Below, in pieces: positions 1-64,000 of a stretch of DNA of 64,000 nt. Under the pieces are notes generated by a model. The model made no database searches, was not told the DNA's origin, and saw only the letters and a program-made list of their open reading frames with translations. Location: the NCBI RefSeq assembly GCF_014897705.1, contig NZ_JABUXV010000016.1:1-64000 (forward strand), read 5' to 3'. Each line of letters opens with the position of its first letter. Within the stretch, counting starts at the first letter, position 1. The position numbers were made by a program, and so were the translations under genes. This DNA is from Brachybacterium sp. FME24. GTDB lineage: Bacteria > Actinomycetota > Actinomycetes > Actinomycetales > Dermabacteraceae.

Positions 1-54
1 CCCGTTCCTTCATCCCCGCTCCGTGACTACAACGTCATGACCCGCAACACCTAG
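1..54 (+). CDS. Possible C-terminal end of a truncated gene
   Basis: Frame 1 is open from the window edge to a TAG at 52-54 and ends in the residues LRDYNVMTRNT. Most codons end in C or G, as in real genes here. The piece is too short to assign, and the open frame could be chance. It would be the 3' end of a gene convergent with the acyltransferase. Confidence 0.2.
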   Translation, partial: PVPSSPLRDYNVMTRNT

Positions 55-145
55 CGGCGATCAGAGGGGCAGATCGACTCCGCGACTGTGAGCCTCGGCC
101 CGCTGCGGCGGTCCTGGAATCTGCGCGGCACCACGGATCCCGATC

Positions 146-1225
146 TCAGCCGCGGAGCACGGGCTCGACGCCCTGCGCCGCGGCTGGCTCGAGGTCGGCG
201 CCGGGCACGAGCGTCTCGGCCTCGGAGTCCCCCTTCGGGTCGGTTGCCTGATCGCGGGCCCGCGAGAGCGCACGGCCGGGCAGGGCGTAGAGGAATCCCG
301 TCGCGGGGCGCGCCAGTACGGCGAGCACGCAGATCCCGAGAGTGACCAGGAAGTACAGCGCGAAGGTCGCACGTCCCGCGGCGAGATCGATATGTCGGCC
401 GAGGATCTCGATGACCGGCAGGTGCACCAGGTACGGCACGATCGAATTGCGCCCGATCCACTCGAGCGCACGTACCGGCCGGACCCGCGGGAGCCGCTGC
501 GCGACCCCGATCGCGGCGATGACGCCGAGCAGTACGGCGAGCTGTGAGATCACCGGGATCGCGGGCTCGAGGTCGATCCGCGCGGCGTAGCCCGCCCAGG
601 CTGCGGCGACCAGGAGAGCGGGGACCAGGATCGCGATCGGCACGGTGCGCGCGGCGAGGACGCGCCGCAGCGCCGCTCCCGCGAAGAAGAACACGGCGTA
701 GTAGAGGAACTTGTCCGGCCGGTTCCCGGACACATCGAGCTCAACGCCCAGCAGCGGCAGCGCTGTCCACCCGGCGATGCTGGCCAGGGCGAGCCAGCCG
801 GGCGGGATATACCGCGTCACCAGGCCGACGACGTAGTACAGGAACAGCGCCACCAAGAACCAGGTGTAGATGCCGTTGAGCCACCACAGCGGGTCGGCGC
901 CGAACGCCCACCCCATGATCGGGAGCATCACCGCTGACCAGATCAGCCAGGGCCACAGAAGGCTGCGGGCTTTGCCGGAGAGATAGCGCGCGGTGGGCTT
1001 CTCGAGCGACCGGGCCAGCAGCAGACCGGAGGCGAACAGCAGCACCGGCATCCGGAACGGCGCCGTCGCCTCGGACAGCACCACCATCTCGTGGGGTGTG
1101 GAACCGTCCCAGATCTGCTGGACCAGGCGGAGGTGGTGACCGATCACCAACATGATCGCCGTGCCCCGCAGCAGGTCCATCCAGTGCTGCCGCCCGCTCG
1201 GGGCCACGGTCTCTGAGGAAATCAT
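146..1225 (-). CDS. Acyltransferase 3 family membrane protein
   Basis: A 359-aa polytopic membrane protein of the acyltransferase-3 (OafA/NodX-like) family. These enzymes move acetyl or other acyl groups onto envelope sugars or other exported acceptors. The N-terminus carries the family signature around residues 14-30: R/W-x-D-LRG-x-A followed by V-x-G-HH. About ten hydrophobic segments follow, then a hydrophilic tail of about 45 residues. The ATG at 1225 has no Shine-Dalgarno sequence but a TACCCT box lies 7 bases upstream, so a leaderless mRNA is likely. It stands alone, divergent from the VOC gene. The acceptor cannot be told from sequence. Confidence 0.85.
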   Translation of the reverse strand: MISSETVAPSGRQHWMDLLRGTAIMLVIGHHLRLVQQIWDGSTPHEMVVLSEATAPFRMPVLLFASGLLLARSLEKPTARYLSGKARSLLWPWLIWSAVMLPIMGWAFGADPLWWLNGIYTWFLVALFLYYVVGLVTRYIPPGWLALASIAGWTALPLLGVELDVSGNRPDKFLYYAVFFFAGAALRRVLAARTVPIAILVPALLVAAAWAGYAARIDLEPAIPVISQLAVLLGVIAAIGVAQRLPRVRPVRALEWIGRNSIVPYLVHLPVIEILGRHIDLAAGRATFALYFLVTLGICVLAVLARPATGFLYALPGRALSRARDQATDPKGDSEAETLVPGADLEPAAAQGVEPVLRG

Positions 1226-1232
1226 CCGATTG

Positions 1233-1238
1233 AGGGTA
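1233..1238 (-). promoter_or_regulatory. -10 box, leaderless start of the acyltransferase gene
   Basis: TACCCT on the minus strand fits the actinobacterial TANNNT -10 pattern. Seven bases separate it from the ATG at 1225, so transcription should begin on or next to the start codon. Confidence 0.5.
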
Positions 1239-1410
1239 GTCGGGCTAGCCGTGCGCTCTGCGCACCCTGCGCGGTCAGCGCGTCGCGAACCCCGCCTGGC
1301 GCCGGTCGTCGTGCCCCGTCCGAGTATTCACCTGCGCCGGCTCTCGCGCGGGACTACCGTGCGCGATGACACGGATCCGCGTCACCACGGCACGTCGACC
1401 GAGGAGAGAC

Positions 1411-2241
1411 ATGACCGAGCCACGCACGTACCCGCAGGGCGTCCCCTCCTGGGTGGACGTCGAGACCGATGACCTCGACTCCGCGACCGCGTTCTACGGC
1501 GAGCTGTTCGGCTGGACCTTCACCGAGGCGACGGCGCCAGGTGCCGGCTCACGCTATCTGGTCGGGCAGCTCGACGGACAGGACGTCGCCGGGATCAGTG
1601 CGCCGGCGCGCACCGCGCAGACCGGCCCGGGCTGGACCACGTACATCGCCGTCGAGGATGCCGAGGTGACCGCCGCCCACATCCAGGCGGCGGGCGGGCG
1701 GATCCTGCAGGGCCCAACCGAGTGCGGATCCGCCGGGCGCTCCACCCTCGCGGAGGACCCGGCCGGCGTCACCTTCGGGCTCTGGCAGGCCGGTGAGCAT
1801 CACGGCGCCCAGGTCGCGAACGCGCCCGGCGCGTGGAACTTCAGCGGCCTCCGCGCGAGGGACCCCTCCGTCGTCACGGACTTCTACACCGGAGTCTTCG
1901 GGTGGCAGCTGCAGGACGCCGGCTTCGCCACCCTGGTCCGGCTGCCGGGCTACGGGGACCATCTGCGCGACACCATCGATCCGGAGATCTACGCCCGCCA
2001 GGCCGCCATCGGAGACGACGGCACCTTCGCCGATGCCGTCGCCTGGCTGGGGGCGGCCGGCGACGACGAGTCCCCGCACTGGCGCGTCAGCTTCACCGTC
2101 GCCGATCGCGACGCCGCCGGAGTGGACGTGGAGCGGCTCGGGGGGACCGTGGTGGACCGACTCGACGTCGAGTGGAGCCGCGAGGCGACGATCCGCGACC
2201 CGCGCGGGGCGCTCTTCACGATCAGCCAGTTCCTGGCGTAA
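1411..2241 (+). CDS. VOC family (glyoxalase/bleomycin-resistance fold) protein, two-domain
   Basis: A 276-aa protein made of two vicinal-oxygen-chelate modules in tandem, at about residues 8-125 and 140-272. Each begins with a segment of the form W-x-D-(x)n-FYxELFGW / DFYTGVFGW. Such two-module proteins resemble actinobacterial hydroxylase or lyase-like VOC proteins of unknown substrate. The ATG at 1411 is chosen over an upstream GTG because GAGGAGAG sits just before it. It is monocistronic, ending at a shared hairpin with the convergent symporter gene. The reaction is unknown. Confidence 0.85.
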   Translation: MTEPRTYPQGVPSWVDVETDDLDSATAFYGELFGWTFTEATAPGAGSRYLVGQLDGQDVAGISAPARTAQTGPGWTTYIAVEDAEVTAAHIQAAGGRILQGPTECGSAGRSTLAEDPAGVTFGLWQAGEHHGAQVANAPGAWNFSGLRARDPSVVTDFYTGVFGWQLQDAGFATLVRLPGYGDHLRDTIDPEIYARQAAIGDDGTFADAVAWLGAAGDDESPHWRVSFTVADRDAAGVDVERLGGTVVDRLDVEWSREATIRDPRGALFTISQFLA

Positions 2242-2253
2242 CCCGCCACGAAG

Positions 2254-2295
2254 GACGCCGGCGAGGCCGGGCTGGTGCCCCGCCTCCCCGGCGTC
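2254..2295. terminator. Hairpin between convergent genes
   Basis: Arms 2254-2266 and 2283-2295 are complementary over 13 bases with one mismatch. It lies between the stop of the VOC gene (2241) and the stop of the symporter gene (2336), so it could serve both strands. Confidence 0.55.
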
Positions 2296-2335
2296 GAGTC
2301 ACCTCACGGCGCGCGCCGTGGGGCCGCGCGCACGC

Positions 2336-3850
2336 TCAGCTGTTCGCCTCGGCGTCCTCGCGGCGCTGGTCCTGGTAGTCGCTGACGTCCTCGCCCACCC
2401 AGACCTCGACGTTCTTGATCTCCGGCAGGTCGGAGGAGACGAAGATCGGATCCAGCCCCTGGGCACGCTGGTCGTTGTAGTGACGCAGCAGCTTGAACGC
2501 GGTGGGCGCGAGCAGGGCGATCACCACCAGGTTGACCAGGGCGATGAACACCATGCTCACCCCGGCGATCGTCCAGGCGAGGTCCACGGCGATCACGGAG
2601 CCGATGAGCACCAGGGCGACGACGGCGGCACCGAAGGCGATGTGCCATCCGCGCTTGGCGGTGATGAAGTGCATGTTGGCCTCTCCGTAGGAGAAGTTCC
2701 CCAGCACCGAGGTGAAGGCGAGCAGGAACATGATCACTGCGAGCAGGATCGCGGCCCAGCCGCCGAGGTTGTCGGTCAGCGACTGCTGCACCATCATCAG
2801 GCCCTCGCCGCCGACGGAGACGTCCGGGAAGGCGACCAGCACGATGAACGCGGTGATCGAGCAGATCAGGAGCGTGTCGAAGTAGACGCCGAAGGTCTGC
2901 ACCAGGCCCTGCTTGACCGGGTGGCTGACCGACGCGGTGGCGGCGACGTTGGGGACCGAACCCATGCCGGCCTCGTTGGAGAGCATGCCGCGCTGGACGC
3001 CGTTGACCAGTGCCGCGCCGAAGCCGCCGCCGATGGCTGCCTGCGGGCTGAAGGCCTCGGTGACGATCTGGGTGATCACGCGGGGCACCTCACCGAGGTT
3101 CATGCCGACGATGACGATGCCGACGAGCAGGTAGATCGCGGCCATGATCGGCACCATGTTCTGGGCCACGGTGGCCACGCGGCGCATCCCGCCGAACACG
3201 ATCACGCCGGTGAGAACCGCGAGCAGCACGCCGAGCACGATGGGCAGCCACGACAGCGCCTCGGGGTCGGTGTACACCGCGACGGCCCCGGAGAAGGCAT
3301 CGACGATGGTGTTGGCCTGCAGCGAGGTGAAGGCGAACGCGAAGCAGAAGATGAACAGGATCGCGAAGAACAGGCCGAACTTCCGGCTGCCCAGCCCGCG
3401 CGCGATGTAGAACGCGGGGCCGCCCTTGTAGGTGTCGTCCGCACGGGTCTTCCACAGCTGCGCGAGGGTGGACTCGATGAAGCTGGCTGCCCCGGTGAGC
3501 AGGCACATCACCCACATCCACAGCACCGCGCCCGGACCGCCGAGGAAGATCGCCCCGGCCACGCCGGAGATGTTCCCGGTGCCCACACGCGCTGCCGCGG
3601 AGATGGAGAACGCTTGGAAGGCGCTGAGGGACTTGGTGCGCTCGGTGCGCGCCCCGCCCTCACCGACGTGCTCACGCTGGGCCTTCTGGGTGATCGCGCC
3701 GAACATCGCCGGGATCATCCGGAACTGGACGCCCTTGGAGCGGATCGTGAAGTACAGACCGAGCACGATGACCACGGGCATCCCTGCCCAGGTCCATAGC
3801 CAGCCCTCCGCGTTTCCAAGAAATTCGTTGAGTGATTCGAGGGGGTTCAT
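2336..3850 (-). CDS. AGCS family amino acid/sodium symporter
   Basis: A 504-aa transporter of the alanine or glycine:cation symporter family. It would import a small neutral amino acid with sodium (or proton) across the cytoplasmic membrane. About eleven hydrophobic segments are visible. The family signature GTGNISGVAGAIFLGGPGA is present near residue 90, and an N-terminal segment resembles the AGCS opening helix. The ATG at 3850 is preferred over upstream starts because a TACCGT box lies 7 bases upstream and the extra N-terminal residues are low quality. The tail is charged and cytosolic. It is divergent from ectABC, and a shared osmotic role is only suggested by that position. Confidence 0.9.
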   Translation of the reverse strand: MNPLESLNEFLGNAEGWLWTWAGMPVVIVLGLYFTIRSKGVQFRMIPAMFGAITQKAQREHVGEGGARTERTKSLSAFQAFSISAAARVGTGNISGVAGAIFLGGPGAVLWMWVMCLLTGAASFIESTLAQLWKTRADDTYKGGPAFYIARGLGSRKFGLFFAILFIFCFAFAFTSLQANTIVDAFSGAVAVYTDPEALSWLPIVLGVLLAVLTGVIVFGGMRRVATVAQNMVPIMAAIYLLVGIVIVGMNLGEVPRVITQIVTEAFSPQAAIGGGFGAALVNGVQRGMLSNEAGMGSVPNVAATASVSHPVKQGLVQTFGVYFDTLLICSITAFIVLVAFPDVSVGGEGLMMVQQSLTDNLGGWAAILLAVIMFLLAFTSVLGNFSYGEANMHFITAKRGWHIAFGAAVVALVLIGSVIAVDLAWTIAGVSMVFIALVNLVVIALLAPTAFKLLRHYNDQRAQGLDPIFVSSDLPEIKNVEVWVGEDVSDYQDQRREDAEANS

Positions 3851-3857
3851 GGCCCCG

Positions 3858-3863
3858 ACGGTA
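3858..3863 (-). promoter_or_regulatory. -10 box, leaderless start of the symporter gene
   Basis: TACCGT on the minus strand, 7 bases before the ATG at 3850. No ribosome binding site is visible. Confidence 0.5.
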
Positions 3864-4180
3864 CCGAGTGGACACGGATCCGGCAGGCGAAGCGCCCACC
3901 TCGAGATGCGGGTCGGTTCCTTTGACCCTCGCGCGCACGAGGAAGCGTGGTTCTCGGCGGTAGCGTGACGCACCCCACACGGCTTCATGATTCCCACCCC
4001 GAAACCCCCTGCCACGAGCCACATCACCGCAGGCCAGCACACATGGCCCGAGGTTGTCCGACAATCCGACTGTCGGGGCCCTCGCGGTCACGTTTGGGTC
4101 ACGACACTCCGAGGCACCCCCCTCGAACCGACCCCCCGGGTCCACATCCGTCGCTGATCTCGATACCGTTGGGGACCGTT

Positions 4181-4744
4181 ATGGGCCAGCTGACTAAGAG
4201 TTCCGAAAACCATCCTTCGACTCGACGTACGACTCGATCCACCACCGAGAGCTCCGGCTCCGACCTCGAGATCACCATCCCTGTCCACCGCCAGGGCGCT
4301 GATATGTGGCGCGTGGCCCGCGACAGCGGAACGCTGGACCTCAACACCTCCTACGCCTACCTGCTGATGGCTCGCGATTTTGCGGGAACCTCCCGCCTCG
4401 CCCTCCAGGACGGCGAAGTCGTCGGCTTCGTCCTCGGCTACCAGCGCCCCTCCGACCCCGAGTGCCTCTTCGTCTGGCAGATCGCCGTCGACGAGTCCAT
4501 GCGCGGCCACAAGGTCGCGGCACGGATGCTGGACGCACTGCTGGACGACCTGCCGACCATCGGCACCCTGGAGACCACCATCACCGAGGACAACATGGCG
4601 TCGCAGCGTCTGTTCTCCTCCTTCGCCGAGCGCCATGGCGCAGCCCACCGGATCGAGCAGCTCTTCGAAGAGGGCGACTTCCCGGATCCCGGGCACGGTG
4701 CGGAACTGCTCCACGTGATCTCAGGCCTCCGCCCCGGCAGCTGA
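4181..4744 (+). CDS. ectA: L-2,4-diaminobutyrate acetyltransferase
   Basis: A 187-aa GNAT-fold enzyme that acetylates L-2,4-diaminobutyrate at the gamma nitrogen, the second step of ectoine synthesis. Acetyl-CoA binding motif A is clear at about residues 98-118 (WQIAVDESMRGHKVAARML). An EctA-typical block around DSGTLDLNTSYAYLL precedes it. The ATG at 4181 was chosen because GGGGA lies 6 bases upstream and the family's usual length is about 170-190 aa; the longer open frame upstream adds unrelated residues. It has a Ser/Thr-rich N-terminal extension of about 25 aa. It is first of three same-strand genes, 90 bases before ectB. Confidence 0.95.
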   Translation: MGQLTKSSENHPSTRRTTRSTTESSGSDLEITIPVHRQGADMWRVARDSGTLDLNTSYAYLLMARDFAGTSRLALQDGEVVGFVLGYQRPSDPECLFVWQIAVDESMRGHKVAARMLDALLDDLPTIGTLETTITEDNMASQRLFSSFAERHGAAHRIEQLFEEGDFPDPGHGAELLHVISGLRPGS

Positions 4745-4834
4745 CCGGCGACCCACCGCTGCACCCGTCGACACGGGCGCTTCCGTGCGCCCCGACACCC
4801 CAGACCACCCGCACTCCACCCTCAGGGAGAGAAC

Positions 4835-6106
4835 ATGACCGCGATCGTCCCCACCTCCACCACCGAGCTCGAGTCCGAGGTCCGCAGCTACTCCCGCAGC
4901 TGGCCCACCACCTTCACCCACGCGAAGGGTTCCACCCTGACCGCCGAGGACGGCCGCGAGTACACCGACTTCTTCGCCGGCGCCGGCACCCTGAACTACG
5001 GCCACAACCACCCCGAGCTGAAGAAGGTCGTCATCGACCACTTCCTCGAGGACCGCGTGGTGCACGGCCTGGACATGTTCACCGACGTGCGCCACAAGTT
5101 CCTGGAGACCTTCAACTCGACGATCCTCGAGCCCCGTGGGCTGGACTACAAGGTCGCCTTCCCCGGCCCGGGCGGCACCAACGCCGTCGAGGCGGCCCTC
5201 AAACTGGCCCGCAAGGTCACCGGCCGCGAATCGATCGTGAACTTCACGAACGCCTTCCACGGCATGACCCTGGGCGCCCTGTCCGTCACGGGCAACTCCC
5301 TCAAGCGCGGCGGCGCCGGCATCCCGCTGGTCCACGCCACCCCGATGCCGTTCGACGACTACTTCGGCCAGGTCGTCCCGGACTTCATGTACCTCGAGCG
5401 TCTGCTCACCGACGGCGGCAGCGGACTGAACAAGCCCGCCGCCGTGATCGTCGAGACCGTCCAGGGCGAAGGCGGCATCAACGCGGCCCGCGCCGAGTGG
5501 CTGCGCGGACTCTCCGATCTGTGCACCAAGCACGAGATCCTGCTGATCATCGATGACATCCAGATGGGCTGCGGCCGCACCGGCGGGTTCTTCAGCTTCG
5601 AAGAGGCCGGCATCAAGCCCGACATGGTCACGCTGTCGAAGTCCATCAGCGGCTACGGCCTGCCGATGGCGCTGACCCTGCTCAAGCCGGAGCTCGACAT
5701 CTGGGAGCCCGGCGAGCACAACGGCACCTTCCGTGGCTTCGGCCCCGCCTTCGCGACCGCGACCAAGGCCTTCGAGCTGTTCTGGAGCGACGACGAGCTC
5801 GAGAAGTCGACCATCGCCAAGGGCGCCTACGTCGAGAGCCGCTTCAACCAGATCGCCGCCCGCCACGCCGACGAGCACGAGCTGATCGTCAAGGGCCGCG
5901 GCCTCGCCCGGGGACTCCAGATGCCCACCGGCGAGCTCGCCGGCCAGGTCACCGCGCGCGCCTTCGAGGAGGGCCTGCTGGTGGAGACCTCCGGCCCGTC
6001 CGACGAGGTCGTCAAGCTGCTGCCCGCGCTCACCATCCCCGATGACCAGCTCCGAGGCGGACTGGACATCATCGATCAGGCCGTCGCCGAAGCGCTGTCC
6101 GCCTGA
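4835..6106 (+). CDS. ectB: L-2,4-diaminobutyrate:2-oxoglutarate aminotransferase
   Basis: A 423-aa class III PLP aminotransferase that converts aspartate-4-semialdehyde to L-2,4-diaminobutyrate with glutamate as donor. Visible marks are the phosphate-binding segment GPGGTNAVEAALKLARK at about residues 110-126, the IIDDIQMGCGRTG segment and the Schiff-base lysine at about residue 269 in TLSKSISGYG. Length matches the family. The start is well set by CAGGGAGAGAAC just before the ATG. It is the middle gene of ectABC. Confidence 0.97.
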   Translation: MTAIVPTSTTELESEVRSYSRSWPTTFTHAKGSTLTAEDGREYTDFFAGAGTLNYGHNHPELKKVVIDHFLEDRVVHGLDMFTDVRHKFLETFNSTILEPRGLDYKVAFPGPGGTNAVEAALKLARKVTGRESIVNFTNAFHGMTLGALSVTGNSLKRGGAGIPLVHATPMPFDDYFGQVVPDFMYLERLLTDGGSGLNKPAAVIVETVQGEGGINAARAEWLRGLSDLCTKHEILLIIDDIQMGCGRTGGFFSFEEAGIKPDMVTLSKSISGYGLPMALTLLKPELDIWEPGEHNGTFRGFGPAFATATKAFELFWSDDELEKSTIAKGAYVESRFNQIAARHADEHELIVKGRGLARGLQMPTGELAGQVTARAFEEGLLVETSGPSDEVVKLLPALTIPDDQLRGGLDIIDQAVAEALSA

Positions 6107-6211
6107 GCGACCCCACTCCCCGTCGGCCCGCCCCACCCGGAGCGGGCCGACGTCCCTGAGCGCTCGCTCGGGAGCACGACCCTGCACATCCACGGAGAGG
6201 ACCCCTCACCC

Positions 6212-6604
6212 ATGCTCGTTCGCACCCTCGCGGAGATCGAAGACACCGACGCAGACATCAAGTCGGAGACCTGGCGCAGCAAGCGCATCATCCTGGCCAA
6301 GGAGGGCGTCGGCTTCTCAGTGCACGAGACCACGCTGTACGCCGGGACCGAGAGCATGTTCTGGTACGCCAACCACATCGAGGCAGTGTTCATCACCCAG
6401 GGCGAGGGTGAGATCGAGGACCTGGCCACCGGTGAGAAGCATCAGCTGGCCCCCGGCACCATCTACCTGCTCAACGACCACGACAAGCACATCGTGCGTC
6501 CGCGCACGGAGATCAAGTGCGTGTGCGTGTTCAACCCGCCGGTGACCGGCCGCGAGGTGCACGACGAGAACGGCGTGTACCCGCTGGTGACCGAGGACGC
6601 CTAA
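6212..6604 (+). CDS. ectC: L-ectoine synthase
   Basis: A 130-aa cupin-fold enzyme that closes N-gamma-acetyl-diaminobutyrate to ectoine, a compatible solute. The first block is [19 protein letters not shown] and the cupin core runs through [16 protein letters not shown] and [14 protein letters not shown]. Length is normal for EctC. It lies 105 bases after ectB with a weak GAGAGG upstream. No ectD (hydroxylase) or ask_ect follows: the next feature is a strong terminator and a convergent gene. The pathway here would therefore stop at ectoine unless ectD lies elsewhere. Confidence 0.96.
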
Positions 6605-6657
6605 GCCTCGTGCGCTGACCCCGCCGCACCAGACGGTGCCGGGCGGCGCAGGCCGAA

Positions 6658-6690
6658 GGGCCCACCGGGAGCAACGCTCCTGGTGGGCCC
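6658..6690. terminator. Terminator after ectABC
   Basis: Arms 6658-6672 and 6676-6690 pair over 15 bases with a single G-U wobble and a 3-base loop, followed by TTCAGT. It separates ectC from the convergent GRAM-like gene and probably acts on both strands. Confidence 0.8.
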
Positions 6691-6710
6691 TTCAGTCATA
6701 CGCGGGTGCC

Positions 6711-7073
6711 TCAGCCGACGGCGACTGCCCCGCCGCGCGCCCGATCGATCGCGGCGATCCAGGCCCTGCGACCGGTGACCACGAAGCTGTGCACCGTCCC
6801 GTCGCCCACCGTCGCCTCGATCGAGTTCGGGATCACCGGGAGCTTCCCGAGCAGCTTCGTCCATGCGGGCGTCACCTCGGTGATCGCGCCCACCGGGATC
6901 TGGAACATCGTCGACTGCAGGTTCAGCGCGTGCGGGGCGTGCACCAGGCGCAAGCTGGTCAGGTAGAGCGTCCCGCCCACCGTCTCCGCGCCGCGCTGCA
7001 TGTTCGCCGAGCCTGCCTTCAGCGGGCGCTCCCCCGGTTCGAGATCGACGGGGACCTGCGCAGGATCGGTCAC
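6711..7073 (-). CDS. GRAM/PH-like domain protein
   Basis: A 120-aa soluble protein resembling GRAM or bacterial PH domains: an early LEPGERPLKAGSANM strand, then GTLYLTSLRLVHAP and a final helix near RRAWIAAIDRAR. These folds often bind membranes or protein partners, but the role here is unknown. The start is a GTG at 7073 that overlaps the stop of the upstream membrane-protein gene in a GTGA, so the two are translationally coupled. Confidence 0.7.
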   Translation of the reverse strand: MTDPAQVPVDLEPGERPLKAGSANMQRGAETVGGTLYLTSLRLVHAPHALNLQSTMFQIPVGAITEVTPAWTKLLGKLPVIPNSIEATVGDGTVHSFVVTGRRAWIAAIDRARGGAVAVG

Positions 7074-7660
7074 GATCGTGCCGAGCGCTTGCGCACGATC
7101 AGCAGGATCACGCCGGTCGCGAGGAGCACGAACCCGAGGAAGCCGCCGCCCAGGCCGAGCAGGATCCCGCCGACGGCTCCGAAGATGCCGCCGATGGAGA
7201 CGGGCGGGCCGACCGCGACCGGGGTGCCCGCACAGTCCACGGTGTACTCGCCGGCCTCGTTCGCGGTGATCGAGTCGAAGGACTCCCAGTTCTTCCCGTC
7301 GAGGGAGGTCGAGCTGGTCTGCGCCGTGCCCTCACCGATGGCTTCCTGCGACGGCGCGGTGATGTCGCAGGTGGGCACCTGCGTGCCTTCCTCGACATAG
7401 AACTGCAGCACGTCACCCTCCTCAGCGGTGATCGAGCCCGAGCCGCTGTCGAAGACCTCGATGTCGTTGACGCCCCCGACGGTGCTGGTGATGCCGATCG
7501 CGGCGAGCACGATGCCGGCGATCACGCTGATCAGCAGAATGATGCCGCCGACGATGAGGAGGATGTGGGGAACCTTGCCGAACTTCTTCGGGCCGGGCGC
7601 TGTGCCGGGCGCGTGCTGGGGGCCCTGGGGTGGCATGGGAGCAGAGTGCGGGACGGTCAC
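7070..7660 (-). CDS. Two-helix membrane protein with extracytoplasmic domain, unknown function
   Basis: A 196-aa protein with a Pro-rich cytosolic N-terminus, a hydrophobic helix (HILLIVGGIILLISVIAGIV), an external domain of about 90 residues containing three cysteines, and a Gly-rich C-terminal helix ending in RKRSARS. The GTG at 7660 is selected over the longer frame because AGGAGG lies 6 bases upstream. The charge pattern puts both ends inside. I do not recognise the family. It overlaps the GRAM-like gene by 4 bases, so the two products probably act together at the membrane. Confidence 0.7.
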   Translation of the reverse strand: MTVPHSAPMPPQGPQHAPGTAPGPKKFGKVPHILLIVGGIILLISVIAGIVLAAIGITSTVGGVNDIEVFDSGSGSITAEEGDVLQFYVEEGTQVPTCDITAPSQEAIGEGTAQTSSTSLDGKNWESFDSITANEAGEYTVDCAGTPVAVGPPVSIGGIFGAVGGILLGLGGGFLGFVLLATGVILLIVRKRSARS

Positions 7661-7748
7661 GGGGGGCCTCCTGGGATAGGGCTGCGACCGTTCCAGAATA
7701 GCTCCCGCGGTGCGATTCCCACCCGGCACCGAACCGAGCCGGCCGCCC

Positions 7749-7754
7749 TAGACT
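7749..7754 (+). promoter_or_regulatory. -10 box, leaderless start of the YigZ gene
   Basis: TAGACT, 7 bases before the ATG at 7762, with no ribosome binding site in between. Confidence 0.5.
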
Positions 7755-7761
7755 CGTCCCC

Positions 7762-8415
7762 ATGCCCGATCCTCTCGTCCTCACCGCCGATGTCAGGACG
7801 GAGTTGGTCGAGAAGCGCTCCCGCTTCCTCACCCGTCTGCACCGGGTCACCGCGGTCGAGGAGGCCGAGGTGCTGATCCGGGCCGCGCGTCGTGATCACC
7901 CCGATGCCCGCCACCACTGCACCGCGCTGGTGATCGGCGAGACCGCGCACAGCGCCGAGATGAACCGCTCGAACGACGACGGGGAACCGGCCGGAACTGC
8001 CGGGATGCCGATGCTGCAGTCGCTGCTGCACGCCGAGCTGGTGGACACCCTCGCGATCGTGATCCGCTACTTCGGAGGTATCAAGCTCGGGGCCGGCGGT
8101 CTGGTGCGCGCGTACACCGCAGGCGTCGAGCAGGCGATCGGCGCCGCGACGCTGCTGCGCCGCACCCAGCTGGTGATCGCGGAGCTCGAGGTGCCGCTCG
8201 CGGAGGCCGGCCTCGCCGAGAACGCGGTGCGGATCTGGGCTGCGGCGCAGGCCGCGCAGGTGGAGCCCACGCGGTACTCCTCACGAGGGGCGACCCTGAC
8301 CGTCCTGGTTCCCCCGGAGGATCTGGAGGCGCTGTCGGCCGATACCGCCCGCTGGTCCTCGGGCCGGGTCACTGTGCGGGACGTCGGCCGCCGTACGGCC
8401 GACGTGCCGCGCTGA
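7762..8415 (+). CDS. YigZ/IMPACT family protein
   Basis: A 217-aa member of the YigZ/IMPACT family, whose N-terminal domain has an elongation-factor-like fold and whose eukaryotic relatives modulate translation under amino-acid starvation. The conserved core is visible: RSRFL near residue 20, ARHHCTALVIG near 50, SNDDGEPAGTAGMPML near 72 and the hallmark VIRYFGGIKLGAGGLVRAY near 96. The C-terminal EF-G-like domain is less conserved. Length is usual (about 205-220). The function in bacteria is not settled. It is monocistronic, ending at a hairpin. Confidence 0.92.
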   Translation: MPDPLVLTADVRTELVEKRSRFLTRLHRVTAVEEAEVLIRAARRDHPDARHHCTALVIGETAHSAEMNRSNDDGEPAGTAGMPMLQSLLHAELVDTLAIVIRYFGGIKLGAGGLVRAYTAGVEQAIGAATLLRRTQLVIAELEVPLAEAGLAENAVRIWAAAQAAQVEPTRYSSRGATLTVLVPPEDLEALSADTARWSSGRVTVRDVGRRTADVPR

Positions 8416-8490
8416 GCTGTGCAGGTCCGCGCAGGCCTGTGCAGGCACGGGCTCTGACCCGCAGACACAGCACGATGCAGACACGACGAC

Positions 8491-8521
8491 GGCGCCGCCC
8501 CGGAGTATCCGGAACGGCGCC
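8491..8521. terminator. Hairpin between convergent yigZ and GlsB-type genes
   Basis: Arms 8491-8504 and 8508-8521 pair over 14 bases with two internal mismatches and a 3-base loop. It lies between two convergent stops. Confidence 0.6.
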
Positions 8522-8565
8522 GCCATAGATCAGCCGACGAGCGGCCGAGACGCGATGACCTGAGG

Positions 8566-8862
8566 TCAGGCGCGGGTCTTGCCCTTGTTCTTCGTCACCA
8601 GGCCGTAGATGGCCATGACGATGATGGCGCCGATCACGGCGAGCAGAATGGTGCCGATGCTCCACGGGTTGTCCATGATGCCGCCGATGCCGTCGCCGCC
8701 GAAGAGGCCGCCGATGAATCCACCGACGATCGCGCCGATGACACCGAGAACAATGGTCAGACCGAGGCCCATGCCCTGCTTACCGGGCATGACGGCCCGT
8801 GCGAGGAGGCCGATGATGCCGCCGATGATGATCCAAGAAATGATGAGCCAGAGAAGTCCCAT
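8566..8862 (-). CDS. GlsB/YeaQ/YmgE family stress-response membrane protein
   Basis: A 98-aa protein with three Gly-rich hydrophobic segments. The first, WLIISWIIIGGIIGLLARAV, leads into MPGKQGMGLG, the family hallmark; then comes LGVIGAIVGGFIGGL. Members sit in the cytoplasmic membrane and are linked to general and cell-wall stress. A 16-residue insert near FGGDGIGGIMDNPWS precedes the last helix, and the tail KNKGKTRA is basic. An AGGAA lies before the ATG. Monocistronic. Confidence 0.85.
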   Translation of the reverse strand: MGLLWLIISWIIIGGIIGLLARAVMPGKQGMGLGLTIVLGVIGAIVGGFIGGLFGGDGIGGIMDNPWSIGTILLAVIGAIIVMAIYGLVTKNKGKTRA

Positions 8863-9135
8863 GATCGGAATTCCTATCTATGTGGGGGAAGAGAAAGGGT
8901 GTTGCAACGCTATTGTGCGCTCTGACGCCCCCATATCCGTGGATGCACGCGTCACTGCAGGTCACGCGGACGACCGGCTGGTTTGCCACCGTGAGGTAAT
9001 CGTGACGAGCCGCGCGTGGGGCATGCTTCCGGTGGGAGCGCCGCGCGGGCAGAGGACGGACCCCGAATCGTGGTGGCGTGGACGACATCACGTCGCCATG
9101 TGACGCCTGGACACCTTCCCGTCACCTCGGTGTAC

Positions 9136-9141
9136 GACAAT
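9136..9141 (+). promoter_or_regulatory. -10 box, leaderless start of the Pls gene
   Basis: GACAAT (4 of 6 with TATAAT) ends 6 bases before a GTG at 9148. No Shine-Dalgarno sequence precedes either the GTG or the ATG at 9157, so a leaderless GTG start is the best reading. Confidence 0.4.
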
Positions 9142-9147
9142 CCCCTG

Positions 9148-12100
9148 GTGACCGTCATGCCGCACGCCCTCCTCCCCGAACTCCTCGCTGGTGACCGGGC
9201 TCCCGCCCCGAGCACCCTCGTCGAGATCTTCCGAAGCACCGCCTCCGAGTTCGGGGACGCCCTCGCGGTCGACAACGGTCTCGAACCGCTGACCTACTCC
9301 GAGCTGGACGAGGCGGCCACGGAGCTCGCCGCTCGGCTCGCCGAGCTCGGCGTGGGCCCGGGTGACAAGGTCGGCGTGCGCATCAAGTCCGGCACCACCG
9401 ATCTCTATGTCGCGATCATCGGCATCCTCCTGGCCGGCGGCGCGTACGTCCCCGTCGACGCCGACGATCCCGACGAGCGCGCACGTGTCGTCGTCGAGGA
9501 GTCCGCGGCGGTGGCCCTCGTCGGCAACGGCCTGGTCATCACCCCCACGCCGGCGTCCCGCGCGGCCGTCCCCGGTACGCACCGGGAGGTGGAGCCCGGC
9601 GACGATGCCTGGGTCATCTTCACCTCCGGCTCCACCGGGAAGCCCAAGGGCGTCGCGGTCAGCCACCGGGGCGCCGCCGCCTTCGTCGAGGCCGAGTCCC
9701 GGATGTTCCTGCAGGAGCAGCCGATCGGTCCCGGCGACCGTGTGATGGCCGGCCTCTCCGTCGCCTTCGATGCCAGCTGCGAGGAGATGTGGCTGGCCTG
9801 GGCGTACGGTGCGTGCCTGGTTCCGGCGCCCCGCTCCCTGGTCCGCTCCGGGGTCGACGTCGGCCCGTGGCTGACCGCCAACCGCATCACCATCGTCTCC
9901 ACCGTGCCCACCCTCGTGGCCCTGTGGCCCAACCAGGCCCTGACCGAGGTGCGACTGCTGATCATGGGCGGCGAGGCCTGCCCGCCCGAGCTCGCCCAGC
10001 GGCTCCAGGCCACCGGCCGCGAGGTCTGGAACACCTACGGTCCCACCGAGGCCACCGTCGTCGCCTGCGGGGCGCAGCTGGACGGCACGGACCCGGTGCG
10101 GATCGGTCTCCCCCTGGACGGCTGGGACCTCGCGGTCGTCGACGCCGAGGGGAACCCTGTCGCCGCCGGCGAATCCGGGGAGCTGATCATCGGCGGCATC
10201 GGCCTGGCCCGCTACCTCGACCCCGCCAAGGACGCCGAGAAGTACGCCCCCATGCCGTCCCTGGGCTGGGACCGCGCCTACCGCTCCGGCGACATCGTGC
10301 GCAATGACCCGGCGGGGCTCCTGTTCGCAGGTCGCGCCGACGACCAGATCAAGCTCGGGGGGCGTCGCATCGAGCTCGGCGAGATCGACGACCAGATGCT
10401 CCGCCTGCCCGGTGTGGTCTCCGCCGCCGCCGCCGTCCGCACCACCAAGTCCGGCAACAAGCTGCTGGTGGGCTACCTGACCGTCGACGAGGGATATGAC
10501 TCCGGCGCCGCCTCTGCTCTGCTGCGCGAACGGATGCCCGCCGCCCTGGTGCCCCGCCTGGCCGTCCTCGACGAGCTGCCCACCCGCACCTCCGGCAAGA
10601 TCGATCGGGATGCCCTGCCCTGGCCGCTGCCCACCCGCCGCGAGACATCCACCGCGCTGGCCGGCACGAGTGCCTGGATCGCGGAGATCTGGGCCGAGGT
10701 GCTGGGCGCCGACGTCACCTCTGCGGCCGACGACTTCTTCGACCTCGGCGGCGGCTCCCTGAGCGCCGCGCAGGTGGTCAGCCGTCTCCGCGAGAAGCAC
10801 CCGGACGTCACCGTCGGCGACGTCTACAGCCACCCGCGCATCGCGGGTCTCGCCGCGCACCTCGACCAGCTGGGCGTCGCCACGACCCGCAGCGACCGCA
10901 CGATCCAGCCGCTGCGCACTCGCACCCAGCTGGTCCAACTGCTCGCCCTGGTTCCCCTGCGCGCGCTGGCCGCGATGCGCTGGCTCAGCTGGTTGATGAT
11001 CGCCTCGACGATCGGCGCCGCGCTCACCGAGCTGCCGTGGCTCACGCCGTTCCCCCTGTGGCTGCTGCTCCTCATGGGCGCGGTCTTCCTGCTCCCGCCC
11101 GGACGGATGACTCTGGCTGCAGGCCTGGCCCGGCTGCTCCTGCGCGGAGTGGAACCCGGCAGCCACCCCCGCGGCGGAAGGGTGCACCTGCGGCTCTGGC
11201 TGGCCGAGAAGATCCAGGAGGAGCTCGGGGCCGCGGGCCTCGCCGGAGCCCCGTGGTTCCCCTACTACGCGCGGCTGCTGGGGGCACGGATCGGCCGCGA
11301 CGTCGACCTGCACTCCCTCCCGCCGGTCACCGGCATGCTCACGATCGGTGCAGAGGCCTCGATCGAGCCGGAGGTGGACCTGGCCGGATACTGGATCGAC
11401 GGCGACCGCCTCCGCCTCGGCCGCGTGCGGATCGGCAAGCGGGCCCGGATCGGCGCCCGCAGCACCCTGGGCCCCGGCGCCCTGATCGGGCGGCGGGCCG
11501 AAGTGGCCCCCGGCTCCTCCGTGCTCGGCGAGGTCCCGGACGACGAGTTCTGGTCCGGCTCCCCCGCCGAGCACCAGGCCGCCGCCCGCGGACCCTGGTC
11601 GACCGAGGCTCCGCCGAAGGGACGGCTCTGGCTGCTCGTCTACGGCCTGGTCGCCGTGCTGATCGCGTCGCTGCCTGGCGTCTCCCTGCTGGTCGGTGCC
11701 GCGGTGCTCCTGCCGGCCGTGGCGGGCACGGCCACTCTGGCGGCGGCGCTCCTGGCCGCGCTGGTGTGGCTGCCGCTGGCGGCCCTGGCCGCGTTCGGGG
11801 CCCTGATGCTGATGGTGCTCGCCCTCACCCGACTCTTCGCTCTCGGCATCCGCCCGGGCCACCGCCCGGTGCGCTCCGCCGGAGGAGTCTGCATCTGGGG
11901 CACGCTGCGGCTGCTCGACGAGTCCCGCACCTGGCTGTTCCCGATCTACTCCGGCGCCCTCACCCCGACCTGGCTGCGCCTGCTCGGAGCCCGGATCGGC
12001 AAGGGCGTGGAGGCCTCCACGGTGCTCCTGATCCCGAGCCTGGTCCACGTGAACGACCACGCCTTCCTCGCCGATGACACCCTGGTCGGCTCCTACGAGC

Positions 12101-13026
12101 TCGGCGGCGGCTGGATACGCGTGGAACGGGTCAAGGTGGGCAAGCGCGCCTTCGTGGGCAACTCCGGGATGCTCGCCCCTGGCCGCAAGGTCCCCAAGCA
12201 GTCCCTGGTCGCCGTGCTCTCCGCTGCCCCGCGCCGCACCGCTGCGAAGGCCGGCACCTCCTGGCTGGGCAGCCCGCCGCGCAAGCTGCGGCGCACCCAG
12301 GACGACCAGGACGAGGGCCGCACCTACGATCCGCCGATGCGACTCCACGTGTACCGCGGCCTGGTCGAGACCTGCCGCATCCTCCCCCTGCTGCTGTCCG
12401 CGGCGCTGCAGGTCGCGGTCGGCGCGACCCTGCTCTGGCTGCTCACCCTCACGGATCTCGGGGTCGTGCTCGCCCTGGTCCTCGGCGGGCCGGTGCTGAT
12501 GGCAGCCAGCCTCGTCGCCGCACTCATCACGGTGGCCGCGAAGTGGACGATCATCGGGCGCCACACAGCCGGCGAGCACGCCCTGTGGACGTCCTTCGTG
12601 TGGCGCAGCGAGCTGGCCGACACCTTCACCGAGGTCCTCGCCGCCCCCTGGTTCGCCCAGGTCACCTCCGGCACCGTCGCACTGAACGCCTGGCTGCGAC
12701 TGCTCGGCGCCAAGATCGGGCCAGGCGTGTGGTGCGAGTCGTACTGGCTTCCCGAGACGGACCTGGTCGAGCTCGGCGCCGGATCGACCGTCAATCGTGG
12801 CTGTGTGGTCCAGACCCACCTCTTCCACGACCGCGTGCTCAGCATGGATACCGTCGAGCTCGGTGCGGGCGCGACCTTGGGACCCGGTAGCGTCATCCTT
12901 CCGGCCGCGCGCATCGATCGCCACGCGACGGTCGGACCGGTCTCGTTGGTCATGCGAGGTGAGAGTGTTCCCTCGGGAACACGGTGGACAGGAAACCCGA
13001 TCGGCCCGTGGGAGGACGACGAATGA
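9148..13026 (+). CDS. Pls-type (poly-epsilon-lysine synthetase-like) single-module membrane NRPS
   Basis: A 1292-aa protein with the architecture of Pls: an adenylation domain (about 20-480; TSGSTGKPKG at about 158-167, YGPTEATVV, SGKIDRD), a thiolation domain (LGGGS, serine about 537), then three repeats of a two-helix membrane segment plus a left-handed-beta-helix-like catalytic domain (membrane about 597-651, 825-901 and 1075-1135; C1 about 678-811, C2 about 915-1028, C3 about 1141-1290). Pls enzymes join one amino acid type into a homopolymer at the membrane. A by-eye alignment to GrsA gives the specificity residues D-A-E-S-I-G-T-V-V-K, close to lysine codes. The start is GTG 9148 (leaderless) or ATG 9157. 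It is coupled by ATGA to the next gene and needs a phosphopantetheinyl transferase, encoded just downstream. Confidence 0.9.
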   Translation: MTVMPHALLPELLAGDRAPAPSTLVEIFRSTASEFGDALAVDNGLEPLTYSELDEAATELAARLAELGVGPGDKVGVRIKSGTTDLYVAIIGILLAGGAYVPVDADDPDERARVVVEESAAVALVGNGLVITPTPASRAAVPGTHREVEPGDDAWVIFTSGSTGKPKGVAVSHRGAAAFVEAESRMFLQEQPIGPGDRVMAGLSVAFDASCEEMWLAWAYGACLVPAPRSLVRSGVDVGPWLTANRITIVSTVPTLVALWPNQALTEVRLLIMGGEACPPELAQRLQATGREVWNTYGPTEATVVACGAQLDGTDPVRIGLPLDGWDLAVVDAEGNPVAAGESGELIIGGIGLARYLDPAKDAEKYAPMPSLGWDRAYRSGDIVRNDPAGLLFAGRADDQIKLGGRRIELGEIDDQMLRLPGVVSAAAAVRTTKSGNKLLVGYLTVDEGYDSGAASALLRERMPAALVPRLAVLDELPTRTSGKIDRDALPWPLPTRRETSTALAGTSAWIAEIWAEVLGADVTSAADDFFDLGGGSLSAAQVVSRLREKHPDVTVGDVYSHPRIAGLAAHLDQLGVATTRSDRTIQPLRTRTQLVQLLALVPLRALAAMRWLSWLMIASTIGAALTELPWLTPFPLWLLLLMGAVFLLPPGRMTLAAGLARLLLRGVEPGSHPRGGRVHLRLWLAEKIQEELGAAGLAGAPWFPYYARLLGARIGRDVDLHSLPPVTGMLTIGAEASIEPEVDLAGYWIDGDRLRLGRVRIGKRARIGARSTLGPGALIGRRAEVAPGSSVLGEVPDDEFWSGSPAEHQAAARGPWSTEAPPKGRLWLLVYGLVAVLIASLPGVSLLVGAAVLLPAVAGTATLAAALLAALVWLPLAALAAFGALMLMVLALTRLFALGIRPGHRPVRSAGGVCIWGTLRLLDESRTWLFPIYSGALTPTWLRLLGARIGKGVEASTVLLIPSLVHVNDHAFLADDTLVGSYELGGGWIRVERVKVGKRAFVGNSGMLAPGRKVPKQSLVAVLSAAPRRTAAKAGTSWLGSPPRKLRRTQDDQDEGRTYDPPMRLHVYRGLVETCRILPLLLSAALQVAVGATLLWLLTLTDLGVVLALVLGGPVLMAASLVAALITVAAKWTIIGRHTAGEHALWTSFVWRSELADTFTEVLAAPWFAQVTSGTVALNAWLRLLGAKIGPGVWCESYWLPETDLVELGAGSTVNRGCVVQTHLFHDRVLSMDTVELGAGATLGPGSVILPAARIDRHATVGPVSLVMRGESVPSGTRWTGNPIGPWEDDE

Positions 13027-14408
13027 GCAGCACGACGACACCCTCCGCGAATTCCGCGAAGGCCGGGAGCACCAGCGGCAGCACCGCGCCCCCGGCAGGC
13101 GACGGGAGTGCTGGGAGTGATCCCTACGTGCCGGGTCACGGCGACCCGTCCTACGAGGTGCTCCACTACGACCTGAGCCTCCTCTACAAGATCGATTCCA
13201 ACCGCCTCGACGGCGACGCCACCCTGCGCTGCCGTGCACTCAGGGAGACAGACGTCCTCCGTCTGGACCTGCACACGTTGCGGGCCCAGAAGGTGTTCGT
13301 CGGTGGTCGCCCCCAGAAGGTCACGCAGCACAAGGACCGGATCGTGATCCGGTATCCGGTGCGCGCCGGCGACGAGTTCGAGATCCGGGTGAAGTACGCC
13401 GGCAAACCCCGCCAGGTGCCCTCGCGAGTGCACGGCGCCGCTGGCTGGGAAGAGCTGACCGACGGGGTCATCGTCGCCGCACAGCCGCACGGCGCCCCGT
13501 CCTGGTTCCCGTGCAACGACCGCCCCGACAACAAGGCGAGCTACTCCCTCGCCGTCGCCGCGCCGCCGGACTACTACGTCGCCGTGGCCGGGGAGCTCGT
13601 CGGCACTCGACGCAGCGGCGCCCTGGTGACCTGGACCTACGAGCAGACCGCGCCGATGCCCACCTATCTCGCGACCGTTCAGATCGGGCGCTACGAGGTG
13701 CTCGAGCAGCTGGGCGCCCCGGTTCCGGTACGCACCATCGCGTCGCCCAAGCTGGACGTCGAGGAGTTCGCGGCATCCTTCGGCCGGCAGCCGGAGATGA
13801 TCAGCTTCTTCAGCCGTCTCTTCGGCGACTATCCCTTCTCCTCGTACACCGCGGTCATCACCGAGGACGACCTCGAGATCCCGCTGGAGTCCCAGGGCCT
13901 GTCCACCTTCGGCCTGAACTTCGTCGACTCGGACTGGGACGCCGTGCGCCTGGTCGCCCACGAGATCTCCCACCAGTGGTTCGGCAACGCGGTGACACTG
14001 CGCCGGTGGCAGGACATCTGGCTGCACGAGGGCTTCGCCTGCTACAGCGAGTGGCTGTGGGCCGAGGAATCCGACGTCTCGACCGTCCAGGACCAGGTGG
14101 ACGAGCACCACGCATTGCTCGCCGGCCTCCCGCAGGACCTGCTGCTGGCAGATCCCGGGGCGAAGCTCATGTTCGATGACCGCCTCTACAAGCGCGGCGC
14201 CCTGACCGCGCACGCCCTGCGGGTGCGGGTGGGCGATGAGACGTTCTTCGAGATCCTGCGCACCTGGGTCGCAGAGCACCAGGGCGCAAACGTCACCACC
14301 GAGATGTTCGTCGAGCACGCTGCCGGCCTCGCCGGTGAGGATCTCGATGACCTGTTCGGAGCCTGGCTGTTCTCGACCGCGCTGCCCGCGTGCCCACGCG
14401 GCTCCTGA
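13023..14408 (+). CDS. M1 family zinc metallopeptidase (aminopeptidase)
   Basis: A 461-aa short M1 peptidase. The zinc site HEISH is at residues 313-317 with the third ligand E336 in WLHEGF. An N-terminal beta domain holds about residues 30-200. The substrate-binding loop reads LESQG where aminopeptidase N has GAMEN, as in other short actinobacterial M1 proteins. No signal peptide is seen; residues 1-35 are Ser/Thr/Gly-rich. Its ATG overlaps the Pls stop in an ATGA, so production is tied to the synthetase. Known poly-lysine producers carry an M1-like aminopeptidase that degrades the polymer, so trimming or self-protection is a reasonable inference. Confidence 0.93.
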   Translation: MSSTTTPSANSAKAGSTSGSTAPPAGDGSAGSDPYVPGHGDPSYEVLHYDLSLLYKIDSNRLDGDATLRCRALRETDVLRLDLHTLRAQKVFVGGRPQKVTQHKDRIVIRYPVRAGDEFEIRVKYAGKPRQVPSRVHGAAGWEELTDGVIVAAQPHGAPSWFPCNDRPDNKASYSLAVAAPPDYYVAVAGELVGTRRSGALVTWTYEQTAPMPTYLATVQIGRYEVLEQLGAPVPVRTIASPKLDVEEFAASFGRQPEMISFFSRLFGDYPFSSYTAVITEDDLEIPLESQGLSTFGLNFVDSDWDAVRLVAHEISHQWFGNAVTLRRWQDIWLHEGFACYSEWLWAEESDVSTVQDQVDEHHALLAGLPQDLLLADPGAKLMFDDRLYKRGALTAHALRVRVGDETFFEILRTWVAEHQGANVTTEMFVEHAAGLAGEDLDDLFGAWLFSTALPACPRGS

Positions 14409-14418
14409 GCACCCGAGC

Positions 14419-14961
14419 TCACTGCAGCGCGTACGCCGCGCAGTACCCCTGGGGCGCCGGCACGTCGACGACCTCGAAGTCGGCGACCCGGATCGAGCTC
14501 ATCGGGGTATCGAGCCCGTCACCGAGCAGCTTGAGGATCGCCTCCTTGCGGCACCACATCGCCGCGCGCTCCTGCGCGGTGCTCGCGTGGCCGGACTCGC
14601 TGGGGTGCAGCACCAGGCCAGGGTCCCAGCCGGCAGCGACCGCCGCGACCGATTCGATGTCGACACCGATCCGCGCCGTGCCGCTCACGGCGGTGAGCAG
14701 GTGCGGCCCGCAGCGCGAGAGACTCACCCCGACCTCATCCCGTCGGCCGATCGCGCGCGCCCAGGGCCTGCCGTGCGCGGCGGAGCCGCAGCGCCCGCAG
14801 GACCTGCCCACGCGGACCTCGGCCGCCGGAGCCCCGAGCAGCTCCGCGACACGGCGGCGCAGGATCACGTCGGCGTCCTCTCCGACGCGGTGACGCTGGA
14901 TCGGTGACACCACGCTCCACGTCCTCTCGTCGGCCTCGGCATCGGTGATCCAGGGCTCCAT
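14419..14961 (-). CDS. Sfp-type 4'-phosphopantetheinyl transferase
   Basis: A 180-aa enzyme that would move phosphopantetheine from CoA to the carrier-domain serine of the Pls protein. The two signature motifs are present: GVDIE at about residues 95-99 and WCRKEAILK at about 136-144. The conserved early CGRCG-x-HGRP block is also seen. The ATG at 14961 is preferred over one at 15030 because a perfect 15-bp hairpin, best read as the nrdF terminator, lies between them. It converges on the M1 gene with only 10 bases between stops. Placement beside the only NRPS in view implies a dedicated partner. Confidence 0.88.
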   Translation of the reverse strand: MEPWITDAEADERTWSVVSPIQRHRVGEDADVILRRRVAELLGAPAAEVRVGRSCGRCGSAAHGRPWARAIGRRDEVGVSLSRCGPHLLTAVSGTARIGVDIESVAAVAAGWDPGLVLHPSESGHASTAQERAAMWCRKEAILKLLGDGLDTPMSSIRVADFEVVDVPAPQGYCAAYALQ

Positions 14962-14978
14962 CGGGTCCAGGAGAGACC

Positions 14979-15010
14979 GGAGGGGCCGGGCGAGATCGCC
15001 CGGCCCCTCC
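14979..15010 (-). terminator. Terminator after nrdF
   Basis: Arms 14979-14993 and 14996-15010 are perfectly complementary over 15 bases. It lies 46 bases after the nrdF stop and before the transferase start at 14961. Confidence 0.65.
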
Positions 15011-15055
15011 GACGTGCTGCGGGAAGTCATGCTCTCGGCATGCCTCCCGGCGGAC

Positions 15056-16352
<1,297 letters not shown>

Positions 16353-17792
16353 GTGACCAGCTCGGCCGCCCCCCGCTCGACCGTCACCGACCCGCCCGCA
16401 GCGCGCCGCTCGCTCGCGCCGGACATCGCCCGCGGGCTCATGCTCGCGCTGATCGCGATCGCCAATGTGTCGTGGTTCCTGTGGGGGCACGAGAGCTCGG
16501 TGGGCATGAGCCCACACGTCCCACCCGCCGGAGCGGCCGATTCCGTCGTCCAAATCCTCATGACGATCGCCGTCGATCATCGGGCGATGCCGCTGTTCGC
16601 CTTCCTGTTCGGCTACGGCATGGTGCAGTTCTACCGTTCCCGCGTGGATAGGGGCCTGACCGCGCAGATCGTGCGGAGGATGATGCGCCGGCGCCACTGG
16701 GCAATGCTGCTGCTGGGCCTGCTGCACGCCGCCCTGCTGTTCTACGGCGACATCCTCGGTGCGTACGCAGTCGGGGGGCTGCTGCTGGTGTGGATCTTCT
16801 TCGGCCGACGCACCCGCACCCTGGTCGTATGGATCGCCGTGCTGGTCGGGATCATGGCGCTGTTCGCTCTCTTCTCCATCGTCAGCGCTCTGGCCCTGGT
16901 GTTCTTCGCACCGCCGGAGGCCACCGCCGCCATGGAATCGAGCAGTGTCGAGATGGGCTTCGTGCGCAACCTCGCCTACGGCCAGCCGTACCTGGTCACC
17001 ATCCTGGCCCGGCTCGGGTTCTGGCTGGTGGGGCTGCTGCCGATGGCGCTGGTCGCCGCCCCGGTACCGATCCTGCTGGGGTGGCTGGCCGCCCGGCACC
17101 GCGTGCTCGACGAGCCCTGGCGGCACACCCGGCTGCTCACCCGAGTCGCGATCGGCGCGATCGCGTTCGGGTGGCTGGGCGGGATGCCCGACGCCCTGAC
17201 GTACGCCGGGATCATCCCGCTGCCCGACGAGGTGGCCTGGGCGTTCTCCGGTCTCACCGCGCTGTCCGGCACGGTGTGCGGCATCGGCTACGCGGCGGCC
17301 TTCGGCCTGCTAGCCGCACGCCTGGAGGGACGCCCGGCCGCCCCCGCGCCCGCTGCGCCCGCGCTCGACCGTGCGGCCCGCCGGCTGGCCCGACGGGAGT
17401 CCGCGGCGGCCGAGGCGGTGACGGCACCGGCCGCGCGCGCCTACGGTGTGCCGGCCGCGCACGAGGCGCCCGAACCGACGAGGACGCTCGGCCCCGTCCC
17501 GCGCGCGCTGAGCGCCGTGGGGCAGCGATCGCTGACCTTCTACCTGTTCCAGTCGCTGCTGCTGGCTCCCCTGATGGCGGCATGGGGCCTCGGCCTCGGG
17601 GGACACCTGGGCACGGCGACAGCCGTCGCCATCGCCTTCGGCGTCTGGCTGCTCTCCCTGCCGCTCGCCGCACTCATGGACTCCCGGAACCTGCGCGGGC
17701 CGGCCGAGCTGCTGCTGCGACGGATGACCTACGGGGCGCACGACCGTTCACGGCCCGACGCCCCCACCTCGGACACGAGGCCCAGCGCCTGA
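16353..17792 (+). CDS. DUF418-type polytopic membrane protein
   Basis: A 479-aa membrane protein with about ten hydrophobic segments. The N-terminal DIARGLMLALIAIANVSWFL block and the C-terminal SLTFYLFQSLLLAP block match DUF418 proteins related to acyltransferase-like membrane families. A Pro/Ala/Arg-rich cytosolic loop of about 60 residues (about 325-390) interrupts the C-terminal region and is longer than usual. The GTG start follows a good GGAGAGG. The function of the family is not established. It is not clearly in an operon: 156 bases separate it from padR. Confidence 0.82.
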   Translation: MTSSAAPRSTVTDPPAARRSLAPDIARGLMLALIAIANVSWFLWGHESSVGMSPHVPPAGAADSVVQILMTIAVDHRAMPLFAFLFGYGMVQFYRSRVDRGLTAQIVRRMMRRRHWAMLLLGLLHAALLFYGDILGAYAVGGLLLVWIFFGRRTRTLVVWIAVLVGIMALFALFSIVSALALVFFAPPEATAAMESSSVEMGFVRNLAYGQPYLVTILARLGFWLVGLLPMALVAAPVPILLGWLAARHRVLDEPWRHTRLLTRVAIGAIAFGWLGGMPDALTYAGIIPLPDEVAWAFSGLTALSGTVCGIGYAAAFGLLAARLEGRPAAPAPAAPALDRAARRLARRESAAAEAVTAPAARAYGVPAAHEAPEPTRTLGPVPRALSAVGQRSLTFYLFQSLLLAPLMAAWGLGLGGHLGTATAVAIAFGVWLLSLPLAALMDSRNLRGPAELLLRRMTYGAHDRSRPDAPTSDTRPSA

Positions 17793-17830
17793 CGCGTCGA
17801 CCCGAGCGCGCACCGGCGCCGGGCGCCGGG

Positions 17831-17870
17831 ACGAGACGACACGGGACGACACGGGACGACACGGGACGAG
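17831..17870. repeat. Short tandem repeat, 10-bp period
   Basis: Four consecutive decamers of the form acgNgacgaN, two of them identical (ACGGGACGAC). It lies between the DUF418 stop and the padR promoter. Confidence 0.7.
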
Positions 17871-17876
17871 CGTTGC

Positions 17877-17897
17877 GATACTACGTCTGCCGTAGTA
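17877..17897 (+). promoter_or_regulatory. padR promoter and palindromic operator
   Basis: TACTACG (17879-17885) and CGTAGTA (17891-17897) form a perfect inverted repeat with a 5-base spacer. GATACT at 17877-17882 could be the -10 box, so a bound repressor would block the promoter. PadR proteins commonly repress themselves from sites of this shape. Confidence 0.55.
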
Positions 17898-17948
17898 CGT
17901 TGGGCGCACTACTTCAGCTCGACTCCTGCTCCGGAAGGGGGACTCTGC

Positions 17949-18284
17949 GTGATTGGAGCTGACGCGATCCGCGGGCACATCGATCTGATCCTCCTGGCGA
18001 TCCTCGAGACCCGCCCGTCGTACGCCTACGAACTCTCCAAGACGATCACGGACCGCTCGCGCGGCGAGTACGTCGTCAAGCAGACCACCCTCTACACCGC
18101 CGTGAAGCGCCTGCAGTCCCACCGACTACTGGACAGCTACGAGGACGTCTCCTCCTCGGGCAAGCCGCGCACGTACTACAAGATCACCCCCGACGGTCAC
18201 GACCAGCTCGACGCGAAGCGCGCCGAGTGGCGCAGCACCCGTGCACTCGTCGACCACTTCGCAGAAGGGCAGGACACAGCGTGA
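17949..18284 (+). CDS. PadR family transcriptional regulator
   Basis: A 111-aa winged-helix regulator. The PadR core is clear: GHIDLILLAILETRPSYAYEL, the recognition helix around KQTTLYTAVKRLQ, and the wing with SSGKPRTYYKITPDG. The C-terminal dimerisation helix is short, as in PadR subfamily 2. The GTG start follows GGAAGGGGGA. Its stop overlaps the GTG of the next gene (GTGA), an arrangement typical of PadR proteins paired with a membrane protein they control. An inverted repeat over the promoter suggests autoregulation. Confidence 0.92.
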   Translation: MIGADAIRGHIDLILLAILETRPSYAYELSKTITDRSRGEYVVKQTTLYTAVKRLQSHRLLDSYEDVSSSGKPRTYYKITPDGHDQLDAKRAEWRSTRALVDHFAEGQDTA

Positions 18285-19303
18285 ACGTCATCGACTCCTA
18301 CCTCGACACCCTTTTCGCCCCCTACCCCGACTCCGCACGGATGCGCGAGGCCAGGTCGGAGCTGGGCGCCATGATGGAGGACAAGCAGCAGGGCCTCTTG
18401 GACGACGGTTTCACCGAGCCCCAGGCCATCGGCAAGGTCATCGCCGAGTTCGGCAGCCTCGAAGAGGTCGCACCGGTGCTGGGCATCAGCACCGAACTGG
18501 GCGGCTCCTCCTTCGCCGAGGCGCAGGAGCCCTCGCACGTGAGCCCCGAGCGCGCCGAGGAGTACGTCGCCGCGGTCCGCCGCTCCCAATGGATGCCGGC
18601 CGTGGCGGTCCCGATGTTCGTGCTCAGCGCCGTGCCACTGCTGCTGCTGTTCGCCGCCACCGGAAGCGCCTCACCCCAACCGCCCCCCTGGGCCACCGGC
18701 ACGGGCCTGGTCCTGCTGCTGGTCATGGTCGGCGCCGCGGTGATGCTCCTGGTCGCGCGGGACGCGAAACTCGGCGACTTCTCAGATCTCGAAGAGGGCG
18801 ATTTCGATCTGAGCCCGCCGGTGCGCCGTTTCGCGAAGGACCTGAAGCGCCAGAACCGCCGCGCGGTCGCGATAGCCGTGGCGATCGCGATCATGCTGTG
18901 GATCCTGTCCGCGGTTCCGACGATCCTCGCCGGCCTGGCCGCCGAACCCGAGGGGACCGGCACGCTGTACGGGGTGAGCCTGACCCTGATGATGGTGGCA
19001 CTCGGACTGTGGGTCCTGCTGCGCCAAGGATGGTCCGATCAGGCCGCCGACAACCTCCTGAAGGAGAGCGAGGACGAGGACTCCCCCGACTGGAGCACCT
19101 CCCCGGCGATACGCGCGATCGCGGCTCTGTACTGGCCGGTCATCGTGGCGATCTATCTGGCGTGGAGCTTCATCTGGGGCGCCTGGGAGATCAGCTGGGT
19201 GCTGTGGCCCGTGGCCGGAGTGCTCTACGCCGGCCTGTGGAGTCTGAACGTCGCCGTCGGCCGCCATCCGGAGGGAACGGCCACCGGTCGCAGCAGTGCC
19301 TGA
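18281..19303 (+). CDS. Permease-prefix-domain membrane protein, PadR partner
   Basis: A 340-aa protein. The N-terminal 75 residues form the helical permease-prefix domain (IDSYLDTLFAPYPDS, then EARSELGAMMEDK and AIGKVIAEFGS). Membrane segments follow at about 105-160, 205-270 and 285-330, with an acidic cytosolic loop near EDEDSPDW. Proteins of this type are regularly coupled to PadR regulators and are thought to respond to envelope stress; the precise role is unknown. The GTG start overlaps the padR stop by 4 bases. Confidence 0.85.
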   Translation: MNVIDSYLDTLFAPYPDSARMREARSELGAMMEDKQQGLLDDGFTEPQAIGKVIAEFGSLEEVAPVLGISTELGGSSFAEAQEPSHVSPERAEEYVAAVRRSQWMPAVAVPMFVLSAVPLLLLFAATGSASPQPPPWATGTGLVLLLVMVGAAVMLLVARDAKLGDFSDLEEGDFDLSPPVRRFAKDLKRQNRRAVAIAVAIAIMLWILSAVPTILAGLAAEPEGTGTLYGVSLTLMMVALGLWVLLRQGWSDQAADNLLKESEDEDSPDWSTSPAIRAIAALYWPVIVAIYLAWSFIWGAWEISWVLWPVAGVLYAGLWSLNVAVGRHPEGTATGRSSA

Positions 19304-19344
19304 GTGACGACGACACCTGCTCAGTGCCGCAGTGACGCAGAACA

Positions 19345-19382
19345 AGAGGGCGGGCACCCGGATCTCCGGATGCCCGCCCTCT
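19345..19382. terminator. Bidirectional terminator
   Basis: Arms 19345-19356 and 19371-19382 are perfectly complementary, with a second small stem (CCGGA/TCCGG) inside. It sits between the convergent ends of the PadR-partner gene and nrdE. Confidence 0.75.
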
Positions 19383-19398
19383 CGTCGTGGTCAGGAAC

Positions 19399-21531
19399 TC
19401 ACAGCATGCAGCTGACGCAGCCCTCGACCTCGGTGCCCTCGATCGCCAACTGACGCAGGCGGATGTAGTAGAGCGTCTTGATGCCCTTGCGCCAGGCGTA
19501 GATCTGCGCCTTGTTGATGTCGCGCGTGGTGGCGGTGTCCGGGAAGAACAGCGTCAGCGACAGGCCCTGGTCCACGTGCTGCGTGGCCTCGGCGTAGGTG
19601 TCGATGATCTTCTCGAAACCGATCTCGTACGCATCCTCGTAGTACTCGAGGTTGTCGTTGGTCATGTACGGCGCGGGGTAGTAGACCCGGCCGATCTTGC
19701 CTTCCTTGCGGATCTCGATCTTGGAGACGATCGGGTGGATCGACGAGGTCGAGTGGTTGATGTAGGAGATCGAACCGGTCGGCGGCACCGCCTGCAGGTA
19801 CGCGTTGTACATGCCGTGGGCCTTGACCTCCTCGCGCAGCTGCTTCCAGTCCTCCTGGGTGGGCAGGTGCACGCTGGAGTTCTCGAACAGGCCCCGGACC
19901 TTCTCGGTGCGGGGCTCCCACACCTGGTCCGTGTACTTGTCGAAGTACTCTCCGGTGCCGTACGTGGAGTTCTCGAAGTCGTAGAACTTCTCGCCGCGCT
20001 CCTTGGCGATCTTGTTCGACGCCTGGATGGCGTTGAACGTGACCGCGTAGAAGTACATGTTCGTGAAGTCCAGGCCCTCTTCGGAGCCGTAGAAGATCGA
20101 CTCGCGAGCAAGGAAGCCGTGGAGGTTCATCTGCCCCAGGCCGATCGCGTGCGACTTGCGGTTGCCCTCGGCGATGGTCGGCACCGACTCGATGTCGGAG
20201 TGATCCGAGACGGAGGTCAGGCCGCGGATCGCGGTCTCGATCGTGCGACCGAAGTCGTCCGAGTCCATCGCCTTGGCGATGTTCAGCGAGCCGAGGTTGC
20301 AGGAGATGTCGCGCCCCAGCTCCTCGTACGTCAGGTCCACGTTCATGCTCGACGGCGTCGAGACCTGCAGGATCTCGGAGCACAGGTTCGAGTGGGTGAC
20401 CTTACCCGGGATCGGGTTGGCGCGGTTCACCGTGTCCTCGAACATGATGTACGGGTAGCCGGACTCGAACTGGATCTCCGCCAGGATCTGGAAGAAGTCG
20501 CGCGCCTTGATCTTCTTCTTGGAGATCCGCGGGTTGTCGACCATGTCGTGGTAGACCTCGGAGACGTTCACCTCGGCGAACGGCTTGCCGTACTCGCGCT
20601 CCACGTCGTACGGGGAGAACAGGTACATCGGCTCGTTATTCTTGGCGAGCTCGAAGGTGATGTCGGGGATGACCACGCCGAGGGAGAGGGTCTTGATGCG
20701 GATCTTCTCGTCGGCGTTCTCGCGCTTGGTATCCAGGAAACGCAGGATGTCGGGGTGGTGGGCGTTGAGGTACACCGCACCGGCGCCCTGACGGGCCCCG
20801 AGCTGATTCGCGTAGGAGAAGGAGTCCTCCAAGAGCTTCATCACGGGGATGACGCCGCTGGACTGGTTCTCGATGTGCTTGATCGGCGCACCGTACTCGC
20901 GCAGGTTGCTCAGCAGCAGCGCCACGCCGCCGCCGCGCTTGGACAGCTGCAGCGCAGAGTTGATGGAGCGACCGATCGACTCCATGTTGTCCTCGATGCG
21001 CAGCAGGAAGCAGGAGACGAGCTCACCGCGCTGGGCCTTGCCGGCATTGAGGAAGGTGGGGGTGGCCGGCTGGAAACGGCCGTCGAGGATCTCGTCGACG
21101 AGGTTGCGAGCGAGCTGCTCGTCGCCCTCGGCGAGAGCGAGGGCGACCATGACGACGCGGTCCTCGAACCGCTCCAGGTAGCGGTTGCCGTCGAACGTCT
21201 TCAGCGTGTACGAGGTGTAGTACTTGAACGCGCCGAGGAAGGTCGGGAAGCGGAACTTCTTCGCGAAGGCCTGCTCCGACAGCGACTCCACGAAGGCGAA
21301 GTCGTACTGCTCGATGACCGCGGCCTCGTAGTACTTGTTCTCGATCAGGTAGTCGAGCTTCTCCCGCAGCGAGTGGAAGAACACCGTATTGGGGTTCACG
21401 TGCTGCAGGAAATATTCGCGCGCCGCGAGCCGATCCTGCTCGAACTGGATCTTGCCGTCCGCTCCGTAGAGGTTCAGCATCGCGTTCAGCGCGTGGTAGT
21501 CGAGCTGCCTGTTGTGCTCGACCGGGGGCAT
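19399..21531 (-). CDS. nrdE: Class Ib ribonucleotide reductase, large (alpha) subunit
   Basis: A 710-aa catalytic subunit that reduces ribonucleoside diphosphates. Visible features are [12 protein letters not shown] near the N-terminus, the active-site region [27 protein letters not shown], and the C-terminal redox pair C705/C708 (GCVSC) that takes electrons from NrdH. There is no long ATP-cone domain, as expected for class Ib. The start is set at ATG 21531 by family alignment; a TTG at 21549 with GGAAG upstream is possible. It follows nrdI by 5 bases and ends at a shared terminator. Confidence 0.96.
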
Positions 21532-21536
21532 CTCGG

Positions 21537-21935
21537 TCAGTGTCGCCAAAACTCTTCCAATCCGTCGTGGACCCGCTGCACATCGCGAGGGGTTCCGAAC
21601 AGTTCGAACTTGTACATGTGGGGGACGCGGCACTTGGTGGAGATGACATCCCCAGCCAAGCAGTACGCCTCTCCGAAGTTGGTGTTGCCAGCACCGATCA
21701 CGCCCCGGATCAGGGTCCGGTTGCGTTCATCGTTGAGGAATTTGATGACCTGCTTGGGCACGGCACCGCGGCCGTTGCCCCCGCCATAGGTCGGGACCAC
21801 CAGGACGAACTCCTCGTCGGCGACGAGGTGCTCCTCCTGGGGATAGAGAGGGATGCGGTGGGCCGACATCCCGAGCTTCTCGACGAAGCGGTGCGTGTTG
21901 CCCGAGACCGAGGAGAAGTAGACGAGGTTCGTCAC
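21537..21935 (-). CDS. nrdI: NrdI flavodoxin-like protein
   Basis: A 132-aa flavodoxin-like protein that works with NrdF in assembly of the manganese tyrosyl cofactor. The FMN phosphate loop is [10 protein letters not shown] near the N-terminus, with further flavin contacts around [14 protein letters not shown] and [16 protein letters not shown] start at 21935 is chosen because GGAGGT lies a few bases upstream; the much longer open frame upstream overlaps nrdH. It sits between nrdH and nrdE in the usual order. Confidence 0.95.
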
Positions 21936-21957
21936 GCCGACACCTCCGTGCAGCCGA

Positions 21958-22215
21958 TCAGATGGCAGTGGCGTGACGCTGCGCGCCGGCACCCGCCACG
22001 ATCGCCTTGATCTTGTCGGGGCGGAAGCCGGACCAGTGGTCCTGCTCGGTGATGACGACAGGAGCCTGCGCGTAGCCCATCGACTTGATGCGGGTGAGGG
22101 CGTCGGCATCCTCGGTGATGTCGACGACGTCGTAGGCCACGCCCGCCTTGTTGAGGGCGCGCTTGGTGGCGTCGCACTGCACGCAGAGGGGCTTGGAGTA
22201 CACGGTGATGTCCAA
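21958..22215 (-). CDS. nrdH: Glutaredoxin-like NrdH redoxin
   Basis: An 85-aa thioredoxin-fold electron donor to NrdE. The redox pair is C11-V-Q-C14, and the conserved APVV and WSGFRPDKI blocks follow. The start codon is TTG at 22215 (reading TTG GAC ATC), with AAAGG about nine bases upstream; no in-frame ATG or GTG fits the family start. It is the first gene of nrdHIE, preceded by tandem NrdR-box-like repeats. Confidence 0.95.
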
Positions 22216-22393
22216 GGGAAGGGGCCTTTCTCGAGCGCCGCGCCGGCGGCGCGAAGAGGATGGTTCTAGCAGGTGGTTCAGGAGGTCCGAAGACCGTGCC
22301 GCAGAGCTCCGAGCCCTTCGCGCCGCCCCCGCATCTGTGCTTCCGATGCGGCGGCAGGTCCCCGGGAAGACCGGATCACTGCAACGACATCAA

Positions 22394-22439
22394 CACTACA
22401 CCTAGTGGTGCCCGGACGCGACGACCACAAGATGTACTG
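22394..22439 (-). promoter_or_regulatory. Tandem NrdR-box-like inverted repeats upstream of nrdHIE
   Basis: Box 1 is CACTA-CACC-TAGTG (22394-22407), a perfect inverted repeat. Box 2 is CACAA-GATG-TACTG (22426-22439), a partial one. Both fit the NrdR consensus acaCwAtATaTwGtgt, and their centres are 32 bp apart, three helical turns, the spacing known for NrdR box pairs. NrdR is an ATP/dATP-sensing repressor of nrd genes. Confidence 0.7.
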
Positions 22440-22452
22440 AGTTACAACCCTG

Positions 22453-22562
22453 TCATCCACAATCGAGTGTTGATGGACTGTGGATGGATCGGGAGGACTG
22501 GGGACATCGTGCGGCGGCCACGCACGAAAGCCGAGGATGCATGCACAGAGCAGTGTGGATGA
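22453..22562. promoter_or_regulatory. DnaA-box-like motifs upstream of nrdHIE
   Basis: TCATCCACA at 22453-22461, its complement TGTGGATGA at 22554-22562 and a weaker TGTGGATGG at 22479-22487. The first and third match TTATCCACA at 8 of 9 positions. DnaA control of nrd transcription is known in E. coli. Confidence 0.4.
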
Positions 22563-22649
22563 CGGGTCCGACAGCCCTCCTCAGCGGTGGACGACGGACC
22601 GTCCTCCCCCGCCCGAAAGGGCCGGGAACGAGCCAGACGTGAGGTGTAT

Positions 22650-22693
22650 CCCTGGCGTGTCCCGCATGCGCTTCGGCGTGTCGGGATCCAGGG
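22650..22693. other. Long hairpin with UUCG loop
   Basis: CCCTGG pairs with CCAGGG, TCCCG with CGGGA, and ATGCGC with GCGTGT around a TTCG loop, with small bulges. It could be the end of an untranslated RNA or a terminator. No coding frame crosses it convincingly. Confidence 0.5.
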
Positions 22694-22743
22694 GGCCGAC
22701 GGATCGGGATCGGTCCCCGGGCGTGTCGGGACAGGGCAGACAG

Positions 22744-22778
22744 CACGATCCCTGGAGCCGAGGGCTCCAGGGATCGTG
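22744..22778 (-). terminator. Terminator after the Gfo/Idh/MocA gene
   Basis: A perfect 16-bp stem (22744-22759 with 22763-22778) and a 3-base loop, about 70 bases beyond the stop at 22846 on the minus strand. Confidence 0.6.
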
Positions 22779-22845
22779 GACAGCCGAGTGCAGGCACAGG
22801 GGACGGCCATCGGGCCCGGCCACTACGGACCGCGGACCGCGGACG

Positions 22846-24597
22846 TCAGCGGAGTCGATCTCCCGGTGCGCCGTCCTGCCCGTCCGTCTCGTCGTCGAGG
22901 CTCCATGCGTCCACCAGGGGGTCGGAAGGTGGCACGAGCCCCTCCGAGCCAGCGCCTGCCGAGTCGGCGTCCCGAGAGGCAGAGACCTCCGGGGTCGCGC
23001 CGCCCTCGTCCGCGCCGACGGCCTGCACAGCCTGCTCCTGCTCGAGCGTCACCGCGGCAGGTTCCTCGATGGGAACCGGTGACGGTTCGGAGGCGGGCTC
23101 CGAGCTGAGCTGTTCTCGAGGCAGGGAGGATGACTCGAGCCCGGGGCTGCTCGACTCCGCCTCGGCGTCGGTCACCCCTCGCTCATCGGTGGCTTCCACA
23201 GAGTCCGCGGCCGCGGTCGCCCCGCGCGCGTCGGCGTCCTGCGCAGGGTCCGCAGGTGCGGTGACCAGGATCGAGGGCTCGCTCGCAGCAGTCTCCTGCC
23301 CAGCGATCCCCGACTGCTCGCCGGTCTCGTCCTCATCGGCCTGCTGGCTGGCGGGCACTACCTCGTCGGTCGGATTCTCACCCTCGACCGGCTCATCACC
23401 GTCGACCGACTCCGCGCCGTCGGCCCGATCCGATTCATCAACCGGATCCGATTCTTCGGCCGGGTCCGCCTCGAGGCTGCGGCCGTCGGTGACCACGATC
23501 GTGGAGAGCACCTCGCGCAGCAGTGAGACCTGGGCGCGGGCCTCCTCGGCCCCCGAGAGGGGCTGGACACCCTTCTCGACGAAGGCATGGAAGGCCTCCC
23601 ACATCGCCTCGGCGGCGCCCTTGGTCGCGGTGGTCGCCGTCTCCTGGACCACGCCGCTCTTCTTCTCCCGCAAGGACACGGTCGAACGGCGGTCGCCGTG
23701 GGACGGCGCGGGGAGCTCTACTCGCATCCGACGGCGCGCGGAGAGCACCTGGATGTGCTCGGAGTACTCGGGCGCGAACGGGAGATAGTGCCAGACCAGC
23801 CTCACCTGCGCGCCACCGTCCAGCTCTCCGAGCAGCTCGATCGACCCCGGGATCACTCCCTTGGGCCAGTGGCGCACAGCGGCCAGTCGCGCGATCGGGC
23901 CGTACACGGCCTCCAGGACCGCCAGCTGATGGGCGACGCCGGTCAGCAGCCCCTTGACGTAGAGATCCCGGTCGCGCTGGGTGGCGCCATCACCGGAGCC
24001 GGCGACCACTGCGGACTGCAATTCGGTGCGCCGCTGCGAGCGCACCTCGGAGGGCAGGTCGTACGAGGACGTGGTCACGTGCGCGCCCCCGAACAGCGGC
24101 TGGCTCGCCGGCATCAGCACCTCGTGGTCGACCATCCGCAGATCCTTGGTGGCGATCTGCTCGGCCATCCGGGAGACGGAATCGTCGTACTGCTGCGGGT
24201 AGGCCATCATCACCAGGCGGCGGCCGGTCATCCGCTCGAAATCGGCGATCTTCGCGATCTCCTGCTCGGAGAAGCCCAGCGGCGGCTCGACCAGCACCGG
24301 GATCCCCCGCCGCATCAGCTGCAGCAGATCCTCGACGTGCAGACCGTCGGTGGACAGCAGAGCCGCGTCGATGCTCACGGTCTTGGCGCGCACCGCGGCG
24401 ATGAGATCCGCGACGCTCTCGTAGCGCTTGTCCTCCTCGAGCCCCCACACCTCGGAGGACTCCCTGCGACGGCGCGGGGAATGGTCGACCAAGGCGGTGA
24501 CGGCATACCGGTCCCAGCGCCGGCGCAGCACCGGGAGGTGCACGGCCTGCGCCATGGTTCCGGCGCCGATCACGGCGATGTTCAGGGTCTTCGGCAT
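22846..24597 (-). CDS. Gfo/Idh/MocA family oxidoreductase with acidic C-terminal tail
   Basis: A 583-aa protein. Residues 1-120 form a Rossmann NAD(P)-binding domain (IAVIGAGTMAQAVHLPVL; then the EPPLGFSEQEI block where the family has E-K-P). Residues 120-375 form the alpha/beta substrate domain. The last 190 or so are Glu/Asp/Ser/Ala-rich with low complexity and no predicted fold, far beyond the usual 330-400 aa. Such enzymes oxidise or reduce sugar-like alcohols; the substrate is unknown. ATG 24597 is supported by GAGGAG 7 bases upstream. It is divergent from plsC. Confidence 0.82.
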   Translation of the reverse strand: MPKTLNIAVIGAGTMAQAVHLPVLRRRWDRYAVTALVDHSPRRRRESSEVWGLEEDKRYESVADLIAAVRAKTVSIDAALLSTDGLHVEDLLQLMRRGIPVLVEPPLGFSEQEIAKIADFERMTGRRLVMMAYPQQYDDSVSRMAEQIATKDLRMVDHEVLMPASQPLFGGAHVTTSSYDLPSEVRSQRRTELQSAVVAGSGDGATQRDRDLYVKGLLTGVAHQLAVLEAVYGPIARLAAVRHWPKGVIPGSIELLGELDGGAQVRLVWHYLPFAPEYSEHIQVLSARRRMRVELPAPSHGDRRSTVSLREKKSGVVQETATTATKGAAEAMWEAFHAFVEKGVQPLSGAEEARAQVSLLREVLSTIVVTDGRSLEADPAEESDPVDESDRADGAESVDGDEPVEGENPTDEVVPASQQADEDETGEQSGIAGQETAASEPSILVTAPADPAQDADARGATAAADSVEATDERGVTDAEAESSSPGLESSSLPREQLSSEPASEPSPVPIEEPAAVTLEQEQAVQAVGADEGGATPEVSASRDADSAGAGSEGLVPPSDPLVDAWSLDDETDGQDGAPGDRLR

Positions 24598-24855
24598 CGG
24601 CAGGCTCCTCGGGCTCGGCGGGGATCGGCGGCAGCACCGCGGGATCGCAGCGGGCGCATCGACCGTCCTCGGCATCGCGCCTCGGATTCGGCGCGTGACG
24701 CACGCCTGTTCTACCACATCAGACCGACCAGCCCCGGGCCGCTTCACCGGTGCGACCTGCGCGTCATCGACGCTCAGTCGCAATGATCAGGTCACGTCCG
24801 CACCTCGTGGCAGGGATATCGTGGAGCGCAGTTCAGGACGTCACAGGAGGACCAT

Positions 24856-25530
24856 ATGGCTCGTCGCTTCTACTTCGGGGTCCGCACCTTCGTGCGGCCC
24901 TTCGTCACGCTCATCTGGAACCCCCGGGTCACCGGGCTGGAGAACGTGCCCACCGAGGGTGGTTTCATCATCGCCTCCAACCATCTCTCCAACGTCGACA
25001 GCTTCGTGCTCCCGGTGGCGTTCCCGCGCCAGATCCGATTCGTCGCCAAGGAGAGCCTGTGGACCCAGAAGGGCCCGAGGGGTCGCCTCCTGAACTGGTT
25101 CTTCACCGCGGTGGACGCGGTCCCGGTCAATCGTGAAGCACTCTCCTCGGGCAAGGGCGCCCTGCAATCCGCCCTGATCATCCTCCGCGAGGGCGCCGGA
25201 TTCGGGATCTACCCGGAGGGCTCCCGCTCCCGGGACGGCCTGCTGCACCCTGGCAAGCAGGGCGCCGCCTGGCTCGCGCTCGAATCCGGCTGCCCCGTGA
25301 TCCCTGTCGGCCTCAAGGGCACCGAACAGCTGATGGCGAAGAAGATCCCCGAGCGCGGCGCGGTCAGCGTGCGCATCGGCGCCGCGATCGACTTCAGCGA
25401 CATCGATCCCGGCGCCTCCAAGGGGCTCAAGCGCCGCCTGATGACCGCCCGCATCATGGACGAGATCCAGCAGCTGTCCGGCCAGAGCCGCTCCGACGTC
25501 CCCACCTCCTCGGCACGCGCGGAGATCTGA
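24856..25530 (+). CDS. plsC: 1-acyl-sn-glycerol-3-phosphate acyltransferase
   Basis: A 224-aa membrane-associated acyltransferase that adds the second acyl chain in phosphatidic acid synthesis. The catalytic NH-x4-D motif is at residues 42-48 (NHLSNVD), and the phosphate-binding YPEGSRSRDG motif near 121. An N-terminal hydrophobic stretch fits membrane attachment. The start is strong: AGGAGG a few bases before ATG 24856. Several actinobacterial paralogues exist, so the exact acyl acceptor is not certain. A 102-base gap separates it from the stress-protein gene. Confidence 0.92.
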   Translation: MARRFYFGVRTFVRPFVTLIWNPRVTGLENVPTEGGFIIASNHLSNVDSFVLPVAFPRQIRFVAKESLWTQKGPRGRLLNWFFTAVDAVPVNREALSSGKGALQSALIILREGAGFGIYPEGSRSRDGLLHPGKQGAAWLALESGCPVIPVGLKGTEQLMAKKIPERGAVSVRIGAAIDFSDIDPGASKGLKRRLMTARIMDEIQQLSGQSRSDVPTSSARAEI

Positions 25531-25632
25531 GACCGACCCCGCCGCCGAGGCCTCCGTCCAGCCCGTAGGATCGGGGCCAGTCGCGCATCTTTCGCGCGCG
25601 GCGGACGCCCGGACCGCACCCGAGGAGAACAG

Positions 25633-26016
25633 ATGGCAGTCGTCGTCGGATTCATCCCCACCGACGTGGGATTCAAGGCGCTGGCGGCCGCACGCGAGCA
25701 GGCGGAGCTGCGCGGAGGCCCGCTGATCGTCGTCAACGTCGTCCGTGACGGCGTCTCCCAGGACCCTCGCCACGCCGACGACCAGCAGCTCGAGATCGCC
25801 CGCGACCAGCTCCGCCAGGCCACCATGCGCGTGGAGATGCGCCAGGAGCACACGGACGACGACATCTCCGACGTCCTGCTCCAGGTGGTCGAGGAGGAGA
25901 AGGCGGAACTGCTCGTGCTGGGCATCCGCCGTCAGAACGATCTGGCCCGCCATCTGATGGGACTGACCGTGCAGAAGCTCCTGGTCTCGGCCCCGTGCGA
26001 AGTCCTCGTGGTCTGA
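25633..26016 (+). CDS. Universal stress protein (UspA family)
   Basis: A 127-aa single Usp domain. It begins AVVVGFIPTDVGFKAL and ends with the family pattern: LLVLGIRRQNDLARHLMG, then TVQKLLVSAPCEVLVV. In ATP-binding Usp proteins this region reads G-x2-G-x9-G-S; here the second glycine is replaced by asparagine (RQND), so nucleotide binding is doubtful. GAGGAG precedes the ATG; a TAGGAT box near 25567 would give a leader of about 60 bases. Monocistronic, ending at a perfect palindrome. Confidence 0.9.
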   Translation: MAVVVGFIPTDVGFKALAAAREQAELRGGPLIVVNVVRDGVSQDPRHADDQQLEIARDQLRQATMRVEMRQEHTDDDISDVLLQVVEEEKAELLVLGIRRQNDLARHLMGLTVQKLLVSAPCEVLVV

Positions 26017-26072
26017 GAGATCCGCCTGCCTCTCAGGGCGCACCCCTGGGAGCACGCAGAAGTTGACAGAGC

Positions 26073-26110
26073 ATCGCGGCCCGCCTCCTGATCAGGAGGC
26101 GGGCCGCGAT
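26073..26110. terminator. Perfect 38-bp palindromic terminator
   Basis: The 19 bases 26073-26091 are exactly complementary to 26092-26110. It lies between the convergent stops of the usp and katA genes and should work on both strands. Confidence 0.85.
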
Positions 26111-26159
26111 GTCATGACGATCCGGCGCGGCGCTCAGGGCACGGCGACGAACCTCGGAC

Positions 26160-27653
26160 TCAGGCGTTCAGCGGGTCGCCGCCGGGCTGCTCGTCGCCCT
26201 TGGAGGTCCCCACGGCCAGCTCGATCCGCTCGCCGATCACCGCATCGATGTTCTTCCAGTACTGCAGGGCCTTGGACAGGACCGGCTCCTCGACGGTGCT
26301 CAGACCGCCCGAGACGGTCTCGACCAGACGATCGCGGGTGGCGTCGTCGTAGACCTCGCGGACCAGGATGCCGGGCTGGACGAAGTCGCCGTCCTCGGCG
26401 TGGAGCGAATAGGCGGCGCGCACGAGCTCGCCGTCGCTCTCCCAGCCGGTCTCGGACGGGCCCTGCTCGTCCTGGTAGGCACGACCGTAGGAGTTCGGTG
26501 CGTAGACCGGAGCATCCCCGGTGTGCAGGAACTGCATGTGCCCCTCCTTGTCGTAGGAGTTCGTGGGCACGATCGGCTGGTTCACCGGCAGCTGATTGAA
26601 GTTGGTGCCGATGCGGTGGCGCTGCGCGTCCGGGTAGGAGAACGAGCGGCCCAGCAGCATCTTGTCCGGGGACAGCCCGATGCCGGGCACGGTGTTCGAG
26701 GGGCTGAAGGCCGCCTGCTCGACCTGCGCGAAGTGGTTCACCGGGTTGCGGTTCAGGGTCATCGTGCCGACCTTGATCAGCGGGTAGTCCTTGTGGGACA
26801 CCGTCTTGGTGAGGTCGAAGATGTTGAAGCGGTAGGTCTTGGCGTCCTCGTAGGGGATCACCTGGACGGAGACCTCCCAGCTCGGGAACTCGCCACCGGC
26901 GATCGAGTCGAAGAGATCCCGACGGTGGTAGTCGCCATCGGAGCCGGCCAGCTTCTCCGCCTCTTCGTTGGAGAGGAACTCCATGCCCTGGTTGGTGTGG
27001 AAGTGGTACTTGATCCAGAACTTCTCACCGGACTCGTTGACCCACATGTAGGTGTGCGAGCCGTAGCCGTTCATGTGGCGCCAGGTCTTCGGCAGGCCAC
27101 GGTCACCCATGAGGTAGGTGACCTGGTGGGCGCTCTCCGGGGAGTTGGACCAGAAGTCCCACTGCATGGTGTTGTTGCGCAGGCCGGAATCCGGGGTGCG
27201 CTTCTGGGAGTGGATGAAGTCGGGGAACTTCATCGGGTCGCGCACGAAGAAGATCGGGGTGTTGTTCCCGACCAGGTCGTAGTTGCCCTGCTGCGTGTAG
27301 AACTTCATGGAGAAGCCGCGCACGTCGCGCCAGGTGTCCGGCGAGCCGAGCTCACCGGCCACGGTGGAGAAGCGCAGCAGCATCGGGGTCTTGCGGCCCG
27401 GCTGGAACAGATCAGCCTTGGTGTACTGCGAGACGTCCTCGGTCACCTCGAGCTCACCGAAGGCGCCGGAGCCCTTCGCGTGGGGGCTGCGCTCCGGGAC
27501 GCGCTCGCGGTCGAAGCGGGCGAGCTTCTCGACCAGGGCGACGTCGTGCAGCATCAGCGGGCCATCGGCGCCGACGCTGAGGGAATTCGCATCGGACTCG
27601 CGCGGAGCACCTGACTCGGTGGTGCTCGGGATCGTCGGATCGAAGTCGGTCAT
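26160..27653 (-). CDS. katA: Monofunctional heme catalase
   Basis: A 497-aa clade-3-type small-subunit catalase that disproportionates hydrogen peroxide. The distal histidine H58 lies in [13 protein letters not shown], the distal asparagine in [15 protein letters not shown], and the proximal heme-ligand tyrosine in [15 protein letters not shown]. Length is normal and no signal peptide is present. AGGAG precedes the ATG. It follows the Fur-family gene by 97 bases on the same strand, the common regulator-catalase pairing. Confidence 0.96.
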
Positions 27654-27750
27654 GGGCTACTCCTGGGGGTGGTGAGGGATTCTGACAAGCAGTCACGAAC
27701 CATGGACAGTGGGGTACTGCACTCCTGAGGAGCCGGCAGAGCCGGTGACC

Positions 27751-28254
27751 TCAGGGGGAATCGGGCGCACTGGGCGCGGTGGGGGCGAGCGCGGCGAGAG
27801 CAGGCGGGGCGCCGAGGGGCTCAGCAGAGTCAGCACTGCTCGCTCGACAGTCGGAGCAGACTCCGCGATAGACCACTTCGGCGAGCTCGATCTCGAAGCC
27901 GTGATCATCATGCGGGGTCAGGCAGGGGGCCTCGCCGATCGCGCAGGCGATGTCCTCCAGGCGGCCGCACCGGCGGCACACCAGGTGGTGGTGATTGTCG
28001 TGACGATGCAGCTCGTACTGCATGCTGCGGCCGCCGACGGAGACCCGGCGCAGCAGCTCGGCGTCGGACAGGGCGTTGAGCACGTCGTACACGGCCTGGC
28101 GGGACACGGTCCCCAAGCGCTCGCGCACCGCCTGCGCGATCACCTCTGCGTCGCCATGGGGATGCTCGGCGACCACGTCCATCGTCGCGAGCCGCGGAGC
28201 GGTCACACGCAACCCCGCGCCTCGCAGCGCGGACGTGTGGTCGAGGGTCGGCAT
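27751..28254 (-). CDS. Fur family regulator (FurA/PerR-like)
   Basis: A 167-aa Fur-fold repressor. The winged helix occupies residues 8-80 (recognition helix TVSRQAVYDVLNAL). The HDNHHH motif at 85-90 contributes metal ligands, and both structural-zinc CxxC pairs are present (C93/C96 and C133/C136). The last 30 residues are Ala/Pro/Ser-rich and extra to the family. Its place directly upstream of catalase points to peroxide rather than iron sensing, as for mycobacterial FurA. The ATG at 28254 looks leaderless. Confidence 0.92.
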   Translation of the reverse strand: MPTLDHTSALRGAGLRVTAPRLATMDVVAEHPHGDAEVIAQAVRERLGTVSRQAVYDVLNALSDAELLRRVSVGGRSMQYELHRHDNHHHLVCRRCGRLEDIACAIGEAPCLTPHDDHGFEIELAEVVYRGVCSDCRASSADSAEPLGAPPALAALAPTAPSAPDSP

Positions 28255-28260
28255 GACTCC

Positions 28261-28294
28261 ACCCTAGCCATCTATCTGGACTTATTCAAGATAA
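28261..28294 (-). promoter_or_regulatory. furA-like promoter with overlapping A/T-rich operator
   Basis: On the minus strand: -35 TTGAAT (28284-28289), 17-bp spacer, -10 TAGGGT (28261-28266), then 6 bases to the ATG. TTATCTTGAATAA (28282-28294), with TTAT/ATAA ends, covers the -35 box. It is an unusually A/T-rich island in this DNA and a likely autoregulatory Fur-type site. Confidence 0.65.
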
Positions 28295-28388
28295 TCGTCC
28301 GGTTCAGGCGGCCCGGCCGCAGCGGTCCGCTGCGTGACCTGGGAACGGATAGTCTGCGAGCGTCGAAACGACTACTCGCCGAGAGAGC

Positions 28389-28946
28389 ATGGAATACATG
28401 AGCACACCGAAGAACGACGTCGATGCCTGGGCGACCACACTCGAGCACGGCCACTCCGTGCCCTTCACCCTCTCCCGCGGCAAAACCGCCCTGACGATCC
28501 TTCTCTGCCTGCTCTTCGTACTGATCGCCCTGGCCTTCGCCCTCCTCGGCGACACCCTGGTGCAGATCGTCGGCTGGATCGCCGCCCTCCTCTTCCTGGG
28601 CCTCGCGGTGTTCCATATCCGGCGACTGTTCGTGCGCACCCCAGCCGTGACGGTCTCGCCCGAGGGCATCACCATGACGTCGGCCGGTGCCGGCCTGATC
28701 CCGTGGTCCCAGATCCTCGAGGTCGATGCCATGAAGCAGGACTCCGTCGTCCAGATCGTGCTCGCCGTGACCGAGCAGGAGGCCGAGCGCCAGGCTCCGG
28801 CCAGCATCGTGACCGGAGAGCGGGAGCTCGAGGACGGGAGCACGCAGAAGGTCCTGCTGCTTCCGGTGGGCATCGCCGCTTCCAAGCCGGCCCTGACCTC
28901 GTGGCTGGACCAGGAGCACAGAGCCCGCACGACGACGCCTGCGTGA
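28389..28946 (+). CDS. Small membrane protein with cytosolic PH-like domain, unknown function
   Basis: A 185-aa protein with two adjacent helices at about 35-78 (ALTILLCLLFVLIALAFALL and IVGWIAALLFLGLAVF), then about 110 residues that read like a PH-type barrel (VTVSPEGITMTSAGAGLIPW, typical of membrane-anchored PH proteins). I do not recognise a named family. The start could be ATG 28389 or ATG 28398. It is divergent from the Fur-type gene and ends at a hairpin. Confidence 0.68.
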   Translation: MEYMSTPKNDVDAWATTLEHGHSVPFTLSRGKTALTILLCLLFVLIALAFALLGDTLVQIVGWIAALLFLGLAVFHIRRLFVRTPAVTVSPEGITMTSAGAGLIPWSQILEVDAMKQDSVVQIVLAVTEQEAERQAPASIVTGERELEDGSTQKVLLLPVGIAASKPALTSWLDQEHRARTTTPA

Positions 28947-28965
28947 CGCAGCACCGTCGCACTCG

Positions 28966-28999
28966 ACGAACGGTCGACCCTCGGGTCGGACGTTCGTCC
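28966..28999 (+). terminator. Hairpin after the small membrane protein gene
   Basis: Arms 28966-28981 and 28984-28999 pair except for two central mismatches. Confidence 0.55.
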
Positions 29000-29032
29000 G
29001 CGCCACCTTGGGCTGTGCCCCTGGACAGCACA

Positions 29033-29071
29033 AAGCCCTCCGGCCAGGTATTCCACCTGACCGGAGGGCTT
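29033..29071 (-). terminator. Terminator after tRNA-Thr
   Basis: Arms 29033-29049 and 29055-29071 pair over 17 bases with one G-U wobble on the minus strand, followed by TTTGTG in that direction. It lies 7 bases beyond the tRNA end. Confidence 0.7.
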
Positions 29072-29077
29072 CTCCGG

Positions 29078-29150
29078 AGCCGCCTATCGGAATCGAACCG
29101 ATGACCTATTCATTACGAGTGAATCGCTCTACCGACTGAGCTAAGGCGGC
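29078..29150 (-). tRNA. tRNA-Thr (anticodon CGU)
   Basis: A full cloverleaf: acceptor GCCGCCT/AGGCGGC, D arm with AGCTCAGTCGGTAGAGC, anticodon loop CTCGTAA giving CGT, and T arm GGTTCGATTCC. CCA is not encoded. Confidence 0.97.
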
Positions 29151-29250
29151 GTTCCCGCCGGTCACGCGCGGACCGCATCACTGTACGGGACGGGGGGCGA
29201 CGCGCGCAAAGCGCGGGGACGCGATCCCCGTCACGCGTCGAGCCTCCGGC

Positions 29251-29322
29251 ACGGAGATCGACTTCGTGGTGCTGCCGACGAACCTGTCGATCCATGTGTT
29301 CGACATGGTGCTCACCGGCTGA
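29251..29322 (+). pseudogene. Possible C-terminal gene remnant
   Basis: The frame ending at TGA 29320-29322 reads EIDFVVLPTNLSIHVFDMVL followed by TG. Twenty-one of 22 codons end in G or C, as in real genes here, but no start codon or upstream gene body exists. It lies in the 228-base gap between tRNA-Thr and the hydrolase gene. It may be the tail of a gene removed next to the tRNA, or chance. Confidence 0.3.
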
Positions 29323-29378
29323 TCCTCACCGTTCGACGCGCCGCCCGACGGGGCGCGAAGGGCGACCTCCGCGCCCCG

Positions 29379-31013
29379 TCAGCAGGTCAGGCCGTCCTGC
29401 GGCACAGTGTCTTCGAGCAGGTAGGCGTCGACCTGCTCCTCGATGCAGCCGCCCGAGCGCCCGTAGGCGGTGTGCCCGTTGCCCTCATAGGTGAGGTGCA
29501 CGCTGCTGTCGAGCTGCTCGGCGAGACTGGTGGACCACTTGTACGGGGTAGCCGGGTCGCCCGTCGTGCCGATCACGACGATCGGGTCGGCGCCCTCGGC
29601 GGAGATGGGGGCGGGCTCGCGCAGCGGCGGCACCGGCCACGGGGCGCAGTTGTCGCCGCCCATCGAGGAGCCGAAGGTCGGGAACTCCTCGGCGAGACGC
29701 TCGGCCTCCTGCTCCTGCCACTGCTCATCGGCGACGCCGGGATGGTCCAGGCAGTTCACGGCGGTGATCGCAAAGGCGGAGTTCGTGCGGTAGGAGCCGT
29801 CGGATGAGCGCTCGGCGGAGGTGTCGGCGATGGCGAGCAGCTGACTGCCGTCCCCGTTCATCCCGGCGGCCAGAGCCTGGCGCCCGGACTCCCACAGCCC
29901 GTCCTCGTACATCAGCATCAGCACCGCGGAGCGGGCCAGCGCACCGGTGAGCGGACGCTCCGGGTCGCCGCTGTCCAACGGCGCGGCGTCGACCGCCGCG
30001 AAGAACGCCTGCAGCTGCTCCTTGCCGCCCGCGACATCGCCCTTCAGCGGGCAGGTGTCGACGTGGTCCAGGCAGTCCTGGACGAAGGCGTCGGTGGCCT
30101 CCTCGAACCCTTCGGCCTGGCCGGCGTTGAGCTCGTTCATGGTGATCGTCGGGTCCATGGCGCCGTCCAGCACGAAGTGGCCGACCCGCTCGGGATACAG
30201 GTCGGCAAAGCTCGATCCGAGGTAGGTGCCGTAGGAGTATCCGAAGTAGTCGAGCTTCTCGGTGCCCAGCGCGGAACGCAGCACGTCCATGTCCCGCGCG
30301 GAGGAATAGGTGTCGAGGTAGGGCAGCTCGTCCCCGGAGTTCGCCTCGCAGGCCTCGGCGATCCGGCTGCTCCATTCCTCGGCGACCTGCCGGTCCTCGG
30401 CGGAGTCCGATCCCGGGGTCTGCGCGCGATAGTCGTCGGTCTCCTCGTCGCTGAGGCATTCGATGCCGGTGGAGCGGCCGACGCCACGAGGATCGAAGCC
30501 GACCAGGTCGTAGGCGCTGCGCACCTCCGGCGAGAACAGGAACGGCGCCGACTCCAGGAAGTTCACGCCGGAGCCGCCCGGGCCGCCGGGATTGATCACG
30601 AGCGATCCTGTGTCCTCACCGGCGCCGGCGATCCGCGCCACCGCGAGGTCGATGTCCCCCGCCTCCGGGTCATTCCACACCAGCGGGACGGTGACGGTGC
30701 CGCATTCGACGCCTTCGGCATCGACGTCCTCGCACTCGCCCCAGGCGATGTTTTGCTCGTAGTACGTGGAGTACGCGGGATCGGTGGCCGGGTCCGTGGG
30801 CAGCTCCTGGGCTGCTGAGGTGCCGATCTCCGTGAGCGGGAGTTCCGCCTCCGAGGTCGACGCGCTCTGGTCGGCGCCGCCGCTGTCGCTCCCGTCCGCG
30901 CCACCGCCGGACGATCCGCCCGACTCCGTGCAACCGGCCAGGAGCAGGACCGCCACGGCCGCCGCTGCGCTGAATCGGGAGAGCGGGCGGCGCGTCAGAG
31001 CGGCGAGTGTCAT
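29379..31013 (-). CDS. Secreted alpha/beta-hydrolase lipoprotein, TAP-like peptidase
   Basis: A 544-aa exported hydrolase of the tripeptidyl-aminopeptidase (SlpD/SlpE, TAP) type, which removes N-terminal peptides. A lipoprotein signal ends in LLLAGC (Cys28), followed by a Gly/Ser linker. The oxyanion region INPGGPGGSG and nucleophile FGYSYGTYLG are clear; the TAP C-terminal domain carries the histidine in GNGHTAYG, with the aspartate probably just upstream. Even cysteine count suggests disulfides. The ATG at 31013 follows AAGGAA. It lies downstream of an ABC permease gene, probably as a separate unit. Confidence 0.9.
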   Translation of the reverse strand: MTLAALTRRPLSRFSAAAAVAVLLLAGCTESGGSSGGGADGSDSGGADQSASTSEAELPLTEIGTSAAQELPTDPATDPAYSTYYEQNIAWGECEDVDAEGVECGTVTVPLVWNDPEAGDIDLAVARIAGAGEDTGSLVINPGGPGGSGVNFLESAPFLFSPEVRSAYDLVGFDPRGVGRSTGIECLSDEETDDYRAQTPGSDSAEDRQVAEEWSSRIAEACEANSGDELPYLDTYSSARDMDVLRSALGTEKLDYFGYSYGTYLGSSFADLYPERVGHFVLDGAMDPTITMNELNAGQAEGFEEATDAFVQDCLDHVDTCPLKGDVAGGKEQLQAFFAAVDAAPLDSGDPERPLTGALARSAVLMLMYEDGLWESGRQALAAGMNGDGSQLLAIADTSAERSSDGSYRTNSAFAITAVNCLDHPGVADEQWQEQEAERLAEEFPTFGSSMGGDNCAPWPVPPLREPAPISAEGADPIVVIGTTGDPATPYKWSTSLAEQLDSSVHLTYEGNGHTAYGRSGGCIEEQVDAYLLEDTVPQDGLTC

Positions 31014-31110
31014 ACGGGAGTTCCTTGTCCTGGGGGCGAGGGCCGGGTCGGAGGGTCATGCGTCGGGCCCGGCCATCCTAGGCGTCGGCGACGGCCGGGC
31101 TCCGCACTCC

Positions 31111-31845
31111 TCACCCCACTTCGCGCCGGTTCCAGCGCCACACGCCGTAAGCGGCCGGAAGAAGGACGAGCACGGCGAGCGGGAGCAGCTCGAAAGCGGT
31201 CGCCTGCCCATCGGCGAGCACCATGGCAGCAGTCTGCAGATCCAGGGCGCGCACCACGTCGGTGAACGTCTCGGAACCGGTGATCGCCGCGATGCCGCTC
31301 GCCGTACCGATCACGAAGGGGAATCCGATCGCCGCGAGCAGACCCAGCACGGTGGACTGCAGGGCGAGGCCGACGGCCAGCGAGAACAGCAGAGTCGCCG
31401 CGAGCATGGCGAGCTGGGAGGCGAGCGCCGAGTCGAAGGAGTCGAAGTTCGCGCCCTCACCGAACAGCTCACCGCCCACCCAGGTGGCCAGCGCGGCCAG
31501 CGCGAAGGAGAGCGCCACCAGCACCGCGACCACGACGACGGCAGTGATCACCTTGGAGATCAGGACGCCGGTGCGTCCGGGACGCTGCAGGAACGTGTTC
31601 TGGATGGAGCCGTCGGACCACTCCCCCGCGATGATCATGACCGCGACGATCGGGATGATCAGCGACAGCGGGAGCGCCAGGATGAAGGCCGTGATCTCGA
31701 AGACCGAAGTCTCATCGGGGGTGATCAGCGGCTGCAGGAGCCCGCCGAGAGCAGCGAAGGCCACGATGGCGATCAGGGAGATGGTCAGCAGGATCGCGGT
31801 ACCACGGGTGTCGAGATGGGCGCGGAGGTCGAGTGCAGGTCTCAT
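31111..31845 (-). CDS. ABC-2 type transporter permease
   Basis: A 244-aa membrane subunit with six hydrophobic segments, the first two flanking a loop with DETSVFEIT. The pattern EWSDGSIQNTFLQRPGR between helices 2 and 3 is typical of ABC-2 permeases that accompany single ATPase subunits. ATG 31845 is chosen by GAGGAGA 8 bases upstream. It follows the ATPase gene by 144 bases on the same strand. The substrate is unknown. Confidence 0.87.
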   Translation of the reverse strand: MRPALDLRAHLDTRGTAILLTISLIAIVAFAALGGLLQPLITPDETSVFEITAFILALPLSLIIPIVAVMIIAGEWSDGSIQNTFLQRPGRTGVLISKVITAVVVVAVLVALSFALAALATWVGGELFGEGANFDSFDSALASQLAMLAATLLFSLAVGLALQSTVLGLLAAIGFPFVIGTASGIAAITGSETFTDVVRALDLQTAAMVLADGQATAFELLPLAVLVLLPAAYGVWRWNRREVG

Positions 31846-31989
31846 GGGTCGTCTCCTCGGGGAGCTGCGGGGTGAAGTCGGGCAGTGAGCCGGATCGGGT
31901 CGGGCCACAGGGTTCGAGCGGAATCAGGCGGAGCCAAGCGGAGTCGACCGGGGTCGACCGGAGCAGCAGGGTTCGTGTTCGGAACCGGG

Positions 31990-32982
31990 TCAGGATCCGC
32001 CGACGCCGACGGGCACGGTCGACTCGTCGTCGCCGGAGCCCGCGTGCACCGGGCTCGGCTGCTCGGACTCCGATTGCCCGGTGAGAGAGAAGAAGACCTC
32101 CTCGAGTCCGCCGTGGTCGGTGGCGCCGAGCGCGGTGAGCACGATCTGCTCACGCAGTGCCAGGCGGCCCATGTCCTCGGGGGCGAGGCTCACCTCGAGC
32201 TCCTGCTCGGAGCGTTGCTCGTAGGCGATGCCGTGCGCATCCAGGGCAGTGCGCAGCATCTTGAGGTCCAGGGCGCTCACGCGGGTTCCACCCTCGGTGG
32301 TGAGCTCATCGAGCGTCCCCTCACGGACCAGGCGCCCGCCGGCGATCACGATCATCCGGTCCACCGTGGCCTGCACCTCGCGCAGCTGGTGGCTGGACAG
32401 CAGCACGGTGCCACCGGCGTCGGCGAAGGAGCGCAGCAGACGCCGCATCCAGCGGATCCCTTCGGGGTCGAGGCCATTGGCGGGCTCATCGAGCACCAGC
32501 ACTGCGGGGTCCCCGATGAGGGCGACTCCGATACCGAGACGCTGACGCATCCCATAGGAGTAGCCGCCGACGCGCTTGGCGCCGGCGTGCGCCAACCCGA
32601 CCGTCTCGAGCACCTCATCGGCCCGCGCGGCGGGCATGCCACTGGTGCGGGCGGCCAGGCGCAGCGTCTCCAGTCCGGTGCGGCCCCGGTGGAGGGCGCC
32701 CGCGTCGAGCATGACGCCGATCGAACGAGCGGGGTGGCTCAGGCTGCGGTACTCGGCGCCACCCACCAGGGCCTGGCCGGCGTCGGCCTTCGCGAGGCCG
32801 GTGAGGATGCGCAGGGTGGTGGACTTCCCCGCTCCGTTAGGGCCGAGGAAGCCGGTGACGCTTCCGGGCTGGCAGGTGAAGCTCAGGTCGTCGACGGCGG
32901 CTCGGTCTCCGTAGCGCTTGGTCACGCCGCGCACCTCGAGGGCTGCGACACCGGGGGCTGCGGTGGTGGTCTGTGAGGTCAT
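31990..32982 (-). CDS. ABC transporter ATP-binding subunit
   Basis: A 330-aa ATPase that powers the neighbouring permease. Walker A GPNGAGKS is at residues 47-54, the signature reads YSYGMRQR in place of LSGGQ (usual for this DrrA/CcmA-like branch), and Walker B is VLVLDEPANGLDP. The last 100 residues form the accessory domain and an acidic Ser/Glu-rich tail. ATG 32982 has GAGGA about 10 bases upstream. It is divergent from a two-component system that may control it. Confidence 0.93.
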   Translation of the reverse strand: MTSQTTTAAPGVAALEVRGVTKRYGDRAAVDDLSFTCQPGSVTGFLGPNGAGKSTTLRILTGLAKADAGQALVGGAEYRSLSHPARSIGVMLDAGALHRGRTGLETLRLAARTSGMPAARADEVLETVGLAHAGAKRVGGYSYGMRQRLGIGVALIGDPAVLVLDEPANGLDPEGIRWMRRLLRSFADAGGTVLLSSHQLREVQATVDRMIVIAGGRLVREGTLDELTTEGGTRVSALDLKMLRTALDAHGIAYEQRSEQELEVSLAPEDMGRLALREQIVLTALGATDHGGLEEVFFSLTGQSESEQPSPVHAGSGDDESTVPVGVGGS

Positions 32983-33169
32983 GGGACGAGAGTCCTCTCT
33001 CGACCGGGGTCGCCAACAGCGACCGGCGGCCAGGTGCCGCGCGACGAACGTCGGCCGACCGTGCCCTTCGGAGCCCCGCACGTGCGACCTCCGTCGACGA
33101 CAGGAGCGACCTCCGACTGGATCCCGACGACCGACCCGGTCGCGGAGCCTCGGGCGGGGCCGCCACGGA

Positions 33170-33175
33170 TACAGT
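33170..33175 (+). promoter_or_regulatory. -10 box, leaderless start of the histidine kinase gene
   Basis: TACAGT ends 6 bases before GTG 33182. No ribosome binding site is present. Confidence 0.55.
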
Positions 33176-33181
33176 GACGCC

Positions 33182-34321
33182 GTGGAAGAACTGGGGGCGC
33201 CGGTGCGCCGGATCTGGCAGGACGTGCTGATCTTCGCCGTCGTCATGGCGGAGGCAGTGCTGCTGGTGATCTTCCGCGCCTCCGCGACAGATCTCTGGCA
33301 GGCCGGTCTCACCCTGGCCCTCGGGGTCGCCCTGATGTTCCGACACCGCCATTGGCCGTGGCTGCTTCCCCTGCTCCTGGTGGTCAACGCGGCGACGTGG
33401 TCGCTCAGCGCCCTGATCGTCGTCACCTACGCCTATGCGACCCGGAGTCATAGCCGCCTGCGCACCCTCCTGATCTCGCTGCTCGCAGCGGTCAGCGGAG
33501 TGGTGCCGTCGCTGATGATGCAGGCCGACGGACTCGGCGGCGCCGTCGGCATCATGGGAGTGGTGGTGACGATGCTGATCGTCGCCGCAGCCGCCGCCAC
33601 CGGCATGTACACCTCGACCCGTCGGATGCTCCTGGCACAGCTCCACACACGAGCCGAGCAGGCGGAGTCGGGGCAGGCGGCCGCGCAGGAGCAGGCGATC
33701 CGCGCCGAGCGCACGCGCATCGCCCGCGAGATGCACGACATCGTCGCCCACAAGATCTCCCTGGTCGCCCTGCAGGCCGGCGCTCTCGAGGTGAACCCGA
33801 ACCTGGAGCGCGCCCAGGTCCAGCAGTCCGCTGGGCTGATCCGGCAGACGGCCACCACCGCGCTCGCGGAGCTGCGCGAGGTGCTGGGGGTGCTGCGCAG
33901 CGACGGCGAAGAGGCCCCACTCGCGCCCCAGCCGACCTGGGACGACGTACGGCGCCTGGTCGCCACCTCGCAGGAGGCCGGCATCGCCGTTGACCTCTTC
34001 GACTTCATCGACGATCCCGTGCCCGATCAGCTCGCGCGCACCGCCTTCCGGGTGGTGCAGGAGGGGCTGACGAACATCCACAAGCACGCCTTGCACACCA
34101 AGGCCCGGGTCGCCCTGATCGGTGAGCCGGGGACGGACCTGGTGATCGAGGTCAGTAATGTGTTGCCCAAGGGGTACACGACAGATCTGCCCGGAGCCCG
34201 GATGGGGCTGTCGGGCATCGAGACCCGCGTGACGCACGCGGGTGGCACGATCTCATCGGGCCCCACCGATGATGGACGCTTCGAAGTGAGGGCGGTGATC
34301 CCGTGGCAGATGACAACGTGA
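33182..34321 (+). CDS. NarL-type sensor histidine kinase
   Basis: A 379-aa sensor. About five N-terminal membrane helices (residues 12-150) with short loops suggest sensing in or at the membrane. A coiled segment leads to the HisKA_3 box REMHDIVAHKISLVALQAG with the phospho-acceptor H185. The ATPase domain follows (TNIHKHAL N box; MGLSGIETRV G box). The GTG start is leaderless. It overlaps the response regulator gene by 19 bases and is divergent from the ABC transporter, a common target arrangement. Confidence 0.93.
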   Translation: MEELGAPVRRIWQDVLIFAVVMAEAVLLVIFRASATDLWQAGLTLALGVALMFRHRHWPWLLPLLLVVNAATWSLSALIVVTYAYATRSHSRLRTLLISLLAAVSGVVPSLMMQADGLGGAVGIMGVVVTMLIVAAAAATGMYTSTRRMLLAQLHTRAEQAESGQAAAQEQAIRAERTRIAREMHDIVAHKISLVALQAGALEVNPNLERAQVQQSAGLIRQTATTALAELREVLGVLRSDGEEAPLAPQPTWDDVRRLVATSQEAGIAVDLFDFIDDPVPDQLARTAFRVVQEGLTNIHKHALHTKARVALIGEPGTDLVIEVSNVLPKGYTTDLPGARMGLSGIETRVTHAGGTISSGPTDDGRFEVRAVIPWQMTT

Positions 34322-34986
34322 CGCGCGTGGGACTGGTCGATGACGATTCGTTGGTGCGCGCAGGCCTGGCCATGATCCTGGGGGCTGATCCGGCCATCGA
34401 GGTGGTCGGCCAGGGCAGCGACGGTTCCGAGGCGGTGACGCTGGTGCAGAAGCACCGACCCGATGTGCTGCTGATGGATGTGCGCATGCCCGGGCTGGAC
34501 GGGATCGCGGCCACCAAGGCCGTCTGCGCCCTGCAGAGCCCACCGAAGATCATCATGCTCACCACGTTCGACATGGACGAGTACGTGTTCCAGGCGCTCG
34601 AGGCCGGTGCCAGCGGGTTCCTGCTCAAGGACACCCCGCCGCAGGATCTGGCCCGTGCGGTGCACGTGGTCGCAGGCGGCGATGCCATGCTCTCGCCCAC
34701 CATCACGCGCCGCATGCTCTCGCACTTCTCCGATGCGAATCCGGGCACCCGTCAGGACCGCCATCCCGGGATCGAGCAGCTCACCGAACGCGAGACGGAG
34801 GTGCTCGGAGCAGTCGGAGCCGGGCTCTCGAACGCCCAGATCGGGATGCGGCTGTTCATGAGCGAAGCGACCGTGAAGGCCCACGTCTCGAAGATCTTCG
34901 CGAAGCTCGACTGCACCAATCGCGTCCAGATCGCGATCATCGCCCATGAGGCCGGGCTCAGCGACCTCGACGCCGACCCATCCTGA
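34303..34986 (+). CDS. LuxR/NarL family response regulator
   Basis: A 227-aa two-domain regulator. The receiver (residues 8-125) has acidic pocket D13-D15, phospho-acceptor D59, T/S at MLTTFD and the lysine in FLLKDTPP. The C-terminal LuxR helix-turn-helix (about 160-220) has LTERETEVL and EATVKAHVSKIFAKL. The start is GTG 34303, or GTG 34318 which overlaps the kinase stop as GTGA. It is the partner of the kinase just upstream; the divergent ABC genes are the most likely target. Confidence 0.94.
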   Translation: MADDNVTRVGLVDDDSLVRAGLAMILGADPAIEVVGQGSDGSEAVTLVQKHRPDVLLMDVRMPGLDGIAATKAVCALQSPPKIIMLTTFDMDEYVFQALEAGASGFLLKDTPPQDLARAVHVVAGGDAMLSPTITRRMLSHFSDANPGTRQDRHPGIEQLTERETEVLGAVGAGLSNAQIGMRLFMSEATVKAHVSKIFAKLDCTNRVQIAIIAHEAGLSDLDADPS

Positions 34987-35081
34987 ACCGGCCCGTCTCG
35001 AGCTGCCCCGCCTCGACCGGCCCTGCCTCGAGCTGCCGGTCTCGAAACGTTCCCTCCGGATGGGTCCCGGGGGGGGGACGC

Positions 35082-35447
35082 TCAGCCCCAGCCGAGCTCG
35101 TGCAGTCGCTCGTCGCTGATGCCGAACAGGTGGCCGACCTCGTGCAGCACCGTCACGGCGATCTCGCGGACCAGGTGGTCGCGGGAGGTGGCCACGCGCT
35201 GCAACGGCCCGCGGAAGACGAAGATCCGATCCGGTTGCGCGTAGCCGTCGAACACGGAGCGCTGGTCCAGCGGGACCCCCTCGTACAGGCCCAGCAGCTC
35301 AGTGCCCGCGGTGCGCTGCTGCTGCGGTTCCTGTTCGACCAGGATCACCACGTTGGCCTGCGCGATGGCTCGGGCGATCTCCTCGGGCAGGGAGTCCAGG
35401 GCGTCGTCGACCGCCTCGTCGAAGTCCTCGCGGCTGATCCGGATCAT
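35082..35447 (-). CDS. Minimal zincin (metallopeptidase family PF06262)
   Basis: A 121-aa protein of the minimal zincin family, small predicted zinc peptidases of unknown substrate. The zinc motif HEVGHLFGISD supplies H102, E103, H106 and D112, and the conserved YEGVPL and RIFVFRGPL blocks precede it. Length matches the family (110-145). The longer open frame upstream runs into the tRNA-Glu promoter region and is not real. ATG 35447 lacks an obvious ribosome binding site. A run of nine G lies just downstream (35069-35077). Confidence 0.88.
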   Translation of the reverse strand: MIRISREDFDEAVDDALDSLPEEIARAIAQANVVILVEQEPQQQRTAGTELLGLYEGVPLDQRSVFDGYAQPDRIFVFRGPLQRVATSRDHLVREIAVTVLHEVGHLFGISDERLHELGWG

Positions 35448-35618
35448 GGGTTCATCGAACCACGCGGACCCACCGCAGGGGGCACCTCCGTGCCTGCTTC
35501 GTGCCTGCGCGGGTGCTGCGCGCGGCGCGCAGGTGTCGTCTACGACGCATTCGCGGGAAACCTGGAGACGGCCGGCGCTCGAGATGGGTATGCTTTTCGT
35601 CGGGCAGTTACTGCCCGG

Positions 35619-35691
<73 letters not shown>

Positions 35692-35830
35692 CTCGTGCGG
35701 ACCGATCGTCACCCGATCCGGACCGCCGAGACCGGAGTGCGAGACGGCTCACAGCGAAAGTGGCTTGGAGCCCCTGGCAGGTCCGGTAGAGTTATCTAGG
35801 TCGAACCGCCCCGGCGGAAGACACCAGTAA

Positions 35831-35904
35831 GGCCCTGTAGCTCAGTTGGTTAGAGCGCCGCCCTGTCACGGCGGAGGTCGCCAGTTCAAGTCTGGTCAGG
35901 GTCG
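35831..35904 (+). tRNA. tRNA-Asp (anticodon GUC)
   Basis: Acceptor GGCCCTG/CAGGGTC, D arm with AGCTCAGTTGGTTAGAGC, anticodon loop CTGTCAC giving GTC, and T arm CCAGTTCAAGTCTGG. It lies 139 bases after tRNA-Glu and may share its transcript. Confidence 0.97.
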
Positions 35905-35911
35905 CACCTCA

Positions 35912-35944
35912 CGAAGGCCCCGGAACATCGTTCCGGGGCCTTCG
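35912..35944 (+). terminator. Terminator after tRNA-Asp
   Basis: A perfect 15-bp stem (35912-35926 with 35930-35944) and a 3-base loop, starting 8 bases after the tRNA. Confidence 0.8.
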
Positions 35945-35989
35945 TCGTTCCCTCACCCGCCGCCTGGACAGCACCCCAGGCGGCGGGCA

Positions 35990-35995
35990 TACGCT
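35990..35995 (+). promoter_or_regulatory. -10 box, leaderless start of the oxidoreductase gene
   Basis: TACGCT ends 6 bases before the second of two adjacent ATG codons (36002), which favours that ATG as the start. Confidence 0.5.
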
Positions 35996-36001
35996 CGGAT
36001 G

Positions 36002-37024
36002 ATGAGCACCACCACTGTGAACCACCGGATCCGCCTGGCCGCACGGCCCCACGGCGTTCCCACCCCCGCCGATTTCCAGCACGATGCGGTCGAGGTCCCC
36101 TCCCCCGGCGCCGGCCAGGTGCTGCTGCGCACCCGCTACATCTCCCTGGATCCGTACGTGCGCGGCCGCATGAGTGACGCGAAGTCCTACGCGGCCCCGA
36201 TGGAGATCGGGGACGTCATCGTGGGCGCCACCGTCTCCGAGGTCGTCCGCTCCGAGGCCGACGGCTTCACCCCGGGCGATGTGGTCCTGTCCTATGGCGG
36301 CTGGCAGGAGTACAGCGTCGAGTCCACCGGGCACCTGCGCCACCTGGACCCCGAGGCCGCACCCGTGACCACCGCGCTCGGCGTGCTCGGCATGCCCGGC
36401 TTCACCGCCTACGCCGGGCTGCTGGCGATCGGGAAGCCCCAGCCCGGGGAGACTGTCGCGGTCGCCGCCGCGACCGGGCCCGTGGGCTCCGCCGTCGGCC
36501 AGATCGCGCGGATCCACGGCGCGCGCGCGATCGGCATCGCCGGCGGGGAGCGCAAGGTCGCCCAGCTGCGCGAGCTCGGCTTCGACGCGGCACTGGACCA
36601 TCGCGCCCCGGACCTGCCGGGCCGCCTCGCGGAGGCATCGCCCGAGGGGATCGACGTGTACTTCGAGAATGTCGGCGGTGCCGTGTGGGACGCCGTGCTG
36701 CCCCAGCTCAACGAGTTCGCTCGAGTGCCGGTGTGCGGCCTTGCCGCGAACTACAACGCGACCGCGCTGCCGGAGGGACCTGATCGCAGCGGGCAGCTGA
36801 TGGGCTCGGTGCTCGCCAAGAGCCTCACCCTGCGCGGCTTCATCCAGCGGGAGTTCGCCAGCACGATGTTCCCCGACTTCCTGCGCGACATGACCGGCTG
36901 GGTCACGTCCGGCCAGGTCCAGTACACCGAGGACATCACCCAGGGCCTGGACAGCACCCCCGAGGCATTCGTCGGCATGCTGCGCGGCGCGAACTTCGGC
37001 AAGGCGATCGTTCAGGTCTCCTGA
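36002..37024 (+). CDS. NADP-dependent oxidoreductase (MDR family, CurA/PTGR-like)
   Basis: A 340-aa zinc-free medium-chain reductase that would reduce the alkene bond of enones with NADPH. It has the family hallmarks: RTRYISLDPYVRGRM near residue 45, LGMPGFTAYAGL near 125, the nucleotide-binding AAATGPVGSAVGQ near 155 and VYFENVGGAVWDAV near 220. Length is normal for the CurA/YncB group. The natural substrate is unknown. Monocistronic, with a hairpin (37030-37064) after the stop. Confidence 0.92.
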   Translation: MSTTTVNHRIRLAARPHGVPTPADFQHDAVEVPSPGAGQVLLRTRYISLDPYVRGRMSDAKSYAAPMEIGDVIVGATVSEVVRSEADGFTPGDVVLSYGGWQEYSVESTGHLRHLDPEAAPVTTALGVLGMPGFTAYAGLLAIGKPQPGETVAVAAATGPVGSAVGQIARIHGARAIGIAGGERKVAQLRELGFDAALDHRAPDLPGRLAEASPEGIDVYFENVGGAVWDAVLPQLNEFARVPVCGLAANYNATALPEGPDRSGQLMGSVLAKSLTLRGFIQREFASTMFPDFLRDMTGWVTSGQVQYTEDITQGLDSTPEAFVGMLRGANFGKAIVQVS

Positions 37025-37029
37025 CGGAG

Positions 37030-37064
37030 GGGCCCGGGTGGCATGCCTCTCACTGCCCGGGCCC
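37030..37064 (+). terminator. Hairpin after the oxidoreductase gene
   Basis: GGGCCCGGG (37030-37038) pairs with CCCGGGCCC (37056-37064) with a 17-base loop. Confidence 0.5.
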
Positions 37065-37119
37065 GGTTGGGCGCTGCCGGTGGACCCTGCTAGCCTGGTC
37101 CTCGGTCGCTTGCGGCCAT

Positions 37120-37195
37120 GGCTCTGTAGCTCAGTTGGTAGAGCGTTCGACTGAAAATCGAAAGGTCACCGGATCGACGCCGGTCGGAGCCACCA
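37120..37195 (+). tRNA. tRNA-Phe (anticodon GAA)
   Basis: Acceptor GGCTCTG/CGGAGCC, D arm AGCTCAGTTGGTAGAGC, anticodon loop CTGAAAA giving GAA. The 3' CCA is encoded (37193-37195), unlike the other tRNAs in this window. Confidence 0.97.
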
Positions 37196-37227
37196 CAGAA
37201 AACCCCCGCCTAGGCGGGGGTTTTCTG
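37196..37227 (+). terminator. Terminator after tRNA-Phe
   Basis: A perfect 15-bp inverted repeat (37196-37210 with 37213-37227), an A-tract/G-C/T-tract stem ending in TTTTCTGTTTC. A textbook intrinsic terminator. Confidence 0.9.
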
Positions 37228-37308
37228 TTTCTCGCAGTCGCGCGCACGACGGGGGCGTTCGATCTGTGCAGCTCCGCAGACACGGGCTCAGGTCACGGGA
37301 GTCCGTGC

Positions 37309-38406
37309 TCAGTAGCCGCGGCGGATCGGCATGGTCGCGCAGCGAACTCCGCCACCGCCTCGGGAAACCCCCTCAAAACTGAAATCTCCGATGATCTCGA
37401 CATCTCGTTTCACGAGCTCTTCGATCAGCCGGGTGTGCTCATTGGGGATGATGACCTTGTTCTGCTCCACGCACACCGTGTTGCAGCCCATGACGTGAGC
37501 CTCATCGGCAGTCGCCTCGATGATCTCCCAGTCCGCAATGGGCTCGGGAAGGCCATCCAGAAAGGCATCGCGGTGGCAGACGGCAAGGCCCGGTCGCACC
37601 ACGGCCAGGACGCAGTCCAGATGCAGCCAGTGATGCTGAAGGCGAACCTCGTGGAAGTCCAGCCCTTCGAAGTGGCGACGAAGCCAATTCACTCCGGCCT
37701 TGTTGGAGGCCAGGCCGGAAGCGCCCACCAGCACCGTGTTGTCCAGCACGAAGACGTCGCCACCTTCCAGGAAGGGCCCCGGCTCCTCGGGGACATCGCG
37801 GTGAAGTTCAGTCGGGACAGGTTGTGGCACAGCCAAGTGCCGGGCAGCGGGATCGGCCTCGGCCAACTCGGTCAGATCATCACGGAAGCCGAAGACCTCC
37901 TTGCGGCGAAAGGGCATCATCACGGCTCCGTCGATCATGGTGTCGTGAAGGGCCAGCACCGGGTCGCGCGCGTAGATCGGTATCCCGCCGGGCTGGACGA
38001 ACTCATACTCGGCGGCGGTGAGCGTGCGGGGCCGTCGCACCCGCACACCGTGGGACTCGTACACCGCCACCAGGGATTCGATCTCCTGCTCGAAGAGTTC
38101 GAGCACCTCTGGCGGGTGCGCCTCTCGCATCGTCATGCCAGCGTTGCGGTCCATGTCATCGGCAAATTCAGCCCCCATGTACTGCAGTACCGAGTAGCTC
38201 GACGCCGGCAGCGGCGCGTCATAGTCGTAGGCGCCGACGAAGACGTCCTGCAGCCGGTCGAACTCATTGGGCATCCAGACCCCTGGTTCCGAAGAGAGTT
38301 CGACCTCTCCCTGGTCGCCGGGGGAGGCACAGGCGGCGATTCCGCTCGCGGCGGTGGCCACCATGGCGGCGCTGAACAGGCTTCGGCGATTGAACTGTCC
38401 GGTCAT
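37309..38406 (-). CDS. Tat-exported lipoprotein of the amidinotransferase fold
   Basis: A 365-aa protein of the guanidino-modifying superfamily (glycine/inosamine amidinotransferase, arginine deiminase). It matches amidinotransferases at the start (PNEFDRLQDVFVG, then GVRVRRP), at YARDP, at LEGGDVFVLDN, at the catalytic-histidine HLDCVL near residue 260, and at the nucleophile GGGGVRCATMP (Cys356). The N-terminus is a signal peptide with twin arginines (R7, R8) and a lipobox-like GIAAC ending at Cys26. ATG 38406 follows GAGGGA. Known relatives are mostly cytosolic, so export is odd. Base composition is visibly less GC-rich than its neighbours. The reaction is not predictable. Confidence 0.85.
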   Translation of the reverse strand: MTGQFNRRSLFSAAMVATAASGIAACASPGDQGEVELSSEPGVWMPNEFDRLQDVFVGAYDYDAPLPASSYSVLQYMGAEFADDMDRNAGMTMREAHPPEVLELFEQEIESLVAVYESHGVRVRRPRTLTAAEYEFVQPGGIPIYARDPVLALHDTMIDGAVMMPFRRKEVFGFRDDLTELAEADPAARHLAVPQPVPTELHRDVPEEPGPFLEGGDVFVLDNTVLVGASGLASNKAGVNWLRRHFEGLDFHEVRLQHHWLHLDCVLAVVRPGLAVCHRDAFLDGLPEPIADWEIIEATADEAHVMGCNTVCVEQNKVIIPNEHTRLIEELVKRDVEIIGDFSFEGVSRGGGGVRCATMPIRRGY

Positions 38407-38544
38407 ATCTTTTCCCTCACTGGTCCTTGGCGCCCTATCGCGCTTTGCTGTGAGCGAAGCTGCCATACGATTGCGGAACAAGGATCCTTCGAATTGATGG
38501 GCGCGGCCTTCCGCGCATTTTGCTCATCGTGTGACGCTCAGGTT

Positions 38545-38559
38545 GTTTCGTCATGAAAC
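38545..38559 (-). promoter_or_regulatory. Possible operator upstream of the amidinotransferase-fold gene
   Basis: GTTTC-GTCAT-GAAAC, 5-bp inverted repeat about 140 bases before the start codon. Weak evidence. Confidence 0.25.
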
Positions 38560-38700
38560 GGATCGCCCGCAGGCTTCGTTTCCGACCACCAGTCAGCATT
38601 TCCGGCCGAACGAGGATTGAGCGCTCATTGGTATGACGGAGGCGGTCCACCGCCGGGGCGTCGCCGGCGATGGCCAGCAGCGGGCCTCGTCGAGAAGGAG

Positions 38701-39096
38701 TCAGGACTGCGGAGTTGCTCCAGACGAACTCCGCGGCGAAGGTTCCGCCGATCGCGGGCCGGGGATGACGTCCGTTGCCCGGTGCGGATGCTCGACACCC
38801 GCGAACAGTGCGACTGTGCCTTCGGCATTCGCCGTGCGCAGCGAGATGATCTCCTGGTAGGCCGCGGAGTCGTACCAGGCGGCCGCAGCAGTCGAGGTGG
38901 GGAACTCGATGACGATCAGGTCTTCCGGCCACGTGTTCTCCTTCTCCAGAGCGGACGACCCGTGGATGAGGAATCGGCCAGCGAACGGTGCCAGCGTGGC
39001 GTCGATCCGTCGCAGGTACTCGATGATGTCCTCGCCCATCGAGACCCTGCTCAGCAAGCCGACGGCATAGCTCCGCGTCGTCGTGATGTCGTCCAT
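38701..39096 (-). CDS. DUF1330 domain protein
   Basis: A 131-aa protein. Residues 5-95 match DUF1330 (ferredoxin-like dimer fold): YLRRIDATLAPFAGRFLIHG, then WPEDLIVIEFPTSTAAAAWYDS and YQEIISLRTANAEGTVALF. The last 30 residues are a Pro/Ser-rich tail. The function of the family is unknown. ATG 39096 gives the family's usual start; only a weak GAGAG precedes it. It lies upstream of the amidinotransferase-fold gene on the same strand, 294 bases apart. Confidence 0.83.
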   Translation of the reverse strand: MDDITTTRSYAVGLLSRVSMGEDIIEYLRRIDATLAPFAGRFLIHGSSALEKENTWPEDLIVIEFPTSTAAAAWYDSAAYQEIISLRTANAEGTVALFAGVEHPHRATDVIPGPRSAEPSPRSSSGATPQS

Positions 39097-39328
39097 ATCT
39101 CTGCTCTCTCTCTGGAGCCCGAGCCCCGTGAATATGATGTTCGTGGGGTTCTCCATCAACCCTTCCGGTCACGGACAAGCGCCGCTCTGAACACTTCACA
39201 GAGGTTCACGTGCTGCTCCTGTCCGTGATGCACCCAGTCCAGCAGCTCCCGGCCGCGTGCGAGAGTGTCTGACTGTCACCGCTCCCCCGGCACTTCTCCC
39301 GCGACATCCGTGACTTCTGTCATGCACA

Positions 39329-39334
39329 TATGGT
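39329..39334 (+). promoter_or_regulatory. -10 box, leaderless start of the DesK-like gene
   Basis: TATGGT ends 6 bases before ATG 39341. Confidence 0.45.
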
Positions 39335-39340
39335 GGGGAC

Positions 39341-40540
39341 ATGAGCATCGCGTCCGCCCCGGGCACCGCGACCGCGCACCGGGAGCTGCGGCTCGCGCGG
39401 CACGTCAGCGTGGCCTGGTGGTACACGGCGAGCGGGGTCCTCCTCTGGCAGGCGCCGTTGGTCCTGACCTGGAGCGCAACGCTGCAGCACGCCGGCTCCG
39501 CCCTGGATTCGGTGGCCGTCGTGGCCATCGGCGGCGTCCTGTGGATCGCTGCCTCTGCACCCCTGGTCCTGGGCTACCGATCTCGCGACGCCAAAGCACC
39601 GCGGATGAGGCGGCGCACCGTCCTGCTGCCGCTGACGATCGGCCTCGTCTACGGCGGGGCGGTCTGGGCCGTCAGCGGCATCTGGGTCATCTCGGCTGCG
39701 CCCGTCCTGCAGATCCTCGTGCTGGTGCACTGGCCGCGCGGCGTGCGCCTCCGGATCCTGGTCGCGGCGACGCTCCTCCTGGCCTCACTATGGCTCGTCG
39801 ACACCCGCCTGACCCTCCCGCAGATGGCGGCGGACGAGGCCACGCTCTGGTGGCCCCTGGGCCTGTTCACGATCGCCACGCCCCCGCTGACGGTGATGTC
39901 GCTGTGGTGGTGGGATGTGCTCGTGTCGCTGGACCGCGCACGCGCCGCGGAGGCACGGCTCGGGGCGACGCAGGAACGACTGCGGATGGCCACGGATGTG
40001 CACGATCTGCAGGGGCACCATCTGCAGGTGATCGCACTGCAGCTGGAGCTCGCCGAGAGGCTGATGCCGCAGGACCCCTCGGCCTCGCTGGAGCAGGTGC
40101 AGGCCGCGCGGGCGAGTGTCGATGCCGCACGGCAGGAGACTCGTGATCTTGCGACGCGGTTCCGATCCGTGCCTCTGGGTGATGAGATCGCCAATGCAGT
40201 GGATCTGCTGAGGGCTGCGGGGACGAGGGCCAAGGCTTCCCTCGCTCCGGATACCGAGCACGCGCCAGCGGATGTGCTCGGACCGGTCATCCGCGAGACG
40301 ACCACGAATGTGCTCCGTCACGGCTCGGGCACATGGGCCAGGCTCTCGCTGACCCACGATGGACAGGCGTGGCGCTACGAGATATCCAATGATCGCGCGG
40401 CCGGAGCGGACGACTCGGACGGCTCCGGACTGGAGGGGATCGCCCGCCGTGTGGGCGAGGCGGGCGGTTCCCTCGAGGTGAGTCGAGGGCGAAGCGATTT
40501 CACGGTGGTCGTCACCGTGCCGGGCGGAGGCGTGACGTGA
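39341..40540 (+). CDS. DesK-like sensor histidine kinase
   Basis: A 399-aa kinase with about six N-terminal helices (residues 20-200) and no external domain, like membrane-state sensors. The phospho-acceptor box is ATDVHDLQGHHLQVIALQLE with H221; the DLQGHHLQ core differs from the common D-LLGHSLS. The ATPase N box is ETTTNVLRHG and the G box GSGLEGIARRV. Its stop overlaps the regulator's GTG in GTGA. The signal and target are unknown; no desaturase or transporter gene adjoins it. Confidence 0.9.
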   Translation: MSIASAPGTATAHRELRLARHVSVAWWYTASGVLLWQAPLVLTWSATLQHAGSALDSVAVVAIGGVLWIAASAPLVLGYRSRDAKAPRMRRRTVLLPLTIGLVYGGAVWAVSGIWVISAAPVLQILVLVHWPRGVRLRILVAATLLLASLWLVDTRLTLPQMAADEATLWWPLGLFTIATPPLTVMSLWWWDVLVSLDRARAAEARLGATQERLRMATDVHDLQGHHLQVIALQLELAERLMPQDPSASLEQVQAARASVDAARQETRDLATRFRSVPLGDEIANAVDLLRAAGTRAKASLAPDTEHAPADVLGPVIRETTTNVLRHGSGTWARLSLTHDGQAWRYEISNDRAAGADDSDGSGLEGIARRVGEAGGSLEVSRGRSDFTVVVTVPGGGVT

Positions 40541-41139
40541 TCCGGGTGCTGCTCGCAGACGATGAGGCGATGATCCGCTCAGCGCTGGCGGCCCTGCTGC
40601 GACTGGAGGCGGATATCGAGGTGGTCGCGGAGTGCGCAGACGGCACCCAGGCACTCGCCGAGGCGACTCGTCTCGTGCCGGATGTCTGTCTGCTGGATCT
40701 GGAGATGCCGGGCCTGGACGGGGTCGAGGTGGCCGAGGGGCTGGCGCGCCGGGTGGCCACGCGATGCGTCGTGGTGACCCGACACGCTCGCCCGGGTGTG
40801 CTCCGGCGGGCGCTCTCCTCGGGCGTGTCCGGCTTCGTGCCGAAGACTCGAGGAGCGGGCGACATGGCCGAGGTCATTCGCCGAGTCGCCGCCGGAGGTC
40901 GCTATGTCGACCCGGAGATCGCCGCGGATGCCCTCAGCGATGAGCGGTGCCCGCTGACCGATCGTGAACTCGATGTGCTGCGCTCCGGGCGACGCGGCGA
41001 GACGACCGGGCAGATCGCCCGTGCCCTGTCGCTCGCTCCTGGGACGGTGCGCAATCATGTCTCGACGGTGCTTGGCAAGCTCGGAGTGCGCACACGGCAA
41101 CAGGCGGTGCTCCTGGCTGAGGAACGCGGCTGGATCTGA
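40537..41139 (+). CDS. DesR-like LuxR family response regulator
   Basis: A 200-aa regulator paired with the preceding kinase. The receiver has D8, D9, phospho-acceptor D54 and the lysine of FVPKTRG; the switch threonine is in VVVTRHARPG. The C-terminal LuxR helix-turn-helix contains LTDRELDVLRSGRRGETTG and APGTVRNHVSTVLGKLG. The GTG start overlaps the kinase stop by 4 bases. The next gene faces it, so the target is not obvious. Confidence 0.93.
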   Translation: MIRVLLADDEAMIRSALAALLRLEADIEVVAECADGTQALAEATRLVPDVCLLDLEMPGLDGVEVAEGLARRVATRCVVVTRHARPGVLRRALSSGVSGFVPKTRGAGDMAEVIRRVAAGGRYVDPEIAADALSDERCPLTDRELDVLRSGRRGETTGQIARALSLAPGTVRNHVSTVLGKLGVRTRQQAVLLAEERGWI

Positions 41140-41231
41140 GGTGCTCGGAGTGGCCCTCGAGTGGGCCCTGGACGAACCAGACCGACTCGATTCCCCGGTC
41201 GCGAAGGGCGGGACGTTCCGGACCACCGCGC

Positions 41232-41849
41232 TCAGGAAGCCCTCGCGAAGGCTGCGCGGAGGGCGGCGATGCCCGCGTGGACGGTACGCTCCGCGCTCCC
41301 GCCATGGCCCTGCGCGTGGAGCCTCGCGTACGTCGGTGCCACTGCACTGTCGACCCCGGCAACGTGCTCGCCTCGCGCGACGTGTGCGGTGGTCGCGCTG
41401 CCGATGACGAAGTTGGACAAGGCGTAGGCAAGGGTCAGCGGCTCCGCGACCTCGAGCTCCACGAGGAGCACCGTCAGCCGTTCGGACAGCCTCAGGTAGT
41501 GCGGTCCCCGCGGGGGACGCATCGCGACCACCTGGCAGGCCCAGCGGTGACGGACCAGGTGCCGGTAGTAGGCGAGCATCAGGTCGTCGATATCGTCCTC
41601 GACGAGCGCTCGAGCCATATCGGGATCGTTCCCGAGTGCGTCGTCGAGTGCGAGGTCGAACAGGTCCTCCGCGGACTCGACGCGTGAGTAGAGGCTCGCC
41701 GGTGCCACACCCAGACGACCAGCCACGGCGCGCACCGTCACAGCCCGCAGGCCACCGTCATCGAGGAGGTCGACGGAGGCGCGGGCGACGTCGTGGACGT
41801 GGACGGCCCGTGCCCGCCGTGCGGGCTTGACGTGATCCCAGTAGCTCAT
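41232..41849 (-). CDS. TetR/AcrR family regulator
   Basis: A 205-aa repressor. The N-terminal helix-turn-helix is at about residues 20-65 (LLDDGGLRAVTVRAVAGRLGVAPASLYSRV, spanning the recognition helix). The C-terminal ligand domain carries a WHG-like layout of the TetR_C_33 group. ATG 41849 is favoured over GTG 41855 because TAGTCT lies 6 bases before it. It is divergent from the GNAT gene with only 37 bases between starts and a shared inverted repeat, so it likely controls both. Confidence 0.9.
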   Translation of the reverse strand: MSYWDHVKPARRARAVHVHDVARASVDLLDDGGLRAVTVRAVAGRLGVAPASLYSRVESAEDLFDLALDDALGNDPDMARALVEDDIDDLMLAYYRHLVRHRWACQVVAMRPPRGPHYLRLSERLTVLLVELEVAEPLTLAYALSNFVIGSATTAHVARGEHVAGVDSAVAPTYARLHAQGHGGSAERTVHAGIAALRAAFARAS

Positions 41850-41855
41850 AGCCAC

Positions 41856-41879
41856 AGACTAACCACACTATGTTAGTTT
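41856..41879. promoter_or_regulatory. Shared divergent promoter and operator (TetR / GNAT)
   Basis: ACTAAC (41858-41863) and GTTAGT (41872-41877) form a perfect inverted repeat with an 8-base spacer. It overlaps both -10 boxes: TAGTCT (41856-41861, minus, 6 bases from ATG 41849) and TAGTTT (41874-41879, plus, 7 bases from ATG 41887). Confidence 0.65.
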
Positions 41880-41886
41880 TGTTTGC

Positions 41887-42447
41887 ATGCTCGACGCCTC
41901 GATCCTCCCGCTCGAGAACACTCGAGCTCGGCTCCGACCCCTCCACCCCGACGACGCCATGGCCTTCGCCCAAGGCACCGACGACCCCGCGGTGCGCCAG
42001 TTCGGGCACCTGCCCCAGCCCGAGTACACACCGGCGTCGGTGCGAGCAATGATCGAGCAGGATGCCTCCCCGGGCCTGGAACGCGGCGATCTCGCCGTCC
42101 TGGCCATGGCCCGCGCCCGGACCGACATGTTCGCGGGCAGCCTGGTGATCTTCGGCGTCAGCGCAGAGAGCGCCGAGGTCGGGTTCTGGCTCCATCCGGC
42201 ACATCGCGGCTCCGGCATCACGAGCGCGGCCCTCGACCTCGCCGCCGAACTCTCCCGACGCAGCGGTCTGCGAGAGCTGACTGCGAGGACCCTGCCGGAG
42301 AATGTCGCGTCCCAGCGCGTCCTCGACGAGGCCGGCTTCACGCTCCAGGGCCGCGACACCGGTACGGCCCCATCGGGCCACCGGGCTGAACTGCTGCACT
42401 ACGCGCATCTGCTCCGCGACGGTCCGCGGGAGAACGGATCAGCCTGA
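41887..42447 (+). CDS. GNAT family N-acetyltransferase (RimJ/RimL-like)
   Basis: A 186-aa acetyltransferase of the RimJ/RimL group. The N-terminus TRARLRPLHPDDA is typical, acetyl-CoA motif A reads VGFWLHPAHRGSGITSAAL, and the C-terminal LPENVASQRVLDEAGF is the group's signature. Substrates of such enzymes range from ribosomal protein termini to antibiotics and amino acids; here it is unknown. The ATG looks leaderless. Probable repression by the divergent TetR protein suggests an inducible detoxifying role. Confidence 0.91.
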   Translation: MLDASILPLENTRARLRPLHPDDAMAFAQGTDDPAVRQFGHLPQPEYTPASVRAMIEQDASPGLERGDLAVLAMARARTDMFAGSLVIFGVSAESAEVGFWLHPAHRGSGITSAALDLAAELSRRSGLRELTARTLPENVASQRVLDEAGFTLQGRDTGTAPSGHRAELLHYAHLLRDGPRENGSA

Positions 42448-42584
42448 AGGGTGCGCACACGGCGGGCCACTCGGTTCCGCAGCACCCTCGGCTGCGCCGG
42501 CCGAGGCCGCCGAACGGCTGACGCGAAGCCGAGGCACGACGCCTCGGGCCCCTTCGACCTCGCGCCAGCGAGGCTGCCGGCTCC

Positions 42585-43811
42585 TCACTGCGCTGCAGAC
42601 GGGATGCGCGAGAAGTCCTCCTCGTCGAACGACGCGAACAATTCGACCAGGCCTCGGGGAGCGTCCGGCGCGAAGATCATCTCCAGGTTGTCGGCGGAGC
42701 CCTGCGCCAGCTCCGCAGAGCGGGAGAACATCGCGGCCTCATACCGAGCAAGCGCGGACTCGACGTCGCCCGGGTGGTTCGCGAGCGACAGCGCCAGCTC
42801 GGCGCCGTCGTACATGGCGAGGTTGGCACCCTCCCCTCCGAAGGGGGACATCACGTGCGCAGCGTCTCCCAGCAGGGTGACCCCGGGCATGCGATCCCAG
42901 GAGTGTCCGACCGGGAGGGCATGGATGCGACGCGGGATCGGCGCGGAGTCCGCGTGGATGATCATGCCGCGCAGCGCCTCTCCCCACCCGTCGAGGAGCT
43001 CGAGCACGGCAGTCTTCGCGGCTTCGACATCAGTGAAGTCGATGGTGTCCACCCAGTTCTCCGGAGCACGGTGCCCGGCGTAGACGTGGAGGCTTCCGTC
43101 GCTCTCCTTGTGTCCCAGAATGCCGGTGGATCCACCGAGTGCGAACAGCATCCCCTCGCCCATGACTGCGGACTGCTCGGGGTGATCGACATCGGCGTTA
43201 TCGAGGTCGACCTCGATGAACGAGATCCCCGAGTACTCGGGGGTCGCGTCGGACAGGAGCGGTCGCACCTTCGACCACGCCCCGTCGGCTCCGACCAGCA
43301 GATCGGTGCTGAGCCTGCTTCCGTCCGACAGCTCGACCTCGTGACGACCGAACTGTCCGTCCACGGGCCGCACGGCGATGACCTTGCTGCCCCACCGGAC
43401 CGTGCCGACGTCAAGGGAATCCAGAAGCAGTTCGCGGAGACTGCCGCGGTCGATCTCGGCGCGCTCGAGGGCGCCTGAATCCAGGTCGTCGCGAAGAACT
43501 GTGGCGTGCTTGTCGAGAATGCGCATCGCCTCCCCGCCCTGGTGGATGCGGGTGAGGAACTTTTCGTGCAGCCGTGCCGTGCGCAGCGCCTTCTGCCCCG
43601 TCTCGTCGTGGATGTCGAGCATGCCGCCCTGGGTGCGGCCATGACGATCGGGTTCGAGCTCGAGAACGGTCACGGCGAACCCGTGCAGCTGCAGCACGCG
43701 CGCGGTGGTGAGACCGCCGAGGCCGCCGCCCACGATGAGCACGGGGGCGTGCGGGGAGGCAGTGGTGTCGGGTGAGTCGGTGGGGTCCGGGATATCGGTC
43801 GTATCAGTCAT
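42585..43811 (-). CDS. TetX-like FAD-dependent monooxygenase
   Basis: A 408-aa class A flavin monooxygenase. The FAD dinucleotide motif GGGLGGL is at residues 28-34 and the second FAD motif GDAAHVMSPFGGEGAN at about 311-326. QGGMLDIHDETGQKAL near residue 62 resembles the TetX block FGGTLDLHKGSGQEAM; the flavin-contact arginine lies around it. TetX hydroxylates tetracyclines, but many relatives act on other aromatics, so the substrate is open. Residues 1-22 are a Thr/Asp/Pro-rich extension. ATG 43811 follows GGAG. The TetR gene 56 bases upstream on the same strand probably regulates it. Confidence 0.88.
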   Translation of the reverse strand: MTDTTDIPDPTDSPDTTASPHAPVLIVGGGLGGLTTARVLQLHGFAVTVLELEPDRHGRTQGGMLDIHDETGQKALRTARLHEKFLTRIHQGGEAMRILDKHATVLRDDLDSGALERAEIDRGSLRELLLDSLDVGTVRWGSKVIAVRPVDGQFGRHEVELSDGSRLSTDLLVGADGAWSKVRPLLSDATPEYSGISFIEVDLDNADVDHPEQSAVMGEGMLFALGGSTGILGHKESDGSLHVYAGHRAPENWVDTIDFTDVEAAKTAVLELLDGWGEALRGMIIHADSAPIPRRIHALPVGHSWDRMPGVTLLGDAAHVMSPFGGEGANLAMYDGAELALSLANHPGDVESALARYEAAMFSRSAELAQGSADNLEMIFAPDAPRGLVELFASFDEEDFSRIPSAAQ

Positions 43812-43867
43812 CTGAGGCTCCTTCAGGCCGGCCGCCCTCGTGCGGCGGACCCGGGGGTCGGTGGTGG

Positions 43868-44569
43868 TTACTGGGTGACGGGCTGAGGAGTGGCGACGAT
43901 CCCGGCGATCTGTGCGCGCAGGGTCCATTCCCACCGCTGCTCCGGTGCTCCCGCGAGCAGAGCATCAGCGTGGGCGGCGAGGTAAGGGGTCTTCGCCGAC
44001 GTGGAGGCGCGGACGGCGGCGAACAGGGCGTCGAGCTCTTCGTCCGCACTCATACCTGTGTCGGTGTCGCCTGTCTCGTGAGGGGCATGCTCTGCTGCAT
44101 TGGCGGTCGCCACCAGCAGCAGGAGATCGGCACCCCAGGTCGCCTGGCCCGGAGAGATCCCCGCCCCGTCGATGAAGAGTTCGATCAGCCTGTCGAACAC
44201 GGCGAAGAGGGTGGGGCCCGAGGGCCGCTGCACGAGCGCGGACCGCGCGAGGCCGTGGTAGCGCACGATCACATCCCGATACGCGGTGACCAGCTGCTCG
44301 ACCTCCTCCTGCCACGGACGGTCGTGGGGCATCTGGATCTCGCCCAGCACCTCGTCGAGCACCGCGGCGTGCAGTTCTGCAGTATTGCGGATGTAGACGT
44401 ACAGCGATGCCGGCCCGGTCTCGAGCTCTGCCGCCACCCGCCGCATCGTGGCCTTCTTCAGGCCTTCGCGGCGCATGATGTCGATCGTGACGTCGATGAT
44501 CCACTGACGTGACAGCGGTGGTTTCGCGGGACGGTCGCGCCGGCTCCGAGGTTCCGAAGATTCCACCAT
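43868..44569 (-). CDS. TetR family regulator with C-terminal TetR_C domain
   Basis: A 233-aa repressor. The N-terminus is basic and Arg-rich; the helix-turn-helix follows at about residues 22-65 (REGLKKATMRRVAAELETG, then SLYVYIRNTAEL). The C-terminal ligand domain resembles TetR_C. ATG 44569 is preceded by GGGGGTGA. It is the first gene of a pair with the TetX-like monooxygenase. Three copies of one palindrome lie just upstream, which fits autorepression and joint control. Confidence 0.9.
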   Translation of the reverse strand: MVESSEPRSRRDRPAKPPLSRQWIIDVTIDIMRREGLKKATMRRVAAELETGPASLYVYIRNTAELHAAVLDEVLGEIQMPHDRPWQEEVEQLVTAYRDVIVRYHGLARSALVQRPSGPTLFAVFDRLIELFIDGAGISPGQATWGADLLLLVATANAAEHAPHETGDTDTGMSADEELDALFAAVRASTSAKTPYLAAHADALLAGAPEQRWEWTLRAQIAGIVATPQPVTQ

Positions 44570-44636
44570 CACTCGCTCACCCCCTCTGTCATAGCCTGCT
44601 CCGCTGCCATATCCTGCACCGTCCTCACACTCACCG

Positions 44637-44690
44637 GAACATGTTCGGGACGAACATGTTCGTTCGATGCGACGATAACGAACATGTTCG
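44637..44690 (-). promoter_or_regulatory. Triple palindromic operator upstream of the tetR-monooxygenase pair
   Basis: GAACATGTTC occurs at 44637-44646, 44652-44661 and 44680-44689; the last two extend to CGAACATGTTCG. Centre spacings are 15 and 28 bp. All three lie within 125 bases upstream of the tetR start, in a TetR-sized dyad format. Confidence 0.8.
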
Positions 44691-44762
44691 TCGTTGTCCA
44701 GAGTGGGCGGGGGTCTGCCGGTGAGGTGCGACGACGCAAACGCTCGCGCTACCTCTGAGCAC

Positions 44763-45125
44763 TCACCGCCTGGTGAGGCGCTCCTCCAGGTCCGGCCAGG
44801 CCACGTGCAGGTTCTCCGTCGCCATGAGGCCTTTGGTCGCGAGGTAGTCGGCCAGCAGGACACCGTGCGGGGACAGCTCGATGATGGTCAGGCCCGCCAC
44901 CTCGCCCTCAGTCCCGGCATCGAGCACCCAGGGCTCGGCGAGCTCGGAGATCCCATGCTCGATGAGGCGTTCCTCCCCCGCCTCGAAGTCCTCCGGCGCC
45001 CCGAGGGCGTGGCCCAGCAGCGTTCGAGGCTGCACGGTGTCGTACTCCATCGTCAGCGGCTCGAGATAGCCGACCGTCTCCCCGTCCTCGCGGGTCACGG
45101 CCAGCCAGTCGCTCAATTCGCTCAT
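44763..45125 (-). CDS. Hypothetical protein
   Basis: A 120-aa acidic soluble protein of no family I recognise. It begins MSELSDWLAVTREDGETVGY and ends in a short charged helix (WPDLEERLTRR). No membrane segment, signal or metal motif is seen. Codon bias is normal. A TAGGCT box lies 8 bases before the ATG, so it may be leaderless. It stands between the tetR operator and fhs, divergent from the latter. Confidence 0.72.
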   Translation of the reverse strand: MSELSDWLAVTREDGETVGYLEPLTMEYDTVQPRTLLGHALGAPEDFEAGEERLIEHGISELAEPWVLDAGTEGEVAGLTIIELSPHGVLLADYLATKGLMATENLHVAWPDLEERLTRR

Positions 45126-45295
45126 GAGGGAAGAGCCTACTCACGTCCCCGTCGGCGTCCAGCATCCTGTCCCGTCCGGCAGTGGTCCCGACCAGTGCTC
45201 TCGTTCCTGGCCCGAGTCGGCGCCGCGACCGTAGTGTAGGGACGCAAGCGCCCGGGACGATCCCTGGGCTCCGACTCCCGTGAAGGAAGACAACG

Positions 45296-46972
45296 ATGTC
45301 AGCCGAGAACCCGGACCTCGCGATCGCCCAGGCGGCGACCCTGCAACCGATCACCGAGATCGCCCAGACCGCAGGCATTCCCGCTGAGGCCCTCGTGCCT
45401 TACGGCTCCTACAAGGCGAAGATCGACGTGCGGAAGATGACGCCTCCCGCCACCACCGCCACGCTGGTGCTGGTCTCGGCCATGTCCCCCACTCCCGCAG
45501 GCGAGGGCAAGTCGACAACCACCGTCGGCCTCGCCGACGCGTTCACCCTCAAGGGCCTGCGCACCATGGTGGCGCTGCGCGAACCGGCCCTGGGCCCGAT
45601 CATGGGCATCAAGGGCGGCGCGACCGGCGGCGGGTACGCCCAGGTCGTCCCGATGGAGGACATCAACCTGCATTTCACCGGCGACTTCCACGCCATCCAG
45701 ATCGCGAACAACACCCTTGCCGCCCTCGTGGACAACCACATCCACCAGGGAAATCAGCTCGGCATCGACCCGCGCCGCATCCAGTGGAAGCGCGTTCTCG
45801 ACGTCAACGACCGTGCCCTGCGCTCCATCGTGGTCGGTCTGGGCGGGCCCGCCCAGGGTGTGCCGCGCGAGGACGGCTTCGACATCGTGGTGGCCTCCGA
45901 GATCATGGCGATCCTGTGCCTGGCCTCCGATCTCGCCGATCTCGAGGAGCGGATCAGCGCCGTGGTCATCGGCTTCACCTACGACCGCGAACCGGTCTCG
46001 GTCGCCGATCTCGGTGTCGCCGGCGCGATCACCATGCTGCTCAAGGACGCCCTGCTGCCGAACCTGGTGCAGACCCTCGGCGGCACCCCGGCGCTCGTGC
46101 ACGGCGGCCCCTTCGCGAACATCGCCCACGGCTGCAACTCCCTGGCGGCGACGAAGCTCGCCCTCTCGCTCTCGGAGATCACCGTCACCGAGGCAGGCTT
46201 CGGCTCCGACCTGGGCGCGGAGAAATTCCTGGACATCAAGTCACGCCTCGGAGGCCTCACCCCGGATGCGGCCGTCGTGGTCGCCACCGTGCGCGCGCTG
46301 AAGATGCACGGCGGCGTCGCCAAGACCGACCTCGCCACGGAGAACATCGACGCCGTCCTCGCCGGGACCGTGAACCTCGCCCGGCACGTGGAGAACCTCC
46401 GCAAGTTCGGCCTCGAGCCCGTCATCGCGGTGAACCGCTTCCCCACCGACACCGAGGCCGAGCTCCAGGCCGTGCTCGACTGGGCTGCGCAGAACGGCTT
46501 CCGCGGGGCGCTCTCGGAGGTGTGGTCCCGGGGCGGCGACGGCGGTCTCGCGGTGGCCGACGAGGTGCTCGGCGCGATCGAGGCGGGCGGCGGGAGCGAC
46601 TTCCACCACCTCTACGATCCCGCCGCCGGCATCGAGGAGTCGCTGCGCACGCTGGCCCGCGAGATCTACGGCGCCGACGACGTCGTCTTCGAGGACCGCG
46701 CGCCGGCCCAGCTGCGGATGCTCCAGCGCAACGGCTGGGACACGCTGCCGGTGTGCGTCGCGAAGACCCAGTACTCCTTCTCCGACGACCCCGTGCTGCT
46801 GGGCGCCCCCACCGGGCATCTGCTGCACGTGCGGGACCTCGTGCCCAAGATCGGTGCCGGCTTCGTCGTCGCCCTGACCGGCGCGATCATGACCATGCCG
46901 GGCCTGCCGAAGGAACCGGCCGCACTGCGCATGGGCGTGACCGAGGACGGGGAGTCCATCGGGCTCTTCTGA
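45296..46972 (+). CDS. fhs: Formate-tetrahydrofolate ligase
   Basis: A 558-aa enzyme that makes 10-formyl-tetrahydrofolate from formate, THF and ATP, feeding purine and fMet synthesis. The P-loop TPAGEGKST is at about residues 66-74. The family blocks [30 protein letters not shown] and [17 protein letters not shown] follow. Length is normal. AAGGAAG precedes the ATG. Monocistronic, convergent with mrpG 21 bases beyond the stop. Confidence 0.96.
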
Positions 46973-46993
46973 CGCCCGGTAACGCGGACGCGA

Positions 46994-47584
46994 TCAGGGC
47001 CGGGGGTCGCGCTCGGCGACCTCCTCGGCTTCGCGCTCCGTCTCGTCCTCGAGGTCGACGTCGATGATCTCGACGTCCTCGACCTCGTCGGCGCCGGACT
47101 CGGGCTCCTGCCAGTTGTGATCCGTGAGGGCGTCGGCGGTGGTGGTCACGATGTTCTCCGGGAAGCGCTCCTCGCCGTCGAAGGCCATGCCCTCGTGGTC
47201 GTCATCCTCCTCGTCGATGAAGCCGTCCTCGTCGTCATCATCGTCCGTGGGCGTCGCCAGGCGCGGGCTGAGCTCGTCGATCGCGTAATCGCCACCGCGC
47301 ACGAAGCCACGACGGAAAGCCGCACGGCCCACCATGACGCTGGCGACTGGCACGGTAGCCATCTGCGCGAGCAGCACGACCAGCAAAAACGCTGCCAGGG
47401 ACCACGAACCGGCCGCCAGGCTGACGCCCGAGAACACCAGGATCAGCCCCAGGACCTGCGGCTTGGAGGCCGCGTGGATGCGCATGAGCACGCCGTCGAA
47501 GCGGTTCAGACCGATGGCAGCCAGCACGGCCGGCAGCAGGCCGGCACCGATCAGCACCGCAGCGAGGATCTCGACCACACTCAT
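46994..47584 (-). CDS. mrpG: Mrp antiporter subunit G with acidic C-terminal extension
   Basis: A 196-aa protein whose first 95 residues are MrpG/MnhG (three helices; RIHAASKPQVLGLILVFSG is the core block). The next 100 residues are a hydrophilic tail rich in Asp and Glu (DDDDDEDGFIDEEDDDHEG), absent from typical 110-125-aa MrpG proteins. The start is ATG 47584, overlapping the mrpF stop in ATGA. Last gene of the mrp operon. The complex exchanges Na+ for H+ across the membrane and supports salt and alkali tolerance. Confidence 0.93.
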   Translation of the reverse strand: MSVVEILAAVLIGAGLLPAVLAAIGLNRFDGVLMRIHAASKPQVLGLILVFSGVSLAAGSWSLAAFLLVVLLAQMATVPVASVMVGRAAFRRGFVRGGDYAIDELSPRLATPTDDDDDEDGFIDEEDDDHEGMAFDGEERFPENIVTTTADALTDHNWQEPESGADEVEDVEIIDVDLEDETEREAEEVAERDPRP

Positions 47585-48111
47585 CGCCATCCCTCCGTCC
47601 CGTCCTCGGCACCGAATCCGTGCGCCTCGTCATCGTCCTCGAAACCCCGGGACCCCTCCTCGGCCCCGAAGCCTCGCTCCGAGGCGCCCGCGGCGAGGAC
47701 GTCATGGTCGGTGAGCTGGTCGTCGACGGAGTTGATCGGATCCGGCTCCGCATCCGCACTGTCGTGGTCGATATGGATGGCATCCAGCGGGCCGGTGTGG
47801 GTGCCGGCCTCCTCGGCGTCGCGTCGCCGACGCCGACCCTGCAGAGGCTCCTCACGCGCCACGAAGCGGGCGAAGGTGACGGTGGCGATGAAGGCGAGCC
47901 CCGTCAGGCCCAACATCGCAGGCCCCGCCCAGCTGGCCCTCGCGGACGCCGTGTACAGGGCCATGCCCAGCACCACGAGCACCACCAGGGAGTCGGTCGA
48001 GACCGCGCGGTCCAGGATGGTGGGGCCGACGATCATGCGGTACACGACAAGGATCGCCGTCACGGCGAGGATCACGCCATAGACCACCAGGACGATGTCG
48101 AAGGGGCTCAT
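47581..48111 (-). CDS. mrpF: Mrp antiporter subunit F with acidic C-terminal extension
   Basis: A 176-aa protein. Residues 1-85 are MrpF/MnhF: three helices with the conserved RMIVGPTILDRAVSTDSL block. Residues 86-176 form an added soluble tail, basic first (RRRRR) and then acidic with GFGAEEG and GFGAEDG repeats. Usual MrpF length is about 90. It overlaps mrpE and mrpG by 4 bases each (ATGA). Confidence 0.93.
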   Translation of the reverse strand: MSPFDIVLVVYGVILAVTAILVVYRMIVGPTILDRAVSTDSLVVLVVLGMALYTASARASWAGPAMLGLTGLAFIATVTFARFVAREEPLQGRRRRRDAEEAGTHTGPLDAIHIDHDSADAEPDPINSVDDQLTDHDVLAAGASERGFGAEEGSRGFEDDDEAHGFGAEDGTEGWR

Positions 48112-48647
48112 CGCAGACCCGCCTCCTCGAGGACCTCACGACGCCCGATGGCCCACAGCAGTCGCTTCTCCTGCTCGAGGACGATCCGCCGAGCCTTCTC
48201 GACCTCCTCCTCGGTCCCGGCACCGATGGTGTGCAGGAACAACATGCCGGTCGCGCGCTGTGCCTCGACCACCACGGATCCGGGGATCAGGGTGCACAGC
48301 ACACCGGTGACGGTGAGGAAGAAGTCCGAGCGGGAGGCCATCTTCACGGCGATCACCGAGCTCGGCGGCTGCGGACCGGGACGGATCGCGAACCACCCCA
48401 CCTGCACTGCGGATTCGCACAGGTCGTACAGGAAGCGCAGCGCGAACTTCAGGAACCGTACGGGGCGCAGGGTGAGCTCATGCCCGGTCGGCGGCATCGG
48501 GAACAGGATGAACACGATCACGGCGGCCATCAGGCCACCCAGGACGTTCTTGAGGTCTACCCCACCCCACAGCAGGCACCACAGGGCCACGGAGACGACG
48601 ATCCACAGCGCGGAGCGCCGCAGATCCAGGAGGCGTGTGGCCATCAT
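48108..48647 (-). CDS. mrpE: Mrp antiporter subunit E
   Basis: A 179-aa subunit of usual length (160-190). Two N-terminal helices lead to the conserved LFDL-like segment (FALRFLYDLCESAVQVGWFAI) and the TLIPGS block with VVVEAQRATGMLFLH. The ATG overlaps the mrpD stop in ATGA. No unusual extension, unlike C, F and G. Confidence 0.94.
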   Translation of the reverse strand: MMATRLLDLRRSALWIVVSVALWCLLWGGVDLKNVLGGLMAAVIVFILFPMPPTGHELTLRPVRFLKFALRFLYDLCESAVQVGWFAIRPGPQPPSSVIAVKMASRSDFFLTVTGVLCTLIPGSVVVEAQRATGMLFLHTIGAGTEEEVEKARRIVLEQEKRLLWAIGRREVLEEAGLR

Positions 48648-50206
48648 CGGGTATCCACCTTCCGCCCGGCGTCATCGATGCGATAAGCCAGGTCATCGGC
48701 CGCCTCGTCGCCGAGCACTGCGCTGACGTACGGCGTGCGCTCGAGCACCGAGGAGGCCGCCTCGTTCGCGTACGTCATGATCGGGCCGGCCAGCACGGTC
48801 AGCATCAGGGAGAACGCGATCATCGCTGCGGTCGCGCCCGTCATCACCTTCGGCATCACGTAGGCCCGGCTGACGATCTCCTCGCTGGGCTCCTGCCAGA
48901 AGGCACGGTTCCAGATCTTCGCGATCGCGTAGAGCGTGAGCAGGCTGGTGAGGACGCTGATGCCGACGAGGAACCATCCGGAGGCCCGGTCGTACTCGAT
49001 GCCGGCCTCGATCAGACCGACCTTCCCGATGAACCCGGAGAACGGCGGGATGCCGGCGAGGTTCATCGCGGGGATGAAGAAGAGGACCGCGATCACCGGC
49101 GCGAGCTTCGCCATCCCGCCCAGCTTGATGAGGTTCGTCGTGCCTCCCCGGGTCTCGATCAGACCGGCCCCCAGGAACAGGGTGGACTGCACGGTGATGT
49201 GGTGGGCGACGTAGTAGATGGTCGCGCCCATGCCCATCTGGGTGCTCATCCCGATGCCGAACAGCATGTACCCCATGTGGGAGACGAGGGTGAACGACAG
49301 CACGCGTTTGAGGTCCGTCTGCGCGACAGCACCGAGGATGCCGACGAACAGGCTCAGGGCCGCCGCGGCGAGCAGCAGGTTCTGGGTCTGCGAGGCAGGG
49401 AACAGCAAGGTCTCCAGGCGCAGGATCGCGTAGATGCCGACCTTGGTCAGCAATCCCGCGAACACGGCGGTCACGGGAGCCGGCGCCGTCGGGTAGGAGT
49501 CCGGCAGCCATGCGCTCAGCGGGAAGATCGCGGCCTTGATCGCGAACGCCACCAGCAGCATCAGCTCGAGCATCATGCGGGTGCCGGGCTCCAGCCCGTC
49601 CAGACGCACCGCCATCTCCGCGAGGTTCACGGTGCCGGTCGCCGCATACACCGCCGCGATGGCTGACAAGAAGATCACGGAGCTGAGCAGCGAGACGATC
49701 ACGTACGTGGTCGCTGCACGGATGCGGCTGGCCGATCCGCCGAGTGTCAGCAGCACATAGCTCGCCGCGAGCAGCACCTCGAAGCCGACGTACAGATTGA
49801 ACAGGTCCCCCGCGAGGAAGGCCATCGACACCCCCGCGACCAGGGCGAGGTAGGTCGGGTGGTAGATCGCGACCGGGGTGCGTCCCGTCCGCTCGTCGAC
49901 CGTCTGCGCGCTGGAATACACCAGCACGGCGAGGGTCACGAAGCTGGAGACCACGAGCATCAGGGCGGTGAGCCGGTCGGCGACCAGGACGATGCCCAGC
50001 TGCGGTGTCCAGTTGCCGATCTGCAGGACCAGCACGCTCTCCTGGCTGACGTACCAGCCCATCGTCAGGGCGACCGTGAGGATCGCGACGAGCGTGAGGA
50101 TCGTCAGCCACAGCTGGATGCGCGGATGGTGGCGCAGCAGCAGGGTCACAGCCGCGCCGCCCAGCGGAAGCATCACCGGCAGCGCGAGGAGGAGTTCCAT
50201 GCTCAT
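48644..50206 (-). CDS. mrpD: Mrp antiporter subunit D
   Basis: A 520-aa membrane subunit homologous to NuoM/NuoN, with about fourteen helices. Proton-path residues are visible in FEVLLAASYVLLTLGG (Glu), in the lysine of FAIKAAIFPLSAWLPDSYPT and in the lysine of TDLKRVLSFTLVSHMGYM. AAGGAGG lies 6 bases before ATG 50206, whose ATGA overlaps the mrpC stop. Together with MrpA it forms the ion-translocating core. Confidence 0.95.
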   Translation of the reverse strand: MSMELLLALPVMLPLGGAAVTLLLRHHPRIQLWLTILTLVAILTVALTMGWYVSQESVLVLQIGNWTPQLGIVLVADRLTALMLVVSSFVTLAVLVYSSAQTVDERTGRTPVAIYHPTYLALVAGVSMAFLAGDLFNLYVGFEVLLAASYVLLTLGGSASRIRAATTYVIVSLLSSVIFLSAIAAVYAATGTVNLAEMAVRLDGLEPGTRMMLELMLLVAFAIKAAIFPLSAWLPDSYPTAPAPVTAVFAGLLTKVGIYAILRLETLLFPASQTQNLLLAAAALSLFVGILGAVAQTDLKRVLSFTLVSHMGYMLFGIGMSTQMGMGATIYYVAHHITVQSTLFLGAGLIETRGGTTNLIKLGGMAKLAPVIAVLFFIPAMNLAGIPPFSGFIGKVGLIEAGIEYDRASGWFLVGISVLTSLLTLYAIAKIWNRAFWQEPSEEIVSRAYVMPKVMTGATAAMIAFSLMLTVLAGPIMTYANEAASSVLERTPYVSAVLGDEAADDLAYRIDDAGRKVDTR

Positions 50207-50901
50207 GTCCCTCCTCCTTCCTCGGGGTCTTCGCGGTCGGATTCGGTCGCAGGTCCGGCTCCCGGGGCGCCGGCCGCGTGGTGGTCCGGCCCGGTCGCGG
50301 AACCGGAGGCGTCAGCCCCGTGGCCCGCGCGCTCCTTGGGCCGGAACACCCGGCGCGGCGCGCTCGCCTGGCCCTCGTCGGCCTCGGTCGGGTCCTGCGG
50401 GACGTCCTCGGCACTGGTGAGGTCGGAGCCGAGCTGGTCCTCACCGGCCGGAGTGAAGCCCTGCGAATGCATGAGCGCGCCCCGGCGCGATTCCTCCGAC
50501 AGCGCCTGCGACCACGGCAGCTTCTCGGCATCCTCGGAGCGTCGGCGCCGACGGCGCAGCACGCGCCGGTCCTCGACGTCGTCGGGGACCTCGTCGTGCC
50601 CGAACAGCTGCCACGCCCGATAGGCCAGGGCCATGCCGAAGGCGGTGATGCCCAGGGAGATCACGATCGCGGTGAGGACCATGGCGAAGGGCAGCGGATC
50701 AGTCATCGTCTCCGGCTCCGCGGTGCCCTCGAAGGGCGGGTTGCCGGGCGGTCCGGCAGCGACGATGAACAGCAGGTTCACGCCGTTGCCCAGCAGCACG
50801 AAGCCGAGGATCACGCGGGTCAGGGTGCGCTCGAGCACGAGGTAGACGCCGCAGGCGATGAACACCCCGGCGGTCAGGAGCAGGGCGAGACTAACCGACA
50901 T
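50203..50901 (-). CDS. mrpC: Mrp antiporter subunit C with long hydrophilic C-terminal extension
   Basis: A 232-aa protein. The first 115 residues are MrpC/NuoK-like with three helices (LGFVLLGNGVNLLFIVAAG; DPLPFAMVLTAIVISLGITA). Residues 116-232 form a soluble extension, first Arg-rich (VLRRRRRR) then acidic and Gly/Pro-rich. Typical MrpC has 110-125 aa. The ATG at 50901 overlaps the mrpA stop by 11 bases; the longer open frame upstream is inside mrpA and not real. Confidence 0.94.
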   Translation of the reverse strand: MSVSLALLLTAGVFIACGVYLVLERTLTRVILGFVLLGNGVNLLFIVAAGPPGNPPFEGTAEPETMTDPLPFAMVLTAIVISLGITAFGMALAYRAWQLFGHDEVPDDVEDRRVLRRRRRRSEDAEKLPWSQALSEESRRGALMHSQGFTPAGEDQLGSDLTSAEDVPQDPTEADEGQASAPRRVFRPKERAGHGADASGSATGPDHHAAGAPGAGPATESDREDPEEGGGT

Positions 50902-53839
50902 CGACTTCCGCCTCCTGCTGCTGGTCGATCTGGGACCCGAGGGTCCGCAGGAAGTCGAGGAGGACGCCCACGACCACGAGGTACACGCCCGTGTCGAACA
51001 GGAGGGCGCTGGGGAAATGGAGCTCACCAAGGACCGGCACCTGTACCACCGGCGTGGCCGTGGCGAACACGGTCCCCCCGAACAGGACCGGCAGCACACC
51101 GGCGATCACGGCGATCGCCATGCCTGAGCCGAGCACCAGACCGGCCTGCACGGGAGCGGCCTCGGAGAGCTCGTACCGCCCGCCGGCCAGGTAGCGCAGC
51201 GCCAGGGCGAGGCCCGCCACCAGGCCACCGGCGAATCCGCCGCCGGGCAGGTTGTGGCCCGCCATCAGCAGGTACAGCGAGAAGATCATCATCAGCGGGA
51301 AGGCGATGCGCGTGGTGACCTCGAGGATGACCATCCGCCGCTCCGGTGCCAGGGTGAGGCCGGCCGAGAGCCAGGTGCGCCACCGGTTGCCGCCGCCGAC
51401 GTCATCGGGTCGGGCATCGAAGTCCAGGGCGTTCTGCGGCAGCGCCGGATCCGCGTGTCGACGCCAGATCGAGGTGCGCGAGTCCAGGTCCCTCACACGG
51501 GAGATCGACTGCTCGCGACGGGTCACGAAGATCAGGGAGGCGACGCCGGTGGCGACCACCAGCAGCACCGAGATCTCACCCATCGTGTCCCACACGCGAG
51601 CATCGACCAGGGCCACATTGACGACGTTGTGCCCGCCGCCGATCGTGTAGGCGGTCTCGATGAGGCCCGGGCCGAGCGGCTCGAGATAGCGAGCATCCGC
51701 GGCGTACAGCGCAGAGCCGCACAGCACGACGGCCGTGCTGATCGCGATCGCCCAGCGCCCCCAGGCGCCGATCCTCAGCGGCCGACGGGAGAAGTGCGTC
51801 GGCAGCCTGCGCAGCACCAGCACCAGCACCACGGTCATCGCGGTCTCGACCAGCACCTGAGTGGTGGCGACGTCCGGCGCACCCGCGACCAGGAACAGCA
51901 AGGCCACCGCATAACCGGTCACCGAGATCAGGAATACCGCGCGCAGGCGGCGCCGGGACCGCGCGGCGCCGAGCGCGGCGAGCGCGGCGACCGGAAGCAC
52001 GATGAGCTCGATCGGATGGTGGAACAGCACCAGGTTGTCCGGGACCTGGGACTGCGAGATCGCGATCGGGGCCACCAGAGCGATCAGCACCAGCAGCATG
52101 GTGCCCAGGGTGTAGGGCAGCGAGCCCCGCTGGAACAGCGGCGTGATGGCCACGGACACGGCATCAATGCTGCGCATCAGCCGACGGAAGGCGCGCTCGG
52201 CATCGATCCGGTCGAGCGCCTCCTCGTTCGCCCAGCTCAGCGGGGACACCTTCTTCTGCATCCTCGCGACGGGCCGTGCGATCAGGCACAGCAGCGCGCC
52301 GACGCCGAGAGCCACCACGGACGCCAGCAGCGGCACGCCCACGTGCGGGATCACCACGAGATGGATCCCCTCCCCGGTCTCCGGCAGCACGGCGGAGAAG
52401 CCGCGCAGGATCGTCTCGAGGGGGCCGCCGAGGAATGCCAGGACCACCGAGAACACGGCCACCAGGGCGGGCGGGGCCCAGAACAGCACGGGAATCTTCG
52501 GGGTCTCGACGACCGGGGCCCCCGGTGCGGCGCCGAAGGCGCCGTGGACGAACCGCCAGGAGTAGGCGACAGTGAGGATCGATCCGGCGACCAACGCGAT
52601 CAGCAGTACCCGATGCCAGGGGGCGCCGTACCAGAGCGCGGAGAACAGGGCCTCCTTGGCGACGAAGCCGAACAGCGGCGGCACCGCGGCCATCGACGCC
52701 GCCGACACCGTGCCGATCAGGGCGACCACCGGCGCCACTTTCCAGACCCCGGACAGGACGCGCAGGTCGCGGGTGCCGAACTTCTTGTCGATGATGCCGA
52801 CGACCATGAACAGCGGTGCCTTGAACACCGCGTGGGCGATCAGCATCGCCAGCCCGGCCAGCAGCGCGTCGTGCGTGGCCAGTCCCGCTATCGCGGAGAG
52901 GAAGCCGAGCTGGGAGACCGTGCCATAGGCCAGCAGCAGCTTGAGGTCGGTCTGTCGCAGGGCTCGCCAGCCGCCCAGCAGCATCGTCGCCGCGCCGACC
53001 ACGGCGATGGCGATGCTGACCCCCTCCATGAAAGTCAGCGCGGGGCCCATGCGCAGGATCAGGTAGACGCCCGCCTTGACCATCGCGGCGGCGTGGAGGT
53101 AGGCGGAGACGGGCGTCGGCGCTGCCATCGCACCGGGGAGCCAGAAGTGGGTGGGGACCAGGGCGGACTTCGTCATCGCCCCGGCCAGGATCAGCACCAT
53201 CGCGATGACGAGGTAGGGGCCGGCGTCGGCCCACATCGAGGAGGCCAGGATCGTCGACATGCGCAGGGAGCCGGCCTCGGCGCCGAGCATCAGCAGGCCC
53301 ACCAGCATCGCCAGTCCCCCGGCGGTGGTGGAGATCAAGGCGTTCATCGCGGCACGGCGCGACGCCTGCTTGTCCTGGTAGTGCCCGATGAGCAGGTAGG
53401 AGAAGACGGTGGTCAGCTCCCAGAAGGTGTAGAGCACCATCACGTCGTCGGAGAGCACCAGGCCGACCATCGCACCGGCGAAGGCGGTCAGCACGCCCGC
53501 GAACCGGCCCAGTCCGGGCTCGGTGTCCTTGAAGTAGCGGGCGCAGTAGAGCAGCACGATCGCCCCGATGCCGGTGGCGATCATCGCCATCACCCAGCTC
53601 AACGGATCCAGGCGGAAGGCGAGGTCGATACCGAAGGCCGGGATCCACGGGATCGAGACGTCCAGCGGGGCGTCGGCGAGAGCGCGCGGGTCGATCGTCG
53701 CCAACCAGATGGTGGACGCCGCGGGCACCGCAGCCAGGGGGAAGAACGCGTTGCGCCCCATCAACCGCACCAGGACCGGCCCGAGGAGCGCAGCCACAAG
53801 GTGGGCGAGGAGCATCGAATACACGCAGTCTCCGTCCAT
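50891..53839 (-). CDS. mrpA: Mrp antiporter subunit A fused to subunit B
   Basis: A 982-aa membrane protein. Residues 1 to about 780 match MrpA/NuoL (VMVLYTFWELTTVFSYLLIG with the key Glu; the lysine of TKSALVPTHFWLPGAMAAPT; TDLKLLLAYGTVSQLG). The last 160 or so are MrpB (ILEVTTRIAFPLMMIFSLYL; GHNLPGGGFAGGLVAGLALA). The A-B fusion is usual in actinobacteria. The start may be ATG 53839 or ATG 53815, the latter giving the common MLLAHL opening. A TAGAAT box at 53866-53871 is the probable promoter of the whole operon, divergent from the MFS gene. Confidence 0.95.
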   Translation of the reverse strand: MDGDCVYSMLLAHLVAALLGPVLVRLMGRNAFFPLAAVPAASTIWLATIDPRALADAPLDVSIPWIPAFGIDLAFRLDPLSWVMAMIATGIGAIVLLYCARYFKDTEPGLGRFAGVLTAFAGAMVGLVLSDDVMVLYTFWELTTVFSYLLIGHYQDKQASRRAAMNALISTTAGGLAMLVGLLMLGAEAGSLRMSTILASSMWADAGPYLVIAMVLILAGAMTKSALVPTHFWLPGAMAAPTPVSAYLHAAAMVKAGVYLILRMGPALTFMEGVSIAIAVVGAATMLLGGWRALRQTDLKLLLAYGTVSQLGFLSAIAGLATHDALLAGLAMLIAHAVFKAPLFMVVGIIDKKFGTRDLRVLSGVWKVAPVVALIGTVSAASMAAVPPLFGFVAKEALFSALWYGAPWHRVLLIALVAGSILTVAYSWRFVHGAFGAAPGAPVVETPKIPVLFWAPPALVAVFSVVLAFLGGPLETILRGFSAVLPETGEGIHLVVIPHVGVPLLASVVALGVGALLCLIARPVARMQKKVSPLSWANEEALDRIDAERAFRRLMRSIDAVSVAITPLFQRGSLPYTLGTMLLVLIALVAPIAISQSQVPDNLVLFHHPIELIVLPVAALAALGAARSRRRLRAVFLISVTGYAVALLFLVAGAPDVATTQVLVETAMTVVLVLVLRRLPTHFSRRPLRIGAWGRWAIAISTAVVLCGSALYAADARYLEPLGPGLIETAYTIGGGHNVVNVALVDARVWDTMGEISVLLVVATGVASLIFVTRREQSISRVRDLDSRTSIWRRHADPALPQNALDFDARPDDVGGGNRWRTWLSAGLTLAPERRMVILEVTTRIAFPLMMIFSLYLLMAGHNLPGGGFAGGLVAGLALALRYLAGGRYELSEAAPVQAGLVLGSGMAIAVIAGVLPVLFGGTVFATATPVVQVPVLGELHFPSALLFDTGVYLVVVGVLLDFLRTLGSQIDQQQEAEVDVG

Positions 53840-53865
53840 CGTGCGCGGGGAAAGGGGCCTCCAGC

Positions 53866-53871
53866 ATTCTA
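53866..53871 (-). promoter_or_regulatory. -10 box of the mrp operon
   Basis: TAGAAT on the minus strand (5 of 6 with TATAAT), about 27 bases before ATG 53839. GGAGG follows it but is rather far from that ATG. Confidence 0.5.
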
Positions 53872-53940
53872 CGGGAGCGCGCTCAGTAAATTCTGAGGGT
53901 CATCTCGCACCTGCGGTGCAGCGGGGCCCGGCGCGCTCCG

Positions 53941-53946
53941 TAGAGT
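53941..53946 (+). promoter_or_regulatory. -10 box, leaderless start of the MFS gene
   Basis: TAGAGT ends 6 bases before ATG 53953, favouring that codon over a GTG at 53947. Confidence 0.5.
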
Positions 53947-53952
53947 GTGCTC

Positions 53953-55314
53953 ATGGCCACCATCCCTGACCAGGGCGACCGGGTCGCACCGGATTCCGCT
54001 CCGCGGCACCCCCGACGTCCCGTCGTCTCCTTCGCCCTGTGGGACGGGGGGATGTCCGCCTTCAGCTCCGTCATCCTCACCTTCGTCTTCGCGACCTATG
54101 TCGCGAGCGCAGTGGCCTCCGAGGGCGCGGTCGGCGAGGAGGCGATCAAAGCCGCCCAGGACCACGGCTCCCAGGTGCTGACCACCTGGCAGGCCGTCGG
54201 CGCCGTCGCGATCGCCCTGCTCGCGCCGCTGCTGGGAAATCTCGCGGACCGCGGCGGTGCCCGCAACGCACTGCTGCGCATCACCACGATCGCCACCGTG
54301 GTCGTGGTGGCGCTGATGCCGGTGGTCGCACTGGACTCCGACTACCTCGCCCTCGGCGCGATCCTCATCGCCCTCGCCGTCGTGTTCAGCGAGCTCGCCG
54401 GAGTGTTCGTGAACTCCGTGCTGCCCGAGGTCTCCACGCCGCAGAACCGCGGGAAGGTCTCCGGCACCGCCTGGGCGGTCGGCTATTGGGGCTCCATCGT
54501 GTGCCTGGGCATGGTGCTGGTGCTGTTCGTGATGCCCGGGACCGGGCTGCTCGGCATCACCGGGGAGGGCGGGTGGAACTACCGTGCGATCCCGGTGTTC
54601 GTGGCCCTGTGGATCCTGGTCGGCACGCTGCCGCTCATGCTCTGGGCTCCGAAGCATCCGGCGTCGGCCCCCGGCGAACGGTGGAACCCGTGGCAGGGGT
54701 ACGCGAGCATCATCAAGCGCGTGATCCGTGCGTTCCGCGAGGAACCCATCATGCTGCAGTACCTGGTCGCCTCGGCGATCTACCGTGACGGCCTGGGCGC
54801 GGTCTTCTCCATCGCAGGTGTGCTCGCGGCCAACGCCTACGGCTTCTCCACCGTCGAGATCATCCTCTTCGGCATCGCCGCCAACCTGGTCGCCGGTATC
54901 GGAGTCTTCCTCGGCGGTCGCGTCGACGACCGCGTCGGCCCTCGCCCGGTGATCATCGTCGGCTGCCTCGGCATCATCGTGCTGGGCCTGGTGGTGCTGG
55001 CCTTCGGCTCGGCGCTCGTGTTCTGGGTGGCGGGCCTGTCGATCTGCCTGTTCGTCGGCCCCGTGCAGTCCGCCTCCAGGAACCTGCTCACGCGGCTGTC
55101 GCAGCCCGGCCGCGAGACCGAGAACTTCGGCCTGTACGCGACGACGGGGCGGGCCCTGGGTTTCCTGGGAACCGCCGCTTTCGCCGCGACCGTCGCCCTC
55201 TTCCAGGACACCCGAACCGGCATCCTCGGCATCGTGATCGTGATCACCGTAGGACTGGTCGCGTTCGTCCCCATCAGGCTCGGCGCCGCCGGCAAGGCAC
55301 CGGTGGCCGGCTGA
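53953..55314 (+). CDS. UMF1-type MFS transporter
   Basis: A 453-aa membrane protein with about twelve helices. It matches the UMF1 (Atg22-like) branch of the major facilitator superfamily: SFALWDGGMSAFSSVILTFV at helix 1, LGNLADRGGARNALL at the loop 2-3 motif, LPEVSTPQNRGKVSGTAWAVG, and VDDRVGPRPVII. The branch is linked to amino-acid or peptide efflux, but substrates are mostly unknown. Its stop (55314) abuts the stop of the convergent unknown gene (55315) with no spacer. Confidence 0.9.
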   Translation: MATIPDQGDRVAPDSAPRHPRRPVVSFALWDGGMSAFSSVILTFVFATYVASAVASEGAVGEEAIKAAQDHGSQVLTTWQAVGAVAIALLAPLLGNLADRGGARNALLRITTIATVVVVALMPVVALDSDYLALGAILIALAVVFSELAGVFVNSVLPEVSTPQNRGKVSGTAWAVGYWGSIVCLGMVLVLFVMPGTGLLGITGEGGWNYRAIPVFVALWILVGTLPLMLWAPKHPASAPGERWNPWQGYASIIKRVIRAFREEPIMLQYLVASAIYRDGLGAVFSIAGVLAANAYGFSTVEIILFGIAANLVAGIGVFLGGRVDDRVGPRPVIIVGCLGIIVLGLVVLAFGSALVFWVAGLSICLFVGPVQSASRNLLTRLSQPGRETENFGLYATTGRALGFLGTAAFAATVALFQDTRTGILGIVIVITVGLVAFVPIRLGAAGKAPVAG

Positions 55315-56154
55315 TCAGGCCAGGTCGGCCGGATCCACCAGGAAGCCCTCGAGATCCACGATGTAGCCGCCGACGGTCTCGGTCAGCAGTCCGGCGATCA
55401 ATCCGACGCGGCGATACGCCAGCGACCACCGATCGGCAGTGGCCGCATCCGGCGACTCGAGCGCATCCTCCTCGCCATCCGCCGGCAGGTGGACCAGCTC
55501 GTAGGCGACCGCGCTGTCCAACCAGCTGAGCTCGGCCAGGGCCGTCGGCCGCGTGCTGCGGGACACCCGCACCGAGATCTCGTCCCCGTCAGGCAGAGGA
55601 ATCGTCGCGCTGTACCCGGTGCGAGGGGTGCCCTCGGGGATCTCGTCGAGCTCCGCCTCGGGTTCCAGCGGCGCCAGCAGCTGGGCGAGGGACTCCGGGG
55701 CCAGCGCGTGCGGACTGACCACGGTCAGGTCGCGCACATGGAAGGGGTGGGGCTCCAGCCGGTTCCCGTCGTCGGTGACGACCGCGCCGTACAGGCGGCG
55801 CCCCAGCGACCACAGGAGGTCCAGCGCCCGCCGCTCCACCCCGAAGGGGAGCCCGGCGGGAAACGCCCGTGCGTACCCGTGCGAGTCCCCCATCCCCTCG
55901 GGCGCCGGGTCCTCCCGCACCCGCGGGGTGTCCATGGTCCAGCGGCCCGCGCCGCGCGGCGAATGATCCGGCAGTAGTCGGGTGTCCTCACCGGTCCCGA
56001 TCGCGCCGTCCTCGCCGAGCACTGCCAGCGGTCGCACGTTGCGCACCATCGCCAGCACGTCCTGCGCGGCGGTGTCCCGGGGCAGCTGGAGGCGGTGACC
56101 GGTGCGGGCCCCGCCCTCGCGGCGGGCGTCATTCCGGCTGCCGACGTCGCTCAT
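55315..56154 (-). CDS. Hypothetical protein encoded with dcd
   Basis: A 279-aa soluble protein I do not recognise. It has a Gly/Arg-rich start, a middle region of mixed alpha/beta character ([20 protein letters not shown]) and an acidic C-terminal third ending in [12 protein letters not shown]. No signal peptide, membrane helix or metal motif is evident. The ATG overlaps the dcd stop in ATGA, so it is co-translated with dCTP deaminase; the functional link is unknown. Confidence 0.75.
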
Positions 56155-56744
56155 CGACCCTCCTCCACGGGGATCTCGGTGCGATGGAAGTTCTGGGCCG
56201 AGCGCGACGGCGTCGGGCCCCGCTGCCCGAAGTACCGGTTGAGATTGCCCGCACTGCCGTAAGGACGGTCCGAGGCGCTCGAGAGGCGGAAGAAGCACAG
56301 CTGCCCGATCTTCATGCCGGGCCAGAGCGCCACCGGCAGAGTCGCCATGTTCGACAGCTCGAGCGTGATGTGCCCCTGGAAACCGGGGTCGATGAACCCG
56401 GCGGTGGAGTGGGTGAGCAGGCCCAGCCGTCCCAGCGAGCTCTTGCCCTCCAGCCGCGCGGCGACGTCGTCCGGGAGGGTGATCTGCTCGTAGGTCGAGG
56501 CGAGCACGAACTCGCCCGGATGCAGCATGTACGGCTCCTGCGGGGAGACGACGACCTCACGGGTGAGATCCGACTGCTCCGTCGCAGGATCGATCATCGC
56601 GTACTTGTGGTTGTCGAACAGCCGGAAGTAGCGATCGATCCGCACGTCCACGGACGCAGGTTGGATCATCTCGTCGTCGAAGGGTTCGAGGCGCACTCGC
56701 CCGGCCTCGATCTGGCCTCGGATGTCATGATCGCTCAGCAGCAC
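56151..56744 (-). CDS. dcd: dCTP deaminase
   Basis: A 197-aa trimeric enzyme of the dUTPase fold. It deaminates dCTP to dUTP, and the bifunctional type goes on to dUMP. Key blocks: [16 protein letters not shown], the nucleotide loop [20 protein letters not shown], and [12 protein letters not shown] with the catalytic glutamate. The GTG start at 56744 is chosen because TAGGGT lies 7 bases upstream and the N-terminus [12 protein letters not shown] fits the family. It works in the same pyrimidine-deoxynucleotide supply as the nrd genes of this window. Confidence 0.95.
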
Positions 56745-56751
56745 GGCGCTA

Positions 56752-56757
56752 ACCCTA
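56752..56757 (-). promoter_or_regulatory. -10 box, leaderless start of dcd
   Basis: TAGGGT on the minus strand, 7 bases before GTG 56744. Confidence 0.55.
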
Positions 56758-56899
56758 TCCGGCCCGGCCCCGCGGCGGCGGCGCATCCCACGTCGTCGGG
56801 CCCGGTTCGCGAAGCTCGGCCACCTCAGGTAGGCTGACCAGCGTTCGCGTGAGCGATGGTGGCCCGTCCGGGGTCGCACGTCGCCAGCAGCGGCACCAC

Positions 56900-56970
56900 G
56901 CGGGTGTAGTTCAATGGTAGAACTTCAGCTTCCCAAGCTGATAGCGCGGGTTCGATTCCCGTCACCCGCT
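56900..56970 (+). tRNA. tRNA-Gly (anticodon CCC)
   Basis: A 71-nt cloverleaf: acceptor GCGGGTG/CACCCGC, D arm GTTCAATGGTAGAAC, anticodon loop TTCCCAA giving CCC, T arm CGGGTTCGATTCCCG. CCA is not encoded. Confidence 0.96.
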
Positions 56971-57092
56971 CTTCTGGAACCGTCGGCCATCGGCCGGCGG
57001 TTCTTGCGTTCCCGGTCCGCAGCGGCGGCGCCGCCGCCCGGCCGCCCCGAGGCCTGTGTCATCTCCCTCCTGTCGAGGTGCAAGAATGCGTC

Positions 57093-57668
57093 ATGCCCAA
57101 GATCATCGGAGGCTCCCTCGAGGAGCATCGCGAACGCACGCGCGAGAAGGTGTTCACCGCGCTCGCCGAGCTGCTGGAGACCCAGGAGTTCGAGACGATC
57201 ACGTTCTCGAAGATCGCCACGGCCGCCGGCGTCGGCCGCACCGCGATGTACAACCACTTCCCGGACCGCGAGACCCTGCTGGTCGAGTACGCGCTCCATG
57301 AGACCTCCGACTACATCACCCAGCTGAAGGCGGGAGTGAGCGACTCCGCCTCGCCGCGCGACGCCGCGCTCGCCTACGTGCGCACGCAGCTCGAGCTGAC
57401 GGTGTCCTTCCACATGCCGCAATCGATGGGCAAGGCGTCCCTGACCGAGGGTGCGGCCTCGCGGATGCGCGAGCACGTCCTGATGATCGAGGACGTGCTG
57501 CGACGGATCGTGCACGAGGGCGTCGACAGCGGTGACTTCGCGGCCGATCTCGACGTCGATGCGACGGTGCGGGTCATCAATTCGCTGCTGGTCGGCTCCT
57601 CCGCGCGACGGTTCTCGCGGCCGGCGCTCGAGGTGTTCGTCCTGCGGGGCCTCGGCGCCCGTCTCTGA
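57093..57668 (+). CDS. TetR family regulator
   Basis: A 191-aa TetR protein. The helix-turn-helix is at about residues 12-60 (ETITFSKIATAAGVGRTAMY, then NHFPDRETLL). The C-terminal domain is all-helical with no recognised subgroup. ATG 57093 is preferred over GTG 57078: no ribosome binding site serves either, but AAGAAT lies 5 bases before 57093. It ends at a strong terminator opposite the pyrophosphatase-like gene. The ligand and targets are unknown. Confidence 0.88.
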   Translation: MPKIIGGSLEEHRERTREKVFTALAELLETQEFETITFSKIATAAGVGRTAMYNHFPDRETLLVEYALHETSDYITQLKAGVSDSASPRDAALAYVRTQLELTVSFHMPQSMGKASLTEGAASRMREHVLMIEDVLRRIVHEGVDSGDFAADLDVDATVRVINSLLVGSSARRFSRPALEVFVLRGLGARL

Positions 57669-57760
57669 CCCCAGCCGGCTGCCCGACTGCCCGCCGCGAC
57701 GGTGTGAGGTGTGACGGTCCGATTCCATGGAGTCGACCTGCCTCGTCGGAAGCACCGGAG

Positions 57761-57804
57761 AAGGGCCGGCCCTGACGACCTGCTCGTCGTCAGGGCCGGC
57801 CCTT
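57761..57804. terminator. Bidirectional terminator
   Basis: A perfect 19-bp stem (57761-57779 with 57786-57804) and a 6-base loop, between the convergent ends of the TetR gene and the pyrophosphatase-like gene. Confidence 0.85.
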
Positions 57805-57819
57805 CCGGATGCATCACTC

Positions 57820-60312
57820 CTAGGAGTCGGAGCCCTTGCCGGTGCCCGGCGACCCGGCACTGCCGCGCTTCTTCCGCGCGGAACGCCGCGGGCGCCCGGT
57901 GGTCACCGGGACCTGCTCGACGTGCTCGTCGTCGACCTCCCAGTCCATCGCATCCAGGCTGTCGGTGGAGTCCTCCTCGGCCCGGGCGAAGAGCGGCTTG
58001 GAGATCTCCCCCTCGCCGTCCTCGAGGTCGACCTCGAAGGCGGTCGCGGAGATCACCCAGCAGGTCAGGGCGATGACCAGCGCGATCACGGCGATCCCCC
58101 AGCGCAGGTACGCGCTGGTGCCGTCGGTGCTCATCGTGACCATCGCGCTGATGCCGAGGGCGGAGATCAGCGACGTCACCAGCAGCAGCGGCAGAGCGAC
58201 CGAACCGATCGTGGCCCGCAGGGTCCCGGTCAGCACCGCGCCGCCGAGGGCGCCGGAGTGCCCCCAGGAGCCGGGGCCGCCGTAGCGCCCGTGGCTGATG
58301 ACCGCGGCGGCGTTCTCCAAGGTGGACCCCGCACCGAGCGACCACAGGCCGAGGGCGGTGGCGGCCAGGACCACGCCGATGACGAGGCCGGGCAGGGCCG
58401 CCGGGCCCAGGCCGAAGCCGGCGACGATCGGCATCAGGATCACCAGCACCACGGCCGGCAGCACGGCGCGACGGACCATCTCGGGCATGTCCTCCAGGTT
58501 CACGCCGCTGCGCTTCTCCAGGAGCGCCGCGCGGGTCTCGACCACGGCGTGCGCACCGAGGCGACGAGCGCCGTCCAGCAGGGACGAGGTCACCAGCAGC
58601 ACCGTGACCACGCCCAGGCCGATCCCGGCCAGCAGCGGCAGGGACGTGGGCGACAGTCCGTGCAGCAGGCGGTCCTCCCAGACGGTCGCCGCTCGCGGGG
58701 CGAGCTGCAGGGCGGTCACGACCGGGCTCAGAGCGGCGAGCGCGGTGAGTGCTCCGGCCAGGAGCAGGACGGCTCGCGGGCCGGTCGCGGCGCCGGCGGC
58801 GGCGTCGCGCAGCCCGCGCTCGGAGTCCGGACGGTCGGCGAGGGTCGGGGCCAGCAGCGACCCGGCGAAGGCCGCGGCCACCACCAGGGCGCCGAGACCC
58901 GCGTGAGCCAGCAGGGCGAGGGCGAGGGCCGGCACCCCGGCGCTGAGCACGCTGAGCACCCCGGCGATGATCAGCAGCAGGGAGAGGGCCCCGGCCGCGA
59001 CCAGCGCCGTGGACCCGAGACCGGCCGTGGTGCCCAGGGCGCCGCCGGTGCGGCTGGTGCGGGCTGCCCGCAGCACAGACCCCCCGAAGCGGTGGCCCGT
59101 GGTGTCCAGCAGCAGGATCGCGGCCAGAGCCGCGACGACACCCAGGCCCAGCGCAGCGGCGACGACCGCGCTCGGAGAGACCGTGTACAGGGTCAGCACA
59201 TCCAGGAAGGCACCCGCGTCGCGGGAGTCGTCGGTCGCGGAGACCCACTGACCCATATCGGTCACGGCCTCCTCGATCTGCGGTTCGAGCTGCTCACGCG
59301 GGAGCGGCTCGGGGCCGGCCACGGCCTGGTCGGTGAAGTTCTCGAGGCCGACGTGCGCGAAGCGCAGGTCCTTGTACGCCGAGGGCAGCCATAGTGCAGC
59401 GGCCGCGACCATTCCGGCGCCGCCGAGGACAGCAGGAAGGACCCCGCCCAGGCGGAGGGCTCCGCGCTCGTGGCCGGGCCGGCCCAGGTGCGGGATCACG
59501 GCGACCACACCCGCGGCGAGCATCGCGACGCCCAGGGCCAGGAGGACCACGAGGATCCCTTCGGCGGCCAGCACGGGCACGCCCAGCAGGACGCCGACAG
59601 CGGCGGCTGCGGTGGTCAGCGCCACCAGGTCGGCGCTGAAGGCGGCGCCGCGGCGGAACATCCGCGTGGTGCGCAGGTGGGGCGCGCCGAGGTTGCCGGC
59701 GTCGTCCGCCGCGGTCTCGTGCTCGTCGGTTCCCACCAGGAGCGCGGAGGCGGTCGCGGCGGTGTCGATCGGAGCTGCCGTCACACGGATCGCCAGCGCC
59801 GAGATCGCGGCGCCGGCGGCGAGCGCCATCAGCGCGGAGGAGCCCGAGGCGTGCAGGAACCACACCACGATGACGATCGGGAGGATCGCGGCGGCGAGCG
59901 TGCCGGTGACGGTCAGTGCCCCCAGGCGCGAGATCAGGGCAGGGCGGCGCTCGGCATCGACACCGAGGGCGGCCAGCTGCACGGCCAGGCCCCGCCAGGC
60001 GGCGAACGGGCCCAGCAGCAGGCCGACCAGCAGCATTCCCGAGCGCAGGATGCGGTCGTCGGTGGATCCGGGCACCAGGTACAGCAGCACCAGCGCGGGA
60101 ACGCCGACCCACAGGATGATCGATCCGGCCGAGGTCAGGTGCTTCCCGAGGCGGCGGCCGAGGTCGTCGTCCACCTCGGGGCTGTCCTCGTCGCGGCGCA
60201 GGCGGCTGGGGACGATGGCGCCGGCGACCAGAGCGGCGATGGCGAGCACGCCGAGCACCAGCAGGGTGACGGCGATGTCATCGCCGAGGGGGAATTGCGT
60301 GATGAAGTCCAA
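57820..60312 (-). CDS. Degenerate membrane-pyrophosphatase-like protein (probable pseudoenzyme)
   Basis: An 830-aa protein with about sixteen helices. The layout follows H+/Na+-translocating pyrophosphatases (HppA), with matches in order: FRRGAAFSADLVA (about 218-230) for FTKAADVGADLVG; SERGLRDAAAGAATGPRAVL (about 496-515) for the DNAGG-EITDALD-GNTTAA region; GSTLENAAAVISHGRYGGPG (about 659) for GAWDNAKKYIE-GNHGGKG; and GGAVLTGTLRAT (about 687) for GDTVGDPFKDT. The catalytic Asp/Lys residues of these motifs are replaced by Ala, Gly, Thr or Arg, so pyrophosphate hydrolysis is very unlikely. A soluble, acidic-then-basic tail follows. The start is TTG 60312 with GGAAG 7 bases upstream. It lies 45 bases after the NHL-thioredoxin gene. 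Confidence 0.7.
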   Translation of the reverse strand: MDFITQFPLGDDIAVTLLVLGVLAIAALVAGAIVPSRLRRDEDSPEVDDDLGRRLGKHLTSAGSIILWVGVPALVLLYLVPGSTDDRILRSGMLLVGLLLGPFAAWRGLAVQLAALGVDAERRPALISRLGALTVTGTLAAAILPIVIVVWFLHASGSSALMALAAGAAISALAIRVTAAPIDTAATASALLVGTDEHETAADDAGNLGAPHLRTTRMFRRGAAFSADLVALTTAAAAVGVLLGVPVLAAEGILVVLLALGVAMLAAGVVAVIPHLGRPGHERGALRLGGVLPAVLGGAGMVAAAALWLPSAYKDLRFAHVGLENFTDQAVAGPEPLPREQLEPQIEEAVTDMGQWVSATDDSRDAGAFLDVLTLYTVSPSAVVAAALGLGVVAALAAILLLDTTGHRFGGSVLRAARTSRTGGALGTTAGLGSTALVAAGALSLLLIIAGVLSVLSAGVPALALALLAHAGLGALVVAAAFAGSLLAPTLADRPDSERGLRDAAAGAATGPRAVLLLAGALTALAALSPVVTALQLAPRAATVWEDRLLHGLSPTSLPLLAGIGLGVVTVLLVTSSLLDGARRLGAHAVVETRAALLEKRSGVNLEDMPEMVRRAVLPAVVLVILMPIVAGFGLGPAALPGLVIGVVLAATALGLWSLGAGSTLENAAAVISHGRYGGPGSWGHSGALGGAVLTGTLRATIGSVALPLLLVTSLISALGISAMVTMSTDGTSAYLRWGIAVIALVIALTCWVISATAFEVDLEDGEGEISKPLFARAEEDSTDSLDAMDWEVDDEHVEQVPVTTGRPRRSARKKRGSAGSPGTGKGSDS

Positions 60313-60357
60313 GAGACAGCTTCCGACGTCGGGGCTCGGTGAGGTGGGCGGATCTAC

Positions 60358-62346
60358 TCAGGCGAGCAGGGACAGATCAAGGTGGGTCGGGGCGCCGTCG
60401 ACGAGACGGATCGGCACCCCCCAGTCCTGCTGGTGCATGTGGCAGGCCGGGAACTCGACCGCGGGATCGGCGTCGCAGGACGCGGCGCGGGCGCTGACGT
60501 GCAGGACGCCTTCGCCGTATGCCGGGTCGAACTCCAGCGTGCGCTCGAGCTCGGTGTCGACGCCGCCGCCCGCAGTGAGCATGGCCGACGGAGTGGTGGA
60601 GACGGTCATCTGGGTCGAGGGGCCCAGGGAGTTGTCGAGCTTGTGTCCCTCAGGAGGGGTGAACAGCACCCGGACCGTGAGAGGGCCGGGGCCGACCTCG
60701 GTGACGGGGCGCTCGGAGCGCTGGGCTCCGTGGTCGATGATGCGCTCGGCGGCTTTGGCGACCGGGACCCAGGTGACGCGGTGCGCCCCGGATTCGACGA
60801 CGATCAGCTGGCCGATGCCGTCGACCGGAGGGCCGACGATCGCCGCGGACGGCTCCTTGAGGTCCGTCGCGACGGTGACCACGGTGACCTGCGCTCTCGA
60901 GCCGGGCTCGCCAGCACCGTCGGACCCGGGATCGTCGGTCCCAACCTCTGCGGACTCGTCGCCGGTGTGCTCCTCGATGATCCGGATCGCGCTGTTGTAC
61001 GTGTCGGCGACGGCGATGCGGCCGTCGGGCAGGGCGGTCACCGCGAGCGGGTGCTGCAGGCGCGCCACGCCGTCCGGTCCCGCGGGACCGTCGACATGAC
61101 CGAAGTCGAACAGACCCTGGCCCACCAGGGTGCTCACCCGCATGGTCTGGGGGTCCAGGACACGCACGGCGGAGGTCTCGGAGTCGGCGACGACGATACG
61201 GCCATCGGGCAGTTCGTCGAGCCCGGAGGGCTGCGCCCACCAGGAGGTGACGGCGGGGCCGTCGACCAGACCCTCCTGGGTGGTGCCGGCGAGCACCATC
61301 AGTGCCCCGGTGGTCGGGTCGAAGGTCCACAGCTGGTGGATTCCGGCCATCGCGATCACGGCCCGGTTCAGCACATGAGACCAGGTGACGTCCCAGGGCG
61401 TCGACAGCGCGTACGTGCGCGCGTCGCCCTCACCGCGGGGAAGAGGCTCGCCCTGCATCCACTGTGCACCCGAGCCGGCGACGGTGATCACCTCGGTCGC
61501 GGTGCGCGAGCGCAGCAGGCGATCCTGGCCGACCTTCACCCCGCGCAGCAGATGGTTGGCGGTGTCGGTCACGAGCAGGTCGTAGCCGACCTCGAGGGCG
61601 ACCTCGTGAGGCAGGGCCAGGACGCCGTTGGGCTCCGTGAACTGCGCGGTCTCGCTGTCACCGTCCAGGTGGCCGCGGGTGCCGACACCGATGACCTCGT
61701 CGACGGTCTGGCCATCGCTCTGGAAGACCACCAGGCGGTGCTGGCCGGCGTCGGAGACCACCAGGCGGCCATCGGGCAGGGTGGCCAGCTTCGAGGGGAA
61801 GCGGAGGGTCTGCGGATGCCGTTCGGTGAGCACGGTGGGCGCCGGCCCCCGGCGCAGCGTGGCATCGGCCTCGCCCTCGGCGACGAGCCGGGTGATCAGC
61901 GCGTCGAGGTTCGCGGCGTGGCCCTCACCGGACAGGTTCCCGGCGATCCGACCGTGGGTGTCCAGCACCATGAGGGTCGGCCAGGCGCGAGCGCCGTACG
62001 CGGTCCAGGTCTCCAGCTCCGGGTCGTCGATGACCGGGTGGGTGACCTCGTAGCGCTCGATGTTCGCGGCCAGCGCCTCGGGATCCTTCTCGAACTCGAA
62101 CTTCGGGGAGTGGACTCCGATGACGACCAGTTCATCCGCCCACTTCGCCTCGAGCGGGCGCAGCTCCTCGAGGACGTGCAGGCAGTTCACACAGCAGAAC
62201 GTCCAGAAGTCCAGCAGCACGATCTTGCCGCGCAGCGCCTCCAGGTCGAGGTCGGCGCCACCGGTGTTCAGCCAGCCCCGCCCGCGCAGAGCGGACCCAT
62301 GGGCTCGAGCGGTCAGGGGCGCAGCGGGGTCGGGAGGTGTGGTCAT
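60358..62346 (-). CDS. NHL-repeat thioredoxin-like protein
   Basis: A 662-aa cytosolic protein of the NHLRC2 type. Residues 15-165 form a thioredoxin-like domain (LLDFWTFCCVNCLHVLEELR, redox pair C52/C55; the cis-proline in RAWPTLMVLD). Residues 190-480 are NHL beta-propeller blades (FPSKLATLPDGRLVVSDAG; WAQPSGLDELPDGRIVVADS; LQHPLAVTALPDGRIAVADT). A C-terminal beta domain with a final GVPI block follows. The family is widespread in actinobacteria; its partner protein is unknown. Upstream gene of a probable operon with the pyrophosphatase-like gene. Confidence 0.92.
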   Translation of the reverse strand: MTTPPDPAAPLTARAHGSALRGRGWLNTGGADLDLEALRGKIVLLDFWTFCCVNCLHVLEELRPLEAKWADELVVIGVHSPKFEFEKDPEALAANIERYEVTHPVIDDPELETWTAYGARAWPTLMVLDTHGRIAGNLSGEGHAANLDALITRLVAEGEADATLRRGPAPTVLTERHPQTLRFPSKLATLPDGRLVVSDAGQHRLVVFQSDGQTVDEVIGVGTRGHLDGDSETAQFTEPNGVLALPHEVALEVGYDLLVTDTANHLLRGVKVGQDRLLRSRTATEVITVAGSGAQWMQGEPLPRGEGDARTYALSTPWDVTWSHVLNRAVIAMAGIHQLWTFDPTTGALMVLAGTTQEGLVDGPAVTSWWAQPSGLDELPDGRIVVADSETSAVRVLDPQTMRVSTLVGQGLFDFGHVDGPAGPDGVARLQHPLAVTALPDGRIAVADTYNSAIRIIEEHTGDESAEVGTDDPGSDGAGEPGSRAQVTVVTVATDLKEPSAAIVGPPVDGIGQLIVVESGAHRVTWVPVAKAAERIIDHGAQRSERPVTEVGPGPLTVRVLFTPPEGHKLDNSLGPSTQMTVSTTPSAMLTAGGGVDTELERTLEFDPAYGEGVLHVSARAASCDADPAVEFPACHMHQQDWGVPIRLVDGAPTHLDLSLLA

Positions 62347-62461
62347 GGGGTCCAGTGAACACTGGTTCGGCGGGCAGTGGCCAACTCAGGTGACATGCGT
62401 GGACATTCGCACCCGGGGCGCCGGTGGGCGCGCCCGTGTACGTGTCCGGGCACGGCGGCCC

Positions 62462-63175
62462 TCACCAGGTGGCGATCCAGGCGGCCAGATCCGGATCCGC
62501 CAAGGAGGTCAGGGCGAGATCCGCGGGGGGCACGGGGTGGCCGGGAGTCGGCACCGCGAGGAGGCGCAGGCCGGCATCGCGGGCGGCGCGCGCCCCGGTC
62601 CCGGAATCCTCCAGCGCGAGCACAGCGGCCGGGTCGGCGCCGAGAGCACGGGCGGCCGCTGCGTACATGTCCGGGGCCGGCTTGGGGTGCTCGACGGTGT
62701 CGGAGGCCTCGAGCACGGTGAAATGCTCCCGCAGCCCGCCGAGGGTCAGCTTGTGCTCGAGCGCTTCGAGCCACGAGTTCGAGGCGCAGCCCAGCGGGAC
62801 CTTGGCTCCGGCCAGGCGCACGATCTCCTCGGCTCCGGGCATGAGCTCGATCCCGGGGGCGAACTCCCGATCGAATTCGCGCAGGAGATCGGCCAGCACC
62901 TCCTGCTCGTCATGACCCGCGCGCCTCGCGATGATCTGCGCCGCGTCCTCGAGGGTCGAGCCGTGCAGCTCGACCTCGTCGCTCTCTCGCAGCGGGACGC
63001 GCCGGGCGGCGACGACCGTGTCCTGGGCGCGCTGCCAGACCGTCTCGGTATCCAGCAGCAGCCCGTCGCAGTCGAAGACGACCGCCTGGGGCGTCCAGTC
63101 GCCGAAGGCGTCCGTGAAGCGCGAGGAGGGAGGGGACGAGGGGGACATCGAGGAGGACGGGGACACAGTGCTCAT
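62462..63175 (-). CDS. HAD family phosphatase (beta-phosphoglucomutase-like), second of pair
   Basis: A 237-aa HAD hydrolase. Motif I is VVFDCDGLLLDTE (nucleophile Asp), motif II CASNS, motif III lysine in HPKPAPDMY and motif IV ALEDSGTGARAA. A helical cap lies between motifs I and II. A Ser/Pro-rich N-terminal 20 residues precede the core. The ATG at 63175 overlaps the stop of the first HAD gene in ATGA. The substrate, probably a sugar phosphate, is not determined. Confidence 0.91.
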   Translation of the reverse strand: MSTVSPSSSMSPSSPPSSRFTDAFGDWTPQAVVFDCDGLLLDTETVWQRAQDTVVAARRVPLRESDEVELHGSTLEDAAQIIARRAGHDEQEVLADLLREFDREFAPGIELMPGAEEIVRLAGAKVPLGCASNSWLEALEHKLTLGGLREHFTVLEASDTVEHPKPAPDMYAAAARALGADPAAVLALEDSGTGARAARDAGLRLLAVPTPGHPVPPADLALTSLADPDLAAWIATW

Positions 63176-63876
63176 CGGGGGCTCTCCCATCCGGCGATCC
63201 AGGCGCTCAGCACCGGGTCCGCGAGGGAGTGGAGGCGGCGTGGGCCACGCGGGTCCTGCCCCGGGATCGAGGGCACCACGATCAGCTGCAGCCCCGCGGC
63301 GAGCGCGGCGTCCGCCCCGGTCTCGGAGTCCTCGAAGCCCAGGCAGTCGGCGGGCTCGGCGCCGAGCTCACGGGCCGCGGCGACGTACATGTCCGGGGCG
63401 GGCTTGGGCGCCTCGACGTCGTCGAGGGAGATCGCGGCGTCGACGATGTCGGCGATGCCGAGGTCGACGAGCTTGGTCTCCAGCATGTCCCGGGGAGAGT
63501 TCGACGCGACGGCGACGGGCCTGACCGCAGCGATCGCACGCAGGGTCTCCACGGCGCCGGGGAGGGGTGCCATGGTGTCCCCGATGGTGCGGCGGTGCTC
63601 CTCCATCAGCTCGGTGCCCACCTGCATCGGGTCCTTGCCGACGGCCTCCGCGATGGTGACGACCACCACCTCGGCGGCGCGACCGGTGATCGCACGACGG
63701 GTCACGGCATCCAGCGACGCACCGTGCCGGGCGAGGTACTGGTCCTGCAGGGAGACCCAATGGCCTTCGGTGTCCACCAGGAGTCCGTCGCAGTCGAAGA
63801 TCACGGCGGCCGGGGCCCAGACCGGGGGCCACGCATCGAGCGGGGACGGCGGCAGGGTCGCGAGGTCGGAAGTCAT
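63172..63876 (-). CDS. HAD family phosphatase, first of pair
   Basis: A 234-aa paralogue of the next gene: motif I VIFDCDGLLVDTE, motif II VASNS, motif III APKPAPDMY, motif IV GFEDSETGADAA. The two share the same ending pattern (SLADP-LxAWIAxW), which indicates tandem duplication. The ATG looks leaderless, with TACCCT 7 bases upstream. Confidence 0.92.
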   Translation of the reverse strand: MTSDLATLPPSPLDAWPPVWAPAAVIFDCDGLLVDTEGHWVSLQDQYLARHGASLDAVTRRAITGRAAEVVVVTIAEAVGKDPMQVGTELMEEHRRTIGDTMAPLPGAVETLRAIAAVRPVAVASNSPRDMLETKLVDLGIADIVDAAISLDDVEAPKPAPDMYVAAARELGAEPADCLGFEDSETGADAALAAGLQLIVVPSIPGQDPRGPRRLHSLADPVLSAWIAGWESPR

Positions 63877-63883
63877 GGTGCCC

Positions 63884-63889
63884 AGGGTA
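63884..63889 (-). promoter_or_regulatory. -10 box, leaderless start of the HAD pair
   Basis: TACCCT on the minus strand, 7 bases before ATG 63876. Confidence 0.5.
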
Positions 63890-63941
63890 TCGACGATGAC
63901 TGCACGTCCTCTCCGAGGCCCGGCGCTGCCGTCCTGCTCCC

Positions 63942-63960
63942 CGCCGCCGGGACGGCGGCG
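63942..63960. terminator. Small G/C hairpin near the window end
   Basis: CGCCGCCG (63942-63949) pairs with CGGCGGCG (63953-63960). It may end a minus-strand gene that enters the window at 64000. Confidence 0.35.
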
Positions 63961-63979
63961 CCGTGCCCTGCAGCACGGA

Positions 63980-64000
63980 TCAGCCGACGGCGACCAGGCC
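63980..64000 (-). CDS. Possible C-terminal end of a gene running off the window
   Basis: On the minus strand, 64000 to 63980 reads GLVAVG and TGA, followed by a hairpin. Only six codons are visible, so this is a guess from position. Confidence 0.2.
   Translation of the reverse strand, partial: GLVAVG

What the first reader, a model, noticed from the sequence alone, without database searches (positions are those of the whole stretch)
9148..14961. Candidate poly-lysine-type homopolymer locus: Pls synthetase + M1 peptidase + phosphopantetheinyl transferase
The sequence shows an A-T module followed by three membrane/LbH-like repeats, the layout of epsilon-poly-L-lysine synthetase. Aligning the A domain to GrsA by eye gives specificity residues D-A-E-S-I-G-T-V-V plus the invariant K, which as I recall is nearly the lysine code of bacitracin and poly-lysine synthetases. 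An M1 peptidase is coupled to it by ATGA and a dedicated Sfp-type transferase lies just beyond. Synthetase, degrader/protector and activating enzyme in one block is a compact biosynthetic system. A product from this lineage is not known to me.
Basis: partly seen in the sequence, partly recalled or inferred. Interest (0 to 1): 0.85.

Follow-up and report, generated by a model that had tools for sequence, protein, structure and literature searches.

The report
Polylysine operon with its activating enzyme
This looks like a standard epsilon-poly-L-lysine synthetase gene with its usual partner peptidase, a well-known antimicrobial system; the one modest addition is that the enzyme that should switch the synthetase on is encoded right beside it and comes and goes with it among related species.

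Summary
The window carries an open Pls-type NRPS gene, an M1 peptidase gene overlapping it by ATGA, and a convergent Sfp-type phosphopantetheinyl transferase (PPTase) gene. The A-domain pocket is DAESIGTVVK, identical at all ten positions to the solved S. albulus Pls A domain (295 of 475 residues identical). The pls-M1 pair with a 4-bp overlap is the published pls-pldII operon, and Pls homologues are already reported across coryneform actinobacteria. So this is a new member of a known kind, most likely making epsilon-poly-L-lysine, with the peptidase as degrading/self-protecting enzyme; product and activities were not tested. Only for the third gene did I find no report: in the window's genus a close homologue occurs in 16 of 16 pls-positive genomes and 0 of 22 negatives. 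The three genes lie between yigZ and nrdF in 13 of 14 assessable positives; in 19 of 19 assessable negatives that gap is 0.6-3.4 kb. A convergent homologue also flanks pls-pld in 11 of 16 Propionibacteriales and 8 of 11 Micrococcales loci, but in 0 of 42 Mycobacteriales. Interest is low to moderate.

The parts
9157..13026 (+). pls: epsilon-poly-L-lysine synthetase-type NRPS (A, T, membrane C-terminal domain with three repeats); start may also be GTG 9148 or GTG 9130
   Evidence: TIGR02353 704.7 bits; best PDB match 7WEW, S. albulus Pls A domain, 619.8 bits; 295 of 475 aligned residues identical and 10 of 10 pocket residues equal
13023..14408 (+). pldII-like M1 zinc peptidase, ATGA overlap with pls; HEISH at 13959-13973
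   Evidence: PF01433 and PF17900; zinc motif kept; same position and 4-bp overlap as S. albulus pldII (PMC4361855); a homologue lies downstream of pls on the same strand in 80 of 80 named loci, mostly adjacent, up to about 2.1 kb away in L026
14419..15030 (-). Sfp-type 4'-phosphopantetheinyl transferase, convergent with the peptidase gene and 25 bp downstream of nrdF on the same strand
   Evidence: PF01648 (19 of 20 aligned homologues match); AlphaFold model mean pLDDT 85.4, top Foldseek hit Sfp 4MRT, E 5.5e-8; one of two PF01648 hits in the genome
7762..8415 (+). left flank of the cassette: yigZ/UPF0029 gene, conserved edge of the site
15056..16117 (-). right flank of the cassette: ribonucleotide reductase small chain (nrdF), conserved edge of the site; start approximate

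Best explanation
A pls-pldII operon with its own PPTase. The A domain adenylates L-lysine and loads it on the T domain, which the neighbouring Sfp-type PPTase has converted to the holo form. The membrane-embedded C-terminal domain joins alpha-carboxyl to epsilon-amino groups of successive lysines and releases epsilon-poly-L-lysine outside the cell. The translationally coupled M1 peptidase, PldII-like, trims or degrades the polymer near the membrane and protects the producer. Shown here: domains, pocket, gene overlap, PPTase fold (predicted), co-occurrence and the fixed site. Inferred by homology: lysine as substrate, the isopeptide product, secretion, degradation, and which carrier the PPTase acts on.
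For: Family: TIGR02353 far above cut-off. Substrate: the A domain scores 619.8 bits to S. albulus Pls (7WEW) and 191.7 or less to the PosA structures 8G95-8G98; code DAESIGTVVK as in 7WEW, and in all 95 readable of 96 relatives besides the window's own copy L084 (the set was chosen by similarity). PosA has DMEHNGTVSK and the beta-lysine enzyme DGESISVVNK (PMC10522769 passages). Operon: same peptidase, place and overlap as S. albulus; pldII repression lowers tolerance to epsilon-PL in S. albulus (PMC9223678 passages). Carrier motif GGGS at 10747. PPTase: the genome gives two PF01648 hits and two PF00550 hits, Pls and an 85-residue frame; the close homologue (E <= 1e-33) occurs in 16 of 16 pls-positive and 0 of 22 pls-negative genomes of the genus, within 0.4 kb of pld in 15 of the 16 and 5.6 kb away in G016. 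Of 19 plasmid records with a relative, 9 carry a Pls or Pls/PosA name under the match; the rest have no name there, no annotation, or (one) a generic one.
Against: No product, enzyme activity or expression was measured. C. variabile with a working pls made no detectable epsilon-PL in culture, nor did C. glutamicum carrying the gene; product appeared only in S. coelicolor (PMC8117764), so the operon may be silent. No sigma-70-like promoter was found in 8400-15200, though actinobacterial promoters often escape that scan. PPTase linkage is not universal: 0 of 42 Mycobacteriales loci and not beside pls in G044 of the same family, nor in three plasmid loci, L126-L128. Four of 22 pls-negative genomes hold a more distant homologue (40-47% identity). 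Three of the 22 negatives are under 90% complete. PF00550 may miss carrier domains such as those in type I fatty acid synthase, so 'dedicated' is by elimination only. In G019 pls lies elsewhere, and a 5.8-kb gap between yigZ and nrdF holds no pls.
Confidence: 0.92

Rival explanations
1. The synthetase makes another cationic homopolymer (poly-Dab, poly-ornithine or poly-beta-lysine), for instance fed with Dab by the nearby ectB-type aminotransferase at 4835-6106.
For: A class-III aminotransferase of ectB type and ectC lie about 2.5-4 kb upstream, and homologues lie upstream of pls in 7 of 15 fetched related stretches; Dab is an ectoine intermediate (general knowledge).
Against: The pocket equals that of S. 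albulus Pls at 10 of 10 positions. In PMC10522769 (passages) alanine at position 2 goes with lysine, phenylalanine with Dap/Dab and methionine with ornithine. The two genes look like part of an ordinary ectoine operon; in the other 8 of 15 stretches they were not found, several of which are too short to tell.
Confidence: 0.04
2. The PPTase is a general enzyme that happens to sit downstream of nrdF, not a part of the pls system.
For: It lies on the strand of nrdF, 25 bp behind it, and not in the pls-pld transcript. Mycobacteriales loci (0 of 42) and the Streptomyces, Kitasatospora and M. intracellulare plasmid loci (0 of 3) lack it beside pls.
Against: It is present in 16 of 16 pls-positive and 0 of 22 pls-negative genomes, while nrdF is found in 19 of those 22 negatives. 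No other NRPS-type carrier was found in the genome.
Confidence: 0.12
3. The operon is silent or decayed and makes no polymer.
For: C. variabile made no detectable epsilon-PL natively (PMC8117764). One relative, G028, has pls in two pieces and an in-frame TGA in its PPTase hit, which may also be sequencing error (the genome is 85% complete).
Against: All three window frames are open; pocket, carrier serine, zinc motif and PPTase motifs are kept.
Confidence: 0.15

Closest known systems
pls-pldII operon of Streptomyces albulus (epsilon-poly-L-lysine)
   Same: Domain order, ten-residue pocket, downstream M1 peptidase with a 4-bp overlap
   Different: 62% identity in the A domain; the full S. albulus protein was not compared, but a Streptomyces plasmid Pls is 52% identical over 1294 columns. 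A PPTase gene lies beside it here; none was found in the 15.8-kb stretch around that plasmid operon
Pls of Corynebacterium variabile and other coryneform actinobacteria (PMC8117764)
   Same: Same family, peptidase context and reported lysine pocket
   Different: The paper's main text has no mention of Brachybacterium, Nocardioides or 'phosphopantetheinyl'; its figures and data sets were not seen
PosA, delta-poly-L-ornithine synthetase of Acinetobacter baumannii (PMC10522769)
   Same: Same NRPS_term_dom family; similar predicted C-terminal layout
   Different: Pocket DMEHNGTVSK, single-gene operon
Sfp-type phosphopantetheinyl transferases (Sfp, human PPTase, PptT)
   Same: Predicted fold
   Different: No PDB sequence matched by phmmer at E <= 0.01; gene linked to pls in some lineages

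Membership tests
epsilon-poly-L-lysine synthetase (Pls) | A-T-NRPS_term_dom architecture without C or TE domains | tested here: met
epsilon-poly-L-lysine synthetase (Pls) | Lysine pocket code of characterised Pls | tested here: met
   10 of 10 residues equal to 7WEW
epsilon-poly-L-lysine synthetase (Pls) | Three tandem repeats in the C-terminal domain | tested here: met
   pairwise scores 119-127 against at most 61 in shuffles; layout in the model
epsilon-poly-L-lysine synthetase (Pls) | Six transmembrane helices | tested here: inconclusive
   hydrophobic stretches at P0001 643-671, 838-917 and 1091-1151 fit three pairs, but no topology predictor was run
epsilon-poly-L-lysine synthetase (Pls) | Product is epsilon-linked L-lysine homopolymer | not testable with these tools
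   needs assay
[quoted passage not shown]
   same overlap reported for S. albulus
[quoted passage not shown]
   needs assay
Sfp-type phosphopantetheinyl transferase | PF01648 match and Sfp-like fold | tested here: met
   D124, E126, W159, E163, K167 invariant and K162 nearly so in 20 rows
Sfp-type phosphopantetheinyl transferase | Modifies the Pls carrier domain | not testable with these tools
   inferred from pairing only
PosA / PDAP / PDAB / poly-beta-lysine synthetases | Their own pocket codes | tested here: not met
   position 2 is Ala, not Met, Phe or Gly

The most novel reading that the evidence does not exclude
In Micrococcales and Propionibacteriales the poly-lysine system is a self-sufficient three-gene unit: synthetase, peptidase and a dedicated PPTase that is gained and lost with it, in the window's genus mostly at one chromosomal site, so that species without other NRPS machinery can make the polymer.
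Probability: 0.6. Interest if true: 0.3.

Novelty: new member of a known kind. Interest (0 to 1): 0.22.

Why it matters
It extends a commercially used antimicrobial polymer system to another actinobacterial genus, and suggests which transferase to co-express when such genes are moved to another host. Published C. variabile Pls gave no product in C. glutamicum although the protein was detected there (PMC8117764); poor carrier activation is one possible reason. That link is my inference, not the authors', and C. glutamicum has a PPTase of its own (recalled).

Tried and rejected
Considered and rejected: poly-Dab from the nearby ectB-type gene (the pocket speaks against it); poly-ornithine or poly-beta-lysine (position 2 differs); a frame artefact (family scores far above cut-off). 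Led nowhere: promoter/terminator scan (0 promoter-like sites, 1 terminator-like site against 0.5 in shuffles); phmmer of the PPTase against the PDB (0 hits); Foldseek of the C-terminal model (only weak beta-helix matches). TIGR02353 at E <= 0.001 is unspecific: it rings in 45 of 47 family genomes and 13 of 14 control genomes, so I used the curated cut-off, reached in 16 of 47 and 1 of 14. The treekit rank for L041 (Chroococcidiopsidales) is a name-parsing error: its title says Rhodococcus; it lacks the PPTase, and counting it would give Mycobacteriales 0 of 43. The Pls tree is a FastTree with long branches L126 and L059, used only for coarse placement: the window sits with 14 same-genus rows (support 100), next to three Nocardioides and two Ornithinimicrobium rows.

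Rows dropped before counts: one search left out L013, L019, L036, L065 and L069 of 80 for under 3 kb downstream (L069 does have the PPTase). One search left out 5 of 38 genomes without both flanks on one contig. The PPTase scan used a profile grown from the window's own PPTase at E <= 1e-5 and can miss divergent ones.

Full report
What is there. On the plus strand a gene at about 9157-13026 (GTG 9148 or 9130 are other possible starts) encodes an A domain, a T domain and a full-length NRPS_term_dom: TIGR02353, 'Pls/PosA family non-ribosomal peptide synthetase', 704.7 bits against a cut-off of 423.1. Its stop overlaps the ATG of an M1 peptidase gene by ATGA (13023-14408). Ten bases further, on the other strand, ends a PPTase gene (14419-15030). 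The C-terminal domain holds three repeats that align pairwise at 119-127, against at most 61 in 200 shuffles of each pair; its model (mean pLDDT 77.2, pTM 0.83, 23 rows) shows a repeated helix/beta-helix layout like the one described for PosA (PMC10522769 passages). Its Foldseek hits are mostly beta-helix acyltransferases, gamma carbonic anhydrases and related complex I chains, but none reaches E 0.001.

Substrate. The best PDB match is the A domain of S. albulus Pls, 7WEW, at 619.8 bits; the PosA structures score at most 191.7. Over the printed alignment 295 of 475 residues are identical, and the ten pocket positions are the same: D A E S I G T V V K. The GrsA numbering of the pocket was placed by recalled core motifs; the 7WEW comparison needs only the columns. 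Of 97 loci with pls, one (L084) is the window's own copy; of the 96 relatives, 95 had a readable pocket and all 95 have this code. They were chosen by similarity, so this is not an independent sample. PMC10522769 (passages) ties Ala at position 2 to lysine, Met to ornithine and Phe to Dap/Dab.

Operon. A peptidase homologue lies downstream of pls in 80 of 80 named loci. PMC4361855 (passages) says that pldII of S. albulus overlaps pls by 4 bp and forms an operon with it; PMC8117764 (parts 1 and 2 of 4, and passages) reports the same operon context in Corynebacterium variabile and identifies its product by heterologous expression. PMC9223678 (passages) gives PldII a self-protection role. The motif HExxH (13959-13973) and the downstream WLHEG are kept in the window. 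The usual GxMEN motif (recalled) reads LESQG here (13884-13898), and LEAQG (28), IEAQG (21) or LESQG (14) in most of 98 aligned rows, the window included. One plasmid relative, from M. intracellulare, has pls with no peptidase ORF found in the fetched stretch.

PPTase. Its model (mean pLDDT 85.4) has Sfp bound to a carrier protein as top match (E 5.5e-8, TM 0.53 by query length), although phmmer found no PDB sequence. In the window's genome PF01648 gives two hits and PF00550 two hits at E <= 0.001, so by elimination this enzyme serves Pls and the other one the small ACP. In the genus, pls is present in 16 of 38 genomes (15 over the cut-off, and G028 in two pieces). The close PPTase (E <= 1e-33) is in the same 16 and in none of the other 22; four of those 22 hold a weaker homologue (40-47% identity), and three of the 22 are under 90% complete. 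It lies within 0.4 kb of pld in 15 of the 16, and 5.6 kb away in G016. In 13 of 14 positives with both flanks on one contig, pls, pld and PPTase lie between yigZ and nrdF; G019 is the exception. In 19 of 19 such negatives the gap is 640-3443 bp and no pls was found in the genome. Among 75 named loci with at least 3 kb downstream, a convergent homologue follows pld in 11 of 16 Propionibacteriales, 8 of 11 Micrococcales, 1 of 3 unranked, 0 of 42 Mycobacteriales and 0 of 3 others. G044, of the same family but another genus, has pls-pld without it; its only hit is weak and on another contig. The Streptomyces, Kitasatospora and M. intracellulare plasmid loci have none within about 6 kb. Mycobacteriales and Streptomyces have other PPTases elsewhere (general knowledge), which may be why they do without a linked one.

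How it works, most likely. The PPTase arms the T domain; the A domain loads L-lysine; the membrane domain polymerises it through epsilon-amino groups and exports it; PldII cleaves polymer near the membrane. Only gene content, residues, predicted folds and co-occurrence are shown here.

Novelty. Pls and its operon are known; the lineage is one more. For the PPTase linkage I found no report in the held open-access library: 57 papers, 12 listed and seen as listing; 134 papers, 10 listed and seen as listing; the one listed paper on S. albulus that names PPTases does so in a genome-wide enrichment, not at pls (PMC4361855); and the main texts of PMC8117764 and PMC10522769 hold no 'phosphopantetheinyl'. 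Most subscription papers are not in that library, and supplements and figures were not seen. The genus was not identified.

Noticed in passing
window 4835-6604: ectB-type aminotransferase and ectC ectoine synthase upstream of the pls cassette; homologues lie upstream of pls in 7 of 15 fetched related stretches.
   Followed up: partly
window 8566-8862, minus strand: Small glycine-rich membrane protein of 98 residues resembling the GlsB/YeaQ/YmgE family (recalled, not searched), between yigZ and pls.
   Followed up: no
L122 (G028), around 6394-10808: pls is in two pieces and the PPTase hit has one in-frame TGA; decay or sequencing error.
   Followed up: no
L128 (Mycobacterium intracellulare plasmid), 5878-9858: A Pls/PosA-family gene without the M1 peptidase, among large NRPS genes and PE/PPE genes.
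   Followed up: no
window 13884-13898: The peptidase family of this operon mostly reads xE(A/S)Q(G) where typical M1 aminopeptidases have GxMEN (recalled); possibly linked to cutting isopeptide polymers.
   Followed up: partly
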